A DNA stretch of 64,000 nt, from positions 159,653 through 223,652 of the forward strand of contig NZ_AOJE01000010.1 in NCBI RefSeq assembly GCF_000337915.1, read 5' to 3'. The position numbers were made by a program, and so were the translations under genes. Below, in pieces: positions 1 to 64,000 of the stretch. Positions within the stretch are counted from its first letter, which is position 1. Each line of letters opens with the position of its first letter. Below the pieces are notes generated by a model. That model was not told the DNA's origin. It did no database searches and saw only the letters and a program-made list of their open reading frames with translations. This DNA comes from Halorubrum saccharovorum DSM 1137. GTDB lineage: Archaea > Halobacteriota > Halobacteria > Halobacteriales > Haloferacaceae.

Positions 1-686
1 TGCAAGAGGACGCCCTGCGGCGGCTCGATCCCGAGCTTCGAGAAGATCTGCGGGTGTTTCATCGGCAGTTCGACCATCTCGCGGACGCGCTGGATCTCGT
101 TTTGCAGGCCGCCGATGTCCTCGTAAGTGATCCCGCCGCCGGTCTTCTCGAACCCGGAGATCGGCTCCTCGCGGAGTTCGACCTCGGTGTCCTCGGTGAT
201 GAGACAGACGCCGTCGGGCTCCGTCTCCACCGCGATCAGCGGGATCGCCTGGCCGGGCGACCGCATGAACGGGTGGTTCGTCGACGACATCACGGGGACG
301 ATGTCGCGCTCGACGACCGGCCGCTTGAGGATCTGGCGTTTCACCATGCCGGCGGCGTCGGAGCCGAACTGGACCGACGCCTCCTCGGGCGGGGCCAAGA
401 CGAGCTTCTCGGCCTTCTCGGCCTCCGCCTTCCGGATCGTCACGCGCTCGCCGATGCCGACGTCGGCGTTCTGGCGAGTGAAGCCGTCGACGCGGACCGT
501 GTCGGTGTTCCAGTCCTGGCGGTCGGCGCGCCAGACCTTCGCGGCGGTGGTCTCCGCGCCCTCGATCTCGATGATGTCGCCGGGCGAGAGCTTGAGGTGC
601 AACAGCGTGTCGGGGTCGAGTCGGGCGATGCCGCGCCCCGAGTCGTTCGGGTACGCCTTCGCCACTTCGAGTTGAACTTCGTTCAT
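1..686 (-). CDS. cdc48: CDC48/VAT-type AAA+ ATPase, 5' part only
   Basis: This is the N-terminal ~228 residues of an archaeal p97/CDC48 (VAT) ATPase; the rest lies beyond the window's left edge. The protein starts [20 protein letters not shown], the double-psi barrel N-domain typical of the family. A linker with an [13 protein letters not shown] motif follows, which opens the first AAA domain, and the sequence is cut just after PPQGVLL, before Walker A. CDC48 unfolds and extracts proteins for the proteasome and other machines. The start at 686 agrees with the family N-terminus. It reads away from the NAD kinase region, with about 200 bases of non-coding DNA between. Confidence 0.93.
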
Positions 687-894
687 GGTTCCTCGCGGGG
701 GTTATCCGTAACTGCACCCGGTTCGGGAATAAGCCTGTTGCCCCTGTCGGCGCCGCCGGTTCCCCCGAGCGATCCGGGAGCTGCGGCGATCTGTGCCATC
801 ATGTAGCACGGTATGAGATCCGCAGTTAAAACGCCGTCGCATGGGCGGGTTTTCGCCGTCTCCGCGGAGCGCCCGGCGGGTCGATCTCCCGGTC

Positions 895-1995
895 TCAGGC
901 GATCTTCATCATCCGGGTCTCGAACTTGCCGACGCGAACGCGGACCCATCCCGCGAGCTCCGCGTCGAGTTCGGGGTCGTCGGTGTCGACCCGGAGCGCC
1001 CGCACGTCGTCGAGCTTCGTCCGCGATGCGACGATCTGAACGTCACACCGCCGGATCACCGCCGGCGACAGCTGCGGGTTCCCGCGCCCGAAGACGAACC
1101 CCTGCCCACCGATGGGCGAGACGACGATCACGTTCTCCTCGCCGAGCGCGTCGAGGATCTCCTGCTCGGTCCCGTCCCGGACCACCACCTCGCCGTCGCG
1201 CCACACGTCGACGCCGATCGGCGACGGCTCGAACCCGAGTTCCGCCTTGATCGCGCCGACCGTCGATCCCGGACCGAGCACGAAGGTGACCCCCTCTCCC
1301 TCTCGCTCCCGGATGTCGTCGGCGACGCCCTCGGCCAGCGATTCGACCGTCCCGCTCGCGGTCTGTTTCGACGACTGGAGGTCGTCGGCGACCGGGACGC
1401 GCGCGACCGCGCGGAGCTCCGGACGGACCTCCCCCTCCCGGTAGGCGTCCTCGTCGATGTCCATCACCTCGCGGCGCTCGGTGCGGGAGAAGGAGGCCGC
1501 GACCTCGGCGGCGTCCTCGGGCGAGACGGCGAACACGGACGAGTACACCTTCACGCCCGCCGGAACGCCCAGCATCGGTGTCTCGGTTCCGCTCCGTTCC
1601 AGCGCCGTCGCCACGTCGGTCGCCGTGCCGTCGCCGCCGACGAAGAGGACGAGGTCCACCGGGTCGTCGCCGCCGACGAACGCCTCGACGACGCGCGCGG
1701 TGTGTTCGGCCGTCGTCTCCGTGGGGTCGGGCGTCGCGCCGTCGAACGGGTCGACCACGCGAGCCGGCTCGAAGCCGGCGTCGCGGACCAGCCGCTCGCC
1801 CATGGGGTCGGCGGCGGTCGAGACGCGCGTCTCGGGGGCGACCGCCGCGAGCCGGTCCAACGCCCGTCGCGCCCGGTCCGGCGCCCGCGGCTCCGCGCCG
1901 CGCTCGACCGCCTCTTCCACCTTCCCGTCGGTGCCCTTGAGCCCGACGCGGCCCCCCATCCCGGCGACCGGGTTCACCGCGAATCCGACGTGCAT
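895..1995 (-). CDS. Polyphosphate/ATP-dependent NAD kinase, COG3199 type
   Basis: The 366-residue protein opens with the COG3199 signature, NPVAGMGG followed by LKGTDG (residues 8-24), and carries the NAD-kinase loop GGDGT at 120-124. The C-terminal half (FVFGRGNPQLSP) matches the AcoX-like part of this family. Members are predicted to phosphorylate NAD to NADP using ATP or polyphosphate in the cytoplasm. Length is normal for the archaeal family. It is transcribed on the minus strand, with the divergent small membrane-protein gene starting about 90 bases upstream. The family assignment is firm; the phosphate donor cannot be told from sequence. Confidence 0.88.
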   Translation of the reverse strand: MHVGFAVNPVAGMGGRVGLKGTDGKVEEAVERGAEPRAPDRARRALDRLAAVAPETRVSTAADPMGERLVRDAGFEPARVVDPFDGATPDPTETTAEHTARVVEAFVGGDDPVDLVLFVGGDGTATDVATALERSGTETPMLGVPAGVKVYSSVFAVSPEDAAEVAASFSRTERREVMDIDEDAYREGEVRPELRAVARVPVADDLQSSKQTASGTVESLAEGVADDIREREGEGVTFVLGPGSTVGAIKAELGFEPSPIGVDVWRDGEVVVRDGTEQEILDALGEENVIVVSPIGGQGFVFGRGNPQLSPAVIRRCDVQIVASRTKLDDVRALRVDTDDPELDAELAGWVRVRVGKFETRMMKIA

Positions 1996-2084
1996 GTCGG
2001 GTCATTCGGCGGCGAGCCCTTAAGCGGGCCGCGTCTCGCCGCGGGAAGATCAATATTAAGGCGCCCCCAGAACAAGCGCGACCC

Positions 2085-2198
2085 ATGATACTCGAAGCCG
2101 CCCCGGTGGAGCCGCTCCCGATCGACGCGACCGCGACCGCCGTGCTCGTCGCGAGCCTCGTGATCACCGCGGTGTGGCTCGCGTACCTCTATCGCTGA
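2085..2198 (+). CDS. Very small single-pass membrane protein
   Basis: A 37-residue reading frame starts at ATG 2085, shortly after an AATATTA sequence at about 2052-2058 that could serve as the TATA box. The product has a short acidic N-terminus and one hydrophobic helix (TAVLVASLVITAVWLAYLY), ending in an arginine. It overlaps the 3' end of the convergent cinA-like gene by about 10 bases. I do not recognise a named family. The helix, the codon use and the promoter-like sequence argue that it is real, but a gene this short is inherently uncertain. Confidence 0.5.
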   Translation: MILEAAPVEPLPIDATATAVLVASLVITAVWLAYLYR

Positions 2199-2908
2199 GA
2201 CGGTTCGGTCTCCGACTCGACCGACTCGACCAGCACCGACCGCTCCCGCACCCACTCGGCGGCGCGCTCCGCCTCGTCGGGGGCCGCCGCCGTGATCTTC
2301 ACCCGCACGCTCTCGCCGGGATACGATCCAACGCTCACGTCGAACGCCTCCTGCAGCTCCGTGAACCGCTCTAACAGCGCGCTCTCCGGCTCGTCGACGT
2401 CGACGACGACGGTGTGGGTCGGAGTCCCCTCGAACTCCTCGACGACCGACTCGAACATCGCCTCCATCTCCGCCGGAACGCCGGGGAGGACGTACACCGA
2501 CTCGACGACTGCACCCGGTGCGACCCCCTCCTCGTTGGGGAGCGGCCGGCAGTCGGCAGGGAGGTGGGTCGTCTCGGAGACGAGGTCGTCCGCGCTGTAC
2601 CCCCGCTCCGCGAGCCAGTCCGCGGCCTCGTCGTTGGCGACGAGGTCGCGCCCGAACGCGGCCGCGACCGCCTCCATCGTCACGTCGTCGTGGGTCGGGC
2701 CGAGCCCGCCGGTGACGAGCACGGCGTCGTACTCGGCGTGGTACTCGTTGACGACGCGCGCGATCTCGGCGACCTCGTCCGGAACGACCGTCACCCGGCG
2801 GACCGTCACGCCGCGGTCGGCGAGCCGGTCGCAGAGCCACGTCGCGTTCGTGTTCTCGGTGTCACCGACGAGGAGCTCGTCCCCGACGGTGACGATTGCG
2901 GCGTCCAT
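2189..2908 (-). CDS. CinA-like molybdopterin-binding domain protein
   Basis: The 239-residue protein is a MoaB/MogA-fold domain of the CinA N-terminal type. It begins with VTVGDELLVGDTENTN and has the loop VTGGLGPTHDD at residues 65-75, both diagnostic. It lacks the C-terminal nicotinamide-nucleotide amidase domain of bacterial CinA, as usual for archaeal stand-alone versions. In CinA this domain is linked to ADP-ribose pyrophosphatase activity, but the role of the archaeal protein is not established. The start at 2908 places the first strand at residue 4, as expected. Confidence 0.85.
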   Translation of the reverse strand: MDAAIVTVGDELLVGDTENTNATWLCDRLADRGVTVRRVTVVPDEVAEIARVVNEYHAEYDAVLVTGGLGPTHDDVTMEAVAAAFGRDLVANDEAADWLAERGYSADDLVSETTHLPADCRPLPNEEGVAPGAVVESVYVLPGVPAEMEAMFESVVEEFEGTPTHTVVVDVDEPESALLERFTELQEAFDVSVGSYPGESVRVKITAAAPDEAERAAEWVRERSVLVESVESETEPSQR

Positions 2909-2975
2909 ACCCGCACAAGGCGTCGCGCACTGAAAAAGGGCTCCAGTCCGAGGGGAACGCCGACGTGGACCCCGG

Positions 2976-3743
2976 TTACTCGTCGTCGTCGTCGTACACG
3001 CCGAGCCCCATCTGCCGGCGTCGCTCGCGCAGCTCCTCCAGCTGTCGCCGGAAGTACGCCGTCCCGACGACCGCGGCGATCGCGGCGATCACGAGGATGA
3101 CCCCGAAGACGAGCAGGTCGGTCTCGCGGTACGACTGGACCACGACCGACCCGCTCGTCACGGAGTCCCACGTGATCCGGTCGCGGTCGTCGACCGTCTC
3201 GATCTCGTGGTCTCGCGGCGACACGTGTCCGACGATCGGCACGTCGGTGCTGAACCCGGGCGGGAGCGTCACCGCGTACGACCCCTCGACGTAGGTGAGC
3301 GTGGTGAACCGGCGGGGCGACCCGGTCGCCGAGATGGCCACCCGCCCGCCCGCCATCTCCTCGCCGAACCGGACCCACGTCTCGTCCGGGGTGCGCTCGA
3401 CCTCGCCGCCCTGAGCCCGGAACTCGCTCCCGTTGATCACCTCGCCGTCCGGGTACTGATACCGGAGCGCCTCGAACTCGAAGGGCTGATCGCCCATGTA
3501 CGGAGTCTGTCGGTAGAACCGTATCTCGTCGACGCCGGAGACGTTGTACACCGCGGTGTAGCGCGTCCCGGTCGACAGGTTGATCGCCGCGTCGCGCTCC
3601 GTGTCGAAGTCGTACGAGTGGGGCGGCTCGGCGTCGAGCGTCTCGTTCGCCACCTCGCCCCCGTCGTTGACGTACGTGAGACACCCGGCGCTGACGGCGA
3701 GCAGCGCGACGACCGCGATCGCGAGGGCGAAGCGTCGGTTCAC
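2976..3743 (-). CDS. Haloarchaeal lipoprotein with C-terminal membrane anchor (DUF5803-like)
   Basis: The 255-residue protein has an N-terminal signal ending in a lipobox (AVSAGCLT, Cys about 21). A mostly beta extracellular domain follows, rich in Y, T and G. Near residues 210-232 is one transmembrane helix (LLVFGVILVIAAIAAVVGTAYF), followed by a short basic and then acidic tail. This layout fits a conserved haloarchaeal family that I believe is DUF5803, but that name is from memory. Function is unknown. It lies 3 bases downstream of the DUF2110 gene and is probably co-transcribed with DUF2110 and tfe. Confidence 0.75.
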   Translation of the reverse strand: MNRRFALAIAVVALLAVSAGCLTYVNDGGEVANETLDAEPPHSYDFDTERDAAINLSTGTRYTAVYNVSGVDEIRFYRQTPYMGDQPFEFEALRYQYPDGEVINGSEFRAQGGEVERTPDETWVRFGEEMAGGRVAISATGSPRRFTTLTYVEGSYAVTLPPGFSTDVPIVGHVSPRDHEIETVDDRDRITWDSVTSGSVVVQSYRETDLLVFGVILVIAAIAAVVGTAYFRRQLEELRERRRQMGLGVYDDDDE

Positions 3744-3746
3744 TGG

Positions 3747-4442
3747 TCAGACGACGCAGCGCATCTCGGCCGGGAGGTACGAGCCGATCGCGGCCAGCAG
3801 CCCCGGCGGGTCGGTGTCCTCGGTGCAGACGACGCTCTGTTCCAAGAGCCCCAGCCGCTCGACGGTGACGATGTCCTGGGCGTGGCCCGCGCGGTTCACG
3901 GTCGCCCGGACCTCGCCGCGGGTCGCCGAGTTGACGTTGAGGCGCCCGTCACCGCGCTGCCAGTCGTACAGGCGGTCGCGCTCGGCGTCCGCCAGCCGGC
4001 TCGGCTCCGCGTCCGGATCGCCGACGTCGCCGCCGTAGACGAACCGGACCGGGAGGTGTTGGACCAGCCCGAACCGCTCGACGACCTGCTCGGGCGACCC
4101 CCTGCCGAGGCCGATCTCGTCGGCCGGGATCCGCACGTCGACGCCGGCGTCGAGGACGAAGCCGTCGTCGTCCCACGATTCGAGGGTGCCGACGTACTCC
4201 TCGCCGGCTTCCAGCCCCTCGTCGTGGGCGACGACCTCGCCCCACGTCTCCGCGAGGACGTTGCGGGCGACTGCGGCGTCCTCGCCGCTCACGTCCACCT
4301 GCACGAAGTCGTCGTCGCGGACGCCGACGTGCCAGTCGACGTCGAGCTCGCCGACGTCGTTGGCGACGAGCGAGTTCATCCCGTCGAGCGCGCGGTCTCG
4401 GGCGTCCCCCTCGACGTAGCACTTGGTTGCGAGGACGACCAT
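3747..4442 (-). CDS. DUF2110 family protein
   Basis: This 231-residue acidic protein starts MVVLATKCYVEG and matches the archaeal DUF2110 family, which typically sits next to the TFE gene. The middle part (YVGTLESWDDDGFVLDAGVDVRIPADEIGLG, residues about 83-114) looks like an S1/OB-type beta barrel, suggesting nucleic-acid binding; this is inference. Its ATG overlaps the TFE stop codon by one base, so the two are translationally coupled. A role tied to transcription is therefore plausible but unproven. Confidence 0.82.
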   Translation of the reverse strand: MVVLATKCYVEGDARDRALDGMNSLVANDVGELDVDWHVGVRDDDFVQVDVSGEDAAVARNVLAETWGEVVAHDEGLEAGEEYVGTLESWDDDGFVLDAGVDVRIPADEIGLGRGSPEQVVERFGLVQHLPVRFVYGGDVGDPDAEPSRLADAERDRLYDWQRGDGRLNVNSATRGEVRATVNRAGHAQDIVTVERLGLLEQSVVCTEDTDPPGLLAAIGSYLPAEMRCVV

Positions 4443-4966
4443 CAGCCCGTCACGTCCACGTTGAGCTCGTCACGGAGCTCCTCGACGCGCTGGCCCATCG
4501 CCTCGCGGAGCCGGTCGTTGTCCATCGCCTCGACCGGGGAGCCGCACTCCGGGCACTCGAAGCCGAAGTCCATCGCCTCGCCGAACTCGAAGCGGATCGA
4601 ACACACCTCACAGAGGTAGAACTCGTGGGTGCGCTCGTACTCCTCGCGCTCCTCTAAGGCGTCGAGCAGGCGGTACATCTCCTCTTCGAGGTTCTCCGGG
4701 ATGTTGTCGTAGTGGAACGTCCAGAGGTACGTGAGCCATCCCGAGTCCTCGTCGCGCACCCGGCGGTAGGTGGCGAGGTCGTTCTCGTACAGGATGAACA
4801 GCGCGCGTCGGACGTCGTTGAGCTCCAGTCCGAGCTCCTCCGCCAGCTCCTCGTCGGTGACCTCGCCGTCCGGCGGCGCGGCCGCGACCGGCATCCCCGT
4901 CGGCCCCACCAGCTCGTGGAGGTACTTCTGGATGACGGGGTCGTTCAGTAGATCCTCAAAAGCCAT
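4442..4966 (-). CDS. tfe: Transcription initiation factor TFE (alpha subunit)
   Basis: The 174-residue protein is the archaeal homologue of TFIIE-alpha, which stabilises the open promoter complex with TBP, TFB and RNA polymerase. Residues 1-90 form the winged-helix domain (MAFEDLLNDPVIQKYLHELVG onward). Residues 119-141 are the zinc ribbon, with C119-x2-C122 and C138-x2-C141. The start at 4966 was chosen because family members begin with this MAFEDLL-type segment; the open frame extends further upstream without homology. It is the first gene of a tfe-DUF2110-lipoprotein run. Confidence 0.95.
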   Translation of the reverse strand: MAFEDLLNDPVIQKYLHELVGPTGMPVAAAPPDGEVTDEELAEELGLELNDVRRALFILYENDLATYRRVRDEDSGWLTYLWTFHYDNIPENLEEEMYRLLDALEEREEYERTHEFYLCEVCSIRFEFGEAMDFGFECPECGSPVEAMDNDRLREAMGQRVEELRDELNVDVTG

Positions 4967-5123
4967 TACGTGGATCTGGTGGAGGAACCGGGTTAAAAGC
5001 TCCGGAAGGAGCGGTCGCCGCCGTCCGCTGTCGCCGCCGGTCCGGTCAGTGCGATCCGCCGCCGGGACCGCCCGCGGCTGCCTCCGGCAAAGCTTTACCC
5101 CGCGTGTGACACGACAGGGTCGT

Positions 5124-6185
5124 ATGGCATCGACCGGTGACGCGGGAGACGGGTCGGATCCGGCGGCGGGATCTAGCGGCTCGAACGCCACGAACGCGTC
5201 CGCCACCACGAACGCGTCCACTCCCCCGGCGGCCGGAACGCGCGTCCGCCGAGCCGTCGGCGCGCTCGCCCTCCTCGCCGTCCCCGTCCTCCTCGCCGCC
5301 GTCCCGCTGGTCCCCGTCGCCGCCCTCCTCGGTCCCGCCGGCCTCGGCGTCATCGGCCCGGGCGCGATCGGCGGGCTCCTCGCCGCGGTCGTCGTCGGTC
5401 TCGGCGGGTCCGCCCTCCTCGGTCCGGTGGTCGTCGACCGCCGGATCGCCCGGCTCCCCGAGGCCGAACTTGACGACCGCCCCGCCGACTTCGTCGCCGA
5501 CCGCGTCGCGACCCTCGCGGACGAGGTCGGCGTCGACGCCCCCGAGGTGACGGTCGTCCGCGCGGACGCCGCCAACGTCGCCGTCGCCGACGGCTACCGC
5601 GGCTCGCGGCTCGTCGTCTCGACCCGCCTGCTCTCGCTGTCGAAGGCCGACCGCGACGCGGCGCTCCGGCACGCGCTCGTCCGGCTTCGGACCCGTGAGG
5701 CGCTCGTCTCGACGGCGCTGCTCCCGGCGCTCGGGGCCGTCGAGACGGTGGCGCTCCTCGCGACACTGCTCGTCGGGCGCCGCGGCGAGCGCACGGCGGC
5801 GGACCGCCGCGTCAACCGGATCCACGGGTACGAACCGGAGCGCGACCGGATCCCGTCGTGGGCGTACGCGGCCGCCGGGGTCGCGCTCTGGCTCCTGCTC
5901 CTACCGGCGTGGCTCCCGGCCGCCGTCGGCGACCGGCTCTACGTGGCCGGCGGGCGTCGGGACGCTGACGAGGCGGTCGCGCGGCTCGGGGCCGCCGAGC
6001 GCGACGGGCTCGGAAACGCGGTCGCGTTCGCCAGCGACGCCGCAGGTGCCGCCGACTGGCCGCCCCTCCTCGACCGGCTCTCCCTCGTCTCGATGGCGGA
6101 CGCCGAGACCGGTCGCGTGCGGGGGACGAGCCGGCAGGAGGCGCGGACCAGGCTCGCGCGGCTCCGATCGAAGCGGACGCTGTGA
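5124..6185 (+). CDS. M48/HtpX-like membrane protein without the zinc-binding motif
   Basis: The 353-residue protein has a low-complexity N-terminus, two hydrophobic segments (about 45-70 and 80-103), an M48-like domain, and another hydrophobic pair (about 196-215 and 249-275). The segment ANVAVADGYRGSRLVVSTRLL (150-170) is the HtpX strand pattern that normally precedes the catalytic helix. Where active members have HExxH, this protein has H183-A-L-V-R187, so the catalytic Glu and second His are gone. The distal ligand region reads GGRRDADEAVARL, without the usual Glu. I call it an inactive M48 paralogue that may have a regulatory or scaffold role. ATG 5124 is the first start after the promoter region. 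Confidence 0.75.
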   Translation: MASTGDAGDGSDPAAGSSGSNATNASATTNASTPPAAGTRVRRAVGALALLAVPVLLAAVPLVPVAALLGPAGLGVIGPGAIGGLLAAVVVGLGGSALLGPVVVDRRIARLPEAELDDRPADFVADRVATLADEVGVDAPEVTVVRADAANVAVADGYRGSRLVVSTRLLSLSKADRDAALRHALVRLRTREALVSTALLPALGAVETVALLATLLVGRRGERTAADRRVNRIHGYEPERDRIPSWAYAAAGVALWLLLLPAWLPAAVGDRLYVAGGRRDADEAVARLGAAERDGLGNAVAFASDAAGAADWPPLLDRLSLVSMADAETGRVRGTSRQEARTRLARLRSKRTL

Positions 6186-6266
6186 ACTCGGAGGTGCGCG
6201 ATCGGGGGTTCGCCACCGGCGGTTCGCTGTCGAGGGCACGCGATCAGGAGCGGGCCGGGAACGCGA

Positions 6267-7751
6267 TCAGGAGCGGGCCGGGATCGTCATCCGGAGGAGC
6301 GTCCCGCCCGTCTCGGACGACTCCACCGAGAACTGCCCGCCCGCCTTGCTCACGACCCAGTACATCAGCCAGATCCCGAGTCGGTCCGCGTGCTTCAGCG
6401 ACGTCTCGCCCCGTTCGAGCACGTGGGTCTCGTGTTCCGGGATCCCCGGGCCGTCGTCTTCGATCTCGATCTCGATCCAGCCCTCGTCCCCGCGCTCGGC
6501 GCGTATCCAGACCGTCGGCTCCGGGTCGTCGTTGTGCTTGACCGCGTTCTCTACCCCCTCCTCGATCGCCGTCTGGAGGCCGAGCACGCTCACACCGAGG
6601 GAATCACCGTCGGGGAGCGAGAGGTGGAACGTGGCGTTCGGGTACTGATCGGTCATCTGACTCAGCAGCTCGGACAGGCGGTCGCGCAGTTCGACCGCGG
6701 TCTCGCCCGGATCCGTCTTCGAAAGCGTGTGGTCGATCTTCCGCACCGCCTCCGCGATCCGCATCAGGTCGTCGGTCGTCTCCGAGATCACGTCGAGCGA
6801 CTTCCGACGCTGCTCCTCGTCGGGATCGCTCCGCAGCAGCTCCGTGTACCCCTCGATGAGGTTCATCTTGTTCCGGAGGTTGTGGTTGAGCACCCGACTC
6901 ATGACCTCCAGCCGGCGCTCGCGGATCTTCCGGTCGGTGATGTCCGTCTGGAAGCCGACGAAGCGGATCACGTCGCCGGTCTCGTCGTGGATCGGCGCGA
7001 CGGTGAGCTGATTCCAGAACTTCTTGCCGTTCGCGCGGTAGTTCAGGATGTCGACGGAGACCGGCCGCTCGTCGTCGATCGCCTCGCGGATCGCCGCCGT
7101 CGTCGCGGGGTCCGTGTCCTCCCCTTGGAGGAGCCGACAGTCCTTCCCGAGCACCTCCGGTCCGTAGCCGGTGAGCCGCTCGAACTCCTCGTTGACGTAG
7201 GTCAGCGGGTTATTCCCCGTCCCCGGCTCCGCGAGGGCGATCCCCACCGGGGCCTCGTCCATCGCGCGCTCCTTCTGCCGGATCTCCTCGACAGCGGCCG
7301 CCAGCCGCTGCTCGCGGTCAGCGAGCCGGAGGGTGGTTCGCCGTCGCTCGACGAGGTTACCGATCCGGGTGCGGAGCGCCCGCTTGCGCACCGGGAGTTC
7401 GATGACGTCGTCGACGTGATCCCACGCCTCCTGCGTCGTCTCCCGGTCGGTGTCGCCGCCCGCGAGGAGGACGAACGGGAGGAATGCGGGCGCCGCGCGC
7501 TCCCGTCGCGACTCGATCGAGCCGGCGGCCCGCTCGAACCCCTCGTCGTCGCAGACGCAGCAGTCGAACCGCGAGTCGAGCGCCGCCGCGTCCGTCGTCG
7601 ACTCGACGCGGAAGCGGTCGCCGAGGGCTTCCGCCACGAGCTCGCGGTCGCGCCCCGACCGCATGAAAAGGAGGACGCGGACCTCCTCGTCCACGTCCGG
7701 CGGTCCGCCGAAGGGGGCGTCGGAAGCGATCCCCGCGGGGCCTGGAGCCAT
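6267..7751 (-). CDS. LOV-domain sensor histidine kinase with N-terminal receiver-like domain
   Basis: This is a 494-residue soluble kinase. Residues 23-135 resemble a response-regulator receiver fold. Residues 165-275 form a LOV-type PAS domain. The photoactive-cysteine motif reads GKDCRLLQ (C205, Q209; canonical GxNCRFLQ), and the flavin contacts N237 (ILNYR), N247 (FWN) and Q268 (FQTD) are all present. Residues 283-345 are the dimerisation/phospho-acceptor region (NHNLRN, H290), followed by an HATPase domain with EDDGPGIPEHE. Such a protein should bind FMN and respond to blue light, or be a redox-tuned derivative. It is divergent from the KaiC-like gene, 74 bases between starts. A 7-bp-arm hairpin lies directly before its ATG. 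Confidence 0.88.
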   Translation of the reverse strand: MAPGPAGIASDAPFGGPPDVDEEVRVLLFMRSGRDRELVAEALGDRFRVESTTDAAALDSRFDCCVCDDEGFERAAGSIESRRERAAPAFLPFVLLAGGDTDRETTQEAWDHVDDVIELPVRKRALRTRIGNLVERRRTTLRLADREQRLAAAVEEIRQKERAMDEAPVGIALAEPGTGNNPLTYVNEEFERLTGYGPEVLGKDCRLLQGEDTDPATTAAIREAIDDERPVSVDILNYRANGKKFWNQLTVAPIHDETGDVIRFVGFQTDITDRKIRERRLEVMSRVLNHNLRNKMNLIEGYTELLRSDPDEEQRRKSLDVISETTDDLMRIAEAVRKIDHTLSKTDPGETAVELRDRLSELLSQMTDQYPNATFHLSLPDGDSLGVSVLGLQTAIEEGVENAVKHNDDPEPTVWIRAERGDEGWIEIEIEDDGPGIPEHETHVLERGETSLKHADRLGIWLMYWVVSKAGGQFSVESSETGGTLLRMTIPARS

Positions 7752-7768
7752 GTCTCCTAAAAGGAGAC
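7752..7768. promoter_or_regulatory. Hairpin/operator candidate at the LOV kinase start
   Basis: A perfect inverted repeat, GTCTCCT-AAA-AGGAGAC, touches the start codon of the LOV kinase (ATG at 7751-7749, minus strand). On the mRNA the right arm includes AGGAG, a Shine-Dalgarno-like sequence, which would be sequestered in the stem. It could equally be a DNA operator in the 74-base divergent promoter. Confidence 0.4.
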
Positions 7769-7825
7769 CGTGTATCCACTAAGAGCTACCCATTGATTAA
7801 CTACCCCCCGTCCGGAGTAAACGGT

Positions 7826-9340
7826 ATGTCGACACCACTCGCCGATCGCGCCTCGACGGGTATCGCGGGGCTCGACGAGATACTGTCGGGCGGGCTCGTG
7901 CCGAACCGGAGCTACATGGTCCGCGGTCAGGCCGGCAGCGGAAAGACAATCCTGAGCTTCCACTTCCTCCAGCAGGGTGTCGACGAGGGGGAGACGGCGC
8001 TGTTCATCAACCTCGAAGAGGACGTCCGCGACCTGAAGGCCAACGCGGCGGCGCTCGGCTTCGACACCGACGCGATCGAGTTCCTCGACCTGAGCCCGAG
8101 CGCGGACGTGTTCGTCGAAGACGAGTCGTACGAGGTGTTCGAGCCAGCCGAGGTCGAGCGGGAGCCGCTGACCGAGAAGATCGTCGAGGGCGTCACCGCG
8201 GTCGACCCCGACCGAGTCGTGGTCGACCCCCTGACCCAGATCCGCTTCCTGCTGTCCGACGACTACCAGTTCCGGAAGCAGGTCGTCGGATTCATGCGTT
8301 TCCTGAAAGACCGGGAGGCGACGGTGCTGTTCACCGTCCAGAACACGCCGTCGCTGCCGACGGACGACCTCGAGTTCATCACGGACGGGACGATCCGGCT
8401 GGACGCCGCGGAGTACGGGAAGACCGTCCGCGTCCCGAAGTTCCGCGGGTCGGCGACGCAGGGTGGCGATCACGCCTACCGGGTCACCGACGCGGGCATC
8501 GAGGTGTACCCGGCGCTCCAGCCCGGCCAGCGCGACGAGGACATCGAGTTCGAACAGATATCGTCGGGGATCCCCGAGGTCGACGAGCTGCTCCACGGCG
8601 GGATCGAGCGCGGCACCGTCACCATCGTGAGCGGGCCGACCGGGGTCGGGAAGACGACCCTGAGTACGCAGTTCATGAAGGAGGCCGCGGGCCGGGGGGA
8701 ACGCTCCGTCATCTACCTGTTCGAGGAGAACCGGGAGACGTTCCTCACCCGGTCGCGGGCGGTCAACATCCCGGTCGACGAGATGCTGGAGCGCGGGACC
8801 CTGCAGGTGAACGAGGTGGAGGCGTTAGAGCGGTCGCCACAGGAGTTCGCGCGAATGGTCCGCGAGGAGGTGGAGGAGCGCGGCGCCGACATCGTGATGG
8901 TCGACGGGATCTCCGGGTACCGGCTGACGCTGCGCGGCGAGGAGGACATGATGCTCCAGCAGATGCACGCCCTCGGTCGCTACCTCAAGAACATGGGCGC
9001 GACCGGGATCTTCATCGACGAGACGCGGAACGTCACGGGGGAGTTCCACGCGACGATGGAGAACATCAGCTACCTCGCCGACAACATCGTCTTCCTCCGT
9101 CACCTCGAGGTCGAGGGCGAGCTCCGGAAGGCGATCGGCGTCCTCAAAAAGCGGACGAGCGACTTCGAGCGGACGATCCGCGAGTTCAAGATCACGGAAC
9201 ACGGGATCACCGTCGGCGAGCCGATGTCGGGACTCCGCGGCATTCTGAGCGGCACGCCGGAGGTCGTCGATCAGGAGCCGGATCGACGGTCGAATCGGGG
9301 ATCGAGGCGAGGGTCGAAGCGCGGCGACTGCGACGAGTAG
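7826..9340 (+). CDS. KaiC-like tandem RecA-domain ATPase
   Basis: The 504-residue protein has two KaiC/RecA domains. Domain I starts STGIAGLDEILSGGL and has Walker A GQAGSGKT at 34-41. Domain II starts SSGIPEVDELLHGGI and has Walker A GPTGVGKT at 270-277. The C-terminal part of domain II (GELRKAIGVLKKR, TIREFKITEHGI) matches clock KaiC closely. At the KaiC autophosphorylation pair (Ser-Thr in HIST), this protein reads NISY, so the Ser is kept and the Thr is Tyr. A charged Arg/Ser tail (about 480-504) follows. Haloarchaeal KaiC-like proteins act in light/dark or signalling responses. ATG 7826 was chosen over an upstream in-frame start at 7793 because it matches the family N-terminus and leaves a TATA-like GATTAAC about 26 bases upstream. 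Confidence 0.9.
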   Translation: MSTPLADRASTGIAGLDEILSGGLVPNRSYMVRGQAGSGKTILSFHFLQQGVDEGETALFINLEEDVRDLKANAAALGFDTDAIEFLDLSPSADVFVEDESYEVFEPAEVEREPLTEKIVEGVTAVDPDRVVVDPLTQIRFLLSDDYQFRKQVVGFMRFLKDREATVLFTVQNTPSLPTDDLEFITDGTIRLDAAEYGKTVRVPKFRGSATQGGDHAYRVTDAGIEVYPALQPGQRDEDIEFEQISSGIPEVDELLHGGIERGTVTIVSGPTGVGKTTLSTQFMKEAAGRGERSVIYLFEENRETFLTRSRAVNIPVDEMLERGTLQVNEVEALERSPQEFARMVREEVEERGADIVMVDGISGYRLTLRGEEDMMLQQMHALGRYLKNMGATGIFIDETRNVTGEFHATMENISYLADNIVFLRHLEVEGELRKAIGVLKKRTSDFERTIREFKITEHGITVGEPMSGLRGILSGTPEVVDQEPDRRSNRGSRRGSKRGDCDE

Positions 9341-9346
9341 GGGGAC

Positions 9347-10063
9347 TCAGTCGCGGTCGTCGGTTTCGGAGCCGCCCGCGCCGGATTCGGTGCCCTCGTC
9401 GTCTGCGGGTTCCGAACCTTCGCCGTCGTCTGCGGGTTCCGAACCTTCGCCGTCGTCTGCGAGCTCCTCCTCCGCGTCGATCACCGTCTTGCCGGTCGAC
9501 TCCGGTACCACCCGGCGGTCGGCGCCCTCCCATTCCCGTTCGAGTTCCGCGCCCTCGAACAGGCGGTCGAGGAAGACCGCGAGCCCCGCGACCTCGGAGT
9601 GCGGCTGGTTCGTCACGCCCACGTTGAAGTCGGCGCGTTCGTACAGCGCCCACGGCACCTTCTCGCCGCCGACGACGACGAGGAGGTCGCGGGGCGTCGC
9701 CGGTCCGTCGCCGACGGTCGCGGGGCCGTCGCCACCGCTTCCCGCCCCGCCGAGCCCGATCGACTCCCGAACCTCCTCCTCGACGTCCTGGACCCGCTCG
9801 CCGTACATCGTGAGATGGGCGACGACTCCGTCCCAGTTCCGGACGATCGCCTTCTGGTCGTCGCGCAACTCCACCGCGAAGGGACCGCCGAACCGGTCGG
9901 TGATGTCCCGCACCGTCTCCGCCGACTGCCCGGCGTTGTCGGGGAAGATCACCCGGTCGGCGCCGAGCGCCCGGGCCGTGAGCCCGACGTGCGTCGTCAT
10001 GCGGTCGTCGCGGCCCGGCCGGTGACCGTACCGGAGGACGACGACCTCGCGAGCATCGTGCAT
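9347..10063 (-). CDS. trm56: tRNA (cytidine-56-2'-O)-methyltransferase aTrm56
   Basis: This SPOUT-class methyltransferase makes 2'-O-methylcytidine at position 56 in the T-loop of archaeal tRNAs. The 238-residue protein has the family start [20 protein letters not shown], the segment AHLTMYG, and the C-terminal knot region ([17 protein letters not shown], then [17 protein letters not shown]). The last ~50 residues form an acidic low-complexity tail containing a nine-residue direct repeat (DDGEGSEPA) not needed for catalysis. It stands alone on the minus strand, convergent with the KaiC-like gene 6 bases away. Confidence 0.93.
9401..9454. repeat. Two perfect 27-bp tandem copies in trm56 tail
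   Basis: Two identical adjacent 27-bp units (9401-9427 and 9428-9454), followed by a partial third copy, encode the nine-residue repeat in the acidic tail of Trm56. The unit is a multiple of three, so the frame is kept. Confidence 0.9.
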
Positions 10064-10245
10064 GTTCTGGGGTGCGCCCGCGAGCCGCGTGGTCCTTTCG
10101 ATGCTGGCTCGGCCGCGACGCCGTGCCCTCGCCGGCGATCCTCACCGCCGACCCTGTCCACAACTGTGGATCGTTCTCGGTAGAAACAGATGGAGGTGAC
10201 CACGTAAGTGAAAGATTCATGGGGGAGGCGGTCGGCGGATGCGGT

Positions 10246-11292
10246 ATGACGAGCGTCAAGGAGTTCCGCGTCGACGAGGCCGCGACCGCCGATTCGCTCG
10301 GCCGCGGTCGGTTCGTCTTCACGGACGCCTACTCGGTGTTCGACTGGGGCCAGATGCCGGACGCGATCCCGCGCAAGGGCGCGAGCCTCTGCGCGATGGG
10401 GGCGTTCAACTTCGAACTGCTGGACGACGAGGGCGTCCCGACGCACTACCGCGGCGTTACAGACGCTGACACGGGTGAGATCGTCGCGCTCGCCGACGCG
10501 AGCGCCCCGCCGACGGAGATGGCCATCGACCTGACGCAGGTCCCGGACCTCCCGTACGAGGGGCCCCACGCGGGCTACGACTACGACGCGTTCCACGCCG
10601 CGGGCGGGGAGAACTACCTCGTCCCGCTGGAGGTCGTCTTCCGGAACCGAGTCCCGGTTGGGTCCAGCCTCCGGCGCCGCCGGGAACCCGCCGACTTCGG
10701 GCTCGACGACCTCGCCGGTCCCGACGGCGACTGGCCCGACGAACCGGTCGACCTCCCCGAGCCGGTCGTGGAGTTCTCGACGAAGTACGAGCAGCAGGAC
10801 CGGTACCTCACTCGCGCCGAGGCCGACCGGATCGCGGGCGTCGCCGAAATCGACGCGCTCGAATCGCTCGCGCTCGACGTGAACCGGGTCGTCACCGAGC
10901 GCGCCGAGGCGGCCGGCTTCGTCCACGAGGACGGGAAGATCGAGTGCCTCTACGTCGACGGGGAGCTCCGCGTCGCCGACGTGGTCGGAACCTTCGACGA
11001 GAACCGCTTCTCCTACGGCGGGCGCGGGATCTCGAAGGAGGTCGTCCGCCAGTGGTACAAGGCGAACGATCCCGCGTGGGTCGAGGCCGTGAAGGAGGCG
11101 AAGACGGCGGTCGCCGACCGCGACATCGACGACTGGCGCGAGCTCTGCGAGCCCGACCCCGACCCGCTGCCGCCGGCGGTCGTCGACGCGGTCTCCGAGC
11201 TGTACGCGTCGGGGACGAACGCGTACACCGGCCGGGAGTGGTTCGACGTTCCCGACATCGAGGCGGCGCTCGACGCCGTCGACGGGCTGTAG
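10246..11292 (+). CDS. purC: Phosphoribosylaminoimidazole-succinocarboxamide synthase
   Basis: The 348-residue protein is SAICAR synthase, which joins CAIR and aspartate with ATP in purine biosynthesis. The N-terminus ([41 protein letters not shown]) carries the SAICAR-synthase ATP-grasp lobe. [11 protein letters not shown] and the later [18 protein letters not shown] region match the longer haloarchaeal form. The open frame extends 58 codons upstream, but the ATG at 10246 fits the known N-terminus. It is monocistronic, with repeat-containing non-coding DNA on its 3' side. Confidence 0.92.
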
Positions 11293-11299
11293 GGAGGAC

Positions 11300-11374
11300 G
11301 CGACCGACGACGCCGGGTCCACTGCGCGACCGACGCCGGGCGCACCACGCGACCGACGACGCCGGGTGCACCAC
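11300..11374. repeat. Imperfect triple repeat downstream of purC
   Basis: Three imperfect copies of a 23-26 bp unit beginning GCGACCGACG and containing GCCGGG lie between purC and the DUF47 gene (about 11300, 11326 and 11349). The middle copy has lost one trinucleotide. They lie in non-coding DNA. Confidence 0.65.
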
Positions 11375-11469
11375 GCGCCCGTCAACGCGGGCGGGACCGC
11401 CCGAAAGAACCCTCACGATCGACGAAACGCGAGGGAACCTCTTTAGCCCCGACGTTCGTGGATCGGGAC

Positions 11470-12186
11470 ATGCCCACCGACGCCGACTTCGGCGAACGGC
11501 TCGAATCCCAGACCGCCGCGTACCTCGACCGGATCGACGACTGCGTCGCCCTCCTCCCGCGCGCCCTCGACGAGTACGCGAGCGACGGGCCGTACCGCGA
11601 GACGATCGACGACATCGCCGCGATCGAGAGCGAGTGCGACGAGCTGGTCCGAGAGATCACCGCGGCCATCACCGACGCCGGCCCGGACGACATCGGCCTG
11701 TTGAACACCCGGATCAACTTCAACGAGTCCGCGCTGCTCGACTTCTACAAGGAGCTCGACGTGGTCGCGAACCACACCGAGCGGATCGCCCAAGAGGCGC
11801 TCATGATGCGCCCCGACCCCGACGCCGAGCCGTTCCGCGACATGCGCGAGATGGCCACCCGCATCGTCGAGATGGTCGCGGTCCTCGTCGATGTCGTCGA
11901 GGGGTTCGTCCGCGGACTCGCGCGCGGCGACGCGACTGAGACGCTCACCGAGGGGATCGAGGCGATTCGCGGTCTGGAAAGCGAGTGCGACGAGCTCCGC
12001 AACGACGCCATCGCGACCGCGTTCGCCGACGACGCGGTCGACCAGCCGCTCGTCTACCGGGAGCTGGCGATCCTGTTGGACGAGCTCGCGAACACGATCG
12101 AGGACCTCACCGACCGGATGGTCGTCATCGCGAGCAAGGAGCCCGGGATCGTCACCGAGGCGGACCCCGGCGCGGACGGAGAGTAG
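11470..12186 (+). CDS. DUF47/PhoU-like phosphate transport regulator
   Basis: The 238-residue all-helical protein belongs to DUF47, the PhoU-like family. The diagnostic spaced metal-ligand patterns are visible: ESECDELVREI about residues 56-66, then the second repeat's ESECDELRNDAI about 171-182. DUF47 proteins are often partners of Pit-type phosphate transporters, but no transporter is adjacent here. ATG 11470 is preferred; a GTG four codons upstream (11458) is possible. It is convergent with the Dna2-like gene. Confidence 0.85.
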   Translation: MPTDADFGERLESQTAAYLDRIDDCVALLPRALDEYASDGPYRETIDDIAAIESECDELVREITAAITDAGPDDIGLLNTRINFNESALLDFYKELDVVANHTERIAQEALMMRPDPDAEPFRDMREMATRIVEMVAVLVDVVEGFVRGLARGDATETLTEGIEAIRGLESECDELRNDAIATAFADDAVDQPLVYRELAILLDELANTIEDLTDRMVVIASKEPGIVTEADPGADGE

Positions 12187-12219
12187 GGGCGGACGGGAGC
12201 GATCGGACCGCCGCCCGCC

Positions 12220-14949
12220 TCACCGCCGCGCCCAGTCGAGCAGCCGCGCGTAGAACGGCTCGGACGCGAGCGCGTCGGCGTCGCCGACGAGGGTAAGCTG
12301 CTTTTTCGCCCGCGTGAGCGCCACGTTCATCCGCCGGTGGTCCTCGAAGATCGGCCCGTCGAGGTCGCCGGTCGCGACCAGCGAGACGACGATCACCTCC
12401 TTCGAGGAGCCCTGGAAGCGGTCGACCGTGTCGACCGTGACCGAGGTCCGCCGACCGATCTCGGCGACCTGCGCGCGGAACGGGGCGATCACGCCGATGT
12501 CGTCCGGGTCGACGCCGGCGGCGACGTAGGCGTCGACGACCGCGGCGACGCGCTCGGCCTCCCGGACGTTCCGGTTGCCGTCGCGGCTCCCGTTCGGGTC
12601 GACGAAGCTCACGCCCCCGGCGAGCCCCTCGGGGAGGTCGGCGGGATCGACGCCCAGATCGCGGAGGGTCTGCCCCGCGACCTCGGGGGTCGCCGGGCGG
12701 AGCGCGCCGTCGTAGAACTCCGCGGACGCGAACGCCTGGATCCGCTGGCTCATCCGGTACTGGCGGTCGAGCATGACGCTCGCGTCGGGGTACTCCTCGA
12801 TGAGACGCTGAAAGAGGGAGGTCTGGAGGTCGTTTTCGGCGCGAACGACCGGCGGGAGCTGCTCGTGGTCGCCCACGAGTACGAACCGGTCCGCGCGGTT
12901 GATCGCGGCGTGAGTGCCCGGCTCCGTGAGCTGGGAGGCCTCGTCGACCACGGCCACGTCGAACTCGCACTCGCGGAGGACGCGGGAGCCGCAGGCCGCG
13001 GTGGTGGCGGCGACGACCGGCGCGTCCCGCAGCTCGGCGGCCTTGGCGTTGGGGTCGCCGCGCTGGACGAGCCGCACGTCCTGCATGTCGCCGCGGACGC
13101 CGGTCTCGGTCCCGACGCGGAGCACATCTTCAAAGCCCTGATCCCGGAGCGCTTCGAGGGCGTTGTCGACCGCGCGGTTCGTGAACGCCGAGAGCAGCAC
13201 GCGGTTCCCCTCCTCGACCAAGGCCCGGATCGTCCGCGCGATGGTGTACGTCTTCCCGGTGCCCGGCGGGCCGTGGATCAGCGCGCAGTCCTCGGCGTCG
13301 ACGGCGAGCCCGACGGCCTCGTTCTGGGCCGCGTTGTTGTCGATGTAGGCGTCGGGGGCGTCCGGATCGTCGCTTCCGGGCGCTCCCGCCGGGCGCTCGC
13401 TCTCCGCCCGGAACTCGGGCTCGCGCCGCCCGAACAGCACCTCCTTGCGTCGCTCGCTCCCCTTCAATATCGCGTCGTGGAGCGCGGTGAGCGAGCGGTC
13501 GACGGAGATCTCGGAGGGGTAGACGTCGAGCCGCCGGAGCTCGACCGGCTCGTCGGTCTCGACGACGACCTCGTCGCCGTCGAGCGCGGTGATCCGGCCC
13601 AGTTCGCCGTGGCCGGAGACGGGGTCGCCGTCGCTCGCGAGCGCCACGTCGCCCTCGCGGAGCTTGGAGACGGCGTCACCCGGCTTTCGGGCGCGAAGCT
13701 CCCACCGGGCGTCGTCGATCTCGGTCTGCGAGACCGGTTCGAGGTCGATGAGGGCGCGGTCGTCCGCGGCGCGCTCCTCCGGGGTCTGCTCCCACAGCTT
13801 CCGGTACTCGGCGTGGGTCTCGCGGCGCTCCTCCTCTAAGGCGACGTAGAACCGGTCGAAGTAGTCGCGCTCCTCGTCGGGGACGGGCGTCCCGACCGAC
13901 CCCGCCTTCGACTCCTGATCGAGGCGACCGGAGACGACCATGCAGGTGTCCTGCTCGAAGCAGTACTCGCACTTCGCGTCCGCCTCGTACCCCGTCGGGA
14001 CCGTGGGGCGCTCGCCGGGGTCGTCGAGCGCGCGCCACTCCATCGCCGCGAGGGCGTTGCGCTCGCGGACGACGAACTCCAACAGGCCCCGTCCCACGGA
14101 GAACTCCTTGGCGGGCGACAGATCGCCCGACTCCTCGTTGCGGTCCAAGGCGGTGTTCTTCGTGTAGAGGAGGGTTCCGATGTCGGGGTCGACGCCGCGC
14201 TCGTCGAGCATGAGCGCGTAGCAGGCCGCCTGGATCTTGTCGTGGAAGCGCGGCTCGCGCTTGGTGTTCTTCCCCGTCTTCAGCTCGACGGGGGTCCCGC
14301 GCCGGAGCGCGTCGGCCCGGCCCTTCAGGCCGAACGTCGGCGAGATGAGGGTGAACTCCGACCGCCACGTGTCCTCGTCGGTCAGGGTCCCCTGCGAGAG
14401 CCACCCCTCGATCGCGGCGGCGTTCCGGCGGACCTCGTCGGCGACCTCCTCGGGCTCGTACCCCAGCAGGCCGAGTTCGAGGCCCGCCTCGTCGACGCGG
14501 TCGGCGACGGACGCCTCCATATCCATCCCGCGCAGCAGGTCTCCGAACACCTCGTGGACGACCGTCCCCTTCACCACGGGGTAGTTCAGCGGGATCCCCG
14601 AGAGCTTGTTCAGGTAGTACATCCGCGGGCACTGCACCCACGACCGGATCCCGGTCACGTCGACGAGGAAGTCGGGTTCGAGCACGACCCACGAGTCGCC
14701 GGTGGTGGCGTACCCCGTCTCGCCGCCGAACTCGTCCTCCTCGGCGCCGGTGACGAGCAGTTCCATCCCCGGCTCGGCGGCCTCGGCGGTCTCGGTCCAC
14801 TTGCCCCACAGCGTCACGTCGACCGCGTCGCCCGCGCCGCGGTCGGGCCGGATCCGGAGCTCGCGGAGCTCGCGGTCGCCGTACGACGTCGACACCGTCC
14901 GCGCCTCCCCGACGGAGAGGATCGGCCCCCGAACGTTCACGGCCGTCAT
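12220..14949 (-). CDS. Dna2-like nuclease-helicase with OB-fold, Fe-S PD-(D/E)XK nuclease and SF1 helicase
   Basis: The 909-residue protein combines three parts. Residues 1-95 look like a nucleic-acid-binding OB fold. Residues 100-340 form a Cas4/AddB-type nuclease with H132, D213, E222-x-K224 and Q240, plus four Fe-S cysteines: C107 before the core and C327, C330, C336 after it. The C-terminal half is an SF1B helicase with Walker A (GPPGTGKT), motif II VVDEASQLTE, DRQYRM and a final DRFQGSSKEVIVVS...TRAKKQL block. Dna2 trims 5' flaps and resects breaks. ATG 14949 is taken as the start because OB-fold homology begins right there. Confidence 0.9.
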   Translation of the reverse strand: MTAVNVRGPILSVGEARTVSTSYGDRELRELRIRPDRGAGDAVDVTLWGKWTETAEAAEPGMELLVTGAEEDEFGGETGYATTGDSWVVLEPDFLVDVTGIRSWVQCPRMYYLNKLSGIPLNYPVVKGTVVHEVFGDLLRGMDMEASVADRVDEAGLELGLLGYEPEEVADEVRRNAAAIEGWLSQGTLTDEDTWRSEFTLISPTFGLKGRADALRRGTPVELKTGKNTKREPRFHDKIQAACYALMLDERGVDPDIGTLLYTKNTALDRNEESGDLSPAKEFSVGRGLLEFVVRERNALAAMEWRALDDPGERPTVPTGYEADAKCEYCFEQDTCMVVSGRLDQESKAGSVGTPVPDEERDYFDRFYVALEEERRETHAEYRKLWEQTPEERAADDRALIDLEPVSQTEIDDARWELRARKPGDAVSKLREGDVALASDGDPVSGHGELGRITALDGDEVVVETDEPVELRRLDVYPSEISVDRSLTALHDAILKGSERRKEVLFGRREPEFRAESERPAGAPGSDDPDAPDAYIDNNAAQNEAVGLAVDAEDCALIHGPPGTGKTYTIARTIRALVEEGNRVLLSAFTNRAVDNALEALRDQGFEDVLRVGTETGVRGDMQDVRLVQRGDPNAKAAELRDAPVVAATTAACGSRVLRECEFDVAVVDEASQLTEPGTHAAINRADRFVLVGDHEQLPPVVRAENDLQTSLFQRLIEEYPDASVMLDRQYRMSQRIQAFASAEFYDGALRPATPEVAGQTLRDLGVDPADLPEGLAGGVSFVDPNGSRDGNRNVREAERVAAVVDAYVAAGVDPDDIGVIAPFRAQVAEIGRRTSVTVDTVDRFQGSSKEVIVVSLVATGDLDGPIFEDHRRMNVALTRAKKQLTLVGDADALASEPFYARLLDWARR

Positions 14950-15051
14950 CGGCGGCGATCCCGAAAAACGCTGTCGGTGAGGCGACGGACCCGATCCCCG
15001 CTGGCCGGGACCGACACGCTCAAGCGCGCCCACTCATGACTATACGCCGAC

Positions 15052-15603
15052 ATGCGCGTGCGAGACTGGGACGACATCCTCGCCGACGTCGCGAGCGACT
15101 CGACCGACCCCGACGGCTGGCGCGCGGTCGCCGGATCCAGACGCGAGGGGCTCGGCGAAGACCTCTACTTCGGTCACCCGGGCGTCGGCGTCTACCACCT
15201 GAAGACGTACGCGAAGAACCCCCGCGACCTCCGCGGGGTCGGGACGCGGGTCGCCCGCCGGGTCGACGACGAGCTGGACCCCCTGCTCCCGGACGAGGAG
15301 TCCGCCGGGCGGTTCGCGGTGCAGTCCCCGCCCGAGGACGAGGCCGAGGCGGAGGACGTGGCGACCCGGCTGCGCGAGACGCTGAAGGTCCACGCGGAGG
15401 CGCCGACCAGCCCCGACCACCTGTTCGAGGACGTGATGGAGGCGGTCGACTCGCCCGCGTTCGGCCCGATGGACTACGAGTTCGACGGGCGCCCCGACGA
15501 GCTCGACGCGCTCTCCGACACCTTCGAGGAGGCCGAGGAGCTCCTCTCGTCCGAGCTCGAGGACCTGATCGACGACGACGACGTGGACCGCGGGTTCCAC
15601 TAG
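15052..15603 (+). CDS. Conserved haloarchaeal hypothetical protein
   Basis: The 183-residue acidic protein starts MRVRDWDDILADVA. The N-terminal half has a globular look (GEDLYFGHPGVGVYHLKTYAKNPRDLRGVGTRVARRVDDEL), while the C-terminal third is helical and very acidic. No catalytic motif is recognised. It is divergent from the Dna2-like gene, about 100 bases between starts, so the two may share regulation. I do not recognise a named family. Confidence 0.75.
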   Translation: MRVRDWDDILADVASDSTDPDGWRAVAGSRREGLGEDLYFGHPGVGVYHLKTYAKNPRDLRGVGTRVARRVDDELDPLLPDEESAGRFAVQSPPEDEAEAEDVATRLRETLKVHAEAPTSPDHLFEDVMEAVDSPAFGPMDYEFDGRPDELDALSDTFEEAEELLSSELEDLIDDDDVDRGFH

Positions 15604-15619
15604 CTGCGCGGTCGCTCCT

Positions 15620-15687
15620 GTTGCGGACCACTCTTGGTTGCGGACCACTCTTGGTTGCGGACCACTCTTGGTTGCGGACCACTCTTT
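15620..15687. repeat. Four tandem 17-bp copies
   Basis: The unit GTTGCGGACCACTCTTG is repeated four times head to tail (15620, 15637, 15654, 15671). The last copy differs only at its final base. The array sits in the 98-base gap between two convergent genes, ending 15 bases before the stop codon of the monooxygenase-like gene. Seventeen is not a multiple of three, so it is not a coding repeat. Confidence 0.95.
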
Positions 15688-15701
15688 GCGATCTGCCACC
15701 C

Positions 15702-16022
15702 CTACGCGAGGGGGATCGCATCGTCACCGAATCCGCTCCCGTACGTCTCGACGACTTCCGTAACGGTGACCTCGTACGCGTCGTACCACTCGGTCCACCG
15801 CCGTTTCGCCCGCTCGTGGTCCGCGTCCGCTCCGAACGACTCGAGCGCGTCCAACGACTCCCAGTAGTAGACGACGAGGACCTCGTCGCCGTCCGGCGCG
15901 TGCCACGTCCGCTTGCCCAGATACCCCGCCGTGTCCTCGGCGACCGCTTGTATCGCGTCATTCAGCTCGTGAAACTCCGCGTCGTACTCGCCCGGAGCGA
16001 GGCGGAACGTCACCAAGTACAT
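15702..16022 (-). CDS. Antibiotic biosynthesis monooxygenase-like (dimeric alpha/beta barrel) protein
   Basis: The 106-residue protein begins MYLVTFRLAPGEYDAEFHEL and has the ABM/ferredoxin-like pattern: a first strand, a helix (LNDAIQAVAEDT), the strand pair YLGKRTWHAPDGDEVLVVYYWES, and a second helix with LESFGADADHERAKRRW. Such small dimers act as monooxygenases, haem-handling proteins or sensors; no substrate can be inferred. ATG 16022 was preferred over a longer frame from 16094 because homology begins there. Confidence 0.75.
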   Translation of the reverse strand: MYLVTFRLAPGEYDAEFHELNDAIQAVAEDTAGYLGKRTWHAPDGDEVLVVYYWESLDALESFGADADHERAKRRWTEWYDAYEVTVTEVVETYGSGFGDDAIPLA

Positions 16023-16262
16023 CGAGAGCACCACTCGTCCGCGTCGGCAAGACGCTTCCCCTCGGAGCCGACGGCGCCCGGCAAAGCCCGGCAACGCCCG
16101 GCAACGCCCGGCAACGGCGGCAACGGCGGCAACCGGCCCGCCGATCCGCGGCCGAGTCGGGTTCGGGTCGTGGCCACCCTCGCCGGGAACTCCACACCTA
16201 TCACTCGTCCCCGAGAACCGTTCGTAAACTCCCTCTCCGAATCGGGTTCGAGTGAGTCCAAT

Positions 16263-16268
16263 GGTGAT
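16263..16268 (+). promoter_or_regulatory. Strong Shine-Dalgarno site before the trans-sulfuration gene
   Basis: GGTGAT at 16263-16268 is complementary to the conserved 3' end of archaeal 16S rRNA and lies five bases before ATG 16274. This distinguishes the gene from the many leaderless genes around it. Confidence 0.55.
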
Positions 16269-16273
16269 ATCTC

Positions 16274-17452
16274 ATGACGCGACACGATAGCCGGTCCGAC
16301 GGGAACCGATTCGCGACCACCGCAGTCGGCGCGGCCGAGGCCCGTTCTCACGGGGATCGAACGACCGACGTCGTCCCGCCGATCCACCTCTCGACGACGT
16401 TCGAGTGGGGCGTCGGGACGGACGCCGACGAACACGACTATTCGCGCGAGAGCAATCCGACGCGGGCGGCCCTCGAAGCGCAGTTGGCCCGCCTCGAAGG
16501 CGGCGAGCACGGGCTGGCGTTCGCCTCCGGAATGGCCGCCATCTCGTCGACGATGCTGTCGCTGGTCCCGCCGAACGGCCACGTCGTCTCCTCGGACACC
16601 GTCTATAGCGGAACAGAGAAACTGCTCACGGAACACCTGGCCGGACACCTCGGCGTCGACGTCGACTTCGTCGACGCCCGCAACCCAGACAACGTCGCCG
16701 ATGCGGTCAGCTCGGACACCGACTTGATCTGGGCGGAAACCCCGTCGAACCCCTTGCTTCGGCTGTGCGATATCCGAGCGATAGCCGACATCGCCGACGA
16801 TCACGACGCGCCGTTCGGCGTGGACGGTACCTTCGCGAGCCCGTACTGTCAGGCCCCACTCGAACTGGGTGCCGACGTCGCCGTTCACAGCACCACCAAG
16901 TACCTCAACGGGCACTCCGACTCGATCGGCGGCGCCGTTATCACCGACGACGGCGAGGTGTTCGAGCGGTTGGCGTTCGCGCAGCGCGTCGGGCTCGGGA
17001 ACATGCTGTCGCCGTTCGACTGCTACCTCGTGGCGCGGGGCGTCAAGACGCTCCCCGCGCGAATGGACCGCCACGAGACGAACGCGACGGCGGTCGCCCG
17101 GTTCCTCGAAGGCCGCGATCGGATCGCTCGCGTCCGTTATCCGGGTCTCGAGAGCCACCCGCAACACGACCTCGCGAGCGAGCAGATGTCGGGATACAGC
17201 GGGATGCTGTCCTTCGAGTTCGACGGGACGCTCGTCGAACTCGAGGCGTTCGTCCGGGGACTCGAGGTGTTCACGCCGGGAGCGAGTCTCGGTGGGGTCG
17301 AGAGCCTCGTCGAGGTGCCGTCGCTGATGATCCCCGAGGAGTTCAGCCGGTGTGAGGACTCGGCGGAGGTGCCCGAGACGCTGGTCCGGGTGTCCGTCGG
17401 CCTCGAAGACCCCGATGACCTCTGCGAGGACCTCCGGACGGCCCTCCCGTGA
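16274..17452 (+). CDS. PLP-dependent trans-sulfuration enzyme (cystathionine gamma-synthase/lyase family)
   Basis: The 392-residue protein is a Cys/Met-metabolism PLP enzyme. YSRESNPT (56-63), the ASGMAA loop (84-89), AETPSNP (154-160) and the PLP lysine K209 in HSTTKYLNGHSD are all in place. The family includes cystathionine gamma-synthase, gamma-lyase, O-acetylhomoserine sulfhydrylase and methionine gamma-lyase; sequence alone does not separate them here. Its use of CGA/TCG-type codons and slightly lower GC differ a little from its neighbours. The start is supported by the GGTGAT ribosome-binding site. Confidence 0.88.
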   Translation: MTRHDSRSDGNRFATTAVGAAEARSHGDRTTDVVPPIHLSTTFEWGVGTDADEHDYSRESNPTRAALEAQLARLEGGEHGLAFASGMAAISSTMLSLVPPNGHVVSSDTVYSGTEKLLTEHLAGHLGVDVDFVDARNPDNVADAVSSDTDLIWAETPSNPLLRLCDIRAIADIADDHDAPFGVDGTFASPYCQAPLELGADVAVHSTTKYLNGHSDSIGGAVITDDGEVFERLAFAQRVGLGNMLSPFDCYLVARGVKTLPARMDRHETNATAVARFLEGRDRIARVRYPGLESHPQHDLASEQMSGYSGMLSFEFDGTLVELEAFVRGLEVFTPGASLGGVESLVEVPSLMIPEEFSRCEDSAEVPETLVRVSVGLEDPDDLCEDLRTALP

Positions 17453-17560
17453 ACCGAACGACGGGGACCACACCGCGCCCGCCGCCGATGAAGCCGCAGC
17501 TTCCGGGGACACAACGAGGCCCTCGCCTCCGCTGACGGACCTCTCCCCGCCGACGATCCT

Positions 17561-17570
17561 TTATAAATAC
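17561..17570 (+). promoter_or_regulatory. TATA box, leaderless promoter
   Basis: TTTATAAATA lies 26 bases upstream of ATG 17587, the classic haloarchaeal spacing for a transcript that starts at or next to the start codon. Confidence 0.75.
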
Positions 17571-17586
17571 CGCCCGTACGATCCGC

Positions 17587-18075
17587 ATGAGCTATCCGGT
17601 CACCTACTACTGTCCGCACTGCGGGACGCTCGTCGAACTGGAGCGCGACGGCTACCTCGCAGACAAGTCGGTGACGCCGTACCCCCTCGAAGGGTGGGCG
17701 TACGTCGCCCCGACGGACCCGTTCGAGGGCGACGACGCCGACGGCGTCCGGTTCGTCTGCGGCGAGAGCGACGGGGTCGACTGGGACCCGCACGACGGGG
17801 TTCGCGGGCCGGACGTGGGGGGCGGTGAACCCTACCGCGAGCCGGACGCGGAGGGCGATGAACCCTACCGCGAGTCGGACGCGGAGGGCGTCGGCTGCGG
17901 CGAGCCCTTCTACCTCTCCTTCGTCCGGTACGAGGAGGGCAGCGAGATCGACCCGCGCGCCGAGTCGGAGCTGGTGGAGATCGACCCCGATCCCCGCCCG
18001 AGAGGACCCCGCGGACCGGGCGGCCCGTCGGGCCCCGACGGCTCTGGGGGCGGGTCGGACGGCGGCTTCTGGTAG
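17587..18075 (+). CDS. Haloarchaeal zinc-ribbon protein with repeat and Gly/Pro tail
   Basis: The 162-residue protein starts MSYPVTYYCPHCGTLVELERDGYLADKS, with a CPHC knuckle at residues 9-12 and further cysteines at about 60 and 101, so it may bind zinc. A perfect-length 11-residue repeat (GEPYREPDAEG/DEPYRESDAEG) occupies about 80-101. The last 30 residues are collagen-like Gly-Pro-rich and probably disordered. Function is unknown. The clear TATA box 26 bases before the ATG shows that it is expressed from its own promoter. Confidence 0.75.
   Translation: MSYPVTYYCPHCGTLVELERDGYLADKSVTPYPLEGWAYVAPTDPFEGDDADGVRFVCGESDGVDWDPHDGVRGPDVGGGEPYREPDAEGDEPYRESDAEGVGCGEPFYLSFVRYEEGSEIDPRAESELVEIDPDPRPRGPRGPGGPSGPDGSGGGSDGGFW
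17824..17889. repeat. In-frame 33-bp duplication
   Basis: Two 33-bp units (17824-17856 and 17857-17889), differing at only a few positions, encode the duplicated 11 residues in the zinc-ribbon protein. Confidence 0.85.
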
Positions 18076-18130
18076 GCCGGAGGTCCGAACCGACCGTAGC
18101 GTTATGCCCCTGAAGCGTGACGTGGGGCGT

Positions 18131-18460
18131 ATGGCCGACACAAAATCGGGACGCGACAAGCAGGCACGCGAGGAGGAGCGGCGACGGATACAGCGGGACA
18201 TCTCGGAGGCCAGAGAGCGCGGCGACGAGCCGGAGCCGACCGCCGATCCGCCGACCGAGTGCCATCGTCGGGGCTGTTCCGAGCCCGTGGCGTTCTCGGT
18301 TACCGAGCGCTACCAGGAGGAGACCGGTGCGGGCGCCGTGGAGGCGACCGCGTTCCTCTGTGCGGACCACGCCGCCGGCGAGTCCCCGACGAACCTGTAC
18401 GACGCGTACGAGGGGTACGTGTTCCGCGTCGAACCGGTCGCCGGCGGCGACGGTAGCTGA
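18131..18460 (+). CDS. Conserved haloarchaeal protein with Cys/His pairs
   Basis: The 109-residue protein starts MADTKSGRDKQAREEERRRIQ, a charged helix. A compact domain follows with CHRRGC (about 45-50) and CADH (about 80-83), plausibly one zinc site, and a final YEGYVFRVEPV strand. The arrangement resembles haloarchaeal AN1-like/zinc-bound hypothetical proteins, but I cannot name a family. An alternative ATG lies at 18104. It precedes mch by about 60 bases and could be co-transcribed with it. Confidence 0.7.
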   Translation: MADTKSGRDKQAREEERRRIQRDISEARERGDEPEPTADPPTECHRRGCSEPVAFSVTERYQEETGAGAVEATAFLCADHAAGESPTNLYDAYEGYVFRVEPVAGGDGS

Positions 18461-18522
18461 GCCGCGGGCGCTGACGACGACGACTGACAAACCACTTACT
18501 GCGGGAGCGAGAAGGGTCGAGC

Positions 18523-19461
18523 ATGGAAAGCATCAACCGGACCGCGATCGAGCTCGTCGACGAGGCGCTCGACTTCGCCGGCGAGCTCGACGTCGTCGGC
18601 TACGAGCTGGACAACGGCGCCACCGTCGTCGACTTCGGCGTCGACGCCGCCGGCGGCGTCGAGGCGGGACTGCTGCTCGCCGAGATCCAGACCGCCGGGC
18701 TCGCGAACCTCCGCACCCGCATGGGCGAGGTCGCGGACGCGCCGCGCCAGTACGTCGAGCTGTCGACCGACCACCCCGCGATCGCCCTGCTCTGCTCGCA
18801 GAAGGCCGGTTGGGAGCTCGCCTTCGACTCCGGCTTCGAGGGGCTCGGCTCGGGGCCGGCCCGCGCGCTCGTCGGACAGGAGACCGAGTTCGAGCGCGTC
18901 GGCTACTACGACTCCTCCGAGTTCGCGACGCTCGCCGTCGAGTCGACGACGCTCCCGACCGAGGAGGTCGCGGAGCACGTCGCCGACCTCGCCGAGGTCG
19001 ACGCCGAGGGCGTGTTCCTCCCGGCGTACGCCACCGGCTCGACCGCGGGGTCGGTCGCGACCGCGGCCCGCGCCGCGGAGCTCGCCGTCTTCCGCCTGCT
19101 GGAACTCGGCTACGAGCCGACCGACGTGCTTCACGCCTCCGGTTCCGCGCCGATGGCTCCGGCCACCCGCGACGAGGACCTCGCGATGGGCCGGACGAAC
19201 GACGCCTTGGCGTACGGCGGGGAGGTCCACCTGCAGGTCGCGCGCGACGACGACCGCTTCGACCAGATCGTCTCGACCGCCCGCGAGGAGTACGGGACGC
19301 CGTTCGTCGAGGTGTTCGAGGACGCCGACTGGGACTTCTACGAGGTGGACGAGCGCGTCTTCGCCCCCGCGACGGTCACCGTCGACGTGGTCGACGGCCC
19401 CGTCTACACGGTCGGCGAGACGGACGAGGAGCTGCTGGCGGAGTCGTTCGGCTACCGCTGA
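18523..19461 (+). CDS. mch: Methenyltetrahydromethanopterin cyclohydrolase
   Basis: The 312-residue protein matches Mch over its full length: SINRTAIELVDEAL at the start, GVDAAGGVEAGLLLAEIQTAGL, STDHPAIALLCSQKAGW, and the conserved HASGSAPMAPATRDEDLAMGRTNDALAYGG block. Mch interconverts methenyl- and formyl-tetrahydromethanopterin. In haloarchaea, which are not methanogens, it serves in C1 metabolism, probably on a folate-like carrier. The start is the only reasonable one. Confidence 0.95.
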   Translation: MESINRTAIELVDEALDFAGELDVVGYELDNGATVVDFGVDAAGGVEAGLLLAEIQTAGLANLRTRMGEVADAPRQYVELSTDHPAIALLCSQKAGWELAFDSGFEGLGSGPARALVGQETEFERVGYYDSSEFATLAVESTTLPTEEVAEHVADLAEVDAEGVFLPAYATGSTAGSVATAARAAELAVFRLLELGYEPTDVLHASGSAPMAPATRDEDLAMGRTNDALAYGGEVHLQVARDDDRFDQIVSTAREEYGTPFVEVFEDADWDFYEVDERVFAPATVTVDVVDGPVYTVGETDEELLAESFGYR

Positions 19462-19498
19462 TGCCGGTCGCCGCGTCGCCACGTCCCGCCCCCCGACG

Positions 19499-20032
19499 AT
19501 GAGGCTCAAACCCGTCCCCGAACCGCCCGACGCCCTCGACGACCTCCGCGCGTTCCAGCGGGCGGTCCCGCTCGTTCCGGGGCGCACCGACGACTGCTGC
19601 GCCCGGCTCCGCGAGCGGCAGGGACTCGCCGACAGACAGACCGCGAACGACTGGCTGGCGTTCCTGCGCGCGCTCGGACTGGCCCGCGAGACGCCCCGCG
19701 GGTTCGTCAGGGCCGACGCGGAGCCGACCCCCGAGCGCGTCCGCGAGGGGCTCCGCCAGGGCGTGCTGCTCGTCCCAGAAGCGCTTTCCGCCCTGCGGGA
19801 CGCCTCGCCAGCGGACCCGCTCACCCCCGAGGGGCTGTTCGAGGCGACGCGAGAATCGGTGCCGAGACACGACCGCGCCCGCGATCCGGACTGGGCGGCG
19901 ACGTGGCGCGAGCGCGCCGACCGGCTCCTCCGGTGGCTCGCGCTCGTCGACCTCGCCCGGCCGATCGAGGCGGGAGAGAGCGGCGGTTCGGAGGCGAGTC
20001 CAGTCGCCTACGTCACCGGCGACGCAGCCTGA
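19499..20032 (+). CDS. Conserved haloarchaeal hypothetical protein, helix-rich
   Basis: The 177-residue protein (MRLKPVPEPPDALDDLRAFQRAVPLVPG...) is rich in Arg, Leu and Ala and mostly helical. The middle part, RQGLADRQTANDWLAFLRALGLARETPRGFVR, has the shape of a winged helix, so DNA binding is possible but not shown. It follows mch by 37 bases on the same strand and could be in its transcript. No family name is recognised. Confidence 0.7.
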   Translation: MRLKPVPEPPDALDDLRAFQRAVPLVPGRTDDCCARLRERQGLADRQTANDWLAFLRALGLARETPRGFVRADAEPTPERVREGLRQGVLLVPEALSALRDASPADPLTPEGLFEATRESVPRHDRARDPDWAATWRERADRLLRWLALVDLARPIEAGESGGSEASPVAYVTGDAA

Positions 20033-20085
20033 GACGCCGCCTGAGACGCCGGTTCGTGAGAGCGACAGATGCCCCGTAACAAGCC

Positions 20086-20092
20086 TTTTACT
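20086..20092 (+). promoter_or_regulatory. TATA box of the PhoU/TrkA_C gene
   Basis: TTTTACT lies about 26 bases before ATG 20114. This supports that start over an in-frame ATG at 20069, which lies upstream of the box. Confidence 0.6.
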
Positions 20093-20113
20093 CGGAGCCG
20101 GAGAGGTGTCACC

Positions 20114-21319
20114 ATGGGACGATTCGACGGGCGGGACGGGCCGCTGACGGTCCAGTACGAGCCGACGAGCGTGAAGGACCTGCTCGTGGAGATGAAAGAC
20201 ACCGCCGAGCTGTTGATCGACCTGTCGTACTCCGCGGTCCTCCACGGGAGCCCGACGATCGCCCACGAGGTCGTCGAGCTCGAACACCGGATGGACGTGC
20301 TCCAGATGCGCGCGCGGATGAGCCTCATGCTCGCGGCGCGGAGCCCGGACGAGGCCGAGACGCTCGCGCCGGTGCTCGGCGTTGTCGGCGCGGCCGACAA
20401 GATCTCCGACGCCGCCGGCGACATCGCCAAGATCGTCACCGAGGAGATCGGGCTCCCCGACGCGATGCGCGGCGCGCTCACCGAGGGCGTCGAGACGCTG
20501 GTGCGCGGCACGGTCTCGCCCGACTCCGCGTACGCGGGGCGGACGCTGAAGGACATCGACCTGGAGTCGAAGACGGGCGTGCGCGTCATCGCGATCCGGC
20601 GCGACGACGACTGGATCCTCAACCCCGGTCCGACGACCCGGATCGAGGCCGGCGACGTGACGCTCCTCCGCGGGCCGGAGACGGGCGTCGCCGACGTGCA
20701 CCCGACGCTGACCGGCGACGCGTTCGAGCCGGACGAGCCCCCGGAACCCGCGATCGACGACTTAGAGCGCGCGGTCGACTCCATCGTGTTGATGAAGAAC
20801 CTCTCGGAGCTGGCGGTCGATCTGGCGTACGGCTCCGTGCTGTTCGACAACGAGGCGCTCTCCGAGGAGGTGTCGAACCTGGAGATCGAGGTCGACGCCC
20901 TCCAGTCGCGGTTCGAGGCGTGGACGCTCCGGGCCGCCCGCGAGGCCGACGACCCCGTCTCGCTGCGCGGGCTGATCCACCTCGGCGTCGCGACCGAGGA
21001 GATCTCCGACGCCGCCTTAGAGATCACCGAGGGCGTCATGCGCGACATCGGCGTCCACCCGGTCGTGGAGATGGCGGTCCAGGAGTCCGACGAGATCATC
21101 GTCCGAACCGTGATCGGCGAGGGGAGCGACCTCGACGGGACCCGGGTCGAAGACGGGATCCCCGCGACCGACATCTCGACGAGCGTCATCGCGATCCGGC
21201 GCCCCGACGAGGGGTGGCTCGTCGGCCACGACATCGACACCACGCTCCGCGCCGGCGACGCCGTCATCTCGAAGGGGACCCGCACCTCGGCCGAGGAGTT
21301 CGAGGCGCTGGCGGCGTGA
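20114..21319 (+). CDS. Duplicated PhoU-TrkA_C (RCK C-terminal) regulatory protein
   Basis: The 401-residue protein has two tandem PhoU-RCK_C units. Each unit has a helical part (SVKDLLVEMKDTAELLIDLSYSAVL; SIVLMKNLSELAVDLAYGSVL) and a ligand-binding part (GVRVIAIRRDDDWILNPGPTTRIEAGDVTLLRGP; STSVIAIRRPDEGWLVGHDIDTTLRAGDAVISKG). TrkA_C domains bind ions or nucleotides such as c-di-AMP and regulate potassium channels or transporters. No pore-forming segment is present, so it probably acts as the cytoplasmic regulatory subunit of a channel encoded elsewhere. The next gene overlaps by four bases. Confidence 0.88.
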   Translation: MGRFDGRDGPLTVQYEPTSVKDLLVEMKDTAELLIDLSYSAVLHGSPTIAHEVVELEHRMDVLQMRARMSLMLAARSPDEAETLAPVLGVVGAADKISDAAGDIAKIVTEEIGLPDAMRGALTEGVETLVRGTVSPDSAYAGRTLKDIDLESKTGVRVIAIRRDDDWILNPGPTTRIEAGDVTLLRGPETGVADVHPTLTGDAFEPDEPPEPAIDDLERAVDSIVLMKNLSELAVDLAYGSVLFDNEALSEEVSNLEIEVDALQSRFEAWTLRAAREADDPVSLRGLIHLGVATEEISDAALEITEGVMRDIGVHPVVEMAVQESDEIIVRTVIGEGSDLDGTRVEDGIPATDISTSVIAIRRPDEGWLVGHDIDTTLRAGDAVISKGTRTSAEEFEALAA

Positions 21320-21672
21320 CGGTGCCCAAAACAGGCGACCCGGCTCGGCTCGCCCGGGCGTACTACGACGCGCTCGACGCCGGCGAGTACGACCGGCTCA
21401 GGGATCTACTCGCCCCCGACTTCGTCCAGCGGCGCCCCGACCGCACGTTCGAGGGGCGCGACCGCTTCGTCTCGTTCATGCGCGACGAGCGCCCGATGAC
21501 CGACACGACTCACGTCGTCGACGCGGTGTACCCCGAGGGTCCCGGCGTCGCCGTCCGCGGTCGCCTGCTCGACGCCGACGGCGACGAGGTGTTCGCGTTC
21601 ATCGATGTGTTCTCGGTCGAAGACGGGCGGCTCGCGGCGCTGGAGACGTACGCGGCGGCGGGCGGCGAGTAG
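21316..21672 (+). CDS. NTF2/SnoaL-like protein
   Basis: The 118-residue protein has the NTF2-like pattern: an ARAYYDALDAGEYDRLRDLLAPDFVQRRPDRTFEGRDRFVSFMRD helix-helix segment, then alternating strands (GVAVRGRLLDADGDEVFAFIDVFSVEDGRLAALETYAA). These folds serve as polyketide cyclases, isomerases or binding proteins; the substrate is unknown. The GTG start at 21316 overlaps the previous stop (GTGA), so translation is coupled to the PhoU/TrkA_C gene. A second GTG two codons later is also possible. Confidence 0.75.
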   Translation: MTVPKTGDPARLARAYYDALDAGEYDRLRDLLAPDFVQRRPDRTFEGRDRFVSFMRDERPMTDTTHVVDAVYPEGPGVAVRGRLLDADGDEVFAFIDVFSVEDGRLAALETYAAAGGE

Positions 21673-21687
21673 CGTTCGGCAGGCCGG

Positions 21688-22284
21688 CTACGACTCGTAC
21701 TCCGCCCAGACGTACCGCGTCCCGTAGCTCCGGTAGGGGCGCCACGCGTCGCCGATCTCGCGCATCTCCGCGCGGGTCAGCTCGTCGCCGTCGTTGTACA
21801 CCTGCTCGATCCCCTTCCGCACCGCGAGGTCGCCCAGCGGGAGCACGTCCTCGCGGCCCAGCGCGAAGATGAGGTACATCCGCGCGGTCCACTCGCCGAC
21901 GCCCCGGATCTCGGTGAGCGCGGCGACGGCCTCATCGTCGCTCGCGTCCGCGAGCCCCTCGCGCGTGAGTTCGCGGTCGCCGTCGCGGAACGCCGCGGCG
22001 ACCTCGCGCAAGTACTCGACCTTGGTCCCGCTGAGACCCGCCTCGCGGAGGTCGTCCTCGTCGGCCGCGAGGACCAGATTCGGGGTGGGATCGCCGCCGA
22101 GTACGTCGAGGAACCGCTCGTGAATCGCCGCCGCGGAGGCGGTCGAGAGCTGCTGGTTCACGATCGAGGTACAGAGGCGCGAGAACTCGTCGCCGGCCGG
22201 CTCGACCGCCAGCGGGCCGTGTCGATCGATCAGCCGCGCCATCGTCGGGTCCTCGCGCAGGGTCGCCGCGACTCGCTCGTTCAT
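21688..22284 (-). CDS. DNA-3-methyladenine glycosylase, AlkA-type HhH-GPD
   Basis: The 198-residue protein is a base-excision repair glycosylase. It has the family entry FSRLCTSIVNQQLSTASAAAIHERF, the helix-hairpin-helix EIRGVGEWTARMYLIFALGREDVLPLGD (about 125-152) and the catalytic Asp at D152, without the Lys of bifunctional Nth/OGG types and without Fe-S cysteines. It should remove alkylated purines. The start 22284 gives a normal length. It is divergent from the beta-oxidation gene. Confidence 0.9.
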   Translation of the reverse strand: MNERVAATLREDPTMARLIDRHGPLAVEPAGDEFSRLCTSIVNQQLSTASAAAIHERFLDVLGGDPTPNLVLAADEDDLREAGLSGTKVEYLREVAAAFRDGDRELTREGLADASDDEAVAALTEIRGVGEWTARMYLIFALGREDVLPLGDLAVRKGIEQVYNDGDELTRAEMREIGDAWRPYRSYGTRYVWAEYES

Positions 22285-22407
22285 CGGGCGGGGTTGGGGC
22301 CGGAGACGGGAGTGGGTTTCCCCGCGGAGCGCCCCGGATAAACTTACAGTGAGTTTTCCGTTTGGAAGATGGAAACGTTCAACCATTACGGTTCCGACCG
22401 TTTCGAT

Positions 22408-24396
22408 ATGCAGCTCGAAGACGTCCAGCGCGTAACGGTCCTCGGCGCCGGGAACATGGGCCACGGCATCGCGGAGGTGGCCGCGCTCGCCGGCTACGAC
22501 GTGTCCCTGCGGGATATCAAAGAGGAGTTCGTACAGGACGGCTACGACCAGATCGAGTGGTCGCTCGGCAAGCTCGCCGAGAAGGACCGCATCGACGACG
22601 ACGAGGCCGAAGCCGCGCTCGACCGCGTGGAGACCTTCGTCGACCTCGAAGACTCGCTCGCCGACGCCGACGTGGTGGTCGAGGTCGTCCCCGAGAAGAT
22701 GGCGATCAAGAAAGACGTGTACGACGAGGTCGTCGAGTACGCGCCCGAGGAGGCCGTCTTCGTCACCAACACCTCCAGCCTCTCTATCACCGAACTGTCG
22801 GAAGTCACCGACCGCCCCGAGCGTTTCTGCGGGATGCACTTCTTCAACCCGCCGGTGCGGATGGACCTCGTCGAGGTCATCTCCGGGAGACACACCTCCG
22901 AGGACACCCTCGAACTGATCGAGGGGCTCGCCGAGTCGATGGGGAAGACCCCCGTCCGCGTCCGGAAGGACAGCCCCGGGTTCATCGTCAACCGGATCTT
23001 GGTCCCGCTGATGAACGAGGCCGCGTGGATCGTCGAGTCGGGCGACGCCGACATCGAGACGGTCGACTCCACGACGAAGTTCGACATGGGGCTCCCGATG
23101 GGCTCGTTCGAGCTCGCGGACCAAGTCGGCATCGACGTGGGGTACCACGTCCTGGAGTACATGCACGAGGTGCTGGGCGAGGCGTACCGCCCCTGCCCGC
23201 TGCTCGTCGAGAAGGTCGAGGCCGAGGAGCTGGGGAAGAAGACCGGTAAGGGGTTCTACGACTACGAGAACGGCGGGGCGCAGATCCCGTCCGACGCGAT
23301 CGACGCCGACGTCCGCAAGCGACTGCTCGCCGTGATGGCCAACGAGGTCGCCGGCCTCGTCGGGAACGACGTGGCCGATCCGCGGGCGATCGACCGCGCG
23401 GTGATGCTCGGCGCCGGCTTCCCGGACGGTCCCGCGAAGCTCGCCGACAGCGAGGGGCTCGACGACCTCGTCGACGTGCTCGACGACCTCCACGAGGAGA
23501 CGGGCGAGGCGCGCTACGAGGCGACCGACTACCTCCGCGAGGCCGCCGAGGCGGGCGGCTTCCACGACGGCGACCGGGCCGGCGACGGCGAGGACGGCGA
23601 CGACGCGCTCGCCGCCTACGACACCCTCAACGTCACCGTCGAGGGCCGCGTGGGGCACGTCGAGATCGACCGCCCGCACCGGATGAACACGATCAGCGGA
23701 GAGCTTCTCGACGAGCTCCCGGACGCGGTCGACCGCCTCGACGACGACGACGAGGTGCGGGCGATCCTGCTCTCCGGCGCCGGCGATCGCGCGTTCTCCG
23801 CGGGCGCCGACGTACAGAGCATGGCCGCCGGCGGCGTCGAACCGCTCACCGCGGTCGAGCTCTCGCGGCGGGGTCAGCGGGCGTTCGGCAAACTGGAGGA
23901 CTCCGACAAGCCCGTGGTCGCCGCCATCGACGGCTACTGCCTCGGCGGGGGAATGGAGCTCGCGACCGCGGCGGATCTCCGGGTCGCCTCCGAGCGATCG
24001 GAGTTCGGCCAGCCGGAGCACGACCTCGGACTGATGCCGGGGTGGGGAGGCACCCAGCGGCTCGCTCGGATCGTCGGCGAGGGGCGCGCCAAGGAGATCA
24101 TCTTCACCGCGGACCGCTACGAACCGGAGACGCTCGAAGGGTACGGTTTCGTCAACGACGTGGTCCCGGACGACGAGCTCGACGAACGCGCGCGGGAGCT
24201 GGTCGAGCAGCTCGCCGCCGGCCCGCCGATCGCTCAGAAATACACGAAACGTACGATACACGCCGGCCGCACCGACGGCGAGGCCGGTCTCGAAGTGGAG
24301 GCGATGGGTTTCGGCCACGTGATGAACACCGACGACCTCATCGAGGGCGTCACGGCGTTCATGGGCGACGGCGATCCCGAGTTCGAGGGGAAGTGA
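22408..24396 (+). CDS. 3-hydroxyacyl-CoA dehydrogenase/enoyl-CoA hydratase fusion
   Basis: The 662-residue bifunctional enzyme of beta-oxidation has the NAD-binding dehydrogenase first (GAGNMGHGIAEVAALAGYDV near residue 12, PVRMDLVEVISG about 145-160, KDSPGFIVNR) and the crotonase domain at the C-terminus (VGHVEIDRPHRMNTISGELL about 415, AFSAGADVQSMA, GYCLGGGMELATAADLR). This order is opposite to bacterial FadB and usual in haloarchaea. A more upstream ATG at 22369, preceded by TATA-like AAACTTAC at about 22340, would add 13 residues and cannot be excluded; the promoter spacing in fact fits it. Confidence 0.9.
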   Translation: MQLEDVQRVTVLGAGNMGHGIAEVAALAGYDVSLRDIKEEFVQDGYDQIEWSLGKLAEKDRIDDDEAEAALDRVETFVDLEDSLADADVVVEVVPEKMAIKKDVYDEVVEYAPEEAVFVTNTSSLSITELSEVTDRPERFCGMHFFNPPVRMDLVEVISGRHTSEDTLELIEGLAESMGKTPVRVRKDSPGFIVNRILVPLMNEAAWIVESGDADIETVDSTTKFDMGLPMGSFELADQVGIDVGYHVLEYMHEVLGEAYRPCPLLVEKVEAEELGKKTGKGFYDYENGGAQIPSDAIDADVRKRLLAVMANEVAGLVGNDVADPRAIDRAVMLGAGFPDGPAKLADSEGLDDLVDVLDDLHEETGEARYEATDYLREAAEAGGFHDGDRAGDGEDGDDALAAYDTLNVTVEGRVGHVEIDRPHRMNTISGELLDELPDAVDRLDDDDEVRAILLSGAGDRAFSAGADVQSMAAGGVEPLTAVELSRRGQRAFGKLEDSDKPVVAAIDGYCLGGGMELATAADLRVASERSEFGQPEHDLGLMPGWGGTQRLARIVGEGRAKEIIFTADRYEPETLEGYGFVNDVVPDDELDERARELVEQLAAGPPIAQKYTKRTIHAGRTDGEAGLEVEAMGFGHVMNTDDLIEGVTAFMGDGDPEFEGK

Positions 24397-24425
24397 GGTA
24401 GCAAGCGAGGGGGTCCGCGGCCGAC

Positions 24426-25052
24426 TCACCCCTCCAACCGCGTCGAGAGGAACGTCCACCGAGCGTCGTCGCCGGCGTTGAGCGAGTTGTCGACCCCCCA
24501 CTCTCGTTCGACGACGAACCCGGCGTTCCGGAGGTGCTCCCGCGTCGCCTCGACGCCCGCGATGTGCCACTGCATCTCGACCCCCGTGTCGAGCCAGTCC
24601 GGGTTCGCACCGCTCCACTCCTCGGGCCCCTCGGAGCAGAGCAGTCTCCCCCCGTTGCGGAGGACGCGAGCGAACTCGTCGACGACCGCTTGGTGTTGCT
24701 CGCGCGGGACGTGGATGAGCGAGTGGTAGGCCGTCACCGCGTCGAAGGATCCGTCGCGGAAGGGCAGCCTCGCCATGTCCCCCTGCGCGAGCGCCGCGTC
24801 GGGGACGGCGTCCGCGGCCAGTTCCAGTTGCGAACGCGAGATATCCATCCCGACTGCGGTCTCCGACGCGTGTAGGTCCCGGAGAACGGGCGTTCCCTGT
24901 CCGCAGCCGGCGTCGAGGACGCGCGCTGATCCGGGAAGCCCTTGGAGAAACCGTGAGAGAACCTCTCGTCCGCGACCGTCTTCGTTCCGATCCGCGGCGT
25001 ACGCCTCCGCCAGTTCGTCGTACCCGCGGCGAACGGCGTCTTTATCAACCAT
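24426..25052 (-). CDS. Class I SAM-dependent methyltransferase
   Basis: The 208-residue protein has the Rossmann-fold motif I VLDAGCGQGTPV (about 43-54), motif II (AVGMDISRSQLELA), and DMARLPFRDGSFDAVTAYHSLIHVP, typical of the UbiE/methyltransferase-11 group. The substrate is unknown. It is convergent with the beta-oxidation gene and its minus-strand neighbour upstream is a small membrane protein. Confidence 0.85.
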   Translation of the reverse strand: MVDKDAVRRGYDELAEAYAADRNEDGRGREVLSRFLQGLPGSARVLDAGCGQGTPVLRDLHASETAVGMDISRSQLELAADAVPDAALAQGDMARLPFRDGSFDAVTAYHSLIHVPREQHQAVVDEFARVLRNGGRLLCSEGPEEWSGANPDWLDTGVEMQWHIAGVEATREHLRNAGFVVEREWGVDNSLNAGDDARWTFLSTRLEG

Positions 25053-25129
25053 GCGGTCCGGGTACCGAGGCGTAACCGTTCAAGACTTCGGTCGTCGCGT
25101 CCGGCCCCTGCCGCCGCCGGATCGTCCCG

Positions 25130-25342
25130 CTACAGCGGGGTGTCAGACGCCGCGGTCACCTGTCGCCCGACGCACGTGACGAGGTAGGCGACGGCGGCGA
25201 CGAACAGCGCGATACCGAGGACGTCCGAGGCGCCGGGCAGCGCGGACTCGACGAACTCGGGGAGAGTCGTCGCTCCCGACAGCGGGACGAGGAGCACGGC
25301 GACGCCTCGTCGGAGGGACCGCTTCGAGATCATCTCTGACAT
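25130..25342 (-). CDS. Small membrane protein
   Basis: The 70-residue product starts MSEMISKRSLRRGVAVLLV and has two hydrophobic stretches, a weak one at about 13-30 and a clear helix GIALFVAAVAYLVTCVGRQV (about 43-62). A longer frame starts at 25408 but lacks hydrophobic or conserved features. No family is recognised. Positive-inside charge distribution is consistent with a membrane protein. Confidence 0.55.
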   Translation of the reverse strand: MSEMISKRSLRRGVAVLLVPLSGATTLPEFVESALPGASDVLGIALFVAAVAYLVTCVGRQVTAASDTPL

Positions 25343-25446
25343 TGCGCTCGGTGACGGAACGCGGAGTGAAAAGTGTCTGGCAGTCGCGAGTCGCCGCGAT
25401 CGCGCCACCTCGGTTCTGCTCGCCGTGCCTCGCTCGCGTCGACTCC

Positions 25447-25486
25447 GCCGATCAGACGTACCCTTCGCCGATCAGACGTACCCTTC
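25447..25486. repeat. 20-bp tandem duplication spanning the asd stop codon
   Basis: Two identical 20-bp units (25447-25466 and 25467-25486) lie across the 3' end of asd. The second copy holds the last codons and stop; the first copy is the downstream duplicate outside the gene. Confidence 0.9.
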
Positions 25487-26518
25487 TTCGACGAGCAGCT
25501 CGCCGTTGAGCAGCGAGGCGCCCGCGGCGCCGCGGATCGTGTTGTGCGCGAGGCAGTTGTACTTCGCGCCGGCGTCGGTCGCCTGCACGCCGCCGGCGAC
25601 GATGCCCATCCCGTCCGCGTACGTGCGGTCGAGGCGGGGCTGGGGACGCTCCGGCTCGTCCTCGCCGAACACCTTGATGAGCTGGTCGGGCGAACTGGGG
25701 AGCGCGCCGGCGCCCTCGAACGAGCGCATCGCCTCGCGGAGGTCGGCGGGCGAGGGGTCCTCGGCGAACTCGGCGAAGACGTTCTCGAGGTGGCCGTCGA
25801 GCGTCGGAATTCGGTTACAGGAGGCGGCCACGTCGGCGCCGTGGAGGTGGATCTCCGCGCCGTCGAACTCGCCGAGGAGCTTGCGCGACTCCGTCTCCAT
25901 CTTCTCCTCCTCGCCGCCGATGTGCGGGATGGCGTTGTCGATGATCTCCATCGAGGTGACGCCGGAGTAGCCGGCCCCCGACACCGCCTGCAGGGTGGAG
26001 ACCCGGACGCTCTCCAGCCCGAACCGGTCGATCGCCGCCAGGGTGGGGACCATCGTGATCGTCGAGCAGTTCGGGTTCTTGACGAGGGCCCCGTCCCAGC
26101 CGCGCTCGTCGCGCTGGACCTCGATCAGGTCGAGGTGATCGGGGTTGATCTCGGGGATCGTCAGCGGCACGTCCATCGCCATGCGGTCGTTCGAGGAGTT
26201 CGAGGAGACGACGTACCCCTCCTCCAGGAACGCCGGCTCGACCTCGGCCGCGACGCCCGAGGGGAGCGACGAGAAGAGCAGGTCCACGTCGTCGTCCGCG
26301 ATCCCGTCGGGCGTCGTCTCCGCGACCTCCATCTCGGCGACGTCGTCCGGGATCGGGGTGTCTACGCGCCACTTCGCGGCCTCGCGATAACTCTTGCCCG
26401 CGCTGTCCGCACTCGCGGTGACCGCGGCGAGGTCGAACGTCGGGTGGTCGTCGAGGAGCTGGATGAACCGCTGTCCCACGGCGCCGGTGGCGCCGAGGAT
26501 GCCGACTCGTACAGACAT
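25472..26518 (-). CDS. asd: Aspartate-semialdehyde dehydrogenase
   Basis: The 348-residue enzyme makes aspartate semialdehyde from aspartyl phosphate, feeding threonine, methionine and lysine/diaminopimelate synthesis. It has the NADP loop GILGATGAVGQRF (6-18), the catalytic C151 in KNPNCSTI, and the archaeal-type ending. The start MSVRVGILGATG was chosen; the frame continues upstream without homology. It is divergent from nhaC, with the TATA box of nhaC between them. Confidence 0.95.
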   Translation of the reverse strand: MSVRVGILGATGAVGQRFIQLLDDHPTFDLAAVTASADSAGKSYREAAKWRVDTPIPDDVAEMEVAETTPDGIADDDVDLLFSSLPSGVAAEVEPAFLEEGYVVSSNSSNDRMAMDVPLTIPEINPDHLDLIEVQRDERGWDGALVKNPNCSTITMVPTLAAIDRFGLESVRVSTLQAVSGAGYSGVTSMEIIDNAIPHIGGEEEKMETESRKLLGEFDGAEIHLHGADVAASCNRIPTLDGHLENVFAEFAEDPSPADLREAMRSFEGAGALPSSPDQLIKVFGEDEPERPQPRLDRTYADGMGIVAGGVQATDAGAKYNCLAHNTIRGAAGASLLNGELLVEEGYV

Positions 26519-26642
26519 TGCACGTGGGTCGGTCACAGGGACGTAAGTGCGTTCGGATACGCGCCGATTCCGCCGGTCGGTGACGGCGCCCGGTCCGCGC
26601 GGAAGCGACCGCGTCCCGGTGACGCGGGTGCGGCACGCGACG

Positions 26643-26650
26643 TTTATATA
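26643..26650 (+). promoter_or_regulatory. TATA box of the NhaC gene
   Basis: TTTATATA ends 23 bases before ATG 26674, giving standard leaderless spacing. It selects the ATG at 26674 over the GTG two codons earlier. Confidence 0.75.
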
Positions 26651-26673
26651 CCTCCTCGTGGCAGTACGTGACA

Positions 26674-28353
26674 ATGACCGACTTCGGAGCGCTGTCCATC
26701 GCGCCGCCGGTGCTCGCGATCGTGCTGGCGGTGATCACGCGGAAGGCCGTCCTGTCACTGTTCCTCGGCATCTGGTCGGGGGCCGTCATCGTCACCGGCG
26801 GGCTCGGAATCGTACAGACGTTCGAGTGGATCGTCGCGGCGGTCTCCGACGAGTTCCAGGCCACCATCCTCGTGTTCACCCTGCTCCTCGGATCCGGCGT
26901 CGCCATGGTGTGGAACCTCGGCGGCACCGCCGCGGTCCGCGACTGGGCGCTCGAACGCCTCGACTCCCAGCGGCAGGCCGGGCTCGTCGCGTGGGGGCTC
27001 GGGATCGTCCTCTTCTTCGACGACTACGCAAACACCGCGATCGTCGGGTCGGCGATGAAGGACGTCTCCGACCGCCTCCGGATCTCCCGCGAGAAGCTCT
27101 CGTACATCGTCGACTCCACCGCCGCCCCGGTGGCGACGCTGGGCATCTCCTCGTGGGTCGCGTTCCAGCTCTCCCTCATCACGGAGGGGTACGAGTCCGC
27201 CGGCGTCGACGCCGCGAACCGCCCCGGGACCTTCGACGTGTTCGTCTCGTCGATCCCGTTCAACATGTACGCGATCCTCGCGATCGTGATGGTCCTCCTG
27301 ATCGTGGGGTCGGGCCGCGACTACGGCGAGATGCTGACCGCCGAGAACCGCTCGTGGACCTCCGGGAAGGTGACGCGCGACGAGGCCGTGCCGATGCAGG
27401 ATGTGGCCGGCGAGCTCGGCGAGCCGCCCGCGTCGACGCCCCGGCTCGCCAACTTCTTCGTCCCCGTCGCGGTGCTGATCGTCGTGACGGTCGCGACCGC
27501 GCTGTGGTCCGGCGAGTTCTCGCCGGTCGCGTTCGGCGGCGACCTCCTCGCCGGGGAGCTCAGCGCGGCCGGCGGAGAGCTGTGGGACGCCGCGCTCAAC
27601 GCCTCCTACGAGGTGGCGCTGATGATCGGATCGTTCGCGATGGTCGCGAGCGGCTTCGCCCTCGCGAAAGTGTACGGGATCTTCGGGGTCGGCGACGCGA
27701 CCGAGTACACGATCGACGGGTTCGGGATCATGCTCACCGCGGCCTCCATCCTCGTGCTCGCGTGGGGGATCGGCGAGGCGATCGACGCGCTCGGCACCGG
27801 CGACTACGTCGCGACCATCGCGGTGGGGTCAGTCTCCCCCGCGCTCCTGCCCGCGCTGGTGTTCGTCGTCGCCGGCGTCATCGCCTTTTCGACCGGCACC
27901 TCGTGGGGGACGATGGGGATCGTCACCCCGATCGCGATCCCGATCGCGTGGGAGGTCAGCGGCGGCGGCGCGGCGGGCCACACGCTCGTGGCGGCGATGG
28001 TGGGCGTCATCTTCTCGGGCGCCATCTTCGGGGACCACAGCTCGCCCATCTCCGACACGACCGTCCTCTCGGCGACGTTCACCGGCGCCGACCTGATCGA
28101 CCACGTCCGCACCCAGATCTACTACGCGGTCACGGTCGCCGCGGTCGTCGTCCTCCTCCTCGTCGTGTGGGGATTCACCCGGGTGAGGCCGCTCGCGCTG
28201 CTCCCGCTCGGCGCCGTCCTGCTGGCCGGGCTCGTCTACCTCCTGTCCGAGATCGACGCCTCCAGGCGCGGCATCGATCCGGTGTCGGCCTCGGAGGCGC
28301 AGTCCGACGACGGCGAGCGCGTGGTCGTCGCGGGCACCGAGCAGGAGGACTGA
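26674..28353 (+). CDS. NhaC-family Na+/H+ antiporter
   Basis: The 559-residue membrane protein has about 12 hydrophobic segments. It matches the NhaC/MleN group (MTDFGALSIAPPVLAIVLAVITRKAVLSLFLGIWSGA; FFDDYANTAIVGSAMKDVSDRLRISREKLSYIVDSTAAP; SFSTGTSWGTMGI-like AFSTGTSWGTMGIVTPIAIPI; FSGAIFGDHSSPISDTTVLSA). These antiporters expel Na+ in exchange for H+ and suit a halophile; some members carry other organic or amino-acid substrates. The C-terminus is a ~35-residue acidic tail. Confidence 0.9.
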   Translation: MTDFGALSIAPPVLAIVLAVITRKAVLSLFLGIWSGAVIVTGGLGIVQTFEWIVAAVSDEFQATILVFTLLLGSGVAMVWNLGGTAAVRDWALERLDSQRQAGLVAWGLGIVLFFDDYANTAIVGSAMKDVSDRLRISREKLSYIVDSTAAPVATLGISSWVAFQLSLITEGYESAGVDAANRPGTFDVFVSSIPFNMYAILAIVMVLLIVGSGRDYGEMLTAENRSWTSGKVTRDEAVPMQDVAGELGEPPASTPRLANFFVPVAVLIVVTVATALWSGEFSPVAFGGDLLAGELSAAGGELWDAALNASYEVALMIGSFAMVASGFALAKVYGIFGVGDATEYTIDGFGIMLTAASILVLAWGIGEAIDALGTGDYVATIAVGSVSPALLPALVFVVAGVIAFSTGTSWGTMGIVTPIAIPIAWEVSGGGAAGHTLVAAMVGVIFSGAIFGDHSSPISDTTVLSATFTGADLIDHVRTQIYYAVTVAAVVVLLLVVWGFTRVRPLALLPLGAVLLAGLVYLLSEIDASRRGIDPVSASEAQSDDGERVVVAGTEQED

Positions 28354-28635
28354 ACGACCGCAGCGGACCTTTTAAACCGAGGCGGCGGCTATTCGCAGAC
28401 GCGCGCCCTCAGTCCCCGCCCGAGTACTCCCCGATGGGAGCGATGACCGCGCGGAGAACCCAGGCGCGTCACATGTGGTCGTTCACGCGACCCGCCCGTC
28501 GCCGCGCAGGCGACCGCCCGCCACGAGGGTTTCCCGGTCGACGCGGCACGCCGCCGGAGATGAGACCGGTCGTTAGTGTCGCGGGCGACATTTCACGAAA
28601 AACAGTTCTCAACCGTTGAGGCGTCGGATTCGCGA
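28354..28635. other. Non-coding gap with orphan promoter-like sequence
   Basis: No convincing gene is seen. CTTTTAAACC at 28369-28378 looks like a TATA box on the plus strand, but only an arginine-rich 62-codon frame (ATG about 28435) follows it, with no protein-like composition. The gap also separates nhaC from a convergent membrane-protein gene. Confidence 0.5.
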
Positions 28636-29709
28636 TCAGTCCCGCAACACCAGCGGCCCGATCGCGAGCGTTCGCTTCGCGAGGGTGAGAACGCGGAGCA
28701 CGTAGGAGATGAAAAGGGAGAACGGGAGGAGCGTAACCGCGAACGCGCCCCCGACGACGAGCGAGAGGTGGTCGACCCCGAGGGTTCGCCCCGGGAACGT
28801 GCCGCCGTCGACGACCGCGAGCATGGCGCCCGCGACGACCAACGCGGGCACCGCGGCGTAGAGGATCAGCCGCGAGAGGTCGATCAGCGCCCACTGGAAG
28901 TACAGCGTCTTGACGTGTTCGCGGGCGGGACCGAACAGCGACAGCGATTCCTTTAGCTCCCCGATCAGGTCCCGTTCCTCGTCGGTGAGCGTGTCGCCGT
29001 GATTGTCGACGACGCGCTCGCTCCGACCGATCTTTCGGCCGTAGTTGAAATCGAGGGCGGCGAACACCACGTCGAAGGAACCGAACTCCGCGCCGTCGAG
29101 CTGGCCACGCACTCCGTCGGCGTTCTCGACCACGCCCGCGACGAGCTCGTCGATGTCCGCTTCGAGGGCGGCTCGATCCGGGCCGTCGTCACTGTCACCG
29201 CTGTCGTGAACCGCTTCGCGGAGATCCAAAGCGCGGTCGGACGCCGCCTGGAGGATCGCCTCGAGGAACGCGTCGGGGTCCGTCGGAGCCGGCGAACCGG
29301 TCAGGTCCGCGACGGAGTCCCGGACCGCGAGCGTGTCGTCCATGCGCTCCTGTTGGTCCCCGAGGGGACCATTCTCCTGCGTGAGAACGAGCTGTCCGAT
29401 CGTGACGACGAGTGTCGCCCCGGTGACGATCGCCGTGATCATCGAGGCGAACAGCGTCTCGATCGGGTCGCTCGACCCGACCTTCTCGGCGAGAGCCGGG
29501 GAGAACGCGGCCGCTACGGCGAGGAAAGCGACGAAGACGACGAGCGTCAGGACGCCCGCGACGAGGAGCCTGTTCGCGCGCAACAGCAGCCAGAGCTTCA
29601 CCCGGTTCTCGCCGGCGCGTGCGCGCATCGTGTCGGCGGTGGTCGCGCTGCCGTCGGTGGTGTCGCCGTCGCCGGCCGCGGTCGACTCCGCCCCTGTCGT
29701 CTCGCTCAT
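28636..29709 (-). CDS. Four-helix membrane protein, unknown function
   Basis: The 357-residue protein has a Thr/Asp-rich N-terminus, two transmembrane helices (LLVAGVLTLVVFVAFLAVAAAF about 48-69; MITAIVTGATLVVTIGQLVL about 87-106), a ~150-residue acidic helical cytoplasmic or external domain, and two more helices near the C-terminus (about 287-307 and 320-345). The topology suggests a channel or sensor-like membrane protein, but I recognise no family. Its ATG overlaps the stop of the upstream lipoprotein gene (ATGA), so the two form an operon. Confidence 0.75.
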   Translation of the reverse strand: MSETTGAESTAAGDGDTTDGSATTADTMRARAGENRVKLWLLLRANRLLVAGVLTLVVFVAFLAVAAAFSPALAEKVGSSDPIETLFASMITAIVTGATLVVTIGQLVLTQENGPLGDQQERMDDTLAVRDSVADLTGSPAPTDPDAFLEAILQAASDRALDLREAVHDSGDSDDGPDRAALEADIDELVAGVVENADGVRGQLDGAEFGSFDVVFAALDFNYGRKIGRSERVVDNHGDTLTDEERDLIGELKESLSLFGPAREHVKTLYFQWALIDLSRLILYAAVPALVVAGAMLAVVDGGTFPGRTLGVDHLSLVVGGAFAVTLLPFSLFISYVLRVLTLAKRTLAIGPLVLRD

Positions 29710-30020
29710 CGCGGCTCGACGGTCACCGCGAGGTCGTCGACGTAGTGAGTCGCGTCGGCCCCCCAGATCACCGCCGTCCCCACCGCGAGGTGGAGCGTGT
29801 CCATCGACAGCTCGGGGGCGGTCCACTCGAAGGAGCACTCCCGCCAGCCGTCGGCGCGCCACAGCGCGTCGCGGAGCCCGCCGTACGGCGTCTCGCCGAG
29901 GCCCCCTTCGAACCCCTCCTCGAAGGCCGAGCCGTCGCTCCCGTCCCCACATCCCGCGAGCCCTGCGAGGCCGACGGCGCCGATCCCGGCGCTCTTCCGG
30001 AGCAGACCGCGTCGTCTCAC
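29706..30020 (-). CDS. Small Tat-type lipoprotein
   Basis: The 104-residue protein starts MRRRGLLRKSAGIGAVGLAGLAGCGDG, a twin-arginine-like signal with lipobox LAGC (Cys 24). The ~80-residue mature part has an FEWTAPELSMDTLHLAVGTAVIW strand-rich segment reminiscent of a carbohydrate-binding/jelly-roll fold fragment. It is translationally coupled to the four-helix membrane protein downstream, so the two probably act together at the membrane. Confidence 0.7.
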   Translation of the reverse strand: MRRRGLLRKSAGIGAVGLAGLAGCGDGSDGSAFEEGFEGGLGETPYGGLRDALWRADGWRECSFEWTAPELSMDTLHLAVGTAVIWGADATHYVDDLAVTVEPR

Positions 30021-30113
30021 GGCGTCTCACGTCCGTCCATAACGAGCGACACGACGCCCGACCGACACATAAGTACACGGTGCGTTACGCGTCGCGTCGG
30101 GCGGCCTCCGTTC

Positions 30114-30701
30114 GGGGTTCGGGCGCTCGTCGACTCGACGGTACGGAGCGCTCGTCGGTTCGGCGTCAGCGAATCCACGATCGGACTGACGATCGTCGCG
30201 ATGGGGACCTCGACGCCCGAACTCGTCGTGACGGTCGACGCGGCGCTGGCGGGGCTCGCCGAGATCGGCGTCGGAAACGTGGTCGGCTCGAACGCTTACA
30301 CCCTCGCGTTCATCCTCGGGGCGGTGTCGCTGCTACGCGTCATCCCGGTCGAGCGCTCGCTGGTCCACCGCGACGGCGCCGCGCTGGTACTCTCGACGTT
30401 CGTCGGGGTCGGAGCCCTGCTCGACAGGACCGTGACCGCTATCGAGGGCGCCCCGCTGGTCGGACTGTTCGTCGCCTACACGGCCTACCTCGTGCGCGAC
30501 GAGCGCACGGCGCACTCGATCGAGACGCCCACCTGGCTGACGGTCCTCACGGTGGTGACGCCCACCTGGCTGACGGTCCTCACGGTGGTGAGGGTCGCGG
30601 CGCTGTGGTCCGGGCGGCGGCTCTCACGCACCGAGGGCGCTCTCTTCGCCTGCTCCGTGCTGGCCCGGTGGACGCTGGGGCTGTCGCGTATCTTCGGGTG
30701 A
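30114..30701 (+). pseudogene. Decayed Na+/Ca2+ exchanger (CaCA family)
   Basis: The frame carries the first alpha-repeat of a YrbG-like exchanger: ALVDSTVRSARRFGVSESTIGLTIVAMGTSTPELVVTVDAAL and GVGNVVGSNAYTLAFILG. Full proteins have about 320 residues and two inverted alpha-repeats. Here no start codon precedes the homology in frame, the first helix is missing, and the second alpha-repeat is absent. A 33-bp tandem duplication (30525-30590) repeats 11 residues within a membrane segment. The frame ends at a stop at 30699 after ~195 residues. I call it a pseudogene or deletion remnant rather than a functional half-exchanger. Confidence 0.75.
30525..30590. repeat. Perfect 33-bp tandem duplication in exchanger remnant
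   Basis: Units 30525-30557 and 30558-30590 are identical. They encode the repeated residues TPTWLTVLTVV in the decayed exchanger. Confidence 0.95.
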
Positions 30702-30803
30702 CCCGGTGGCGCGACGGACGCGGTCGGCGTCCGACGCCGCCGTCCGCCGGACCGACACCCGAATCGTTATCGGAGGGGGCGTGGAGGGTGTAGCCGTCGA
30801 ACG

Positions 30804-32561
30804 ATGGACCACGTCTTTCTCGCGCACGTCTCCGTGTTCGCGCTGTCGGCGCTCGCGTGTCTCGCCGCCCTGCCGCGAGCCCTGCGCGTCGGACACCCGG
30901 AGACCCGCGAGGGACTGGTCGCGCTCCTCCTCGCGGTCGCCGTCTGGGCGGGCGGCTACGTGGGGTACCTCGTCGCGCCGGACGAGACGCTCAAGACGGC
31001 GTGTTACATTGTCGGATTCGTCTTCGCGCTCCTCGCTGTCGGCGCGTGGCTCTACTTCTGTGCCGCCTACACCGGTCGATCGCCTCGACACGCGCCGTAC
31101 CGGTGGCTCGTCGTCGGCCTCTTCGCGGCGATGAGCCTGCTGAAGGTGACCAATCCGGTCCACGAGCTCTACTTCACGACGACGTGGGTCACCGAGCCGT
31201 TCCCCCACCTCACGATCCGGCACGAGCTGCTCTACTGGGCGGTCCTCGGGCTCTCGTACGCCGTCATCGCGGTCGGGTTCTTCATGCTGATCGAGCAGTT
31301 CTACTACGCCGGCGCCGACAGCCGGCCGCTGGTCGCGCTCGTCGGCGTCACGGCGATTCCGACGGCCGCGACCGTCTTCGGGGGAGAGCTGTCCTGGCTC
31401 CTCCCGCTGATGTACGAGCCGCCGGGGGTGGCGCTGTTCGCCGTCGGCACGCTGTTCGTCTACGTCCGGCGGTTCGAGGCGATCCGGTTCGCGGCCGAGA
31501 GCGACGCCGCGGCGATATTCTTGGACCAATCCGGACGCGTCCGCGATTACAATCGGGCCGCGAGCCTGCTGTTCCCGCCGCTCCGCGGGGCGATCGGCGA
31601 GCCGCTCGAATCCGTGCTTCCGCGACTCGCCATCGACCGCGACGCGGACGGCGTGATCGCGGTGGAAGGCGCGACCGACGGGGAAGAGGGAGCGCCATCC
31701 CGAACGACGGCGTTTTTCCACGTCTCTCGGAACGCGTTCACCGCCGGCGGCGTCCCGGCCGGTGAGCTACTCACGGTCGCCGACGTCACCGACAGGGAAC
31801 GGTACCGGATCCGTCTGGAGGAGCGGACGGAACAGTTGGAGGCGCTGAACCGGGTGGTCCGCCACGACATCCGCAACGACATGGCCGTGATCCACGGCTG
31901 GGCCGAGGCCCTCCGCGACCACGTCGACGAGGACGGACGGGACGCCCTCGACCGCGTGCTCCGGAAGTCCGCCCACGTCATCGAGCTTACCGAGACGGCT
32001 CGCGACTTCGTCGACTCGCTCACCGGGGACGCGGTGCTCGAAGTGAAGCCGGTCGATCTGTGCGACGTGTTGACCGCCGAGGTCCAGGCCGCGCGCGACT
32101 CCTTCCCGAACGCGACGGTCCGCGTGCCCGAGGACCCGCCTCGGGCCACCGTCCTCGCGAACGAGATGCTCGCGTCGGTGTTCCGGAACCTCCTGAACAA
32201 CGCGGTCCAGCACAACGACACCGACGCCCCAGAGGTGACGGTCACCTGCGAGGAGACCGACGACCGGATCCGCGTCCGGGTCGCCGACAACGGGCCGGGC
32301 GTTCCCGACACGGAGAAGGAGGTGGTGTTCGGCAAAGGCGAGAAGGGACTCGACAGCGCCGGCTCCGGGATCGGGCTCTACCTCGTCTCGGTCCTGACCC
32401 GGCAGTTCGGCGGCGACGTGTGGGTCGAGGACAACGAGCCGCGAGGCGCCGTCTTCGTCGTCGAACTCGCCCGCGCCGAAGGAGAGGAGCAGCCGGGCGA
32501 GCGAGCGGTCGGCGGCGACGCCGTGGTTGGAGGGGCGGCGATCGGCGACGATCGCTCGTAA
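30804..32561 (+). CDS. Membrane histidine kinase with N-terminal 7TM region and PAS domain
   Basis: The 585-residue protein has seven hydrophobic helices in residues 1-225 (histidine-kinase 7TM type, e.g. LFVYVRRFEAIRFAAESDA at the end), then a PAS domain (AAIFLDQSGRVRDYNRAASLLFPP, about 233-340), a HisKA dimerisation region with H354 in RVVRHDIRNDMAVIHGW, and an HATPase domain (NLLNNAVQHND; VADNGPGVP; GSGIGLYLVSVL). It senses an unknown signal at the membrane. No response regulator gene is adjacent, as is common in haloarchaea. Confidence 0.9.
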   Translation: MDHVFLAHVSVFALSALACLAALPRALRVGHPETREGLVALLLAVAVWAGGYVGYLVAPDETLKTACYIVGFVFALLAVGAWLYFCAAYTGRSPRHAPYRWLVVGLFAAMSLLKVTNPVHELYFTTTWVTEPFPHLTIRHELLYWAVLGLSYAVIAVGFFMLIEQFYYAGADSRPLVALVGVTAIPTAATVFGGELSWLLPLMYEPPGVALFAVGTLFVYVRRFEAIRFAAESDAAAIFLDQSGRVRDYNRAASLLFPPLRGAIGEPLESVLPRLAIDRDADGVIAVEGATDGEEGAPSRTTAFFHVSRNAFTAGGVPAGELLTVADVTDRERYRIRLEERTEQLEALNRVVRHDIRNDMAVIHGWAEALRDHVDEDGRDALDRVLRKSAHVIELTETARDFVDSLTGDAVLEVKPVDLCDVLTAEVQAARDSFPNATVRVPEDPPRATVLANEMLASVFRNLLNNAVQHNDTDAPEVTVTCEETDDRIRVRVADNGPGVPDTEKEVVFGKGEKGLDSAGSGIGLYLVSVLTRQFGGDVWVEDNEPRGAVFVVELARAEGEEQPGERAVGGDAVVGGAAIGDDRS

Positions 32562-32664
32562 ACCCGATCACGGGCCTACTGGCGGGGTCGGCGGCGACCG
32601 CGTTCGGCGGAGCGCGATCCGCCAAAACCCGCGGCTCGCGGTGTTACTCGCCGTCGAAGGCCCC

Positions 32665-32683
32665 GGTGCGAGAATCGAACCCG
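32665..32683. repeat. Partial copy of the tRNA-His 3' end
   Basis: GGTGCGAGAATCGAACCCG at 32665-32683 is identical to 32772-32790 within tRNA-His (T-arm and acceptor side, minus strand). It is followed by unrelated sequence, so it is a 19-bp tRNA fragment about 107 bases from the intact gene. Confidence 0.8.
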
Positions 32684-32766
32684 AGGCGAGACTCGCCGCG
32701 CTCGTCTCGCGTGGTTCAATCTCGCCTTCCGGCTTTTCCACTCCTCCCTACGGTCGTCGTGAAAAG

Positions 32767-32840
32767 GTCCGGGTGCGAGAATCGAACCCGCGTCTCAGCC
32801 TCCACAAGGCTGAAGGATAGTCCACTACCCTAACCCGGAC
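32767..32840 (-). tRNA. tRNA-His (GTG)
   Basis: The minus strand folds as a tRNA. The acceptor stem TCCGGGT pairs with ACCCGGA. An encoded G at position -1 faces C73, the histidine identity feature. The anticodon stem CAGCC/GGCTG encloses the loop TTGTGGA, with anticodon GTG. The T-arm reads GCGGGTTCGATTCTCGC. No intron and no encoded CCA are present. Confidence 0.96.
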
Positions 32841-32904
32841 ACGCGTCGATATCTATCCCGCTTTGATAAATAACCGTTACGACTCCCGGACGGGCGTGTG
32901 ACGC

Positions 32905-33044
32905 GGTGTCGTTCGGTGAACGGCCTCGCCGGTCGGGACGGTGTCGTTCGGTGAGTGGCCTCGCCGGTCGGGACGGTGTCGTTCGGTGAGTGGCCTCGCC
33001 GGTCGGGACGGTGTCGTTCGGTGAGTGGCCTCGCCGGTCGGGAC
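32905..33044. repeat. Four tandem copies of a 35-bp unit
   Basis: Units start at 32905, 32940, 32975 and 33010, each 35 bp, beginning GGTGTCGTTCGGTGA and ending CGCCGGTCGGGAC. Copies 2-4 are identical; copy 1 has two or three changes (GAAC for GAGT). Thirty-five is not a multiple of three, so this is not a protein repeat. It lies between tRNA-His and the DUF5814-like gene. There are no spacers, so it is not a CRISPR. Confidence 0.95.
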
Positions 33045-33102
33045 GTCGTCGCCCCCGCGACCGCGTCGCTTTTACTCCCAGCCGGCGTATCAGCGGGCAA
33101 CC

Positions 33103-33558
33103 GTGGCGTTCACCGACAAGATCTACGTGAAGAACCACCGGCAGCTCGCCTCCCAGCTGGAGACGAACATCCCGAAGGGGGCCTTCGCCGGCGCGACGCT
33201 GGACATGCTGTTCACCGGCGACGGGCTCTCGAAGCTCGACTCGACGACGCGGGACCGGATCCTGGACTTCGCGGAGGACTTCCTCGACTGCGACTGTCAG
33301 GCGAACCCCTACTGCGGCTGCCCGGAGGAGAAGTTCATGCGGTACGTGTTGGAGCTTCGGGCAGAGGGACTCGGCCCGCAGGCGATCGTGGACGTGATGA
33401 GCGACGACTACATGGTGTACGCGTACACCGGCGACGTGCTCTCGTTCCTCGACGACTCGGTGCGGCAGTTGGAGGCGATCGAAACCCTCGCCGATGTCGA
33501 GAACAACGAGGAGATGTCGGATCGGGCGCGGAGAGCGAAACGGGAACTGTCGGGATAG
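33103..33558 (+). CDS. DUF5814-like haloarchaeal protein
   Basis: The 151-residue protein starts with GTG and reads (M/V)AFTDKIYVKNHRQLASQLETNIPKG. Conserved features are the cysteine cluster C63-x-C65...C71-x-C73 (DCDCQANPYCGC), ELRAEGLGPQAIVDVMSDDYMVYAYTGDVLSFLDDSVRQLEA, and an Arg/Lys tail. The cysteines suggest a metal site. I believe this is the stand-alone form of a domain called DUF5814; the name is from memory. A TTTTACT sequence at about 33070 could be the TATA box. The gene follows the 35-bp repeat array directly. Confidence 0.7.
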   Translation: MAFTDKIYVKNHRQLASQLETNIPKGAFAGATLDMLFTGDGLSKLDSTTRDRILDFAEDFLDCDCQANPYCGCPEEKFMRYVLELRAEGLGPQAIVDVMSDDYMVYAYTGDVLSFLDDSVRQLEAIETLADVENNEEMSDRARRAKRELSG

Positions 33559-33638
33559 GCGGTATTCGTGAGTAGAGTCTCTGTCGGTTATTTATAAACG
33601 GTCATCGACAGATCGACGGTGAAGGCCACCAAAGCCCC

Positions 33639-33732
33639 AGCCGCGAAAACGGCGCACGCTCGCTGCGCGCTTCAGTCGTTCGCTCCGCTCACTCCTTGCA
33701 GTGCTTACGTCGCCTGCGCCGTTTTCGCGGCT
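33639..33732. repeat. 18-bp perfect inverted repeat
   Basis: AGCCGCGAAAACGGCGCA at 33639-33656 is the exact reverse complement of 33715-33732, with a 58-base loop. In RNA it would form a very stable stem. Confidence 0.85.
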
Positions 33733-33861
33733 ACCCCTTTGAGTCCCACCCGACCGCACAGCACCGCCAGAAGACGGTCGCCTCGCTGCGCTCGGCGCTG
33801 CGACTTCCGTGCTCCCGCTCGCTCCGCTCGCGGGACCGCAGCCTCACACCTCCCCAGCCTC

Positions 33862-33896
33862 GTCAGTGGTCCTCCGCGTTGCTCCGGACCACTGAC
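33862..33896. repeat. 11-bp perfect inverted repeat
   Basis: GTCAGTGGTCC at 33862-33872 is the exact reverse complement of GGACCACTGAC at 33886-33896, with a 13-base loop. It lies in the same palindrome-rich region. Confidence 0.8.
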
Positions 33897-34065
33897 TCCC
33901 TCGCACCGTCGGTTCGCGGCCTGACGGCCGCTCACCGGGGCGCGCCACCGCCTCGTTCAGATATAAGTAGAACACGGGGCCGTGACGGTTTCTTCCCGGT
34001 TATCGAATTCCCGCCTCCTCGGAGCGTCCGAACGGTCTAAGTACGCTCAATCCCGAACTCGACCA

Positions 34066-34959
34066 ATGAGTCTTCGGCCCGCGTGGCTGACGTTCAGGCG
34101 ATACGCGGCGGCGACGACCGGGATGACGCTGGTGTTGTTCGCGCTCGGCGTCTACACCGCGGCGACCGGCTCGGGGCTGGCGTGTCAGGCCCAGTGGCCG
34201 CTCTGTTCCGACCAGTTCATCCCCGAACTGACGATCAACCCGGACTTCATCGAGTGGTTCCACCGCGTGTGGGCGATGGTCACCGGGTTCCTCATCATCG
34301 GCGTCGCCGGCTGGTCGTGGTTCGGCGGTCGAGATCGCCGAACCCGGCTGGCGGCGACGCTCGCGGTCGCGATCCTCCCGCTGCAGATCACGGTCGGCGC
34401 GATAACCGTCACCCTCGGCGGATTCGTTCCCGGCGGGTACACGGTGTCGACGCACGCCGCCCACCTGATCGTCGCGCTGGGGATCTTCACGCTGCTCGGG
34501 CTGGCGACGATCTGGGGCGGCGGCCGCGGCTCCCCGCGGCTGCTCCGGGCCGCGGTCGGGGTCGCTGTGGCCGGGATCGTCGCCAGCGCGGTGTTCTCGC
34601 GAGCGGTCCCGTTCGTCACCTACTCGCCGGGGGCGCAGGCGGGCTTCTACGCGACCGGGCTCGCCGGCCACCTCGGGCTCGTGGCGGCCGTCGCGTACGC
34701 CACGGAGGCGGTCCGAACCGGCTACGCGGGGCTCGATCGGTCGACCGCGAAGACCGTTCGCCTGCTCGCCGGCGGCGCGATGGCCGCCCTCGTCGGGACC
34801 CTGCTTTTAGGCCGCGACCTGGTGTTGTACTCCCCGTTCTGGCAGCTGCTCAACCTCGTCGCGCTCGCCGCCGCCGCCGCGCTCGCGCTCGGCGCCGCGT
34901 GGGCGATCAGGGGCGGCGGGTCGGAGGGGACGGCGGCGGGCCCCGTTCACGGCGACTGA
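34066..34959 (+). CDS. ctaA: Haem A synthase CtaA/COX15 family
   Basis: The 297-residue membrane protein has about eight helices. The first half has TGSGLACQAQWPLCSDQF with the extracellular cysteine pair C40/C47, then WFHRVWA (H66) and STHAAHLIVALG (H130/H133), the CtaA haem-ligand pattern; H202 (GLAGHLGL) lies in the second half. CtaA converts haem O to haem A for terminal oxidases. The second half lacks an obvious fourth His in the usual spot, so only one haem site is clear. ATG 34066 lies about 27 bases after TCTAAGTA. Confidence 0.88.
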   Translation: MSLRPAWLTFRRYAAATTGMTLVLFALGVYTAATGSGLACQAQWPLCSDQFIPELTINPDFIEWFHRVWAMVTGFLIIGVAGWSWFGGRDRRTRLAATLAVAILPLQITVGAITVTLGGFVPGGYTVSTHAAHLIVALGIFTLLGLATIWGGGRGSPRLLRAAVGVAVAGIVASAVFSRAVPFVTYSPGAQAGFYATGLAGHLGLVAAVAYATEAVRTGYAGLDRSTAKTVRLLAGGAMAALVGTLLLGRDLVLYSPFWQLLNLVALAAAAALALGAAWAIRGGGSEGTAAGPVHGD

Positions 34960-35019
34960 TCGGATCGACCAGTCGAGGCTCCCCGGAAACGGGTTCGACG
35001 ACCTGCCTGAGGAGGAAAG

Positions 35020-35027
35020 GTTAAAAT
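35020..35027 (+). promoter_or_regulatory. TATA box of the ABC transporter operon
   Basis: GTTAAAAT lies about 26 bases before ATG 35050, indicating a leaderless start for the operon's first gene. Confidence 0.6.
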
Positions 35028-35049
35028 CAGTTCCCGTTCACCCATCGGT

Positions 35050-35853
35050 ATGCCATACCGCACGGAGACGGACATGAACCGTCGCACGTACCTGAAGCTG
35101 ACCGGCGGGGCCAGCGCCGTCGGACTGACCGGCGTCGCCGGCTGTCTCGGCGACGGCGGGGACAGCACTACGATCACTCCGGGCACCGCGCCCGGCTTCC
35201 CGCCGTTCGAGATGCAGGAAGACGGCGAGCTGATCGGCTTCGACATCGACCTGCTGGAGGCCGTCGTCGGCGAGACAGGGTACGAACTGGGCGAGTGGGC
35301 AACCTTCGAGTTCGACTCGCTCATCCCCGCGCTCACCCAGAACGAAGAGATCGACGTGATCGCGGCCGCGATGACGATCACCGAGGACCGCCAGGAGACG
35401 ATCGCCTTCTCGGACCCCTACTGGGAGTCCGATCAGGCGATCCTCGTGCGGGAGGGCGGCGACTTCCAGCCGTCGACGTGGGAGGACTTCGAAGGCGTCA
35501 GCGTGGGCGCGCAGTCCGGGACGACCGGCGCCGATCAGGTCCAGTCGAACCTCGTCGACCCCGGGCTCGTCGCCGAGGACGACTACCGCACGTACGGGAG
35601 CTACGTCCTCGCGGTCGAGGACCTCGAAAACGAGAACATCGACGCCGTCGTCATCGACACTCCCGTCGCGGAGACCTTCGCGGCCAACCGGGACGTGACG
35701 ATCGCGTTCATCGAGGAGACCGGCGAGGAGTTCGGCTTCGGTCTCCGGCAGGGCGAGTCGGAGATCCAGTCCGCGCTGAACGACGGCCTCGCGACCGTTC
35801 GCGACGACGGCACGTACGAGGAGATAACCAACACCTGGTTCGGGCAGGAGTAG
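35050..35853 (+). CDS. ABC transporter substrate-binding protein, polar amino-acid type
   Basis: The 267-residue protein has a Tat-type lipoprotein signal (MNRRTYLKLTGGASAVGLTGVAGCLGDGG; Cys about 36). The family-3 binding fold follows: GFPPFEMQEDGELIGFDIDLLEAV, IDVIAAAMTITEDRQETIAFSDPYWESDQAILV, and the final DDGTYEEITNTWFGQ. It delivers a polar amino acid, possibly glutamine or a basic residue, to the two permeases downstream. ATG 35050 is supported by TATA spacing; MNRRTY at 35074 is an alternative. Confidence 0.9.
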   Translation: MPYRTETDMNRRTYLKLTGGASAVGLTGVAGCLGDGGDSTTITPGTAPGFPPFEMQEDGELIGFDIDLLEAVVGETGYELGEWATFEFDSLIPALTQNEEIDVIAAAMTITEDRQETIAFSDPYWESDQAILVREGGDFQPSTWEDFEGVSVGAQSGTTGADQVQSNLVDPGLVAEDDYRTYGSYVLAVEDLENENIDAVVIDTPVAETFAANRDVTIAFIEETGEEFGFGLRQGESEIQSALNDGLATVRDDGTYEEITNTWFGQE

Positions 35854-35854
35854 G

Positions 35855-36667
35855 ATGTCGGACCCGGGGACGCTCGCGCTCGCGGCGGTCGCCAGCGCTG
35901 CGACCGATCTCCCGACGGGCGACGTACTCGCGACGCTCGCGTCCGTCGGCGAGTCCGGTGACTGGTGGTTTATCGGCCAGCCCGCCGACTGGGAGTTCGT
36001 CTTCGGAAACGCCGACTACCTCGGGATCGGCGCCCTGCTCACGATCGGGCTCACGATCGCGTCGATCCTCCTCGGGTTCCTCGTCGGGTTCCCGGCGGGC
36101 GCGGTCGAGGTGTACGGCGACGGCCTCCTCGAACGGGCCGTCAGCACGGTCGGCGTCGTGCTCCGCGGGACCCCGATCGTCGTGATCCTCATCGTGATGT
36201 ACTTCGTCGTCGGCGTCCCTCAGATCAACCTCGGAATCGCCTCGATATCCTCGGCGATGACGGCCGGGATCATGGGGCTCGGACTGCGCAGCGCCGCCTA
36301 CCAGTCGCAGATATTCCGAGCGGCGCTGTCGAGCGTCGACGACGGACAGCTCGAGGCCGGACGCTCGCTCGGGCTCTCGCGGTTCGAGGCGGTCCGACAC
36401 GTCGTCGTACCGCAGGCCCTGCGTCGGTCGATTCCGGGCTTTCAAAACGAGTTCACGATCGTGTTGAAAGACACGAGCATCGTGTTCGCGATCGGGCTCG
36501 CGGAGCTGCTCACCCGAGGGTACAACCTGTTCTCGGAGCAGACGACCGCGGTGCTCGAAGTTATCCTCTTCATCAGTGCAATCTACTTCGTTCTCACGTT
36601 CACGACGAACCGCGCGCTCGACTACCTCGGCGACCACTACGCGATCCCGGAGGGTGAGTCGGCGTGA
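35855..36667 (+). CDS. ABC transporter permease, His/Glu/Gln/Arg/opine family (first)
   Basis: The 270-residue protein has five or six membrane segments and the HisM/HisQ signature: [79 protein letters not shown]. The EAA loop (EAGRSLGLS) contacts the ATPase. It begins one base after the binding protein's stop and overlaps the ATPase gene by four bases. Confidence 0.9.
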
Positions 36668-37410
36668 GTGACGACGACTTCCTCCGCGTGACGGACGTCT
36701 CGAAGTGGTACGGCGACGAGAAGGTGCTCGACGAGGTCTCCTTCGAGATGGACCGCGGCGACGTGACCGTCCTGATCGGTCCCTCCGGCTCCGGGAAATC
36801 GACCATGCTGCGGTGCGTCAACCGGCTCGCGGAGGCGCAGGAGGGGTCGATACTGCTGGACGGCGAGGAGGTGCTCTCGCCCGACCTCGACGTTGACGAA
36901 CTCCGCCGCGAGGTCGGGATGGTGTTTCAGGGGTTCAACCTGTTCGCGCACCTCACCGCGGTCGGAAACGCCGCGCTCGGCCCCCGCCGCGTGCTCGGGC
37001 TCTCGGAGTCGGAGGCCCGGGAGCGCGCCGAGGCCCAGCTGGAACGCGTCGGGCTCTCCGACCAGTTCGACTCCTATCCTGCGGAGCTGTCCGGGGGCCA
37101 ACAGCAGCGGGTCGGCATCGCCCGCGCGCTGGCGATGGAGCCGAAGCTGATGCTGTTCGACGAGCCGACGAGCGCGCTCGATCCGGAGCTCATCGGAGAG
37201 GTGTTGGAGGTGATGCACGGGCTCGTCGAGGAGGGGATGACGATGCTCGTGGTCACCCACGAGATGAGCTTCGCCCGCGAAGTCGCCGACGAGATCGTGT
37301 TCCTGGACGACGGACACGTGATCGAACGCGGCCCGCCAGAACAGCTGTTTGATCACCCCGAGGAGGAACGGACCGGCCGGTTCCTCGAACGGATCACGAG
37401 TCACGACTGA
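36664..37410 (+). CDS. ABC transporter ATP-binding protein, polar amino-acid type
   Basis: The 248-residue ATPase has Walker [10 protein letters not shown] (about 41-49), the Q-loop ([14 protein letters not shown]), the signature [15 protein letters not shown] (about 140-154), Walker [13 protein letters not shown] and the switch His ([11 protein letters not shown]). It is closest to the GlnQ/HisP group. The GTG start overlaps the first permease's stop, and its own stop overlaps the second permease's ATG, so all four genes are coupled. Confidence 0.93.
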
Positions 37411-38336
37411 TGGCGAGCGCGACGAGACCCGCGGCGATCCGAGAACGCGTGGCCGACTCCGACCGCTCGGTCGGTCGGCTCCTCCTCGTCGCCGCCGGCG
37501 CGCTGTTCTGGGGCTGGCTCGTCGTGAGCTGGATCAACCGGTGGCTCGGCGGAGTGATAGTCCCGGTCGGCCAGCCGCTCGTCCCGGTAGGGGCCGTGGA
37601 GGCGGCTTTCGGGGCGATCCCGGGGCTCGCCGCGTACGCTGCCGACGCCGGCTTCGTCGTCGAGCTCACGCCGGTGCTATCTCGGGGGACGTGGCTCACG
37701 GTCGTGATCACCGGCGTGAGTCTCACTCTCGGTTTCATCATCGCTGTCCCGCTGGCCGTGACTCGCGTGTACGGTCGGTTCTCGGCGTGGCTCTCGCTGG
37801 GGTACACAGAGCTGTTGCGCGGCACTCCACTCCTGGCGCAGCTGTTCGTGCTCTACTACGGGCTCAACCTCGCGAGCTACGTCCCCGGTGCGGTCTCCGG
37901 GGTGTTCGCGCGGGACGTGGTGTGGGTGGCGATCCTCGGATTCACGCTCAACGGGGCCGCCTATCAGGCGGAGTACATCCGCGGGGCCTTAGAGAGCGTC
38001 GAGGAGGGTCAGATCACCGCCGGCCGCGCGATCGGCCTCTCGAAGCTGGAGACGATCTACCACGTCGTGCTTCCGCAGGGGCTTCGCTACGCGATCCCGT
38101 CGTGGACCAACGAGTTCGTCTACCTGATCAAGTACTCGTCGCTGGCGGGCTTCATCACGGTCCCCGAGCTGTACTACCGGACCAACCAGGTCGCTTCCGA
38201 GACGTTCCGATACACGCTCATCTTCGTCGTGACCGGGATGACGTACCTCGCCTTGGTCCTCACCGCGTCGAAGCTGATGGAGCGCGTCGAGGACCGCGTC
38301 TCGATCCCCGGGCTCGGGGCCGAGCGGGAGGAGTGA
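37410..38336 (+). CDS. ABC transporter permease, second
   Basis: The 308-residue permease has an extra N-terminal helix relative to the first one. It has the same family motif: RGTPLLAQLFVLYYGLN, NGAAYQAEYIRGALESVEEGQITAGRAIGLSKLETIYHVVLPQGLRYAIPSWTNEFVYLIKYSSLAGFIT. Together with the first permease it should form a heterodimeric channel, unlike systems with one permease used twice. It ends the operon; a 12-bp palindrome lies 9 bases beyond its stop. Confidence 0.9.
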   Translation: MASATRPAAIRERVADSDRSVGRLLLVAAGALFWGWLVVSWINRWLGGVIVPVGQPLVPVGAVEAAFGAIPGLAAYAADAGFVVELTPVLSRGTWLTVVITGVSLTLGFIIAVPLAVTRVYGRFSAWLSLGYTELLRGTPLLAQLFVLYYGLNLASYVPGAVSGVFARDVVWVAILGFTLNGAAYQAEYIRGALESVEEGQITAGRAIGLSKLETIYHVVLPQGLRYAIPSWTNEFVYLIKYSSLAGFITVPELYYRTNQVASETFRYTLIFVVTGMTYLALVLTASKLMERVEDRVSIPGLGAEREE

Positions 38337-38808
38337 AGAGAGAATTGTCGATCGACAGTTCCAATTGAGGCATGTCGTGAGGTTATGGCCTCGTTGCGTC
38401 CGGAACGCGAGTCAACCGGACGGAAGGGTACAGGGAAGCTGATGGTTATCGGCGTGATTGCTCCGACTTCGAGGACTCTTTCCGACTCTCCATCACTTCC
38501 CGGACAGCCACGAAAAGCACTGATCTGTTGGCATATTCTAGCGAGCATGCTGAATACAGAGCGCGTATGTCATGCTAACCGAGGTTTAAAGCGTGATAGC
38601 TAGCGCCTGGACAGTACAGTAGCCCTATTGGTCAATGTGATGGACTGCTTCGGGAGACAAGAGCCGGTCCGTGGGCGACGCAACCCACCCATTCGGGAGA
38701 ACACGAACCTTACCCTAGTGAAGCACTTGCTCCTGTTTGAAGTCGCCGTACGCAGTCGCGCTTTCGTAATGAATATCTCTTTTACTAATCCTCCCGGAAG
38801 TACGAATC
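38337..38808. other. Lower-GC gap between ABC operon and DUF502 gene
   Basis: About 470 bases without a convincing gene. TGTCGATCGACA at 38346-38357 is a perfect 12-bp palindrome that may end the ABC operon or bind a regulator. Base composition is more AT-rich than most of the window. GTTTAAAG at about 38583 is TATA-like, but only short unpersuasive frames follow. Confidence 0.5.
38780..38786 (+). promoter_or_regulatory. TATA box of the DUF502 gene
   Basis: TTTTACT lies about 26 bases before ATG 38809, giving leaderless spacing. Confidence 0.65.
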
Positions 38809-39657
38809 ATGTCTTCGCCTGACGATAGCAAGTCCTCCCAAGTCGCGACCCGGGCGAAACAAACCGGGCAATCTCTGTACTCGCGCGCATACAATTCGCT
38901 GATCACGGGTGTCGCGATCATGATCCCCGTCATCGTGACGCTATACATTGTCAGCATCGCGATCGGATTCGTTCGGAACGCACTGGACCCGCTTATTCGG
39001 ATCCTAAGATGGGCCGGTGTCATCCAGCGTATTGAGTCGGGCGGATTCGTCCAGCTGCTCATCGAAATCGGGATCTACGCCGACGTTGTGGCGTTCGTTT
39101 CCGAACTCATCGCGATCGCGGTCCTTGTGCTCGTTATCGCTATCGTCGGGGTTGTGGGACGCAATCACTACGGTCAGCGGGTCGTGGATGTCTTCGATCT
39201 CATGTTGTCCTCAATCCCGGGCGTCGGAACAGTGTACAAGAGCTTTCGGCGGATGGGAGACGTAGTTCTTGACGAGCAGGGCGACAAGTTTCAGGAGGTG
39301 AAGCTCGTCCAGTGTTTCGAAGAGAACGTCTACGTGCTCGGGTTCAAGACCGGCGACGCTCCGGTAACGATTGAAGACTCAACCGATCACGAGGAGATGG
39401 TCTCAATGTTCCTGCCGTTAGCACCGAACCCAGTGACTGGTGGGCTGTTAACGTATATTCCTCAGTCGGACGTGTATGACATAGACATGACCATTGAGGA
39501 GGGGGTTCAAAGCATTCTCACGAGCGGTGTTGCGACCGACAAAGGAGCCTCGGGGACCCTCAATATCGGTCTTGAAGACTTACAGAGTTCACAGCGATAC
39601 CAAGACATTCGTAGCGCGGTGGTTACGACCGACTACGACGATGACGACATAGAATAA
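38809..39657 (+). CDS. DUF502 family membrane protein
   Basis: The 282-residue protein has two transmembrane helices: LITGVAIMIPVIVTLYIVSIAIGF about 31-54, and IAIAVLVLVIAIVGVVG about 101-117. The DUF502 hallmarks follow: RVVDVFDLMLSSIPGVGTVYKSFRRMGDVVLDE and KLVQCFEENVYVLGFKTG, then FLPLAPNPVTGGLLTYIPQSDVYDIDMTIEEGVQSILTSGV. The role of DUF502 is unknown. Codon use is visibly more AT-tolerant (ATA, TTA, AAT are used) than in most neighbours, suggesting recent acquisition or weak selection. Confidence 0.88.
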   Translation: MSSPDDSKSSQVATRAKQTGQSLYSRAYNSLITGVAIMIPVIVTLYIVSIAIGFVRNALDPLIRILRWAGVIQRIESGGFVQLLIEIGIYADVVAFVSELIAIAVLVLVIAIVGVVGRNHYGQRVVDVFDLMLSSIPGVGTVYKSFRRMGDVVLDEQGDKFQEVKLVQCFEENVYVLGFKTGDAPVTIEDSTDHEEMVSMFLPLAPNPVTGGLLTYIPQSDVYDIDMTIEEGVQSILTSGVATDKGASGTLNIGLEDLQSSQRYQDIRSAVVTTDYDDDDIE

Positions 39658-39849
39658 ATTGAGGTGATCATGACGCCCTGCGAACGGTTTGCTATATTGA
39701 TTATGTATATTCAGCACCCTCTTCTTGTCAGGTGAAGAGAGCCCCACCGGTTCAATCTCTAATTTAAATTGAGGGGGTGCTCGCCAACTGGGCGAGAAGG
39801 ACCTGCATCTCGCCATACCCTTATCACGGTTCCCTCCGCACGCGAGTTC

Positions 39850-40152
39850 ATGAAGTGTCAGGCGTGCGGACGTAGTGACTCGATGGAATACAACTGCAGT
39901 CGATGCGGCAGGACGTTTTGTGTCAACCATCGACTGCCCGAGAGTCACGACTGTCCGGGACTCGAACTCCAAAAGGCCCAGCGTGCCGACCGGAGGGCCG
40001 ACGGCGAAGAAGTGCCTTGGTTCTCACAGGAGGTTGACTTAACCGATCCTCCAGGAAGGTCCAGTTCAAGCGCTATTAGAACAGTAGCGCAGATCGTCCT
40101 CGTCTTGTTTATTCTCGCGGTGATCGGCGCGCTCGCATGGACCTTGATCTAG
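39850..40152 (+). CDS. AN1-type zinc-finger membrane protein
   Basis: The 100-residue protein has an N-terminal AN1 finger with every ligand at the expected spacing: C3-x2-C6-x9-C16-x2-C19-x4-C24-x2-H27-x5-H33-x-C35. A charged linker (residues 40-75) and one C-terminal transmembrane helix (about 79-99) follow. In haloarchaea, AN1-TM proteins are widespread but of unknown function. ATG 39850 matches the finger start and lies about 29 bases after a CTTATC sequence. Composition is like that of the DUF502 gene upstream. Confidence 0.85.
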   Translation: MKCQACGRSDSMEYNCSRCGRTFCVNHRLPESHDCPGLELQKAQRADRRADGEEVPWFSQEVDLTDPPGRSSSSAIRTVAQIVLVLFILAVIGALAWTLI

Positions 40153-40232
40153 CATCCAGCGCTTTCGTTGTTTAGGCCACCTTTCGATCCCGTCCGACTC
40201 TCCACCAGTTTTCGGACGGAGCACGCAAACAT

Positions 40233-41312
40233 TCAACCCTCGAAGTCGGTGACGACCTCGACGCCGCGCGCGTCGTACTCCTCCATCGCGGCGAGTCGCT
40301 CGGAGACCTCCGAGAGCGCCAGCTCGTCGCTCACCAGCGCGGCGGGGTCCACGTCGGTCGCCTCGACGAGCGCGAACAGGTCGTCGTAGCTGGTCGGCGG
40401 CATCCCGCGCGATCCGACGAACGACACCTCCCAGCGGGTCATCCAATCGGTCGGCAGCGACACCTCGCCGCGCTCGGCCTCGGTGGTCAGCCCCACCTGC
40501 ACGTGGGTTCCGCGCGGGCGCACGGACCGGACGGAGTTGCGGCACGTCTCGGCGATCCCGAGCGCGTCCATCGACACGTCCGCCCCGCCGTCGGTGAGGG
40601 TCCGAATCCGGTCCGGCACCGCCTTTTCGTCGCCACAGAGGTCGTTCGGATTCGCGACCTCGTCGGCCCCCAGGTCGCGAGCGAGCGAGAGGGCGCCGTC
40701 GTCGACGTCGACGGCGACGATCCGCGCGCCGAGCGCGTCGCCGAGTTGGACCGCCGAGAGCCCGACGCCGCCACAGCCGTGGACGGCGAGCCACTCGCCG
40801 CCGCCGAGCTCGACTCGTTCCGCGAGGGCGTGATACGCCGTCATGTACCGACAGCCGAGCGCGGCCGCGGCGGTCGCGTCGAGCCACGGCGGGCGCTCGA
40901 CGAGGTTGTAGTCGGCGTCGGGCACGGCGACGCGTTCGGCGAACGCGCCGGGGGCGTCGGGCTCGAACCCGAGGGCGCGCCCGTCGTCGCAGACGTTCCC
41001 GTGTCCTCGCCGACAGCGCGGACAGGTGCCGTCGCCGAGCGAGAACGGGACGACGACGCGGTCTCCCGGCGTGAACCGGTCGACCGAATCGCCGACGGCG
41101 ATCACCTCGCCGGCGGGTTCGTGGCCGAGCACCTGTCCGCGGGGGACGCGGTCGTCGGCCCACTCGCCGTGGCCCGCCCACGCGTGCCAGTCGCTCCGGC
41201 AGACGCCGCAGGCGGTTACGCGGATCAGTGCGCCGTCGGGACCGGGATCCGGTTCTGGGATCTCGCGGACATCCAGCGGTTCGCCGTACTCGCGGAGGAT
41301 CGCCGCGCGCAT
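40233..41312 (-). CDS. Zinc-dependent alcohol dehydrogenase family protein
   Basis: The 359-residue medium-chain dehydrogenase/reductase has the catalytic zinc Cys in ACGVCRSDWHAWAGH, the GHEPAGEV helix, a structural-zinc lobe with three visible cysteines (GTCPRCRRGHGNVC; the fourth expected Cys is not obvious) and the NAD(P) fold VHGCGGVGLSAVQLGDALGARIVAVDVDD. The substrate is unknown. ATG 41312 gives the standard N-terminus MRAAILREYGEPLDVREI. Confidence 0.88.
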   Translation of the reverse strand: MRAAILREYGEPLDVREIPEPDPGPDGALIRVTACGVCRSDWHAWAGHGEWADDRVPRGQVLGHEPAGEVIAVGDSVDRFTPGDRVVVPFSLGDGTCPRCRRGHGNVCDDGRALGFEPDAPGAFAERVAVPDADYNLVERPPWLDATAAAALGCRYMTAYHALAERVELGGGEWLAVHGCGGVGLSAVQLGDALGARIVAVDVDDGALSLARDLGADEVANPNDLCGDEKAVPDRIRTLTDGGADVSMDALGIAETCRNSVRSVRPRGTHVQVGLTTEAERGEVSLPTDWMTRWEVSFVGSRGMPPTSYDDLFALVEATDVDPAALVSDELALSEVSERLAAMEEYDARGVEVVTDFEG

Positions 41313-41463
41313 ACGGACACCACGTCCCGGCAGAGATTAAAACCGCGTTCCGCGCTCGGCCGATGTCCGACACGTGACGGTTATGTGATGTAAGCGGACG
41401 CGATCTGATGTGCGGAATTTGTTTTCAGCCATATATAGCTCTATTAATGGACTTGAACCATGT

Positions 41464-41473
41464 ATTACGTAAT
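41464..41473. promoter_or_regulatory. Palindrome in an AT-rich upstream region
   Basis: ATTACGTAAT is a perfect 10-bp palindrome. It lies in a ~145-base AT-rich stretch (about 41400-41545) between the dehydrogenase and the soluble histidine kinase. It may be a regulator site; nothing else supports this. Confidence 0.35.
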
Positions 41474-41517
41474 CAACTCATCGAAAAATTCTCTAACAGA
41501 ACTGATATTTGAGAAAG

Positions 41518-41527
41518 GTTTATTATT
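41518..41527 (+). promoter_or_regulatory. TATA box of the soluble histidine kinase
   Basis: TTTATTATTA is centred about 27 bases before GTG 41549, which supports that GTG over the ATG four codons later. Confidence 0.6.
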
Positions 41528-41548
41528 ATACAGTAAGGTGTATCGGGT

Positions 41549-42784
41549 GTGACGCAGCCGATGGATTGTCGGCCGGGCCTCGCGTATCGGCGGCCGGACG
41601 GCGATCCGACCCAACTCGTCGTCGAGGCCGCCGGCGAGTCGCGCCTGAACCCGGAGGCGCTGCCGCGGTCCGACTGGCTCCGCGTCGTCGCGGCGGACGA
41701 CAGGGACCCCCTCCGAGACGCGCTCGCCGACGGCACGGTCGACGTGACGTATCGGATCACGATCGACGGCGACTCCGAGTGGGTCCACGAGCTCGGCTCC
41801 CGCGACGAGAACGGCGACGTCGTCGGATACCTCTTCCCCGCGGACGAACGGGTCCAGCGCCGAAGACAGCTCGAACAGCAGCGGGAGCGGCTCGAAGAGT
41901 TCGCCAGCGTGGTCTCTCACGACCTGCGGAACCCGCTGTCCGTCGCGGTCGGAAACATCGAACTGGCCCGAGATCTCGACGGCGACGCGACCGTCGAGCG
42001 GTTGGACCGCGCCCACGACGCGCTCGACTACATGGACGACCTCATCTCGGACCTCCTCGCGCTCGCCCGCGAGGGCCGATCGGTCGAGGAGACCGAGACG
42101 ACGGACCTCCGGGCCGTCGTGGACCAGGCGTGGCGGACGGTCGGCGCCCCGGGGGGCGTCGCGCTCGCCGTCGCCGACCCGCTGCCGGCGATCGAGTGCG
42201 ATCGGAGCCGGCTCCGACAGGCGTTGGAGAACCTCTTCCGCAACGCGATCGAACACGGAACGGAGGAGACGCTTCCCGTCGGCCCCGTCGAACAGAGCGA
42301 CGGAGGGTCGACCATCGGCCCCGAGGCGTTCAGGGGAGACGCCGCCGCTCCACTCGATTCCGACGACTCAGATCCCGGTATCTCAGACGCCGAACGCGAG
42401 GCCGGTGGTTCGGAGAGCGCGCCCGATCGGGAGCCCTCGCTCCGGGTGTTCGTGGGACGGCTGCCGAACGGCTTCTACGTCGCCGACGACGGCGTGGGGA
42501 TCGAGCCGTCGGAGCGCGACACCGTCTTCGAACCGGGCCACTCGAGCGACAGGGACGGGACGGGGTTCGGACTCTCCATCGTCGAACGCATCGCGGAGGC
42601 CCACGGCTGGGAGGTCTCGGTGACCGAGAGCGAGGCCGGCGGCGCCAGATTCGAGTTTGTCGGCGTCGATCTCGCCGACCACGAGGGGACCGACGAGATC
42701 GACGCCGCACCGACCGAGCGCGTCGCCCCCGAATCGACCGGGCTCGACCCGGCAGGCGGGTCTGAGCCGTCGCCGAGCGAGTGA
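41549..42784 (+). CDS. Soluble sensor histidine kinase
   Basis: The 411-residue protein has an N-terminal ~95-residue PAS-like half domain (VDVTYRITIDGDSEWVHELGSRDENGDVVGYLFPAD), a coiled linker, the HisKA helix with H124 in SVVSHDLRNPLSVAVGNIELA, and an HATPase domain (ENLFRNAIEHG, YVADDGVGIEPSERDTVFEPGHSS, GTGFGLSIVERIAEAHGW). A ~55-residue acidic insert lies inside the HATPase domain after the N-box. The C-terminal ~40 residues are acidic and disordered. No partner response regulator is adjacent. Confidence 0.88.
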   Translation: MTQPMDCRPGLAYRRPDGDPTQLVVEAAGESRLNPEALPRSDWLRVVAADDRDPLRDALADGTVDVTYRITIDGDSEWVHELGSRDENGDVVGYLFPADERVQRRRQLEQQRERLEEFASVVSHDLRNPLSVAVGNIELARDLDGDATVERLDRAHDALDYMDDLISDLLALAREGRSVEETETTDLRAVVDQAWRTVGAPGGVALAVADPLPAIECDRSRLRQALENLFRNAIEHGTEETLPVGPVEQSDGGSTIGPEAFRGDAAAPLDSDDSDPGISDAEREAGGSESAPDREPSLRVFVGRLPNGFYVADDGVGIEPSERDTVFEPGHSSDRDGTGFGLSIVERIAEAHGWEVSVTESEAGGARFEFVGVDLADHEGTDEIDAAPTERVAPESTGLDPAGGSEPSPSE

Positions 42785-42833
42785 CACCCCGCAGCGACCG
42801 CTCCCTCGTGGCCGGTGTTCCGTTCCCGTTCGC

Positions 42834-44345
42834 TTAGACGAAGTCGCTCAGTCCCGCCTGTCCGTCGTCACCGTCGTCGGTACCCTCGCCGGTAGCGGCG
42901 CCGTCGTCGCTGTCCGTCCCCTCGTCGATAGCGGTACCCTCACCGACGGCCCCGCTCGCCGGAGCGTCTCCGTGTTCCCCGCCGTCGCCGTCCGGTGAAT
43001 CGGACTCGTCCGCCCCGCGGCGACCGCCGGCGAAGGCGCCTTCGGCGTGGTCCTCCATCCGCTCCTCGCGGAGCGCCTGCGCGTCCTCGACGATCGACTC
43101 CACCTTGTTCGTCGACTCGCCGGAGCCGGTGACGAAGGCGACGCCCGCCTCGTCGAGGTCGTAGGCGGCCGCCATCGCGACCGTCAGCTCGCGGGGCTTG
43201 CAGTGGTGGGTGACCGCCCGCAGGAACGGGAGCACCTCGCGGCGCGCGGTCGCGACGCTACACCCGCTCTCGGCGGCGATCCGTCCGACGACTTCGTCCG
43301 CGGTCGCGTCGGAGGAGCTCCAGAACTGCGGGCGGCCGTAGCGCGTCCACCCGCCCTTTTCGCCGTCGCGCGCGGCGGCGACGCCCGCGGCCGCGTTGTC
43401 GGTGGCGTAGCGCCAGTAGGTGTAATTCTGGGTGGCCCGGACGCGACCGAGCCACACGTCGGCGTTCGCGAGGAAGTCGTACGCGCGCACCGCCTCCATC
43501 GGCTCGTACACGTCGAGGACGTTGTTCTCGATCCATTTCGTGAGGTCGTCTGGCGTCTCGTCGACCGCGTACGCCGACTGGAGGGCCTCCTCCGCCGACT
43601 CCTCTTTGAGGACCGCGTCGAGGAACGGGAAGAGCCCGAGCGCCTTGTCGCGGTCGCCGGTGACCACGTCCTCGACCGCGATCGAGTCGCGCCCCTCCGT
43701 GGCGGCCTGCAGGTCGTTGATCGCGCCGCGGAGGTCGCCGCGGTTGCGCTCGGCGATCCGTTCGAGCGCGTCCGACTCGAACTCAATCGACTCCTTCCGG
43801 CAGACGTCGCGGAGGACGGGGACGATGGAGCGCGCGGAGACGTCGCGGAACTCGATCTCCTGGGTGGCGTCCCGGAGCCCGCGCGCCATGTCGTAGTAGT
43901 CGTTGGCGATGAGAACGATGGGCTGGCCCGACTCCTTGACCAGTTTCGTGATCGCCGAGGCGCCTCCGCGGTCGTAGTTGCCGTGGATGTTGTCGGCCTC
44001 GTCGAGGATGACGAGCTGGCGGGAGGCCGTGTCGCCGCCGGCCGCGCCGCCGCCGGCCGCGCTCCCGCCGAGGGTGGCGTTGCGAGCGGCCCGCCCCGCG
44101 AAGCGCTCGATGACGTCGGCGGTGCGCTGGTCGGAGGCGTTCAGTTCGACCGTCTCCCACCCCATGTCGTTCGCGAGCGCGTGGGCCGCGCTCGTCTTCC
44201 CGACGCCCGGACTCCCGTGGAGGACGACGGCCTCGCGGTGGTCGTCCCACGAGCGCGCCCACTCCGCGAACGCGTCGCGGGCCTTGTCGTTGCCGCGGAC
44301 CTCCGAGAGCGTGCTCGGGCGGTACTTCTCCGTCCAATCGGCCAT
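42834..44345 (-). CDS. rfcL: Replication factor C large subunit
   Basis: The 503-residue clamp-loader subunit loads the PCNA clamp. It has TEKYRPSTLSEVRGND at the start, Walker A GSPGVGKT at 44-51, VILDEADNIHG Walker B, and the RFC collar domain. The last ~80 residues are acidic and Gly-rich and end with GQAGLSDFV, a PIP-box-like PCNA-binding motif. A 20-residue Ala/Gly insert near 98-117 (GGSAAGGGAAGG) is unusual. ATG 44345 is the standard start. Confidence 0.95.
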   Translation of the reverse strand: MADWTEKYRPSTLSEVRGNDKARDAFAEWARSWDDHREAVVLHGSPGVGKTSAAHALANDMGWETVELNASDQRTADVIERFAGRAARNATLGGSAAGGGAAGGDTASRQLVILDEADNIHGNYDRGGASAITKLVKESGQPIVLIANDYYDMARGLRDATQEIEFRDVSARSIVPVLRDVCRKESIEFESDALERIAERNRGDLRGAINDLQAATEGRDSIAVEDVVTGDRDKALGLFPFLDAVLKEESAEEALQSAYAVDETPDDLTKWIENNVLDVYEPMEAVRAYDFLANADVWLGRVRATQNYTYWRYATDNAAAGVAAARDGEKGGWTRYGRPQFWSSSDATADEVVGRIAAESGCSVATARREVLPFLRAVTHHCKPRELTVAMAAAYDLDEAGVAFVTGSGESTNKVESIVEDAQALREERMEDHAEGAFAGGRRGADESDSPDGDGGEHGDAPASGAVGEGTAIDEGTDSDDGAATGEGTDDGDDGQAGLSDFV

Positions 44346-44458
44346 TACCGGAGCAAGGAGCGAGCCGCGTTTAGTGGTTGCGGAGGCTCACTCGCTGTGG
44401 CCTTCGGCGAGCCGGATCCCGCAGTGCGGCCGTTCGGTCGCCGGCGCTCCCGTCGATC

Positions 44459-44510
44459 GACACTGCCCCGTGTCCGCGGCTCGGGACACTGCCCCGTGTC
44501 CGCGGCTCGG
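44459..44510. repeat. Two perfect 26-bp tandem copies
   Basis: Units 44459-44484 and 44485-44510 are identical (GACACTGCCCCG...GGCTCGG). They end immediately before the stop codon of the DUF3006 gene, in the gap towards rfcL's promoter. Confidence 0.93.
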
Positions 44511-44807
44511 CTACGCGTCCTCGTCGGACGGCGGTCGCTCCGAGAGCCGATCGAACCGGTCCTGTGCCGCCTCCGATCGGGACTCCGTCCGCTCGGGCTC
44601 GTGCGAGGCGGACTCGATGCGCCCGTCGTCGAGCGTCACCGAGAGGACGGCGTCGGCGTGCCGCCCCTCCGACGGGAGCTGCGAGACCTCCAGAACCGCG
44701 TTCCCGACATCGGCGCCGTCGCGCTCGAAGAACACGGTCGCGAGCCCGTCTTCGACGTTGTCGACGACCGCGGTGTACTCGCCGTCTGGGAGTTCGATAT
44801 CGGTCAC
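44511..44807 (-). CDS. DUF3006 family protein
   Basis: The 98-residue protein has the DUF3006 pattern: DGEYTAVVDNVEDGLATVFFERDGADVGNAVLEVSQLPSEGRHADAVLSVTL. It is a small beta-barrel whose members sit next to ComEC-like metallo-beta-lactamase proteins. That is the case here: its ATG overlaps the stop of the upstream MBL gene (ATGA). The tail is a charged Arg/Glu-rich helix. Its role is unknown; partnership with the MBL protein is inferred from context. Confidence 0.8.
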   Translation of the reverse strand: MTDIELPDGEYTAVVDNVEDGLATVFFERDGADVGNAVLEVSQLPSEGRHADAVLSVTLDDGRIESASHEPERTESRSEAAQDRFDRLSERPPSDEDA

Positions 44808-46276
44808 TCGTAGCTCACCTCGAGGACGTGTTCCCCGTCACCGTCCGAGAGTATCACCGTGTCCCCGCCGTTGTTCCAGACCGGGGAGCCCGACCCCCAG
44901 TACAGATCGGTGTCGGTGTCCGTGCCGCTTCCGCTCCGAAGCGTCACCGTCGCGCCCGCGTCGAGCGTGAACCCCCCCGGGAACTCGTAGCTGTGTGCCG
45001 CCTCGTCCTCGACGGTCCACCCGGAGAGGTCGATCGGCTCGTCGCCCGCGTTCTCGAAGACGACGTACTCGTCGTTGAGGTTCTCGCGGTCGTCGCCCTC
45101 GGCGTCCGCGTTGATCGCGGCGACCTCCAAGGCCGCGCCCGAAGCGGCCGATGTCGTCTCGTTCTCTCCGTCGGCACCGTCCGCCTCGTCGCCGTCACTT
45201 CCGGTTCCGTCGCCCGCAGTCTCATCGCCGTCGCCTCCGGAGCCGCCATCGACCGGACCGCCGCCGAGCCGGGCGCGTTCGACGACGTCGCCGCTCGTAC
45301 CCAGTTCGATCGGGTCGCCGTCGCGGAGCGCGAGGGGGTCGATGGGCGCGTCGCGCTGCGTCCGTACGGAGACGCCGCTCCCGTCGCTCACCAGCACGAT
45401 ATCGCCGTGCGTCGCGGTCCAGTACGTCGGGATCGACCGGTCCGAAAGCCGCCGGAGGACCTCGTCGTGCGGGTGCCCGTACTGCGAGTCGTAGGCGCTC
45501 GAGACGACGACCGCCCGCGGGTGCACCGCGTCGAGGAACGGTTCGCTCGACGAGCTCGACGAGCCGTGATGGCCGGCCTTCAGCACGGTCGACCGGAGCT
45601 CCGTGCCGTACGCGTCGATCAGGTACTCCTCTTGGTCGTCCTCGGCGTCGCCGGAGAGCAGGAAGCTCGTCTCGCCGTGCGTGAGCTTCAGGACGATGCT
45701 GTTCTCGTTGCGCGCTTCGCCTTCGAGGTACGGATCGGGCGGCCCGAGGACGTCGACGTCGACGTCACCGAACGAGATCGCGTCGCCCTCGCGCGTCTCG
45801 TACAGCGGCACGTCGTACTCCTCGACCGCGTCGAGGTACTCGGCGTAGGTCTGCGTGCTCGCGGCGATACCCGGGTCGTAGATCGCACCGATCCCGTCCG
45901 CCTCCGTCTCGTAGTGTTCGATGACCGCCGCGTTACCGCCGATGTGGTCCGCGTCGTTGTGCGAGGTGACGAGGTGATCGATCCGGGTGATATCGTGTCG
46001 CTGGAGATACCGTAACACGTGCTCGCCGTCGTCGTTGTAGTGACCCGTGTCGACGAGCATCGTCTCCCCCTCCGGTCCGACGACGAGCGTACTGACCGAC
46101 TGGCCGACGTTGATGTAGTGGAGTTCAACGGTTCCGTTCGCCGTCTCGACCGTCGATCCGTCGCCCGTGTCCGGCTCCGTCGGCGTTTGCTCGCCGGGGA
46201 CGACGCCCGCACAGCCCGCGAGGAAGACGATCCCCACTATCAGGAGGATCCGTGACACACCTCCCGTTGGTTTCAT
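44804..46276 (-). CDS. Secreted MBL-fold hydrolase with C-terminal lamin-tail domain
   Basis: The 490-residue lipoprotein has a signal with lipobox LAGC (Cys 22). A ComEC-type metallo-beta-lactamase domain follows (about 48-300), with the metal motif HNDADH at 106-111 and later LSGDAEDDQE and KAGHHGSSSSSSEPFL. A Gly/Asp linker leads to a lamin-tail domain (about 375-490: VFENAGDEPIDLSGWTVEDEAAHSYEFPGGFTLDAGATVTLRSGSG). Such proteins are thought to be extracellular nucleases or phosphodiesterases; the lamin-tail fold may bind DNA or surfaces. Confidence 0.85.
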   Translation of the reverse strand: MKPTGGVSRILLIVGIVFLAGCAGVVPGEQTPTEPDTGDGSTVETANGTVELHYINVGQSVSTLVVGPEGETMLVDTGHYNDDGEHVLRYLQRHDITRIDHLVTSHNDADHIGGNAAVIEHYETEADGIGAIYDPGIAASTQTYAEYLDAVEEYDVPLYETREGDAISFGDVDVDVLGPPDPYLEGEARNENSIVLKLTHGETSFLLSGDAEDDQEEYLIDAYGTELRSTVLKAGHHGSSSSSSEPFLDAVHPRAVVVSSAYDSQYGHPHDEVLRRLSDRSIPTYWTATHGDIVLVSDGSGVSVRTQRDAPIDPLALRDGDPIELGTSGDVVERARLGGGPVDGGSGGDGDETAGDGTGSDGDEADGADGENETTSAASGAALEVAAINADAEGDDRENLNDEYVVFENAGDEPIDLSGWTVEDEAAHSYEFPGGFTLDAGATVTLRSGSGTDTDTDLYWGSGSPVWNNGGDTVILSDGDGEHVLEVSYE

Positions 46277-46373
46277 GTTCTGTAAACGTTCTACACGGAC
46301 AAAGAGATACGGATCTGTTACACTGTCCTCGCACCTGTGTTCGCCGTGTCGTGAGCTGAAGAGTTTGGTTCCA

Positions 46374-47615
46374 CTACTGCGGCCAGTCCTCCCGTTCGTC
46401 CCTCTCTTCCGTATCTAACCCTTCGGGGAGGCGATCAACGGCAGGCCCAGCAAGATTGTAGCCAAGATGCCACGCGACGACCTCGCTGTCCAACTGTTCA
46501 AGCCGAATATCGATCTGTGACTCGTGTTCACCATCGATAAGACACGAGCCACCCCCCGAAAATCCGCACTGGGTCCCGCGCGAGTCGAACGTGACTGTGT
46601 AGTGTGCATCAGCCGCCGAGTTAACAAGGGCGTATTCAAACGCACCCTCTGACTGATAGAAGTCAAGCGCCTCTTCGATCTCATCCAGAGCATCGTCCGG
46701 AACAGAGCCGCTTGAAGACCGGACGTGGAACTTCACCGACCCGAGACTTTCAAACACATCGTAGCTCTCACGCATCACTGCACCCGGCTCCTCACCGTGT
46801 TCGAGGCCGTGCGTATGACCGATCTCATGGATCAACGTGTCTGTTACAACCGGATTCGGAGTCCGAGGATCGACAGAGAGCCGAACCGGATCGTCTACGT
46901 TGGATCTGACCAGATCCGCACAACCTAGGTAGCCAGTATCGATTTCGGTTCCACACGTGCCTACAGCCTCAAACGTGAGCACTTTGTCGGCTTGAGTTTC
47001 GCTGTCGACTAGATGATATTCAACTTCGTAACCAAGGTACGCCTCGTCATTTTCTTCCCAATAAGAGATGGCCTCAGACACACTCTCGTTCAACTTTCGG
47101 TCCGTAGCGCTATCGTCAACGTACAGGTCTATGTCCGTCGAACCGTATGGACTTGGGTGATTGATACTGAACTCCTGTTCGACAAACTCGGCATTTAACG
47201 TCGCCTGTATTACGTAATCACCCTCTGGATACCGCAGTCGGCCCGTTTCAAACTCGACTTCGATCGTCTCACCAGCGTCAAGTTCGATCGCTTCGGAAAC
47301 GAGCTGTCGATCGCGAAGCATCACCGAAAGGTTGCCAGCACCAGATTCACCTCCGGCATTCTCGACGCTTACGGAGCCAGACTGTGTCTGATTGTAAGTC
47401 ATCAACCGGTCGACCTCGATCTCGGATATCACGAGATTCGCTTCTGGTTGGGTTTCCGATTTCGGATCGGTGTCTGAGTTAGATTGATTTACCCCGCTTA
47501 CTTCCTCTCCCGGATCGGTTACGTTAGCGGTTCCATTCTCACCGGGACCTGCTATCCCACCGCAGCCAGCCAACAACACGACCGCGGCCACGATGAACAG
47601 ATAGCGCGAACGCAT
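46374..47615 (-). CDS. Secreted lipoprotein zincin with a degenerate second domain
   Basis: The 413-residue protein has a lipobox (LLAGCGG, Cys 18), an acidic stalk, an IgG-like beta domain (about 60-150) and two related protease-like domains. In the first, H263-E-I-G-H267-THGLEH273 is a full metzincin site, with a Met-turn candidate M281 and C221/C232. The second (about 305-400) repeats the layout, with C350/C358, but its helix reads W382-H-L-G-Y386-NLAG, so all ligands are lost. Codon use (ATA, TTA, AGA, TCT) and GC are unlike its neighbours. TATA-like TATATTTAAAATAT lies just upstream. Confidence 0.8.
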   Translation of the reverse strand: MRSRYLFIVAAVVLLAGCGGIAGPGENGTANVTDPGEEVSGVNQSNSDTDPKSETQPEANLVISEIEVDRLMTYNQTQSGSVSVENAGGESGAGNLSVMLRDRQLVSEAIELDAGETIEVEFETGRLRYPEGDYVIQATLNAEFVEQEFSINHPSPYGSTDIDLYVDDSATDRKLNESVSEAISYWEENDEAYLGYEVEYHLVDSETQADKVLTFEAVGTCGTEIDTGYLGCADLVRSNVDDPVRLSVDPRTPNPVVTDTLIHEIGHTHGLEHGEEPGAVMRESYDVFESLGSVKFHVRSSSGSVPDDALDEIEEALDFYQSEGAFEYALVNSAADAHYTVTFDSRGTQCGFSGGGSCLIDGEHESQIDIRLEQLDSEVVAWHLGYNLAGPAVDRLPEGLDTEERDEREDWPQ

Positions 47616-47634
47616 ACCGACAATTGATAACAGC

Positions 47635-47648
47635 TATATTTAAAATAT
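47635..47648 (-). promoter_or_regulatory. TATA element of the zincin gene
   Basis: The AT-only run 47635-47648 is centred about 26 bases upstream of the minus-strand ATG at 47615, consistent with a leaderless transcript. Confidence 0.6.
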
Positions 47649-47715
47649 GTTTCTGACTGTGGACAAATAACCATCTCTTCCGCTCGATTCTGGTGACGAT
47701 CCGCGGATCCGAGCG

Positions 47716-47961
47716 TTACGAGTAAACCGGCATCGCGGTCGGGGGCACCCGGATCGTGGGAGGATCCATAATTCCGTCTCTTCCGAGGCCCGCTGCCGGA
47801 CGCCGCCGACACCTGGTTCGAACTCGGTGCGCATGCGCTGTTCTCAGACGGTGCGCGCGGTCGTCCTCATCGCCGAAAACTGCCTGAAATGTTTCTGATA
47901 CGTGGGTCCCGCAGTTGAGACAGCGACCGGCGTCGTCGGAACCGCTGTTTTGGCGGTTCAT
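47716..47961 (-). CDS. Small single-knuckle protein, possibly a decayed zinc ribbon
   Basis: The 81-residue frame starts MNRQNSGSDDAGRCLNCGTHVSETFQAVFGDEDDRAH. This resembles the opening of small haloarchaeal zinc-ribbon proteins with CxNCGxxVSxxFxxVFGD. Such proteins normally have a second CxxC, but here an Arg-rich segment follows with one lone Cys. A frameshift after residue ~36 is likely, or the frame is a remnant. Confidence that it makes a working protein is low. Confidence 0.4.
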   Translation of the reverse strand: MNRQNSGSDDAGRCLNCGTHVSETFQAVFGDEDDRAHRLRTAHAHRVRTRCRRRPAAGLGRDGIMDPPTIRVPPTAMPVYS

Positions 47962-48038
47962 AGCGCACCCCCGTATCCGTTTTTCGGAGTGTAGAGGTGG
48001 CTAAGGCTGCTGTTTACAGCAACCAGTAAAATTTCTGA

Positions 48039-48109
48039 TGGGACCGCTGAGAGTCGAACTCAGGTCATACGGACCCCATCCGCATAGGATACCACTACCC
48101 CACGGTCCC
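48039..48109 (-). tRNA. tRNA-Pro (GGG)
   Basis: On the minus strand the acceptor GGGACCG pairs with CGGTCCC, followed by discriminator A. The D-arm is GGGG...TCCT. The anticodon stem TGCGG/CCGTA encloses ATGGGGT with anticodon GGG. The T-arm is TGAGTTCGACTCTCA. The length is 71 nt without CCA; no intron is seen. Confidence 0.93.
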
Positions 48110-48184
48110 TGTCTGCACGCGGAAAAACGAGAGTCCGGTAATTAAGGACTTCGTTTCAGTCGTCGTCCACCCAGCGCGACGGCC

Positions 48185-49186
48185 TCAGACGAGGACGCGC
48201 TCCAGCGAGACGACGACCCCCGACTCGGCGTCGGGATCGCCGACCAGCCGTCCGAGACAGACCGCGGCGCCGTCGGGCGTGTGGCAGGCGACGAGCGGGG
48301 GGCCGCGGCCGGCGTCGTCGTCTTCGCCTCCCTCGTCCGGGGTCGGGTCCGCGTCGATGACGCCGGGAGCGTAGACGGGCGCGCCGGTGGCCACGTTGCG
48401 TGCGGCGGAGGGCGCGATCGTGACCGACGGGAGGTGGACAAGCGCGTCCTCGGCGGGGCGGACGACCTCGCGGAGGAGCGTGTCGTCGCCCTCCTCCGCC
48501 CACGCGAGCGCGTCGACGAGGTCCTGTAAGGGACGTAGGTCGCGGTCGTCGAACGGGTCGGTGGCGGTGCGGCGGAGGTGGCCCATGTGCGCGCCGACGC
48601 CGGTCGCGAGGCCGATGTCGTGACACAGCTTCCGGACGTACGTCCCGGACTCACACCGGATCCGGAGGAGCGCCTGCCGGTCGTCGACCTCCAGCACGTC
48701 GAGGTCGTGGATCGTGCGGGTCCGGAGCCGGCGGGTCACCGCGCTCTTGCGCGGCGGCTTCTGGTAGATCTCCGCCTCGAACTCGGCGACCACGTCGCGG
48801 AAGTCCGCGGGGGGCGACCCGTGGAGTTCCACCACCGAGACGTACTCCTTGCTCCCCTCGAGGAAGACCTGCGCGGCCCGCGTCGCGTCGCCGGTCAAGG
48901 TCGGGAGACAGCCGGTGACCTTGGGGTCGAGCGTCCCGGCGTGGGCGACGCCGTCGATCGGGGGGCCGTCCGGGTCCAGCGTCGCCAGCGACTCGTTGAT
49001 CGCGTCGCGGACCCACGCGGAGAGCTGGTGAGAGGAGGGGCCGGCGGGCTTGTCGACGTTGACGACGCCGAACCGGAGCAGCTCCGGGACCGAACGCGCT
49101 TCTGGCGGGGGACGGAGGGGGTCGTCCTCGCCGGGGTCGGTAGCCGAGTCGTCGCCGGGGTCGGTGTCGTCGGTGTGTCGGGTCAT
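48185..49186 (-). CDS. cbf5: tRNA/rRNA pseudouridine synthase Cbf5/TruB
   Basis: The 333-residue protein is the archaeal pseudouridine synthase that acts alone on tRNA position 55 or with H/ACA RNPs on rRNA. The catalytic Asp is D87 in HAGTLDPKVTG. RIRCESGTYVRKLCHDIG is the second conserved block, and a PUA domain occupies about 245-333. The first 30 residues are an acidic haloarchaeal extension. It lies just downstream of cmk on the minus strand (30 bases). Confidence 0.93.
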   Translation of the reverse strand: MTRHTDDTDPGDDSATDPGEDDPLRPPPEARSVPELLRFGVVNVDKPAGPSSHQLSAWVRDAINESLATLDPDGPPIDGVAHAGTLDPKVTGCLPTLTGDATRAAQVFLEGSKEYVSVVELHGSPPADFRDVVAEFEAEIYQKPPRKSAVTRRLRTRTIHDLDVLEVDDRQALLRIRCESGTYVRKLCHDIGLATGVGAHMGHLRRTATDPFDDRDLRPLQDLVDALAWAEEGDDTLLREVVRPAEDALVHLPSVTIAPSAARNVATGAPVYAPGVIDADPTPDEGGEDDDAGRGPPLVACHTPDGAAVCLGRLVGDPDAESGVVVSLERVLV

Positions 49187-49215
49187 GCGGGGAGTGTGGA
49201 GAGTGGGATTCGGCG

Positions 49216-49794
49216 CTAGAAGTCGTAGCTCACGCCCTCGATCGGCGCCTTCCCCTCGTCGGCAGCGGGGTCGTACGCGTCGATGGTCGCGACGAGGACG
49301 TCGATGAACCGCTCAGGCCCCCATCGGGCGGTGTTGTACGCGGCGTCGTAGATGGAGAGGTCGTCGATGTCGATATCGTAGTACTCGCGGTACCGCTTCT
49401 TCTCGGAGGCCTCGCGGCGCTGGGTCTCGGCCTTCGCGCGGTCGACGGACTTCGCCTCTCGGTCGGCGATGCGCTCGGCGCGGGTCGACACCGGGGCGTC
49501 GAACCAGAACCGGAAGTCGGCGTGATCCGCGGAGAGCCACCCGGCGAGCCGCGACTCCAACACGAGGTCGTCGCGAGTCGTCGCGATCTCGTGGAGCCGC
49601 CGGTCCAGGTCGCGGTCGATCTGGGGGTCCTCCTCCGCGAACTCGTTGAACTCGACGGGCGTCATGTCGTGTTCGGCCGCCATCTCGCGGAAGATGTCGC
49701 CGCCGGAGACGTGATCGAGGCCGAGTCGATCGGCGAGCCCCGCGGCGTTCGTGCTCTTCCCGCTCCCAGGCGGGCCGGAGACGGTGATCAACAT
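49216..49794 (-). CDS. cmk: Cytidylate kinase, archaeal type
   Basis: The 192-residue P-loop kinase phosphorylates CMP/dCMP. It starts [15 protein letters not shown] (P-loop 7-14), then [23 protein letters not shown] and [25 protein letters not shown] 49794 fits the family start; the upstream frame has no homology. It is followed by cbf5. Confidence 0.93.
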
Positions 49795-49892
49795 ATCGCT
49801 ACTGCGCGGGTGCCGTTCAAAACGGTTGTCGTTCGACTCGCGGGGAGTGGGGAAGAGCGTCAGCGAGACGCCGCCGAACGGCCGGCGCGGCC

Positions 49893-50225
49893 CTACCGGT
49901 CCCGGGTCGCGGCGGTCATCGACCAGACCGCGACCGCGCCGAGCAGGACGGCCGGGACGAGCGGCAAGGCGAGGTACGTCGCGAAAAACGAGAACCCGAG
50001 CGCGCCCGCCGCGTACGGGTACACGTAGATGATCCCCGGGATGACGAGGACGCAGGTGAAAAGCACCGCCGTCAGCGCCCACCCCTTCCGACCGAAGCCG
50101 TCGGCTTCGGGATGGGCCTCCCGGTCCTCGTCGGTGCCTTTCCCACCGGCGGCGCCCTCGCCGGCGACGTGGACGTAGCCGCCGTCCGCGCTCTCGCCCG
50201 CGTCGCCGTCGGATTCAGAGCTCAC
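49893..50225 (-). CDS. Two-helix membrane protein
   Basis: The 110-residue protein has an acidic ~50-residue N-terminus and two transmembrane helices, [22 protein letters not shown] (about 49-70) and [21 protein letters not shown] (about 82-102). The GTG start at 50225 overlaps the 3' end of the oxidoreductase gene; an in-frame ATG further upstream (50261) would lie deep inside that gene. No family is recognised. Confidence 0.6.
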
Positions 50226-51255
50226 TGTCGGGTCTAACCACCACTTTGCCAAAGCCCTCACGGTTCTCGATCATCTCGTGTGCGCGAGCGGCCTCGCTCA
50301 TCGGGAGCGTCTCGCGGACCCGCGGCTCGAACGTGCCGTCCCAGACGAGCTCCAGCACGTCGTCGACCTCGCCGGGGGTCGCCATCGTCGAGCCGATCAC
50401 GGAGAGCTGGTTCCAGAAGATCCGGTTGAGTCCGGCGTCGGGGTTCGGGCCGGTGGTCGCGCCGCAGGTGACGAGCCGACCGCCCTTCGCCATCGACTTC
50501 AGCGAGTCGGGGTAGGTGGCCTCGCCGATGTGGTCGACGACGACGTCGACGCCGCGCCGACCCGTCAGCTCGGCGATCTCCTCGGCGAAGTCGTTCGCCT
50601 CGTAGTCGATGACGTGGTCGGCGCCGCAGTCCTCGGCATGCGAGAGCTTCTCCTCGCTGGAGGCGGTCGCGAACACCTCGCAGCCGGCGTGGTCGGCGAT
50701 CTGCACCGCGGCGTGGCCGACGCCGCCGGAGGCGCCTAAGACGAGCACCTTCTCGCCGGCCTCGATGTCGGCGCGACTCTGAAGCATCCGCCACGCGGTC
50801 TGGAAGACGAGCGAGGCGGAGCCCGCGACCTCCCAGTCGACGCCCGAGGGGACCGGGACGAGGTTCTCCGCGGGCACGGCCGCGCGTTCTGCGTGGACGC
50901 CGCGGACGTGCTCGCCGATGATGTGGAACGACGGGCAGAGCGACTCCTCGCCGTGCCGGCAGAACTCGCACTCGCCGCAGGAGACGCCCGCGCTCACCGC
51001 GACCCGGTCGCCGACCTCGAAGCGCGTCACGTCCTCGCCGACGGCCTCGACGACGCCGGCCGCGTCGCTGCCCGGGATGTGAGGCATCTCCAGGTCGATG
51101 CCGGGCATGCCGCGCCGGGTCCAGATGTCGAGGTGGTTCAACGCGCCGGCCTTGACGTCGACGAGGACCTCGCCGCGGTCGGGCTCGGGGTCGGGGAACT
51201 CGCCGTACTCGATCACGTCGCGGTCGCCGTGGGAATCGAACTGGACGGCCTTCAT
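50215..51255 (-). CDS. Zinc-binding quinone-reductase-like dehydrogenase
   Basis: The 346-residue medium-chain dehydrogenase lacks the catalytic zinc Cys (KAGALNHLDIWTRRG) but has a complete structural-zinc lobe with four cysteines (SCGECEFCRHGEESLC). The NADPH fold is VLVLGASGGVGHAAVQIADHAGCEVFATASS. This is typical of the quinone oxidoreductase branch. The substrate is unknown. ATG 51255 (MKAVQFDSHG) is chosen over one seven codons upstream. It overlaps the membrane-protein gene downstream. Confidence 0.87.
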   Translation of the reverse strand: MKAVQFDSHGDRDVIEYGEFPDPEPDRGEVLVDVKAGALNHLDIWTRRGMPGIDLEMPHIPGSDAAGVVEAVGEDVTRFEVGDRVAVSAGVSCGECEFCRHGEESLCPSFHIIGEHVRGVHAERAAVPAENLVPVPSGVDWEVAGSASLVFQTAWRMLQSRADIEAGEKVLVLGASGGVGHAAVQIADHAGCEVFATASSEEKLSHAEDCGADHVIDYEANDFAEEIAELTGRRGVDVVVDHIGEATYPDSLKSMAKGGRLVTCGATTGPNPDAGLNRIFWNQLSVIGSTMATPGEVDDVLELVWDGTFEPRVRETLPMSEAARAHEMIENREGFGKVVVRPDSEL

Positions 51256-51340
51256 GCTCGGACCCTCCCGCGGCATCCACTAAACAGTACGCCAAACGGA
51301 ACTCGCTCCGGCGTCCTCGCGCTCACGCCCGACTGGGACT

Positions 51341-51402
51341 CGTCGTCCACGCCAACGGCTTCGTCGTCCACGCCAACGGCTTCGTCGTCCACGCCAACGG
51401 CT
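51341..51402. repeat. Three tandem 21-bp copies
   Basis: CGTCGTCCACGCCAACGGCT(T) is repeated at 51341, 51362 and 51383 in the non-coding gap between the oxidoreductase and tRNA-Ser. The last copy lacks only the final T. Confidence 0.93.
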
Positions 51403-51448
51403 CACACCCGTGCGAATCGGACGCATCCGCCCCGAGCCTTTCGTGATG

Positions 51449-51457
51449 TTTAAGTAC
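51449..51457 (+). promoter_or_regulatory. Promoter candidate for the tRNA-Ser/ribosomal cluster
   Basis: GTTTAAGTA is a good haloarchaeal TATA box. Transcription from it would begin near 51477, about 58 bases before tRNA-Ser, at a tiny ATG frame with a GC-rich hairpin (GGGCGCCGGGCCC). It could drive the tRNA and possibly the ribosomal genes behind it. Confidence 0.5.
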
Positions 51458-51534
51458 CGAAAGGGGGACCATACGGATGCACGAACTGCAGGGGCGCCGG
51501 GCCCCGAGTCCACGAGGGCGATGATACGACGCGA

Positions 51535-51620
51535 GTTGCGGTAGCCAAGCCTGGCCCAAGGCGCAGGGTTGCTAACTCTGTGGCGTCACTGCCTCCGGGG
51601 TTCGAATCCCCGCCGCAACG
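51535..51620 (+). tRNA. tRNA-Ser (GCT)
   Basis: The acceptor GTTGCGG pairs with CCGCAAC, with discriminator G. A long variable arm (TGTGGCGTCACTGCC region) marks a class II tRNA. The anticodon loop reads TTGCTAA with GCT. The T-arm is CGGGGTTCGAATCCCCG. It stands 58 bases before rps13 start, a conserved archaeal arrangement. Confidence 0.95.
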
Positions 51621-51677
51621 CTCGAACGGACCGAGTACCGCCGGATTCGCGCCGGTAGGCCTCACCACAACCAACAC

Positions 51678-52202
51678 ATGAGCACGGAAGAATCACAGGA
51701 CGACTCGCCGGAGGAGGAGGAAGAAGACCTCCAGTACTTCGTCCGGATCGGGGGCGCTGACCTCGACGGGACGAAGACGGTCGAGCGAAGCCTGTCCGAA
51801 CTCGACGGCATCGGCACGCGCACGGCGCGGCTGGTCGCCGAGAAGGCCGACGTGGACCGAAACGCCACGTTCGGGCTCCTCGACGAGGATGATCTCGACA
51901 CGGTGGTCGACATCGCCGAGAACCTCGAAGACCACGTCCCGTCGTGGATGACGAACAGACAGAACGACTTCTACTCCGGAGAGACGACGCACCTCGTCGG
52001 CACCGACGTCAACGAGAAGCGCCGCCACGACATCAACCGGATGAAGATCATCGAATCGTACAAGGGCGTTCGCCACAAGCGCGGCCAGAAGGTACGCGGC
52101 CAGCGCACGAAGTCCACGGGTCGCTCGGAGGGGACCATCGGGGTCAACGTCGAGGAGATCCGCGAGGAGATGGCGGAAGACGAAGCGGGTGACGAGGAAT
52201 GA
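51678..52202 (+). CDS. rps13: 30S ribosomal protein S13
   Basis: The 174-residue protein begins after an acidic ~15-residue extension with [43 protein letters not shown], the S13 helix-two-turn-helix. The C-terminal [36 protein letters not shown] binds the 30S head and contacts tRNAs. A short acidic tail follows. It overlaps rps4 by four bases (ATGA). Confidence 0.97.
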
Positions 52203-52726
52203 GCACCGGGAAAAACACCAAGGGCTACGAGACGCCGAACCACCCGTACCAGGGCGAGCGCATCGCCGAGGAGTCCGATCTCCTCTCGCGGTACGGTCTG
52301 AAGAACAAAGAGGAGTTCTGGCGCGCCCAGTCCGAGCTGCGCAGCATGCGGCGCGAGGCGCGCCGCCTGCTCGGCGAGGCCCAGGGTGACGTCGACGCCG
52401 CACAGGAGGCCGGCGCGGAGTTCGTCGCACGACTCCGCCGGATCGGCATCCTCGGCGACAACGACGACATCTCTGCGGTCCTCTCGCTGGACGTGACCGA
52501 CCTGCTCGAGCGCCGTCTCCAGACGGTCGCCTACCGACAGGGGTTCGCGTCCTCGACCCAGCAGGCCCGCCAGTTCATCGTTCACGGCCACATCACCGTC
52601 GACGGCGCGCGCGTCACGCGCCCCTCGGTGAAGGTCGACGTGGACGACGAAGGCGCCATCGCCTTCGACGAGAACAGCCCGCTCGCGGACGATCTCCACC
52701 CCGAGCGCGCGGAGTCACAGGAGTAA
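52199..52726 (+). CDS. rps4: 30S ribosomal protein S4
   Basis: The 175-residue protein has [22 protein letters not shown] at the start, an S4 RNA-binding domain ([45 protein letters not shown], about 100-145) and an acidic end. S4 is a primary 16S-binding protein that nucleates the 30S body. It is coupled to rps13 by the ATGA overlap. Confidence 0.97.
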
Positions 52727-52732
52727 CCAACC

Positions 52733-53122
52733 ATGAGTGAATCCGAGGACGGAAAGTGGGGCATCGCCCACGTGTACGCGTCGTTCAACAACACGCTCAT
52801 CACGGTCACCGACGAGACGGGCGCCGAGACGATCGCCAAGTCGTCCGGCGGCACCGTGGTGAAGCAGAACCGCGACGAGGCGTCGCCGTACGCCGCCATG
52901 CAGATGGCGGAGGTCGTCGCCGAGCGCGTCAAGGACGCCGGCCTGGAAGGCGTGCACGTTCGCGTGCGCGGTCCCGGCGGCAACCTCAACAAGTCCACCG
53001 GTCCCGGTGCGCAGGCGACGATCCGCGCGCTCTCGCGTGCGGGCGTCGAGATCGGTCGCATCGAGGACGTCACGCCCATCCCGCACGACGGGACGAAGGC
53101 GCCAAAGAACAAGCGAGTCTGA
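52733..53122 (+). CDS. rps11: 30S ribosomal protein S11
   Basis: The 129-residue protein matches archaeal S11: [77 protein letters not shown] and the final [14 protein letters not shown]-like segment with PPKNKR-type tail ([10 protein letters not shown]). It lies in the 30S platform near the mRNA exit. It begins 6 bases after the rps4 stop. Confidence 0.97.
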
Positions 53123-53123
53123 C

Positions 53124-53876
53124 ATGACGGAAGACGACTTCGACGTCCAGTACGTCGAACGGGACGATCGCAGCGCGCGGGTACTGATCCGCGGGCTCAC
53201 GCCGGCGTTCGCCAACGGCATCCGCCGCGCGATGATCGCCGACGTCCCGACGTTCTCGATCGACACCGTTCGGTTCGTCGAGAACTCCTCCGTCATGTTC
53301 GACGAGATGATCGGACTTCGGCTGGGGCTCGTGCCCCTGACGACGCCGCTCGACGACTTCGAAATCGGCGACGAGGTCACCCTCGCGCTCGACGTCGAAG
53401 GCCCGGCGACGGCGTACTCCGGCGACATCGAGTGCGCTGACCCGCTCGTCGAGGTCGCGGACGACAACATTCCGATCATCGAGCTGAAGGAAGGACAGCG
53501 ACTGGAGTTCGAGGCCGACGCGGTGCTCGACACCGGCAAGGAGCACGCCAAACACCAGGGCGGCGTCTCCGTCGGTTATCGCCACCTTCAGCGCGTGACC
53601 GTCGAGGGCGACCTCGGCGAGTTCGACGACGACGAGCCGCGAATTCTCCGCGGCGTCATCGAGACGCCCGACGGGGATATCGAGCTCACCGACGAGTTCG
53701 ACAACGATCTCTCGGAGCGGTTCCCCGGGAAGGAGGTCAGCGTCGAGGATGTCCCCGGCGCGTTCGTGTTCCACATCGAGACGGACGGCTCGTTCGACGT
53801 CGAGGAACTGCTGCTCCGCGCGATCGACTCCATCGAGGAGCGCGCGGACGAACTACAGACGAAAGTCGCGGTCTAA
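53124..53876 (+). CDS. rpoD: DNA-directed RNA polymerase subunit D (Rpo3)
   Basis: The 250-residue subunit is the alpha-like assembly platform with subunit L. It contains [57 protein letters not shown], the alpha-motif. The domain that carries a [4Fe-4S] cluster in some archaea has only one cysteine here (IECADPLVE), so the cluster is absent, as in other haloarchaea. It starts one base after the rps11 stop. Confidence 0.96.
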
Positions 53877-53983
53877 CGTAATGACGGACCTTCAAACCGC
53901 ACACACGGCGCTCGCCCCTGAACGGAGCTGCGGCGCCGGGACCGAAAGTGGTTTGAAGGGAGCCGGATTACGCAGGAGTGCAC

Positions 53984-54068
53984 GCAGGGATAGCCAAGTC
54001 AGGCCAACGGCGCAGCGTTCAGGGCGCTGTCCTGTAGAGGTCCGCAGGTTCAAATCCTGCTCCCTGCA
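53984..54068 (+). tRNA. tRNA-Leu (CAG)
   Basis: The acceptor GCAGGGA pairs with TCCCTGC plus discriminator A. The anticodon stem CAGCG/CGCTG encloses TTCAGGG with anticodon CAG. A long variable arm (TCCTGTAGAGGTCC region) and T-arm GCAGGTTCAAATCCTGC confirm class II leucine tRNA. It is embedded between rpoD and rpl18e on the same strand. Confidence 0.96.
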
Positions 54069-54107
54069 CTCCGTTTTCACTAACTCTCCACTTCAGGAGG
54101 GACAGCT

Positions 54108-54461
54108 ATGAGTAGCAAGACGAATCCGAAACTACAGAACCTCATCGCCGATCTGAAGTCGGTCTCGCGCGATTCCGGTGCCAACGTGTGGCAGGACATC
54201 GCCGATCGACTGGAGAAGCCACGGCGCACGCACGCTGAGGTCAACCTGGGCCGTATCGAACGATACGCGCAGGAAGACGAGACGGTCGTCGTCCCCGGCA
54301 AGGTGCTGGGCAGCGGTGTGCTCGAAAAGAACGTCACCGTCGCCGCCGTCGACTTCTCGGGCACCGCCCGCACGAAGATCGACCAGGCCGGCGAAGCGGT
54401 GTCGCTTGAACAGTGTATCGAACAGAATCCCGAAGGGAGCAACGTCCGGGTGATCCGATGA
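54108..54461 (+). CDS. rpl18e: 50S ribosomal protein L18e
   Basis: The 117-residue protein starts [54 protein letters not shown], the L18e/L15-like fold. [32 protein letters not shown] is the core motif. It is an archaeal/eukaryotic-specific ribosomal protein, translationally coupled to rpl13 (4-base overlap). Confidence 0.96.
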
Positions 54462-54907
54462 GTCTCGCGAAGATCGACGCGGACGTCGTCGTCGACGCCC
54501 GCGACTGCATCCTCGGTCGCGTCTCGTCGAAGGTCGCGCAGCGCGTCCTCGACGGCGAGACGGTCGCCGTCGTCAACGCCGAGCGCGCGGTCATCACCGG
54601 CAACGAGGAGGCGACGATGGAGACGTACCACACCCGCGCGGAGCTCGGCTCCGACAGCGGGCCGTACTACCCGAAGCGCCCCGACCGGATCTTCAAGCGT
54701 GCCATCCGCGGCATGCTGCCGTACAAGACGGAGGACGGCCGCGAGGCGTTCTCGAACGTGCGCGTGTACGTCGGGAACCCCTACGAGCGCGACGAGGACG
54801 CCGAGAGCGTCGTCCTCGACGACACCTCGCTCGACCGCCTCTCGAACATCAAATTCACGACGCTCGGGGACATCTCCGAGTCTCTGGGAGCCAACGTCAC
54901 ATGGTAA
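54458..54907 (+). CDS. rpl13: 50S ribosomal protein L13
   Basis: The 149-residue protein has [38 protein letters not shown] (early L13 core) and the Arg/Lys-rich [28 protein letters not shown] loop. ATG 54458 overlaps the rpl18e stop. It overlaps rps9 by seven bases at its 3' end. Confidence 0.96.
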
Positions 54908-55299
54908 CTAACACCTCAGGCAAGAAGAAGACGGCCGTCGCCCGCGCCACCGTGCGCGACGGCGAGGGCCGCGTTCGAATCAACTCCCAGCCAGTCGAGC
55001 TGGTCGAACCGGAGCAGGCGCGCCTCAAGATGCTGGAGCCGTTCCGCATCGCGGGCGAGGAGCTCCGCGCCGACGTGGACATCGAGGTCAACGTCGAGGG
55101 CGGCGGCTTCAGCGGCCAGGCCGACGCGACGCGGACCGCCATCGCGCGCGGTCTCGTCCAGCACCTCGGCGACGCCGAGCTGCGCGACGCGTACATGAAC
55201 TTCGACCGCACGCTGCTGGTCAACGACGTGCGCCAGTCCGAACCCAAGAAGTGGGGCGGACCCGGCGCGCGTGCCCGCTACCAGAAGTCCTACCGCTGA
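54901..55299 (+). CDS. rps9: 30S ribosomal protein S9
   Basis: The 132-residue protein ends with the tRNA-contacting tail [17 protein letters not shown]. Its core ([58 protein letters not shown]) is S9. It overlaps rpl13 and is followed 12 bases later by rpoN. Confidence 0.97.
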
Positions 55300-55311
55300 G
55301 GTGATCCAGTC

Positions 55312-55506
55312 ATGATGATCCCCGTCCGGTGTTTCACGTGCGGCAACGTCGTGGGTGAACACTGGGAGGAGTTCAAGGAGCGCGCCCGCGAGGGCGACGA
55401 GGACCCCGGCGAGGTCCTCGACGAGCTCGGCGTCGACCGGCACTGCTGCCGCCGCATGCTGGTCAGCCACCGCGACCTCGTCGACGTCGTCTCGCCGTAC
55501 CAGTAA
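55312..55506 (+). CDS. rpoN: RNA polymerase subunit N (Rpo10)
   Basis: The 64-residue zinc-bundle protein has [20 protein letters not shown] at the start (C7, C10) and the vicinal C45-C46 in RHCCRRML, the atypical CX2CXnCC zinc site of Rpb10. It helps assemble subunits D and L. Confidence 0.96.
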
Positions 55507-55509
55507 TCC

Positions 55510-55689
55510 ATGTCAGAACAGCGATACAATCGGTACGAGAAGGCACGAATCCTCGGCGCGCGAGCGCTGCAGGTGTCCTACGGGGCGCCCGTGCTGATCG
55601 ACACGGACCAGACGGAGCCCATCCTCGTCGCCGCCGAGGAGTACGACGCGGGTGCGCTCCCCTTCACCGTCCGGAGGGAGTCAAACTGA
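55510..55689 (+). CDS. rpoK: RNA polymerase subunit K (Rpo6, omega-like)
   Basis: The 59-residue protein reads [29 protein letters not shown] and ends with [14 protein letters not shown], the Rpb6/omega C-terminal fold. [12 protein letters not shown] is the signature. Its stop codon overlaps the enolase ATG by one base. Its short length makes it easy to miss. Confidence 0.93.
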
Positions 55690-56891
55690 TGACCCGAATC
55701 ACCGGCATCTCGCTGCGTCGCGTGCTCGACTCGCGGGGGAACCCGACCGTCGAGGCCGACGTGCTCACCGAGTCCGGCGGCTTCGGTCGCGGCGCGGCCC
55801 CCAGCGGGGCCTCGACCGGCGAGTACGAGGCGATCGAGCTCCCGGCTAACGAGTCCATCGCGAAGGCCCGCGAGCACGCGGTGCCTCGCCTCGAAGGCGT
55901 CTACGCGGGCGACCAGCGCGCCGTCGACAACGCGTTACGCGCCGCCGACGGCACGGACGACTTCTCGGCGATCGGCGCCAACAGCGCGGTCGCGATCTCG
56001 ATGGCGGCCGCGAAGGCCGCCGCCGACGTGCTCGGTGCGCCGCTGTACCAGCACCTCGGGGGCGCGTTCCGCGGCGAGAACTTCCCGATTCCGCTCGGCA
56101 ACGTCGTCGGCGGCGGGGAACACGCCAAGGAGGCGACCCACATCCAGGAGTTCCTCGCGGCCCCCGTCGGCGCGCCGAGCGTCTCGGAGGCCGTCTTCGC
56201 GAACGCCGCGGTCCACGCGGCGGTCGCGGACGTGCTCGACGAGCGCGGCGTGCCCGCGGCGAAGGGCGACGAGGGCGCGTGGGCGCCCCCGATCTCGGAC
56301 GCGGAGGCGTTCGAGGTCGTCGAGGAGGCGGTCGACCGCGTCGAGGAGGAAGTGGGCTTCGAGATCCGCTTCGGACTCGACATGGCGGCCGCCGAGCTGT
56401 ACGACGACGACCGAGAGGCGTACGTGTACGGCGACGAGGCGAAATCGACCGACGAGCAGGTCGAGTACGTCGCCGGCCTCGTCGACGAGTACGACCTCGC
56501 GTACGTCGAGGACCCGCTCGACGAGAACGACTACGAGGCGTTCGCGGAGCTGACCGACCGGGTCGGCGACCGGACGCTGATCTGCGGCGACGACCTGTTC
56601 GTCACCAACGTCGAGCGGCTCCGCGAGGGGATCGACGTCGGCGCGGCCAACAGCATCCTGATCAAGCCGAACCAGATCGGGACGCTGTCGGACGCGTTCG
56701 ACGCGGTCGAACTCGCCTCCCGCAACGGGTACGAGACGGTCATCTCCCACCGTTCGGGCGAGACCGAGGACACCACCATCGCACACCTCGCCGTGGCGAC
56801 CGACGCCGGCTTCATCAAGACCGGCACGGTCGGCGGCGAGCGAACCGCCAAGCTGAACGAACTGGTCCGCATCGCGGACGACGCGGTATGA
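55689..56891 (+). CDS. eno: Enolase
   Basis: The 400-residue enzyme converts 2-phosphoglycerate to phosphoenolpyruvate. It has [38 protein letters not shown] at the start and the metal ligands/active-site blocks [38 protein letters not shown] and [11 protein letters not shown], then [10 protein letters not shown]. It lies inside the ribosomal/RNA polymerase cluster, as is usual in archaea. Confidence 0.96.
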
Positions 56892-56907
56892 CGGGCCGAC
56901 ACCACGC

Positions 56908-57735
56908 ATGAGCGAAGACAACGACGCGGTCGAACTCGACGACGACGCGGAGACCGAGGCGGTCGACGCGGCGGTCGAGGAGGAGGCCGACACGACCGAG
57001 GAACCGACCGCCGACGCGGCTGCCGAGGGGGCGTCCGCTGACGCCGAACCCGAAGCACCCGCCGACGCCGAGACCGACGAGGCCGCAGAGGCCGACGCCG
57101 CTGCCGAGGAGGAGGACGCCTCTCCGTTCGACGACGACGTCATGCCCGACGACGACGTCGACCTGCTGATCCCGGTCGAGGACTACCTCTCCGCCGGTGT
57201 CCACATCGGGACCCAGCAGAAGACGAAGGACATGGAGCGGTTCATCCACCGCGTCCGCGACGACGGCCTGTACGTGCTCGACGTGAGCACGACGGACCAG
57301 CGGATCCGGACCGCCGCGGACTTCCTCTCGAACTACGACCCCGAGCAGATCCTCGTCACGTCCTCGCGCCAGTACGGCCGGTTCCCGGCCGAGAAGTTCG
57401 CGGACGCCATCGGCGCCCGCGCCCGTACGGGACGCTTCATCCCGGGCACGCTGACGAACCCCGACTACGCCGGCTACATCGAGCCGGACGTCGTCGTGGT
57501 CACCGACCCGATCGGCGACGCGCAGGCCGTCAAGGAGGCTATCACCGTCGGCATCCCGGTCATCGCGATGTGCGACTCCAACAACCAGCTGTCGAACGTC
57601 GACCTGGTCATCCCGACGAACAACAAGGGTCGACGCGCGCTGTCGGTCGTCTACTGGCTCCTCGCCAACGAGACGCTCGACCGCCGCGGCTCCGACACCG
57701 TGTTCGCCCTCGACGACTTCGAAGACGAACTGTAA
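56908..57735 (+). CDS. rps2: 30S ribosomal protein S2 with long acidic N-terminal extension
   Basis: The 275-residue protein has a ~75-residue Asp/Glu/Ala-rich N-terminal extension. The S2 core begins near [60 protein letters not shown] and ends [24 protein letters not shown]2 binds the 30S head-body junction. The extension is typical in haloarchaea but long here. It ends the rightward cluster. Confidence 0.95.
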
Positions 57736-57880
57736 CCGGCCTTCGACGTCGAGTTCGACTTTTCCGACGCTCCGATTCTCTGGAGCAGCCGCTGTCTCCG
57801 CCGTGACAGTGGAACAAATGGATCGGAGAGGCGGTACCGAGTGCGTTAGCGGGAACGCGAACGAATCCGATTCGCGGTGT

Positions 57881-58231
57881 TCAGAGAAGGTCCGGCGTGT
57901 ACGGGTACGAATAGACCTGCCCGTCGTTGGCCTTCAGGGTGGCTATCAGCACCAACACGAGGTCGATCAGTCTGATCAGCGGGAGGAGCAGGAAGCCGAC
58001 GAGTACGACGGTCAACAGCGCCGAGACGACCATCGCGATGAAGACGATCAGCTGGAAGTTAAGCGAGTTTTTCGCGTTCTGTTTGACGAGTTCGTCGTCG
58101 TCGTCCGCGAGGATGAGGAACAGCAGCGGCCCCAGAAACGAGGCGACGAGCGCCGACGCGTGCGAGAGCGCGGCGAGCGTCGTGTCTCCGGCGACCGTTT
58201 CCACGGGGTTTGCCTCTGTTTGGGTTGACAT
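57881..58231 (-). CDS. DUF4870 family membrane protein
   Basis: The 116-residue protein has three hydrophobic segments: about 25-43; LIVFIAMVVSALLTVVLVGFLLL about 61-83; and LIDLVLVLIATLKANDGQVY about 88-105, with the DUF4870 pattern DDELVKQNAKNSLNFQL. Function is unknown. It lies between rps2 and the mvk gene on the opposite strand, interrupting an otherwise conserved order. Confidence 0.82.
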   Translation of the reverse strand: MSTQTEANPVETVAGDTTLAALSHASALVASFLGPLLFLILADDDDELVKQNAKNSLNFQLIVFIAMVVSALLTVVLVGFLLLPLIRLIDLVLVLIATLKANDGQVYSYPYTPDLL

Positions 58232-58294
58232 ACTGCGGATATCTCAGACTGAATTAATAAGTATTGGGTCCTTTCTGTCGGTCGCCTCGCGAGA

Positions 58295-58843
58295 TCAGTC
58301 CTCGTCGTCGGGGACATCGTGCGTCCACCGCGGCTCTATCTCACGGTTCGCCATCACGATCCGGTCGCCGGCGTCCGTGTCGATTCGGGTCTTCCGGAGT
58401 TCGATGGCGGCGACCGTTCCCGTGACGCCCTTCGCCTCGACGCGGTAGCCGACGTTGAAGTCGGGGTCGCGGAGGAGGTAGACGCCCGCCACCGTGTCCT
58501 CGATCATCTCGGAGAGGGCGTACGAGACGCCCAACGCGATGAAGCCGACGGCGGTGCCGAGACTCGCCGCGATATCGCCCATGCCGACGACCTTCAGGAA
58601 GGTGAGCGCGACGCCGAACCAGAGGAATATCGCGACGAGCGTGGCGATGAGATCGCCCACGAGTTCGCGGTCGCCGACGTACACCCTCTCGATCGACGAG
58701 CGGACGAGCGCGAGGACGATCCGAACCGTCACGTACGCCAGCGCGAGGAAGACCAGCCCGGAGAGCAGTCGGGGTATCGCGACCGCCAGCCCCTCGACGA
58801 AGTTCGCGAGCGACTGCCTCAGAAGCGACGGGAGCGTCGTCAT
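58295..58843 (-). CDS. Small MscS-type mechanosensitive channel protein
   Basis: The 182-residue protein has two or three transmembrane segments (LLSGLVFLALAYVTVRIVLALVRS; LIATLVAIFLWFGVALTFLKVV) and the MscS pore-helix pattern MGDIAASLGTAVGFIALGVSYALSEMIEDTVAGVYLLRDPDFNVGYRVEA, followed by a short beta domain (TGTVAAIELRKTRIDTDAGDRIVMANREI). It is much shorter than full MscS. ATG 58843 matches the conserved start. Confidence 0.83.
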   Translation of the reverse strand: MTTLPSLLRQSLANFVEGLAVAIPRLLSGLVFLALAYVTVRIVLALVRSSIERVYVGDRELVGDLIATLVAIFLWFGVALTFLKVVGMGDIAASLGTAVGFIALGVSYALSEMIEDTVAGVYLLRDPDFNVGYRVEAKGVTGTVAAIELRKTRIDTDAGDRIVMANREIEPRWTHDVPDDED

Positions 58844-58991
58844 GGCGCGCACGACGGCGCCCGCCGGTGAAAAGGTGGCGGGGACGGAGGGGTTTGCCGT
58901 CGCGTCGAGACTCGACCGCGACGGCCGTCGTCGACGCTCGCCTGTCCCGCCAAGCGCAACGCCTGTAAGCACGCGGGGAGAGTGAGTTCGT

Positions 58992-60026
58992 ATGACCGTC
59001 TGTGAAGCGCCGGGGAAGGTGTACCTCTTCGGCGAACACGCCGTCGTCTACGGGGAGCCCGCCGTGCCGGCGGCGATCGAGCGACGCGCCGCGGTGACCG
59101 CCGAACCCCGGTCGGACGACCACGTCCGCGTCGAGGCCGAGGACCTCTCGCTCGACGGGTTCACGGTGGAGTACTCCGGCGGGACGAGCGACCGCCCGGA
59201 CGTGGACGTGCCGACGCCGCTGGTCGAGGCCGCGATGGGCTACGTCGACGCCGCGGTCGAGCAGGCACGGGACGCCGCCGACGCCCCCGACGCCGGCTTC
59301 GACATCACCGTCGAGAGCGACATCCCGCTCGGCGCCGGGCTGGGGTCGTCGGCCGCCGTCGTCGTCGCGGGAATCGACGCCGCGACGCGCGCGCTCGGCG
59401 AGCCGCTCGACCGCCGCGAGCTGGCCGACCGGGCGTACCGCGCGGAGTACGAGGTGCAGGACGGGCAGGCCTCGCGCGCCGACACGTTCTGCTCGACGAT
59501 GGGCGGCGCGGTCCGCGTCGAGGGCGACGACTGCGAGCCGATCGAGACCCCGAACCTCCCGTTCGTCGTCGGCTTCGACGGCGGCGCCGGCGACACCGGC
59601 GAACTCGTCGCCGGCGTCGGCGAGCTCCGCGAGGAGTACGAGTTCGCCGCCGACACCGTCGCGTCTATCGGCGACGTGGTTCGGACCGGCGAAGCGCTGC
59701 TCGAAGACGCCGTCCCGGAAGGGGAGTCGGGGGGCGACGCCGAGCCCTCGCCGGAGCTGCTCTCGGAGCTGGGCGAGCTGATGGACTTCAACCACGGCCT
59801 GCTCGCCGCGCTCGGCGTCTCCGCGCGCTCGCTCGACGCGATGGTGTGGGCCGCCCGCGACGCCGGGGCTCACGGCGCGAAGCTCACCGGCGCGGGCGGC
59901 GGCGGCTGTATCGTCGCGCTCGACGCGAGCGACGCGACCGAGACCGCGCTCTCGTTCACGCAGGGGTGTGAAGAGGCGTTCCGCGCCGAGCTGGCGACCG
60001 AGGGCGTCCGAGTGGTGGAGCCGTGA
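58992..60026 (+). CDS. mvk: Mevalonate kinase
   Basis: The 344-residue GHMP kinase phosphorylates mevalonate in archaeal isoprenoid (lipid) synthesis. It contains APGKVYLFGEHAVVYGEPAVPAAI (N-terminal), IPLGAGLGSSAAVVVAG (ATP motif, about 110-126), and the C-terminal GAHGAKLTGAGGGGCIVAL. It ends with a four-base overlap (GTGA) with isopentenyl phosphate kinase, forming a two-gene operon. Confidence 0.96.
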   Translation: MTVCEAPGKVYLFGEHAVVYGEPAVPAAIERRAAVTAEPRSDDHVRVEAEDLSLDGFTVEYSGGTSDRPDVDVPTPLVEAAMGYVDAAVEQARDAADAPDAGFDITVESDIPLGAGLGSSAAVVVAGIDAATRALGEPLDRRELADRAYRAEYEVQDGQASRADTFCSTMGGAVRVEGDDCEPIETPNLPFVVGFDGGAGDTGELVAGVGELREEYEFAADTVASIGDVVRTGEALLEDAVPEGESGGDAEPSPELLSELGELMDFNHGLLAALGVSARSLDAMVWAARDAGAHGAKLTGAGGGGCIVALDASDATETALSFTQGCEEAFRAELATEGVRVVEP

Positions 60027-60814
60027 CGGGCGATGGCGCGGGCCCCGACTCCGACCCCGAACCCCCCGTCGTCCTCAAGCTCGGTGGGAGCCTGATCACG
60101 GAGAAGGACCGTCCGGAGACGATCGACGACGACGCGCTCGTCGCGGCCTGCGACGCGGTCGCGAACGCGCTCGCCGACGGCGCGGTCGAGCGGCTCGTCG
60201 TCGTCCACGGCGGCGGGAGCTTCGGTCATCACCACGCCAGCGAACACGGCGTCTCGACGACCGCGGGGACCGACGACGCCGACGCGGTGATGGACATCCA
60301 CGGCGCGATGGCGGCGCTGAACCGCGCCGTCCTCGACCGCCTCCACGAGCGGGACGTGCCCGCGGTGCCGGTTCACCCGCTCTCACTTACGGCCCGTCCG
60401 GAGGGCGCCGACGGCGACCTCGACCTGCCGATCTCGTCGACGGCGACGCTGCTCGGCGAGGGGTTCGTCCCGGTGCTCCACGGCGACGGCGTCGCGACCG
60501 CAGACGCCGGGGTGACAGTGGTCTCCGGCGACGAGCTGGTCGTCGAACTGGCCGTCGGGCTCGGCGCGCGGCGGGTGGGCGTCTGCTCGACGGTGCCGGG
60601 CGTCCTCGACGACGGCGGCGAGGTGATCTCGTCGATCGACTCGTTCGACGCGGTCGCCGACGCGCTGGGCGCGAGCGACGCGACGGACGTCTCCGGGGGG
60701 ATGGCGGCGAAGGTCCGCGAACTGCTGGCGCTCGAAGCGCCGGCGCACGTGTTCGGCGCCGCGGGACTGGAGCCGTTCCTGCGCGGCGAGGACGCCGGGA
60801 CGCGGATCGACTGA
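60023..60814 (+). CDS. ipk: Isopentenyl phosphate kinase
   Basis: The 263-residue amino-acid-kinase-fold enzyme converts isopentenyl phosphate to IPP, the last step of the archaeal alternative mevalonate route. It has VVLKLGGSLITEKDRPETIDDDAL at the start, VVHGGGSFGHHHA (His catalytic region) and the C-terminal DVSGGMAAKVREL. The GTG start overlaps mvk. Confidence 0.95.
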   Translation: MTGDGAGPDSDPEPPVVLKLGGSLITEKDRPETIDDDALVAACDAVANALADGAVERLVVVHGGGSFGHHHASEHGVSTTAGTDDADAVMDIHGAMAALNRAVLDRLHERDVPAVPVHPLSLTARPEGADGDLDLPISSTATLLGEGFVPVLHGDGVATADAGVTVVSGDELVVELAVGLGARRVGVCSTVPGVLDDGGEVISSIDSFDAVADALGASDATDVSGGMAAKVRELLALEAPAHVFGAAGLEPFLRGEDAGTRID

Positions 60815-60859
60815 TCGGGTGACAGAACCCTTATTCGACCCACGACCCTCCCTCCGGGC

Positions 60860-61897
60860 ATGAACGAAACGGACGTGCGGGAGCGGCTCGCGGACGTGCG
60901 GGACCCCGACCTCGGCGACGACATCGTCTCGCTCGGGCTGGTGAACGACGTCGAGGTGGGGGATGGCGAGGTCCGCGTCTCGCTCGCGCTCGGCGCCCCC
61001 TTCTCGCCGCACGAGTCGGAAATCGCCGACGACGTGCGGGCAGCGCTCGCCGACACCGGACTCGACGTGGAGCTGTCGGCGTCGATCCCCGACGATCTGG
61101 ACGCCGACGAGCAGGTGCTCCCCGGCGTGAAGAACGTGATCGCGGTCGCCTCCGGGAAGGGTGGCGTCGGCAAGTCGACGATGGCCGTCAACATCGCGGC
61201 GGGGCTCTCCGAACTCGGCGCGCGCGTCGGGCTGTTCGACGCCGACGTGTACGGCCCGAACGTCCCGCGGATGGTCTCGGCCGAGGAGCGCCCGGAGACC
61301 GACGGCGAGACGATCGTCCCGCCCGAGCGCTTCGGCGTGAAACTGATGAGCATGGACTTCCTCACCGGCGAGGACGACCCGGTCATCTGGCGCGGCCCGA
61401 TGGTCCACAAGATCATCACCCAGCTCGTCGAGGACGTGGAGTGGGGCGAGCTCGACTACCTGATCATGGACCTGCCGCCCGGCACCGGTGACACCCAACT
61501 CACGATCCTCCAGACGCTCCCGCTGACGGGCGCGGTGATCGTCACGACGCCGCAGGAGGTCGCGCTCGACGACGCGGTGAAGGGCCTCCGGATGTTCGGC
61601 AAACACGACACGAACGTGCTCGGGATCGCGGAGAACATGGCCGGCTTCCGGTGTCCGGACTGCGGCGGATTCCACGAGATCTTCGGCTCCGGCGGCGGGA
61701 AGGCGCTGGCGCAGGAGCACGAGCTCCCCTTCCTGGGCGGCGTCCCCCTCGACCCGGCGGTCCGGACCGGCGGCGACGACGGGGAGCCGGTCGTGCTGGA
61801 GGAGGGCGAGACCGCGGACGCGTTCAAGGTGATCGTGGAGAACGTCGCGAACAACGCCGGCGTCGTCCGTCGTCGCGAGGTGAGCGGAGAGCGATGA
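60860..61897 (+). CDS. Mrp/NBP35-type ATPase, Fe-S carrier
   Basis: The 345-residue protein has an N-terminal MIP18/DUF59 domain (about 1-85) and a ParA-like ATPase with the deviant Walker A GKGGVGKST at 99-107, LFDADVYGPNVPRM, and a CxxC (C265-PDC268) in the C-terminal part, which bridges a [4Fe-4S] cluster in a dimer. It probably delivers Fe-S clusters to target proteins. It overlaps the next gene by four bases. Confidence 0.93.
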   Translation: MNETDVRERLADVRDPDLGDDIVSLGLVNDVEVGDGEVRVSLALGAPFSPHESEIADDVRAALADTGLDVELSASIPDDLDADEQVLPGVKNVIAVASGKGGVGKSTMAVNIAAGLSELGARVGLFDADVYGPNVPRMVSAEERPETDGETIVPPERFGVKLMSMDFLTGEDDPVIWRGPMVHKIITQLVEDVEWGELDYLIMDLPPGTGDTQLTILQTLPLTGAVIVTTPQEVALDDAVKGLRMFGKHDTNVLGIAENMAGFRCPDCGGFHEIFGSGGGKALAQEHELPFLGGVPLDPAVRTGGDDGEPVVLEEGETADAFKVIVENVANNAGVVRRREVSGER

Positions 61898-62223
61898 GCG
61901 GGGAGCGAAGCGAATCGGACGGCGACGACGGGAACGGCGAGCACGCCGATCCCCTCGACGCGGCGGGCGTCGATCCGGCCGTCCCCGAGTCGGCCGCGGA
62001 CGCTGCGGGGGAGGCGTTCGCGGAGGACGACGAGGTCCGCGCGTTCCTCCGCGAGGTCGCCGCCGACGTGCGCGGCGACAGCTCCGAGAGCAAACAGCTC
62101 TCGGCGATCCTCTACCGCGTGTCGGACCTGTACGACCCCGACGAGCAGACCTCGCCCGAGGAGATCTACCTGAACGTCCGGCACATCATGAAGATCAAAG
62201 AGCAGGGCGGGATCGAGCGCTGA
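61894..62223 (+). CDS. Conserved haloarchaeal hypothetical protein downstream of mrp
   Basis: The 109-residue protein has a long acidic disordered N-terminus (about 1-40) and a helical C-terminal part (VRAFLREVAADVRGDSSESKQLSAILYRVSDLYDPDEQTSPEEIYLNVRHIMKIKEQGG). No family is recognised. Its ATG overlaps the mrp stop (ATGA), implying coupled translation and a possible link to Fe-S delivery. Confidence 0.75.
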   Translation: MSGERSESDGDDGNGEHADPLDAAGVDPAVPESAADAAGEAFAEDDEVRAFLREVAADVRGDSSESKQLSAILYRVSDLYDPDEQTSPEEIYLNVRHIMKIKEQGGIER

Positions 62224-62247
62224 CCCGCGTCCGGGACCGCCCGCGAG

Positions 62248-62715
62248 TCACACCTCCTCTGCGAGCACCGTCTCGTCGCCGTGGCGAACTTCGACGCGCT
62301 CGGGGACCGGCGCCTCCGCGAACGCGACGACGACCTCGTAGGGATGCGTTTCGCCGACATCGGAGCACGGGCCGCCGTCCCAGTCGGGGTCGTCTTCGGT
62401 GGTCAGCCGGAGCAGTAGCCGGTCGGCGTCGAGGCTCGCCTCGATCAGATCGACGCGGTAGCAGTCTCGCGAGCCGCCGAACAACCATCCCCTGACGGTG
62501 AGGCGCGGCGGCCCGGCATCGAGCGCACGGAGCAGGATGACGGCGCCGTTCGGACTCGCCTCGTCGGGTTCGAACTCGCCGGTGTGTTCGCGGCGGAGCG
62601 TCACCTCGGCGCCGTCGACGGTTTCGGGGATCTCTCCCCACGGCGGCGTGGGGCAGCCGGCGAGCGAAGCGGTCGAGGCGGCGGCCGCGGTCGAGAGGAG
62701 GGCTCTGCGGCGCAT
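62248..62715 (-). CDS. Small Tat-like lipoprotein
   Basis: The 155-residue protein has a signal [25 protein letters not shown] with lipobox LAGC (Cys 21). The mature part is acidic and beta-like ([53 protein letters not shown]) with two cysteines (about 104 and 128) that may form a disulphide. Function is unknown. It is convergent with the mrp operon. Confidence 0.75.
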
Positions 62716-62811
62716 AGTGGAGAGCCGCTCGGCGGTCGTGGTAAGCCTTGTGTCAGTGCGATATCGACGATCGATCGTTTCATACTGATAGCACGTCTCA
62801 CGGTAACACAC

Positions 62812-63942
62812 ATGAGCGACGACCGGATTCCCGTGACCGTTCTCAGCGGGTACCTCGGCGCCGGGAAGACGACGATGGTGAACCACCTGCTCGCGAACCC
62901 TGGCGACAGGCGGATCGCCGTCATCCTCAACGACATGGGCGAGGTGAACGTCGACGCCGAACTCGTCGCGCGCGAGAACGACGAGGAGGGTATCGTCGAC
63001 CTCTCGAACGGCTGCATCTGCTGTCGACTCCAGGACGACCTGCTGAGCGAGGCCGCGGCGCTCGCCGAGTCACGGGAGTTCGACTATCTTCTCGTGGAGT
63101 CGTCTGGCATCTCCGAGCCGATTCCGGTCGCGCGGGCGTTCACTGAGGGGACCGACGAGTCCGAGATCGATCCGACCGAGCGCTTCCGGCTCGACACGAT
63201 GGTGACGGTGCTCGACACCTACGGCTTCTGGAAGGAGTTCGACGCGGGCGAGAGCCTACCGGGCGACGGGGAGTCGACCGAAGACCGCCCCCTCGCGGAC
63301 GTGCTCGTCGAGGGGATCGAGTTCTGCGACGTGCTCGTGTTGAACAAGACGGACATGGTCCCCGACGACGTGCTCGACGAGATCGAGTCGGTCGCCGACC
63401 GGCTCGGCCCGCGGGCGGAGCGGATCCGGACGAGCTACTCCGCGGTCGACCCCGGCGACGTGCTTGACACCGGTCGGTTCGACTTCGAGACGGCCAAGCG
63501 CTCGCCGGGGTGGAAGCGCGCGATCGCGGAGAGCGAGGGCGGTGGAGACGAGCTCGGACACGGGGACGAGGAGGCGGGACACGCCCACGACCACGCCGAC
63601 GGCGCCGCCGCGGCCCACGGCGTCGCCTCGTTCGTCTACCGCTCCGCCGACGCCCTCGACCCGGAGCCGTTCGCCGACTGGCTCGCCGACTGGGACGGCG
63701 CCGTCGTGCGGGCGAAGGGGGTCGCGAACGTCGCGGGCACGGACGAGGTCATCGGCGTGAGTCAGGCCGGCCCCTCGGTGCAGGCGGGGCCTATCGGCGA
63801 GTGGGGGGAGGGCGACGACCGCCGCACTCGGCTCGTGTTCATCGGTAGCGAGATGGACGAGGAGAGAATCCGCGGAGAGCTCGATGGGCTGGCGGCCTCT
63901 GACCCCGATGCGGTCGAGAGCGCGGACGCGTTCCCGATCTGA
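62812..63942 (+). CDS. CobW/COG0523 GTPase, zinc-chaperone type
   Basis: The 376-residue G3E GTPase has Walker A GYLGAGKT (13-20), the metal motif CICC (68-71), [11 protein letters not shown] and the NKTD specificity motif (VLNKTDMVP). Its C-terminal CobW_C domain starts near [15 protein letters not shown]. Between the two lies a His-rich loop ([22 protein letters not shown]), which suggests metal storage or sensing. Members deliver zinc or cobalt to target enzymes. ATG 62812 is the family start. Confidence 0.9.
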
Positions 63943-63966
63943 ACGGGCTCCACCCGCCGGTCCGAA

Positions 63967-64000
63967 TCAGATACCTAGCTCCGCCTGCAGGTCGTCCCAG
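63967..64000 (-). CDS. 3' end of an unidentified gene
   Basis: The last bases read on the minus strand as WDDLQAELGI followed by TGA (63967-63969). The residues look like the end of a helical protein, but only 10 codons are visible, so no identity can be given. Confidence 0.4.
   Translation of the reverse strand, partial: WDDLQAELGI

Follow-up and report, generated by a model that had tools for sequence, protein, structure and literature searches.

A conserved family of M48/HtpX-like pseudoproteases encoded divergently from tfe in Halorubrum

Halorubrum carries a real and conserved family of M48-fold pseudoproteases. The member analyzed here is a 353-residue protein encoded on the forward strand at positions 5124-6185 (ATG at 5124, stop at 6185) of the window, a stretch of 64,000 nucleotides from Halorubrum saccharovorum DSM 1137. 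Our results support an old family of M48/HtpX-like pseudoproteases that forms one clade, has lost the HExxH...E ligands and has been kept by selection. The protein combines the hallmarks of the pseudoprotease class, namely a protease fold, lost catalytic residues and purifying selection, and is devoid of the HExxH motif, the third-ligand glutamate and the C-terminal THP motif of an active M48 enzyme. Its function is probably non-enzymatic, with neither zinc binding nor cleavage. Given that the site was lost and yet the gene was preserved by selection, the protein probably has a different role, for example as a holder or regulator of other membrane proteins.

The M48/HtpX-like fold of the window protein is confirmed by a sequence profile and a predicted structure in combination. 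In an hhalign comparison, the family profile matched ten active haloarchaeal M48 proteins with a probability of 97.0 and a pairwise E-value of 8.5e-11 over 111 columns (residues 85-198), a stretch that starts in the second membrane helix and takes in the site helix. The single-sequence relation to M48 is weak. The window protein has no Pfam match at E<=1, the gathering score of PF01435 (Peptidase_M48) was reached by none of the 24 family members tested, and a PF01435 search of the organism's own genome matched two other genes and left the pseudoprotease gene unmatched. The NCBIfam HtpX models gave E-values of 2.8e-5 to 1e-3, far under their curated cut-offs. A PHROGs search with the pseudoprotease and a sequence-profile search of the PDB returned nothing useful, the sole PDB match being an acetyltransferase (E 0.6).

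The AlphaFold model (pLDDT 72.3, pTM 0.67; pLDDT below 50 for residues 308-340) contains four long helices, which were assigned to the membrane by hydrophobicity, as judged by eye. Predicted membrane helices 1 (residues 37-69; 5232-5330) and 2 (residues 79-110; 5358-5453) precede three strands (residues 141-166; 5544-5621), of which residues 160-166 are the likely edge-strand equivalent according to the model and the profile alignment; residues 150-170 of the translated reading frame are ANVAVADGYRGSRLVVSTRLL. The active-site-helix equivalent (residues 174-189; 5643-5690), placed by the same two lines of evidence, is followed by predicted membrane helix 3 (residues 192-218; 5697-5777), which carries E207, and by predicted membrane helix 4 with the distal helix (residues 245-286; 5856-5981). 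Foldseek found no PDB match at E<=0.001, and its best match was HtpX 3cqb (E 8.3e-3, probability 1.00). In VIA-align, rows 1-17 span Z scores of 10.3 to 5.0, with BlaR1 at 10.3 and the HtpX domain at 6.7. By title or general knowledge, all of these rows are zinc metallopeptidases, namely BlaR1, ZMPSTE24, Ste24p, BepA, HtpX, abylysin and selecase as well as a putative Zn peptidase and a DPC-repair protease; from rank 18 onward, many ordinary helical look-alikes appear among the rows. Because the Z scores are middling, fold membership rests on the structure matches together with the sequence profile.

Haloarchaeal HtpX-like M48 membrane metallopeptidases include HVO_0102, HVO_2904 and HVO_A0045 of H. 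volcanii (PMC9263693). Our comparison was made with the set of ten active haloarchaeal M48 proteins. Like its active relatives, the window protein has two N-terminal membrane helices, a three-stranded zincin sheet, a site helix, two further hydrophobic helices and a C-terminal helix. It differs from them in that HExxH, the third glutamate and THP are replaced, the C-terminus is new and there is no Pfam match.

The zinc site was lost from this framework in a consistent manner. The profile alignment places 'ALRHALVRLRTREA' over 'VLAHELAHIKNRDV' of the active M48 proteins, so H183, A184 and R187 sit at the H, E and H places, and HALVR (residues 183-187; 5670-5684) occupies the HExxH position. HExxH is found in none of the 86 collected sequences, which represent 58 distinct cores from four genera, the window's own included; this total counts the window's own sequence twice (L001 and L130) and includes copies of the same genome from two collections. 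Some of these sequences are incomplete: L025/L145 have no in-frame C-terminal end, a contig end truncates L027/L147, and L143 is without its N-terminus at a contig edge. Among the 58 distinct cores, H occupies position 183 in 57 and N in the other; at position 184, A occurs in 56, with G and M in a single core each; and position 187 holds R in 57, with Q in the remaining core. The only core in which R187 is replaced comes from L166 (genome G358), which reads RHALVQ.

The remaining parts of the active site have also changed. In the active M48 set A3, R248, E249, A252 and D253 (RExxAD) and T321, H322 and P323 are invariant. The family counterpart of RExxAD is the vestige GGRRDADEAV (residues 276-285; 5949-5978), in which, with columns matched by eye, the third zinc ligand glutamate is replaced by R279 in the window protein and, across the 58 cores, by R (51 cores) or S (7 cores). 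The member from the fourth genus, L143, reads SRRLAD here, near the SRxREYxAD of active M48 proteins. The THP motif has given way to TSRQE in the window protein, TDRNE in L143 and TGRNE in L142 (matched by eye). It lies in a remodelled, basic C-terminal block (residues 308-353; 6045-6182; DWPPLLDRLS...RVRGTSRQEARTRLARLRSKR), delineated by omega and the family sequences, which, apart from a few exceptions, bears the new signature DWPPxLDRLS...RGTxR[QN]ExR. The window protein and its homologs in the genus designated g3 share 40-42% overall identity, and DWPPxLDRLS and RVRGTSRQExRxR are unchanged between them. Preservation of both the frame and the dead site in 58 distinct cores is not a matter of chance. 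The first-pass annotation had described an intact HtpX strand-helix pattern with HALVR at the place of HExxH and GGRRDADEAV in the distal glutamate region, all of which agree with the profile alignment, the predicted structure and the translation. Its view that only the catalytic residues had been lost must be abandoned because the C-terminal THP segment was also rebuilt into a new signature.

Invariant charged residues accompany these losses. E207, R271, R278, D282 and R318 are present in all 58 cores, and every one of the 57 cores that extend far enough carries R341 and R343. E207, R271, R278 and D282 may, together with the arginines and glutamates of the C-terminal block, constitute a new ligand-binding or catalytic site that replaced zinc, since such strictness in or near a membrane helix is, in our judgement, unusual for a mere scaffold. 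However, the model gives no readable site geometry, and many of the invariant residues could be fold-stabilizing salt bridges. We know of no site that matches the E207/R271/R278/D282 set, and we regard this explanation as quite unlikely.

The family was found in all 52 Halorubrum genomes listed, the organism's own included. Outside this genus it occurs in five genomes from three further genera, namely three g3 genomes, one g92 genome (E 3.4e-73) and one g93 genome (E 3.3e-50), and the catalytic motif was read in the loci of all 57. When 170 genomes of the family-rank taxon were searched with the profile, 83 gave a match at E<=1e-6; the remaining listed matches outside Halorubrum, g3, g92 and g93 have E-values of 6e-13 or weaker, and none of the 20 match-free genomes listed is a Halorubrum. 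An order-wide search with a single sequence gave a match at E<=1e-3 in 112 of 293 sampled genomes. The matches in the other Halorubrum genomes are strong (18/18, E 3e-126 or better), three g3 matches show 47-48% identity and all others are weak. HExxH is present in all 11 weak matches that were read (L050, L051, L053-L055, L057 and L078-L082), a reading that leaves out L052 and L056, which had no match in tblastn. The dead proteins form one clade with a support of 100/100 in two trees, the second of which omits 16 of the 55 rows of the first and adds L142 and L143. The stem of the dead clade is long (2.4-2.55 changes per column, with the root at the midpoint). A constraint joining the dead clade to the L123/L114/L115/L117/L124 group, which was chosen after the first tree, is not rejected (AU p 0.144). 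Because the dead proteins form one clade, a single loss of the site suffices if the root lies among active proteins.

Selection has maintained the protein. Whole-gene omega ranges from 0.18 to 0.33 in nine pairs. Over residues 37-353, comparison of the window with five genomes gave an omega of 0.181-0.254 for the pseudoprotease versus 0.153-0.219 for the active HtpX; the former is higher in three of the five pairs, and the values are similar overall. In four of the five pairs, the dN of the pseudoprotease exceeds that of HtpX by a factor of about 1.5 to 2.5. Constraint is unevenly distributed along the chain. The disordered, low-complexity N-terminus predicted at residues 1-36 (5124-5231) is nearly neutral, with an omega of 0.8-1.4 in five pairs, those that offered sufficient codons, and omega varies from 0.23 to 0.88 over residues 37-110. 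In residues 308-353, omega is 0-0.11 in nine pairs and the lowest of all segments in seven of them, and dS is ordinary (0.23-0.45), which indicates that the constraint acts on the protein. As a separate observation, dS at window positions 5475-5690 is 0.07-0.10 against L003, L008 and L014, which are among the closest relatives, compared with 0.26-0.41 over the last 46 codons in the same pairs, possibly as a result of local recombination.

These data bear on whether the dead site merely reflects a decaying gene, a recent mutation or a sequencing error. The missing catalytic motif and the nearly neutral N-terminus would fit such an origin, but all 52 Halorubrum genomes and the five genomes of other genera carry the gene without HExxH, the whole-gene omega is low and the dead proteins belong to one clade. 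The first-pass annotation had regarded intact HExxH in close orthologs as the sign of a recent mutation or error and had called for a test of purifying selection on the dead-site form; no such ortholog was found among the 86 sequences, and the omega is near that of active HtpX. Recent mutation, error and pseudogene formation are thus ruled out by omega, distribution and the uniform absence of HExxH, and decay of any kind is extremely improbable. The pseudoprotease reading of the first-pass annotation is instead supported by these results and by the M48 profile alignment.

The pseudoprotease gene has a conserved genomic setting. In the window, it is divergent from tfe (TFE-alpha, PF02002; 4442-4966, reverse strand) across a 157-bp intergenic region (4967-5123), and the divergent order recurs in every other locus tested (49/49 in total, comprising 27 named loci, the window, 18 Halorubrum and three g3). 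The divergence is also kept in g92 (L142), and the g93 gene lies at a contig edge. The distance between tfe and the pseudoprotease gene is 1.8 kb in L003 and 1.4 kb in L029. A conserved promoter-like element, TCCGGCAAAGCTTTAC, lies at 5083-5098 on the forward strand, with its TTTA 27-30 nt before the ATG in a leaderless layout. This element or a close variant, with TTTA or TATA approximately 26-30 nt before the ATG, occurs in 37 of 46 upstream sequences of the Halorubrum group, and it may be a TATA-type promoter. In the other nine, the start was placed elsewhere by the script. The chosen start lies inside tfe in L007, L011, L030, L031 and L032, and the script located no nearby start in L019, L022, L023 and L045; our statements on the N-terminus of the family rest on none of these loci. 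The conserved upstream sequence supports the start at 5124.

Genes for DUF2110 and DUF5803 proteins stand behind tfe in 27 of 27 loci and are located at 2976-4442 on the reverse strand of the window. On the other side, a converging histidine kinase gene followed by a KaiC-type gene is present in 22 of 27 loci; both are absent from the available DNA of L016, L019, L025, L026 and L027, the last of which ends at the pseudoprotease gene. The window kinase (6267-7751, reverse strand) has a PAS domain with GKDCRLLQG, which resembles the LOV photoreceptor signature, and with the KaiC-type gene (7793-9340, forward strand) it could be a light-linked sensor pair.

The conserved pairing with tfe raises the idea of a membrane-anchored link to signaling or transcription, in which the dead domain would be a sensor and the C-terminal block would bind a cytoplasmic regulator, perhaps TFE-alpha. 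The divergent arrangement in all 49 loci and in L142 of g92, and the basic C-terminus with the lowest omega in seven of nine pairs, are consistent with this idea. However, divergent neighbors need not interact, and tfe is present in 290 of 293 genomes of the order, whereas strong pseudoprotease matches in the same sample are confined to Halorubrum and g3. We consider the link unlikely. An active M48 gene with HELAH also occupies the tfe-divergent slot in G207, a genome from another genus (L060, 783-1940; L123). It was rejected as an in-place ancestor because the slot holds such a gene in one of five genomes of that genus and G207 has 14 M48 matches, some of them clustered, so the slot gene may be an independent insertion. 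The negatives from a survey of 35 other tfe slots weigh little, since the ORF calling behind it was crude and overlooked the dead gene of L062 and L063.

We favor, with a probability of roughly 40%, a role for the pseudoprotease as a membrane-anchored, non-cutting adaptor or holdase that binds clients through its edge strand and basic C-terminal block. The protein would be embedded in the membrane in the manner of HtpX and present its zincin-like domain at the membrane face. R187, which is almost invariant, may stabilize the metal-free former zinc site together with R278 and D282, which do not vary. Segments of membrane proteins that are unfolded or unassembled would be bound, uncut, by strand addition to the retained edge strand, and the C-terminal block (DWPPxLDRLS...RGTxRxExR) may dock a partner or the membrane surface. 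The protein would then serve membrane-protein quality control, or play a regulatory part, alongside the cell's active HtpX; two intact M48 genes are present in the organism's own genome.

Precedents exist for parts of this adaptor mechanism. The core fold of E. coli BepA, an M48 protein, matches the AlphaFold model in VIA-align. The BepA edge strand contacts the client in a chaperone-like mode too and is needed for both degradation and chaperone-like function (PMC8423444). Unlike the pseudoprotease, BepA is an active periplasmic enzyme with a TPR domain. Sugar-beet RF1-Oma1 is a plant mitochondrial protein. Like the pseudoprotease, it has an M48 domain with a mutated zinc motif beside an intact paralogue; it has HQVGH in place of HExxH, the zinc motif of a yeast mutant without proteolytic activity, and is described as neofunctionalized, and how it differs from the intact paralogue implies that it binds the client preSATP6 (PMC6894571). 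RF1-Oma1 retains both histidines, whereas the pseudoprotease lost the glutamate and the second histidine and has a remodelled C-terminus.

Other observations count against the adaptor reading. The chaperone-like activity of BepA is weakened in the protease-dead E137Q variant (PMC8423444). Retention of the edge strand may reflect nothing more than its part in the fold, and in four of five pairs the pseudoprotease has changed faster than HtpX. Furthermore, the strongest constraint falls on the C-terminal block and not on the edge strand, so partner binding or a new activity fits just as well.

The dead protein may instead pair with the 290-residue HtpX paralogue and inhibit it, tether it or hand clients over to it in an iRhom-like manner. 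Every genome examined, the organism's own and 12 others, contains an HtpX-type M48 gene with HELAH. Moreover, iRhoms are membrane proteins with a protease fold and no catalysis that regulate other membrane proteins, and they are described as controlling rhomboids or ADAM17 (PMC3149277, PMC6451368, PMC11248996). However, iRhoms have the rhomboid fold and are eukaryotic, so they serve as an analogy only. An HtpX-type gene also occurs in G084 and G207, neither of which yielded a dead-family member, and the link to HtpX is therefore not specific. The mapped neighbors in the 27 loci are not M48 genes. We consider pairing with HtpX rather unlikely.

As a tentative overall history, which is possible and somewhat doubtful, a zincin core lost its metal once, acquired a nearly invariant arginine in place of the second zinc histidine, had its C-terminal part rebuilt and now serves as a tfe-divergent membrane adaptor or sensor in a previously undescribed archaeal family. 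Among the open-licence papers listed by searches on M48/HtpX pseudoproteases and haloarchaea, we saw no description of the family. It would be an error to annotate such a gene as 'zinc metalloprotease HtpX' on the strength of a weak profile hit. The well-studied membrane pseudoproteases, such as iRhoms, are eukaryotic. An archaeal example that spans a whole genus, with intact paralogues alongside it in the cell, allows what the HtpX scaffold does without cutting to be studied directly.

Follow-up and report, generated by a model that had tools for sequence, protein, structure and literature searches.

The window analysed here is a stretch of 64,000 nucleotides from Halorubrum saccharovorum DSM 1137 (contig NZ_AOJE01000010.1, positions 159,653 to 223,652). 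Two genes within it lie head-to-head, one encoding a histidine kinase with a LOV domain and the other a KaiC-family ATPase, with 74 bp between the kinase ATG at 7751 (minus strand) and the KaiC ATG at 7826 (plus strand). A 515-aa ORF listed for KaiC begins at a TTG upstream of position 7826; the ATG is the likelier start. The reading frames, strands and 74-base spacing of start codons given in an initial annotation of this DNA all agree with the sequence coordinates, and the two-domain KaiC-like ATPase that it placed on the opposite strand is borne out by two Pfam KaiC domains. Among named species, Halorubrum halophilum has the closest relative of the kinase (88% identity). The features of the locus are as follows:

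6267..7751, minus strand: LOV histidine kinase, 494 aa (pseudo-receiver, helical linker, LOV, HisKA-like H-box, HATPase)
6276..6584, minus strand: HATPase_c catalytic domain, residues 390-492 (Pfam)
6882..6884, minus strand: codon of His290, predicted phospho-acceptor, in LNHNLRNKMN; invariant in alignments A3 and A5
6927..7259, minus strand: LOV domain, residues 165-275 (Pfam PAS_9; alignment to YtvA)
7137..7139, minus strand: codon of Cys205, photoactive site by alignment, in GKDCRLLQ; invariant in the kinases of A3 (n=15) and A5 (n=20)
7302..7691, minus strand: N-terminal pseudo-receiver, residues ~21-150 (alignment A2, AF2 fold, PDB matches)
7752..7825, no strand: shared intergenic (putative divergent promoter) region, 74 bp
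7777..7799, no strand: putative promoter core, CACTAAGnnyTAyCCATTTATAT-like (intergenic comparison)
7826..9340, plus strand: two-domain KaiC-family ATPase, 504 aa (two Pfam KaiC domains)
7847..8515, plus strand: KaiC CI domain (Walker A GQAGSGKT, catalytic E64-E65, Walker B D134; invariant in A1)
8546..9280, plus strand: KaiC CII domain (Walker A GPTGVGKT, E300-E301, D360)
9068..9073, plus strand: codons of S415-Y416 (NISYLAD), aligned to the cyanobacterial KaiC S431/T432 phosphosites; invariant in 17 representatives

The Pfam domains of the kinase are PAS_9 and HATPase_c. Its LOV region aligned (E = 9.7e-35) to the YtvA part of the YF1 structure, 4gcz. In this alignment Cys falls on Cys, and both Asn and the Gln pair with N237, N247 and Q268, so that the complete LOV domain described in the initial annotation, with C205 and these three flavin contacts, was correctly placed. 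The residues that mark a LOV photoreceptor, a Cys in a GxNCRFLQ-like motif and flavin-contact Asn, Asn and Gln, are all present. The closest NCBIfam models were LOV kinases and the YtvA family, every one scoring below its cut-off. As for the kinase core, both the H-box and the N/G boxes of a histidine kinase were found (HATPase_c, 58 bits; HisKA, 23.3 bits, slightly below the cut-off of 26.9), and H290, N402 and D432/G434/G436 are invariant among the 20 kinases of A5. A structure model of the full-length kinase (pLDDT 65) was too poor for interpretation. Within Halorubrum, identity was ~60% for the pseudo-receiver, 72% for the LOV domain and 87% for KaiC, making LOV the best-conserved domain of the kinase and the pseudo-receiver its fastest-changing part.

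The N-terminus of the kinase is a degenerate receiver that the initial annotation overlooked. A Pfam search of residues ~21-150 returned no match. A profile of 21 such domains, seeded from KaiC-adjacent kinases (A2), resembled receivers, with the two receivers of PleD as the top matches (E 1.9e-13) and the second of these scoring higher. PDB searches with the domain also returned receivers, and its AlphaFold (AF2) model has the (beta-alpha)5 receiver fold (pLDDT 91.8), which rules out a SasA-like KaiB-fold (thioredoxin) N-terminus. In the A2 alignment the acidic pair is missing, as is the conserved Lys that precedes the Pro, and the phosphorylatable Asp is retained in part only; the domain thus retains the fold of a phosphorylatable receiver and not its full set of acidic pair, Asp acceptor, Thr/Ser and Lys. 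It is called a pseudo-receiver here because the acidic pair, the Lys and sometimes the Asp are absent. The H. saccharovorum genome has ~40 kinase-like matches, and its single A2 match at E <= 1e-3 is the LOV kinase of this locus.

Each RecA-like domain of the ATPase has a Walker A motif, paired catalytic Glu and a Walker B motif, as in a two-domain KaiC, and the Walker motifs, the catalytic Glu and the S-Y pair are invariant or almost so. At the phosphosite positions of CII the Ser is kept and the Thr is replaced by Tyr, so the Ser-Thr pair of circadian KaiC is lacking. The circadian equivalog models were missed as well (TIGR02655, 180 against a cut-off of 546 bits; NF006799, 293 against 408 bits). 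KaiB was found neither in the genome of H. saccharovorum nor in 19 relatives, in a search that detects KaiB in S. elongatus as a control. The absence of KaiB and the scores under the equivalog cut-offs rule out a canonical KaiABC clock; because of these and the S-Y sites a cyanobacterial-type circadian clock is unsupported, and a clock function of the KaiC-kinase pair is unproven, given also that the kinase survives in several genomes that lost KaiC.

The association of the two genes was scored class-wide using fixed profiles, of which A2 had been seeded from KaiC-adjacent kinases, across 145 haloarchaeal genomes, with up to 30 candidates per genome evaluated. Among the matches listed, a pseudo-receiver lay within 2.5 kb of KaiC for 106 of 112 KaiC matches (within 500 bp for 105), and reciprocally 119 of the 134 pseudo-receiver matches listed adjoin a KaiC. 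Both were present in 95 genomes, KaiC alone in 1, the pseudo-receiver alone in 4 and neither in 45, a co-occurrence for which Fisher's test gives p = 1.3e-31 with kinship of the genomes ignored. Of 148 genomes in the family, 105 have an orthologue or close paralogue of KaiC and 60 a kinase homologue (strict cut-off). A pseudo-receiver kinase lay within 1.2 kb of KaiC in 114 of 115 fetched KaiC loci, a figure that is partly circular because the profile was iterated on those very loci.

Halorubrum by itself is uninformative on the pairing because the wider block (the TFE gene, the gene at 4860-6182, Trm56, SAICAR synthetase and a PhoU-like gene) is syntenic there too. Such synteny is what would be seen if the two were chance neighbours preserved by slow genome rearrangement, but the pair persists with other flanks in other genera and families, class-wide and in either orientation. 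In the genera g24 and g10 and in G033, G165 (another family) and L214 the head-to-head pair is retained with no tested flanking gene nearby. Chance adjacency and plain synteny are refuted by the class-wide counts and the changed flanks, and we regard their probability as negligible. The initial annotation had suggested checking the conservation of the divergent pair, and would have given up its module if the pairing were a matter of chance in close relatives alone; the head-to-head LOV pair extends beyond Halorubrum to g24 and g10 and to single genomes of g6 and of another family, and the class-wide pairing and altered flanks run counter to chance. KaiC and the pseudo-receiver kinase are therefore a conserved unit across the class, and the pseudo-receiver is, on sequence evidence, the part of the kinase linked most specifically to KaiC.

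Across the class, 86 pairs have KaiC followed by the kinase on the same strand and 20 are head-to-head; 4- or 8-bp gene overlaps are frequent in the co-directional pairs, as in translational coupling. A KaiC tree of 160 sequences, whose deep branches are unsure because it was built with FastTree, placed every haloarchaeal head-to-head pair in one group (39 rows, SH support 99). On this tree orientation changed 2 times (the second in Acaryochloris) and LOV presence 12 times, and the LOV cysteine motif was found in 38 of the 39 members of the head-to-head clade. In the family the motif is intact in 33/35 head-to-head loci versus 33/79 co-directional ones (66/114 in total), the two head-to-head exceptions being L069, with Cys replaced by Phe, and L061, with a frameshifted kinase; outside the family it is intact in 5/34 paired loci. 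The remaining kinases have a PAS domain with Pro at the Cys position, other sensors, or none recognised. Since orientation changed twice and LOV presence 12 times, KaiC and the pseudo-receiver are the constant elements and the sensor is exchangeable. The core of the unit is KaiC plus a pseudo-receiver kinase, and LOV a frequent, exchangeable sensor that is nearly fixed in the head-to-head clade. Of the light-input module envisaged in the initial annotation, the conserved gene unit stands; light is not its defining feature, because the pair can carry any of several interchangeable sensors, LOV among them.

These counts also bear on the LOV domain itself, which could have lost light sensing and now act as a flavin redox sensor or a structural PAS. 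Many related kinases do have non-LOV PAS domains, and L069 shows that the Cys can be replaced within the divergent clade. However, all but one of the members of that clade on the KaiC tree keep the Cys motif, LOV is the slowest-changing kinase domain in Halorubrum, and one haloarchaeal LOV does photocycle (PMC12202551), and we consider such a loss very unlikely.

On the kinase strand, the core within the intergenic region reads CTTAGTG; on the KaiC strand it reads ATTTATAT, here ATTGATTA. It is readable as two putative TATA elements placed back-to-back, which would give it a promoter role. Across Halorubrum the core is retained; in G033 and G165 it can still be recognised, and in g24 and g10 it has diverged. 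A 17-bp palindrome at the kinase start was considered as an operator and set aside, as it is essentially restricted to the species itself and one close relative. The 74-bp region and its conserved core, as well as the several genomes that retain the kinase without KaiC, would be explained if the genes merely shared one divergent promoter and their products worked in separate pathways. We find this quite unlikely: the pseudo-receiver is a specific feature of kinases next to KaiC, and a divergent promoter is not what keeps the pair together, because the genes are co-directional in most haloarchaea, often with overlapping ends.

Losses were seen on both sides of the pair. The adjacent KaiC was cleanly deleted between Trm56 and the kinase in G141 and is gone in G062, and remnants of it are left in G090 and G116, both of which have other KaiC copies; an intact LOV kinase is retained in all four. 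KaiC and the pseudo-receiver were lost together in G138. KaiC has a frameshift in both G100 and G136; G105, and apparently H. salsamenti too, has a broken kinase. Some of these losses and frameshifts may be assembly errors. The module can be dispensed with, and the kinase can outlast the KaiC beside it; its survival as an intact LOV kinase in several genomes that lost KaiC indicates that it can work without KaiC.

By adjacency, domain integrity and specificity, the H. saccharovorum protein is a dedicated partner kinase of KaiC, built from a pseudo-receiver, a LOV domain and a kinase core in series, and the KaiC beside it retains both ATPase sites. By analogy with SasA and CikA, the two genes may form one soluble signalling module in which the state of KaiC and light jointly set kinase output, the likeliest of the readings weighed here, although we consider it evenly poised between right and wrong. 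In the LOV domain, blue light would join Cys205 to FMN in an adduct, and the signal would pass via the post-LOV helix to the His290/HATPase core, shifting kinase versus phosphatase activity. The pseudo-receiver would dock on the KaiC double ring, such that ATP hydrolysis by KaiC or its phosphorylation state (S415/Y416) would also set kinase activity, and the kinase would hand phosphate on to a response regulator whose gene lies elsewhere. In this scheme KaiC would be a slow or energy-dependent co-input to a light-sensing kinase; KaiB would play no part, and KaiA was not seen either. In other haloarchaea, different sensors are found on the same core of KaiC and kinase. Joint control is supported by the pairing counts, the single A2 match in the genome, the gene overlaps and the persistence of the pair among changed neighbours; by the conserved LOV, H-box and ATP-binding residues and the retained catalytic motifs and S-Y pair of KaiC; and by precedents, namely the pseudo-receivers of CikA and KaiA, the binding proposed for Nt_HK, the haloarchaeal LOV photocycle and the light response of cir. 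It is weakened by the genomes in which the kinase outlives KaiC, by S-Y in place of S-T in CII and by the lack of KaiB. A tight interface with KaiC is disfavoured because the pseudo-receiver changes fastest, which is unexpected with a conserved partner.

The arrow could also point the other way, the LOV kinase being the input whose pseudo-receiver alters the oligomeric or ATPase state of KaiC, with KaiC as an effector hub that would act on partners downstream. KaiC-like ATPases have been proposed as archaeal signalling hubs (cited in PMC5847659), KaiC is conserved far more than the kinase, and varied sensors around a constant KaiC are expected when many inputs feed one effector. The kinase nevertheless has an intact H-box and ATP-binding domain, needless in a mere adaptor, and its persistence after KaiC loss in several genomes would be odd if KaiC were its sole target; we judge this direction possible but on balance improbable. 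A bolder form of the jointly controlled module would be a KaiB-independent archaeal KaiC timer or hourglass set by blue light, in which the LOV kinase would serve as both light input and KaiC readout and the pseudo-receiver as KaiC-docking domain. This is a long shot; if true, the locus would encode a two-protein light-entrained timing device, and docking by pseudo-receiver would be common to haloarchaea and at least one cyanobacterium (Acaryochloris).

At stake is whether archaea keep time with KaiC homologues. A partner kinase is now identified class-wide by its pseudo-receiver, and one clade adds a predicted built-in light switch. Because nearly all haloarchaea with this type of KaiC have the pairing, the locus is suited to testing for an archaeal light-set timer or switch; with the partner domain known and LOV built in, dependence on light and on KaiC can be tested with two proteins and a few point mutants. 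The genus is cultivable, and the Cys-to-Phe, KaiC-less and frameshifted relatives offer natural controls. Neither a haloarchaeal KaiC with a partner kinase defined by a common domain, nor the LOV-KaiC combination, the class-wide base rate, the defining pseudo-receiver or the head-to-head clade, was found in the literature searched.

Outside the haloarchaea, plasmid-borne KaiC relatives occur in Rhizobium, Sphingomonas, Pacificitalea and Acaryochloris, and each adjoins a kinase. The Acaryochloris kinase has an A2 pseudo-receiver and its pair is divergent, which suggests transfer between cyanobacteria and haloarchaea. Three examples of alphaproteobacterial N-terminal domains were unmatched by the A2 model, and comparison of A2 with the Rhizobium domain gave a weak profile match (probability 8%, versus 11% for a true receiver). 

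The initial annotation had called the pair a new kind of signalling unit, but precedents date from 2011, for bacterial kaiC-kinase pairs (PMC3164672), and from 2014, for cirC/'fixL' (Maniscalco et al., PMC3941300). In the bacterial pairs, kaiC and Nt_HK are cotranscribed, and Nt_HK, with a receiver-like N-terminus, was proposed to be a KaiC-binding kinase; an hourglass timer was proposed as well (PMC3164672). The marks of that family, a kinase beside kaiC, a receiver-like N-terminal domain and no kaiB, are all found here. Rta_04330/Rta_04340 of Ramlibacter tataouinensis likewise combine kaiC without kaiB and a kinase with a receiver-like N-terminal domain, but are bacterial and co-directional, kaiC then kinase (PMC3164672). 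Phosphosites of the S-Y type occur in that bacterial group, as in the haloarchaeal KaiC, and LOV has no mention in the text of that paper. In Haloferax volcanii, a two-domain haloarchaeal KaiC (cirC) also adjoins a kinase and cir transcripts respond to light/dark, whereas 'fixL' was interpreted as an oxygen sensor (PMC3941300).

A KaiC double-ring ATPase and kinase partners are shared with the cyanobacterial KaiABC-SasA/CikA system, in which CikA has a pseudo-receiver and this domain, like that of KaiA, acts in the clock (PMC12632262); here, in contrast, no KaiB was found, S-Y replaces S-T, and the kinase partner is deduced from gene adjacency alone. Haloarchaeal LOV domains in kinases, there with receiver, PAS and GAF modules, are known from Lake Diamante, where a photocycle was demonstrated for ALovD-1 of Halonotius (Valle et al. 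2025, PMC12202551); the paper makes no mention of KaiC in its text. Bacterial LOV histidine kinases (the YF1 fusion and blue-light-activated kinases in the PDB) have the same order of LOV then kinase core and the canonical flavin-site residues, and the protein described here differs from them in its N-terminal pseudo-receiver, its haloarchaeal-type HisKA-like H-box and its tie to KaiC. The Halorubrum pair is thus a LOV-bearing archaeal version of an already described kaiC-kinase pairing.

The LOV kinase was retained after loss of the adjacent KaiC gene in five relatives (L071, L072, L073, L074 and L075), where the losses comprised clean deletion, deletion that also took the pseudo-receiver (the degenerate N-terminal receiver domain of the kinase), and loss that left remnants. 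Single genes were also broken within pairs that were otherwise intact: the kinase was frameshifted in L061 (G105) and apparently so in L210 (Halorubrum salsamenti), and KaiC was frameshifted in L053 (G100) and L044 (G136). These frameshifts may represent either decay or sequencing errors.

Immediately preceding the kinase ATG in the window is the following feature:

7752-7768, perfect 17-bp palindrome, GTCTCCTAAAAGGAGAC

Among the compared loci, this palindrome was whole or almost whole only in the window and in L039/L197. On the other side of the pair, a tandem repeat of acidic character (GEGSEPADD; window ~9395-9470) forms the end of the Trm56 gene adjoining KaiC.

Halorubrum-type sequence and synteny were found in Halobellus captivus ZY8 (L203), a record that is probably either misnamed or the product of recombination with Halorubrum. 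Outside the window's class, pseudo-receiver matches were obtained at five loci of family f18 (L238-L242; genomes G329, G349, G337, G305 and G300, respectively), three of which also had a KaiC match and two of which had none. On the Acaryochloris plasmid pMB01 (L160), a cyanobacterial KaiC with 47% identity to the Halorubrum protein is divergent from a pseudo-receiver kinase that lacks a LOV domain, a pair that likely arose by transfer between domains of life.

The LOV cysteine itself varies naturally, being replaced by Phe (GRSFRFLQ) in the head-to-head kinase of L069 (G083); one LOV domain from Lake Diamante is likewise reported to have Phe at this site (PMC12202551).
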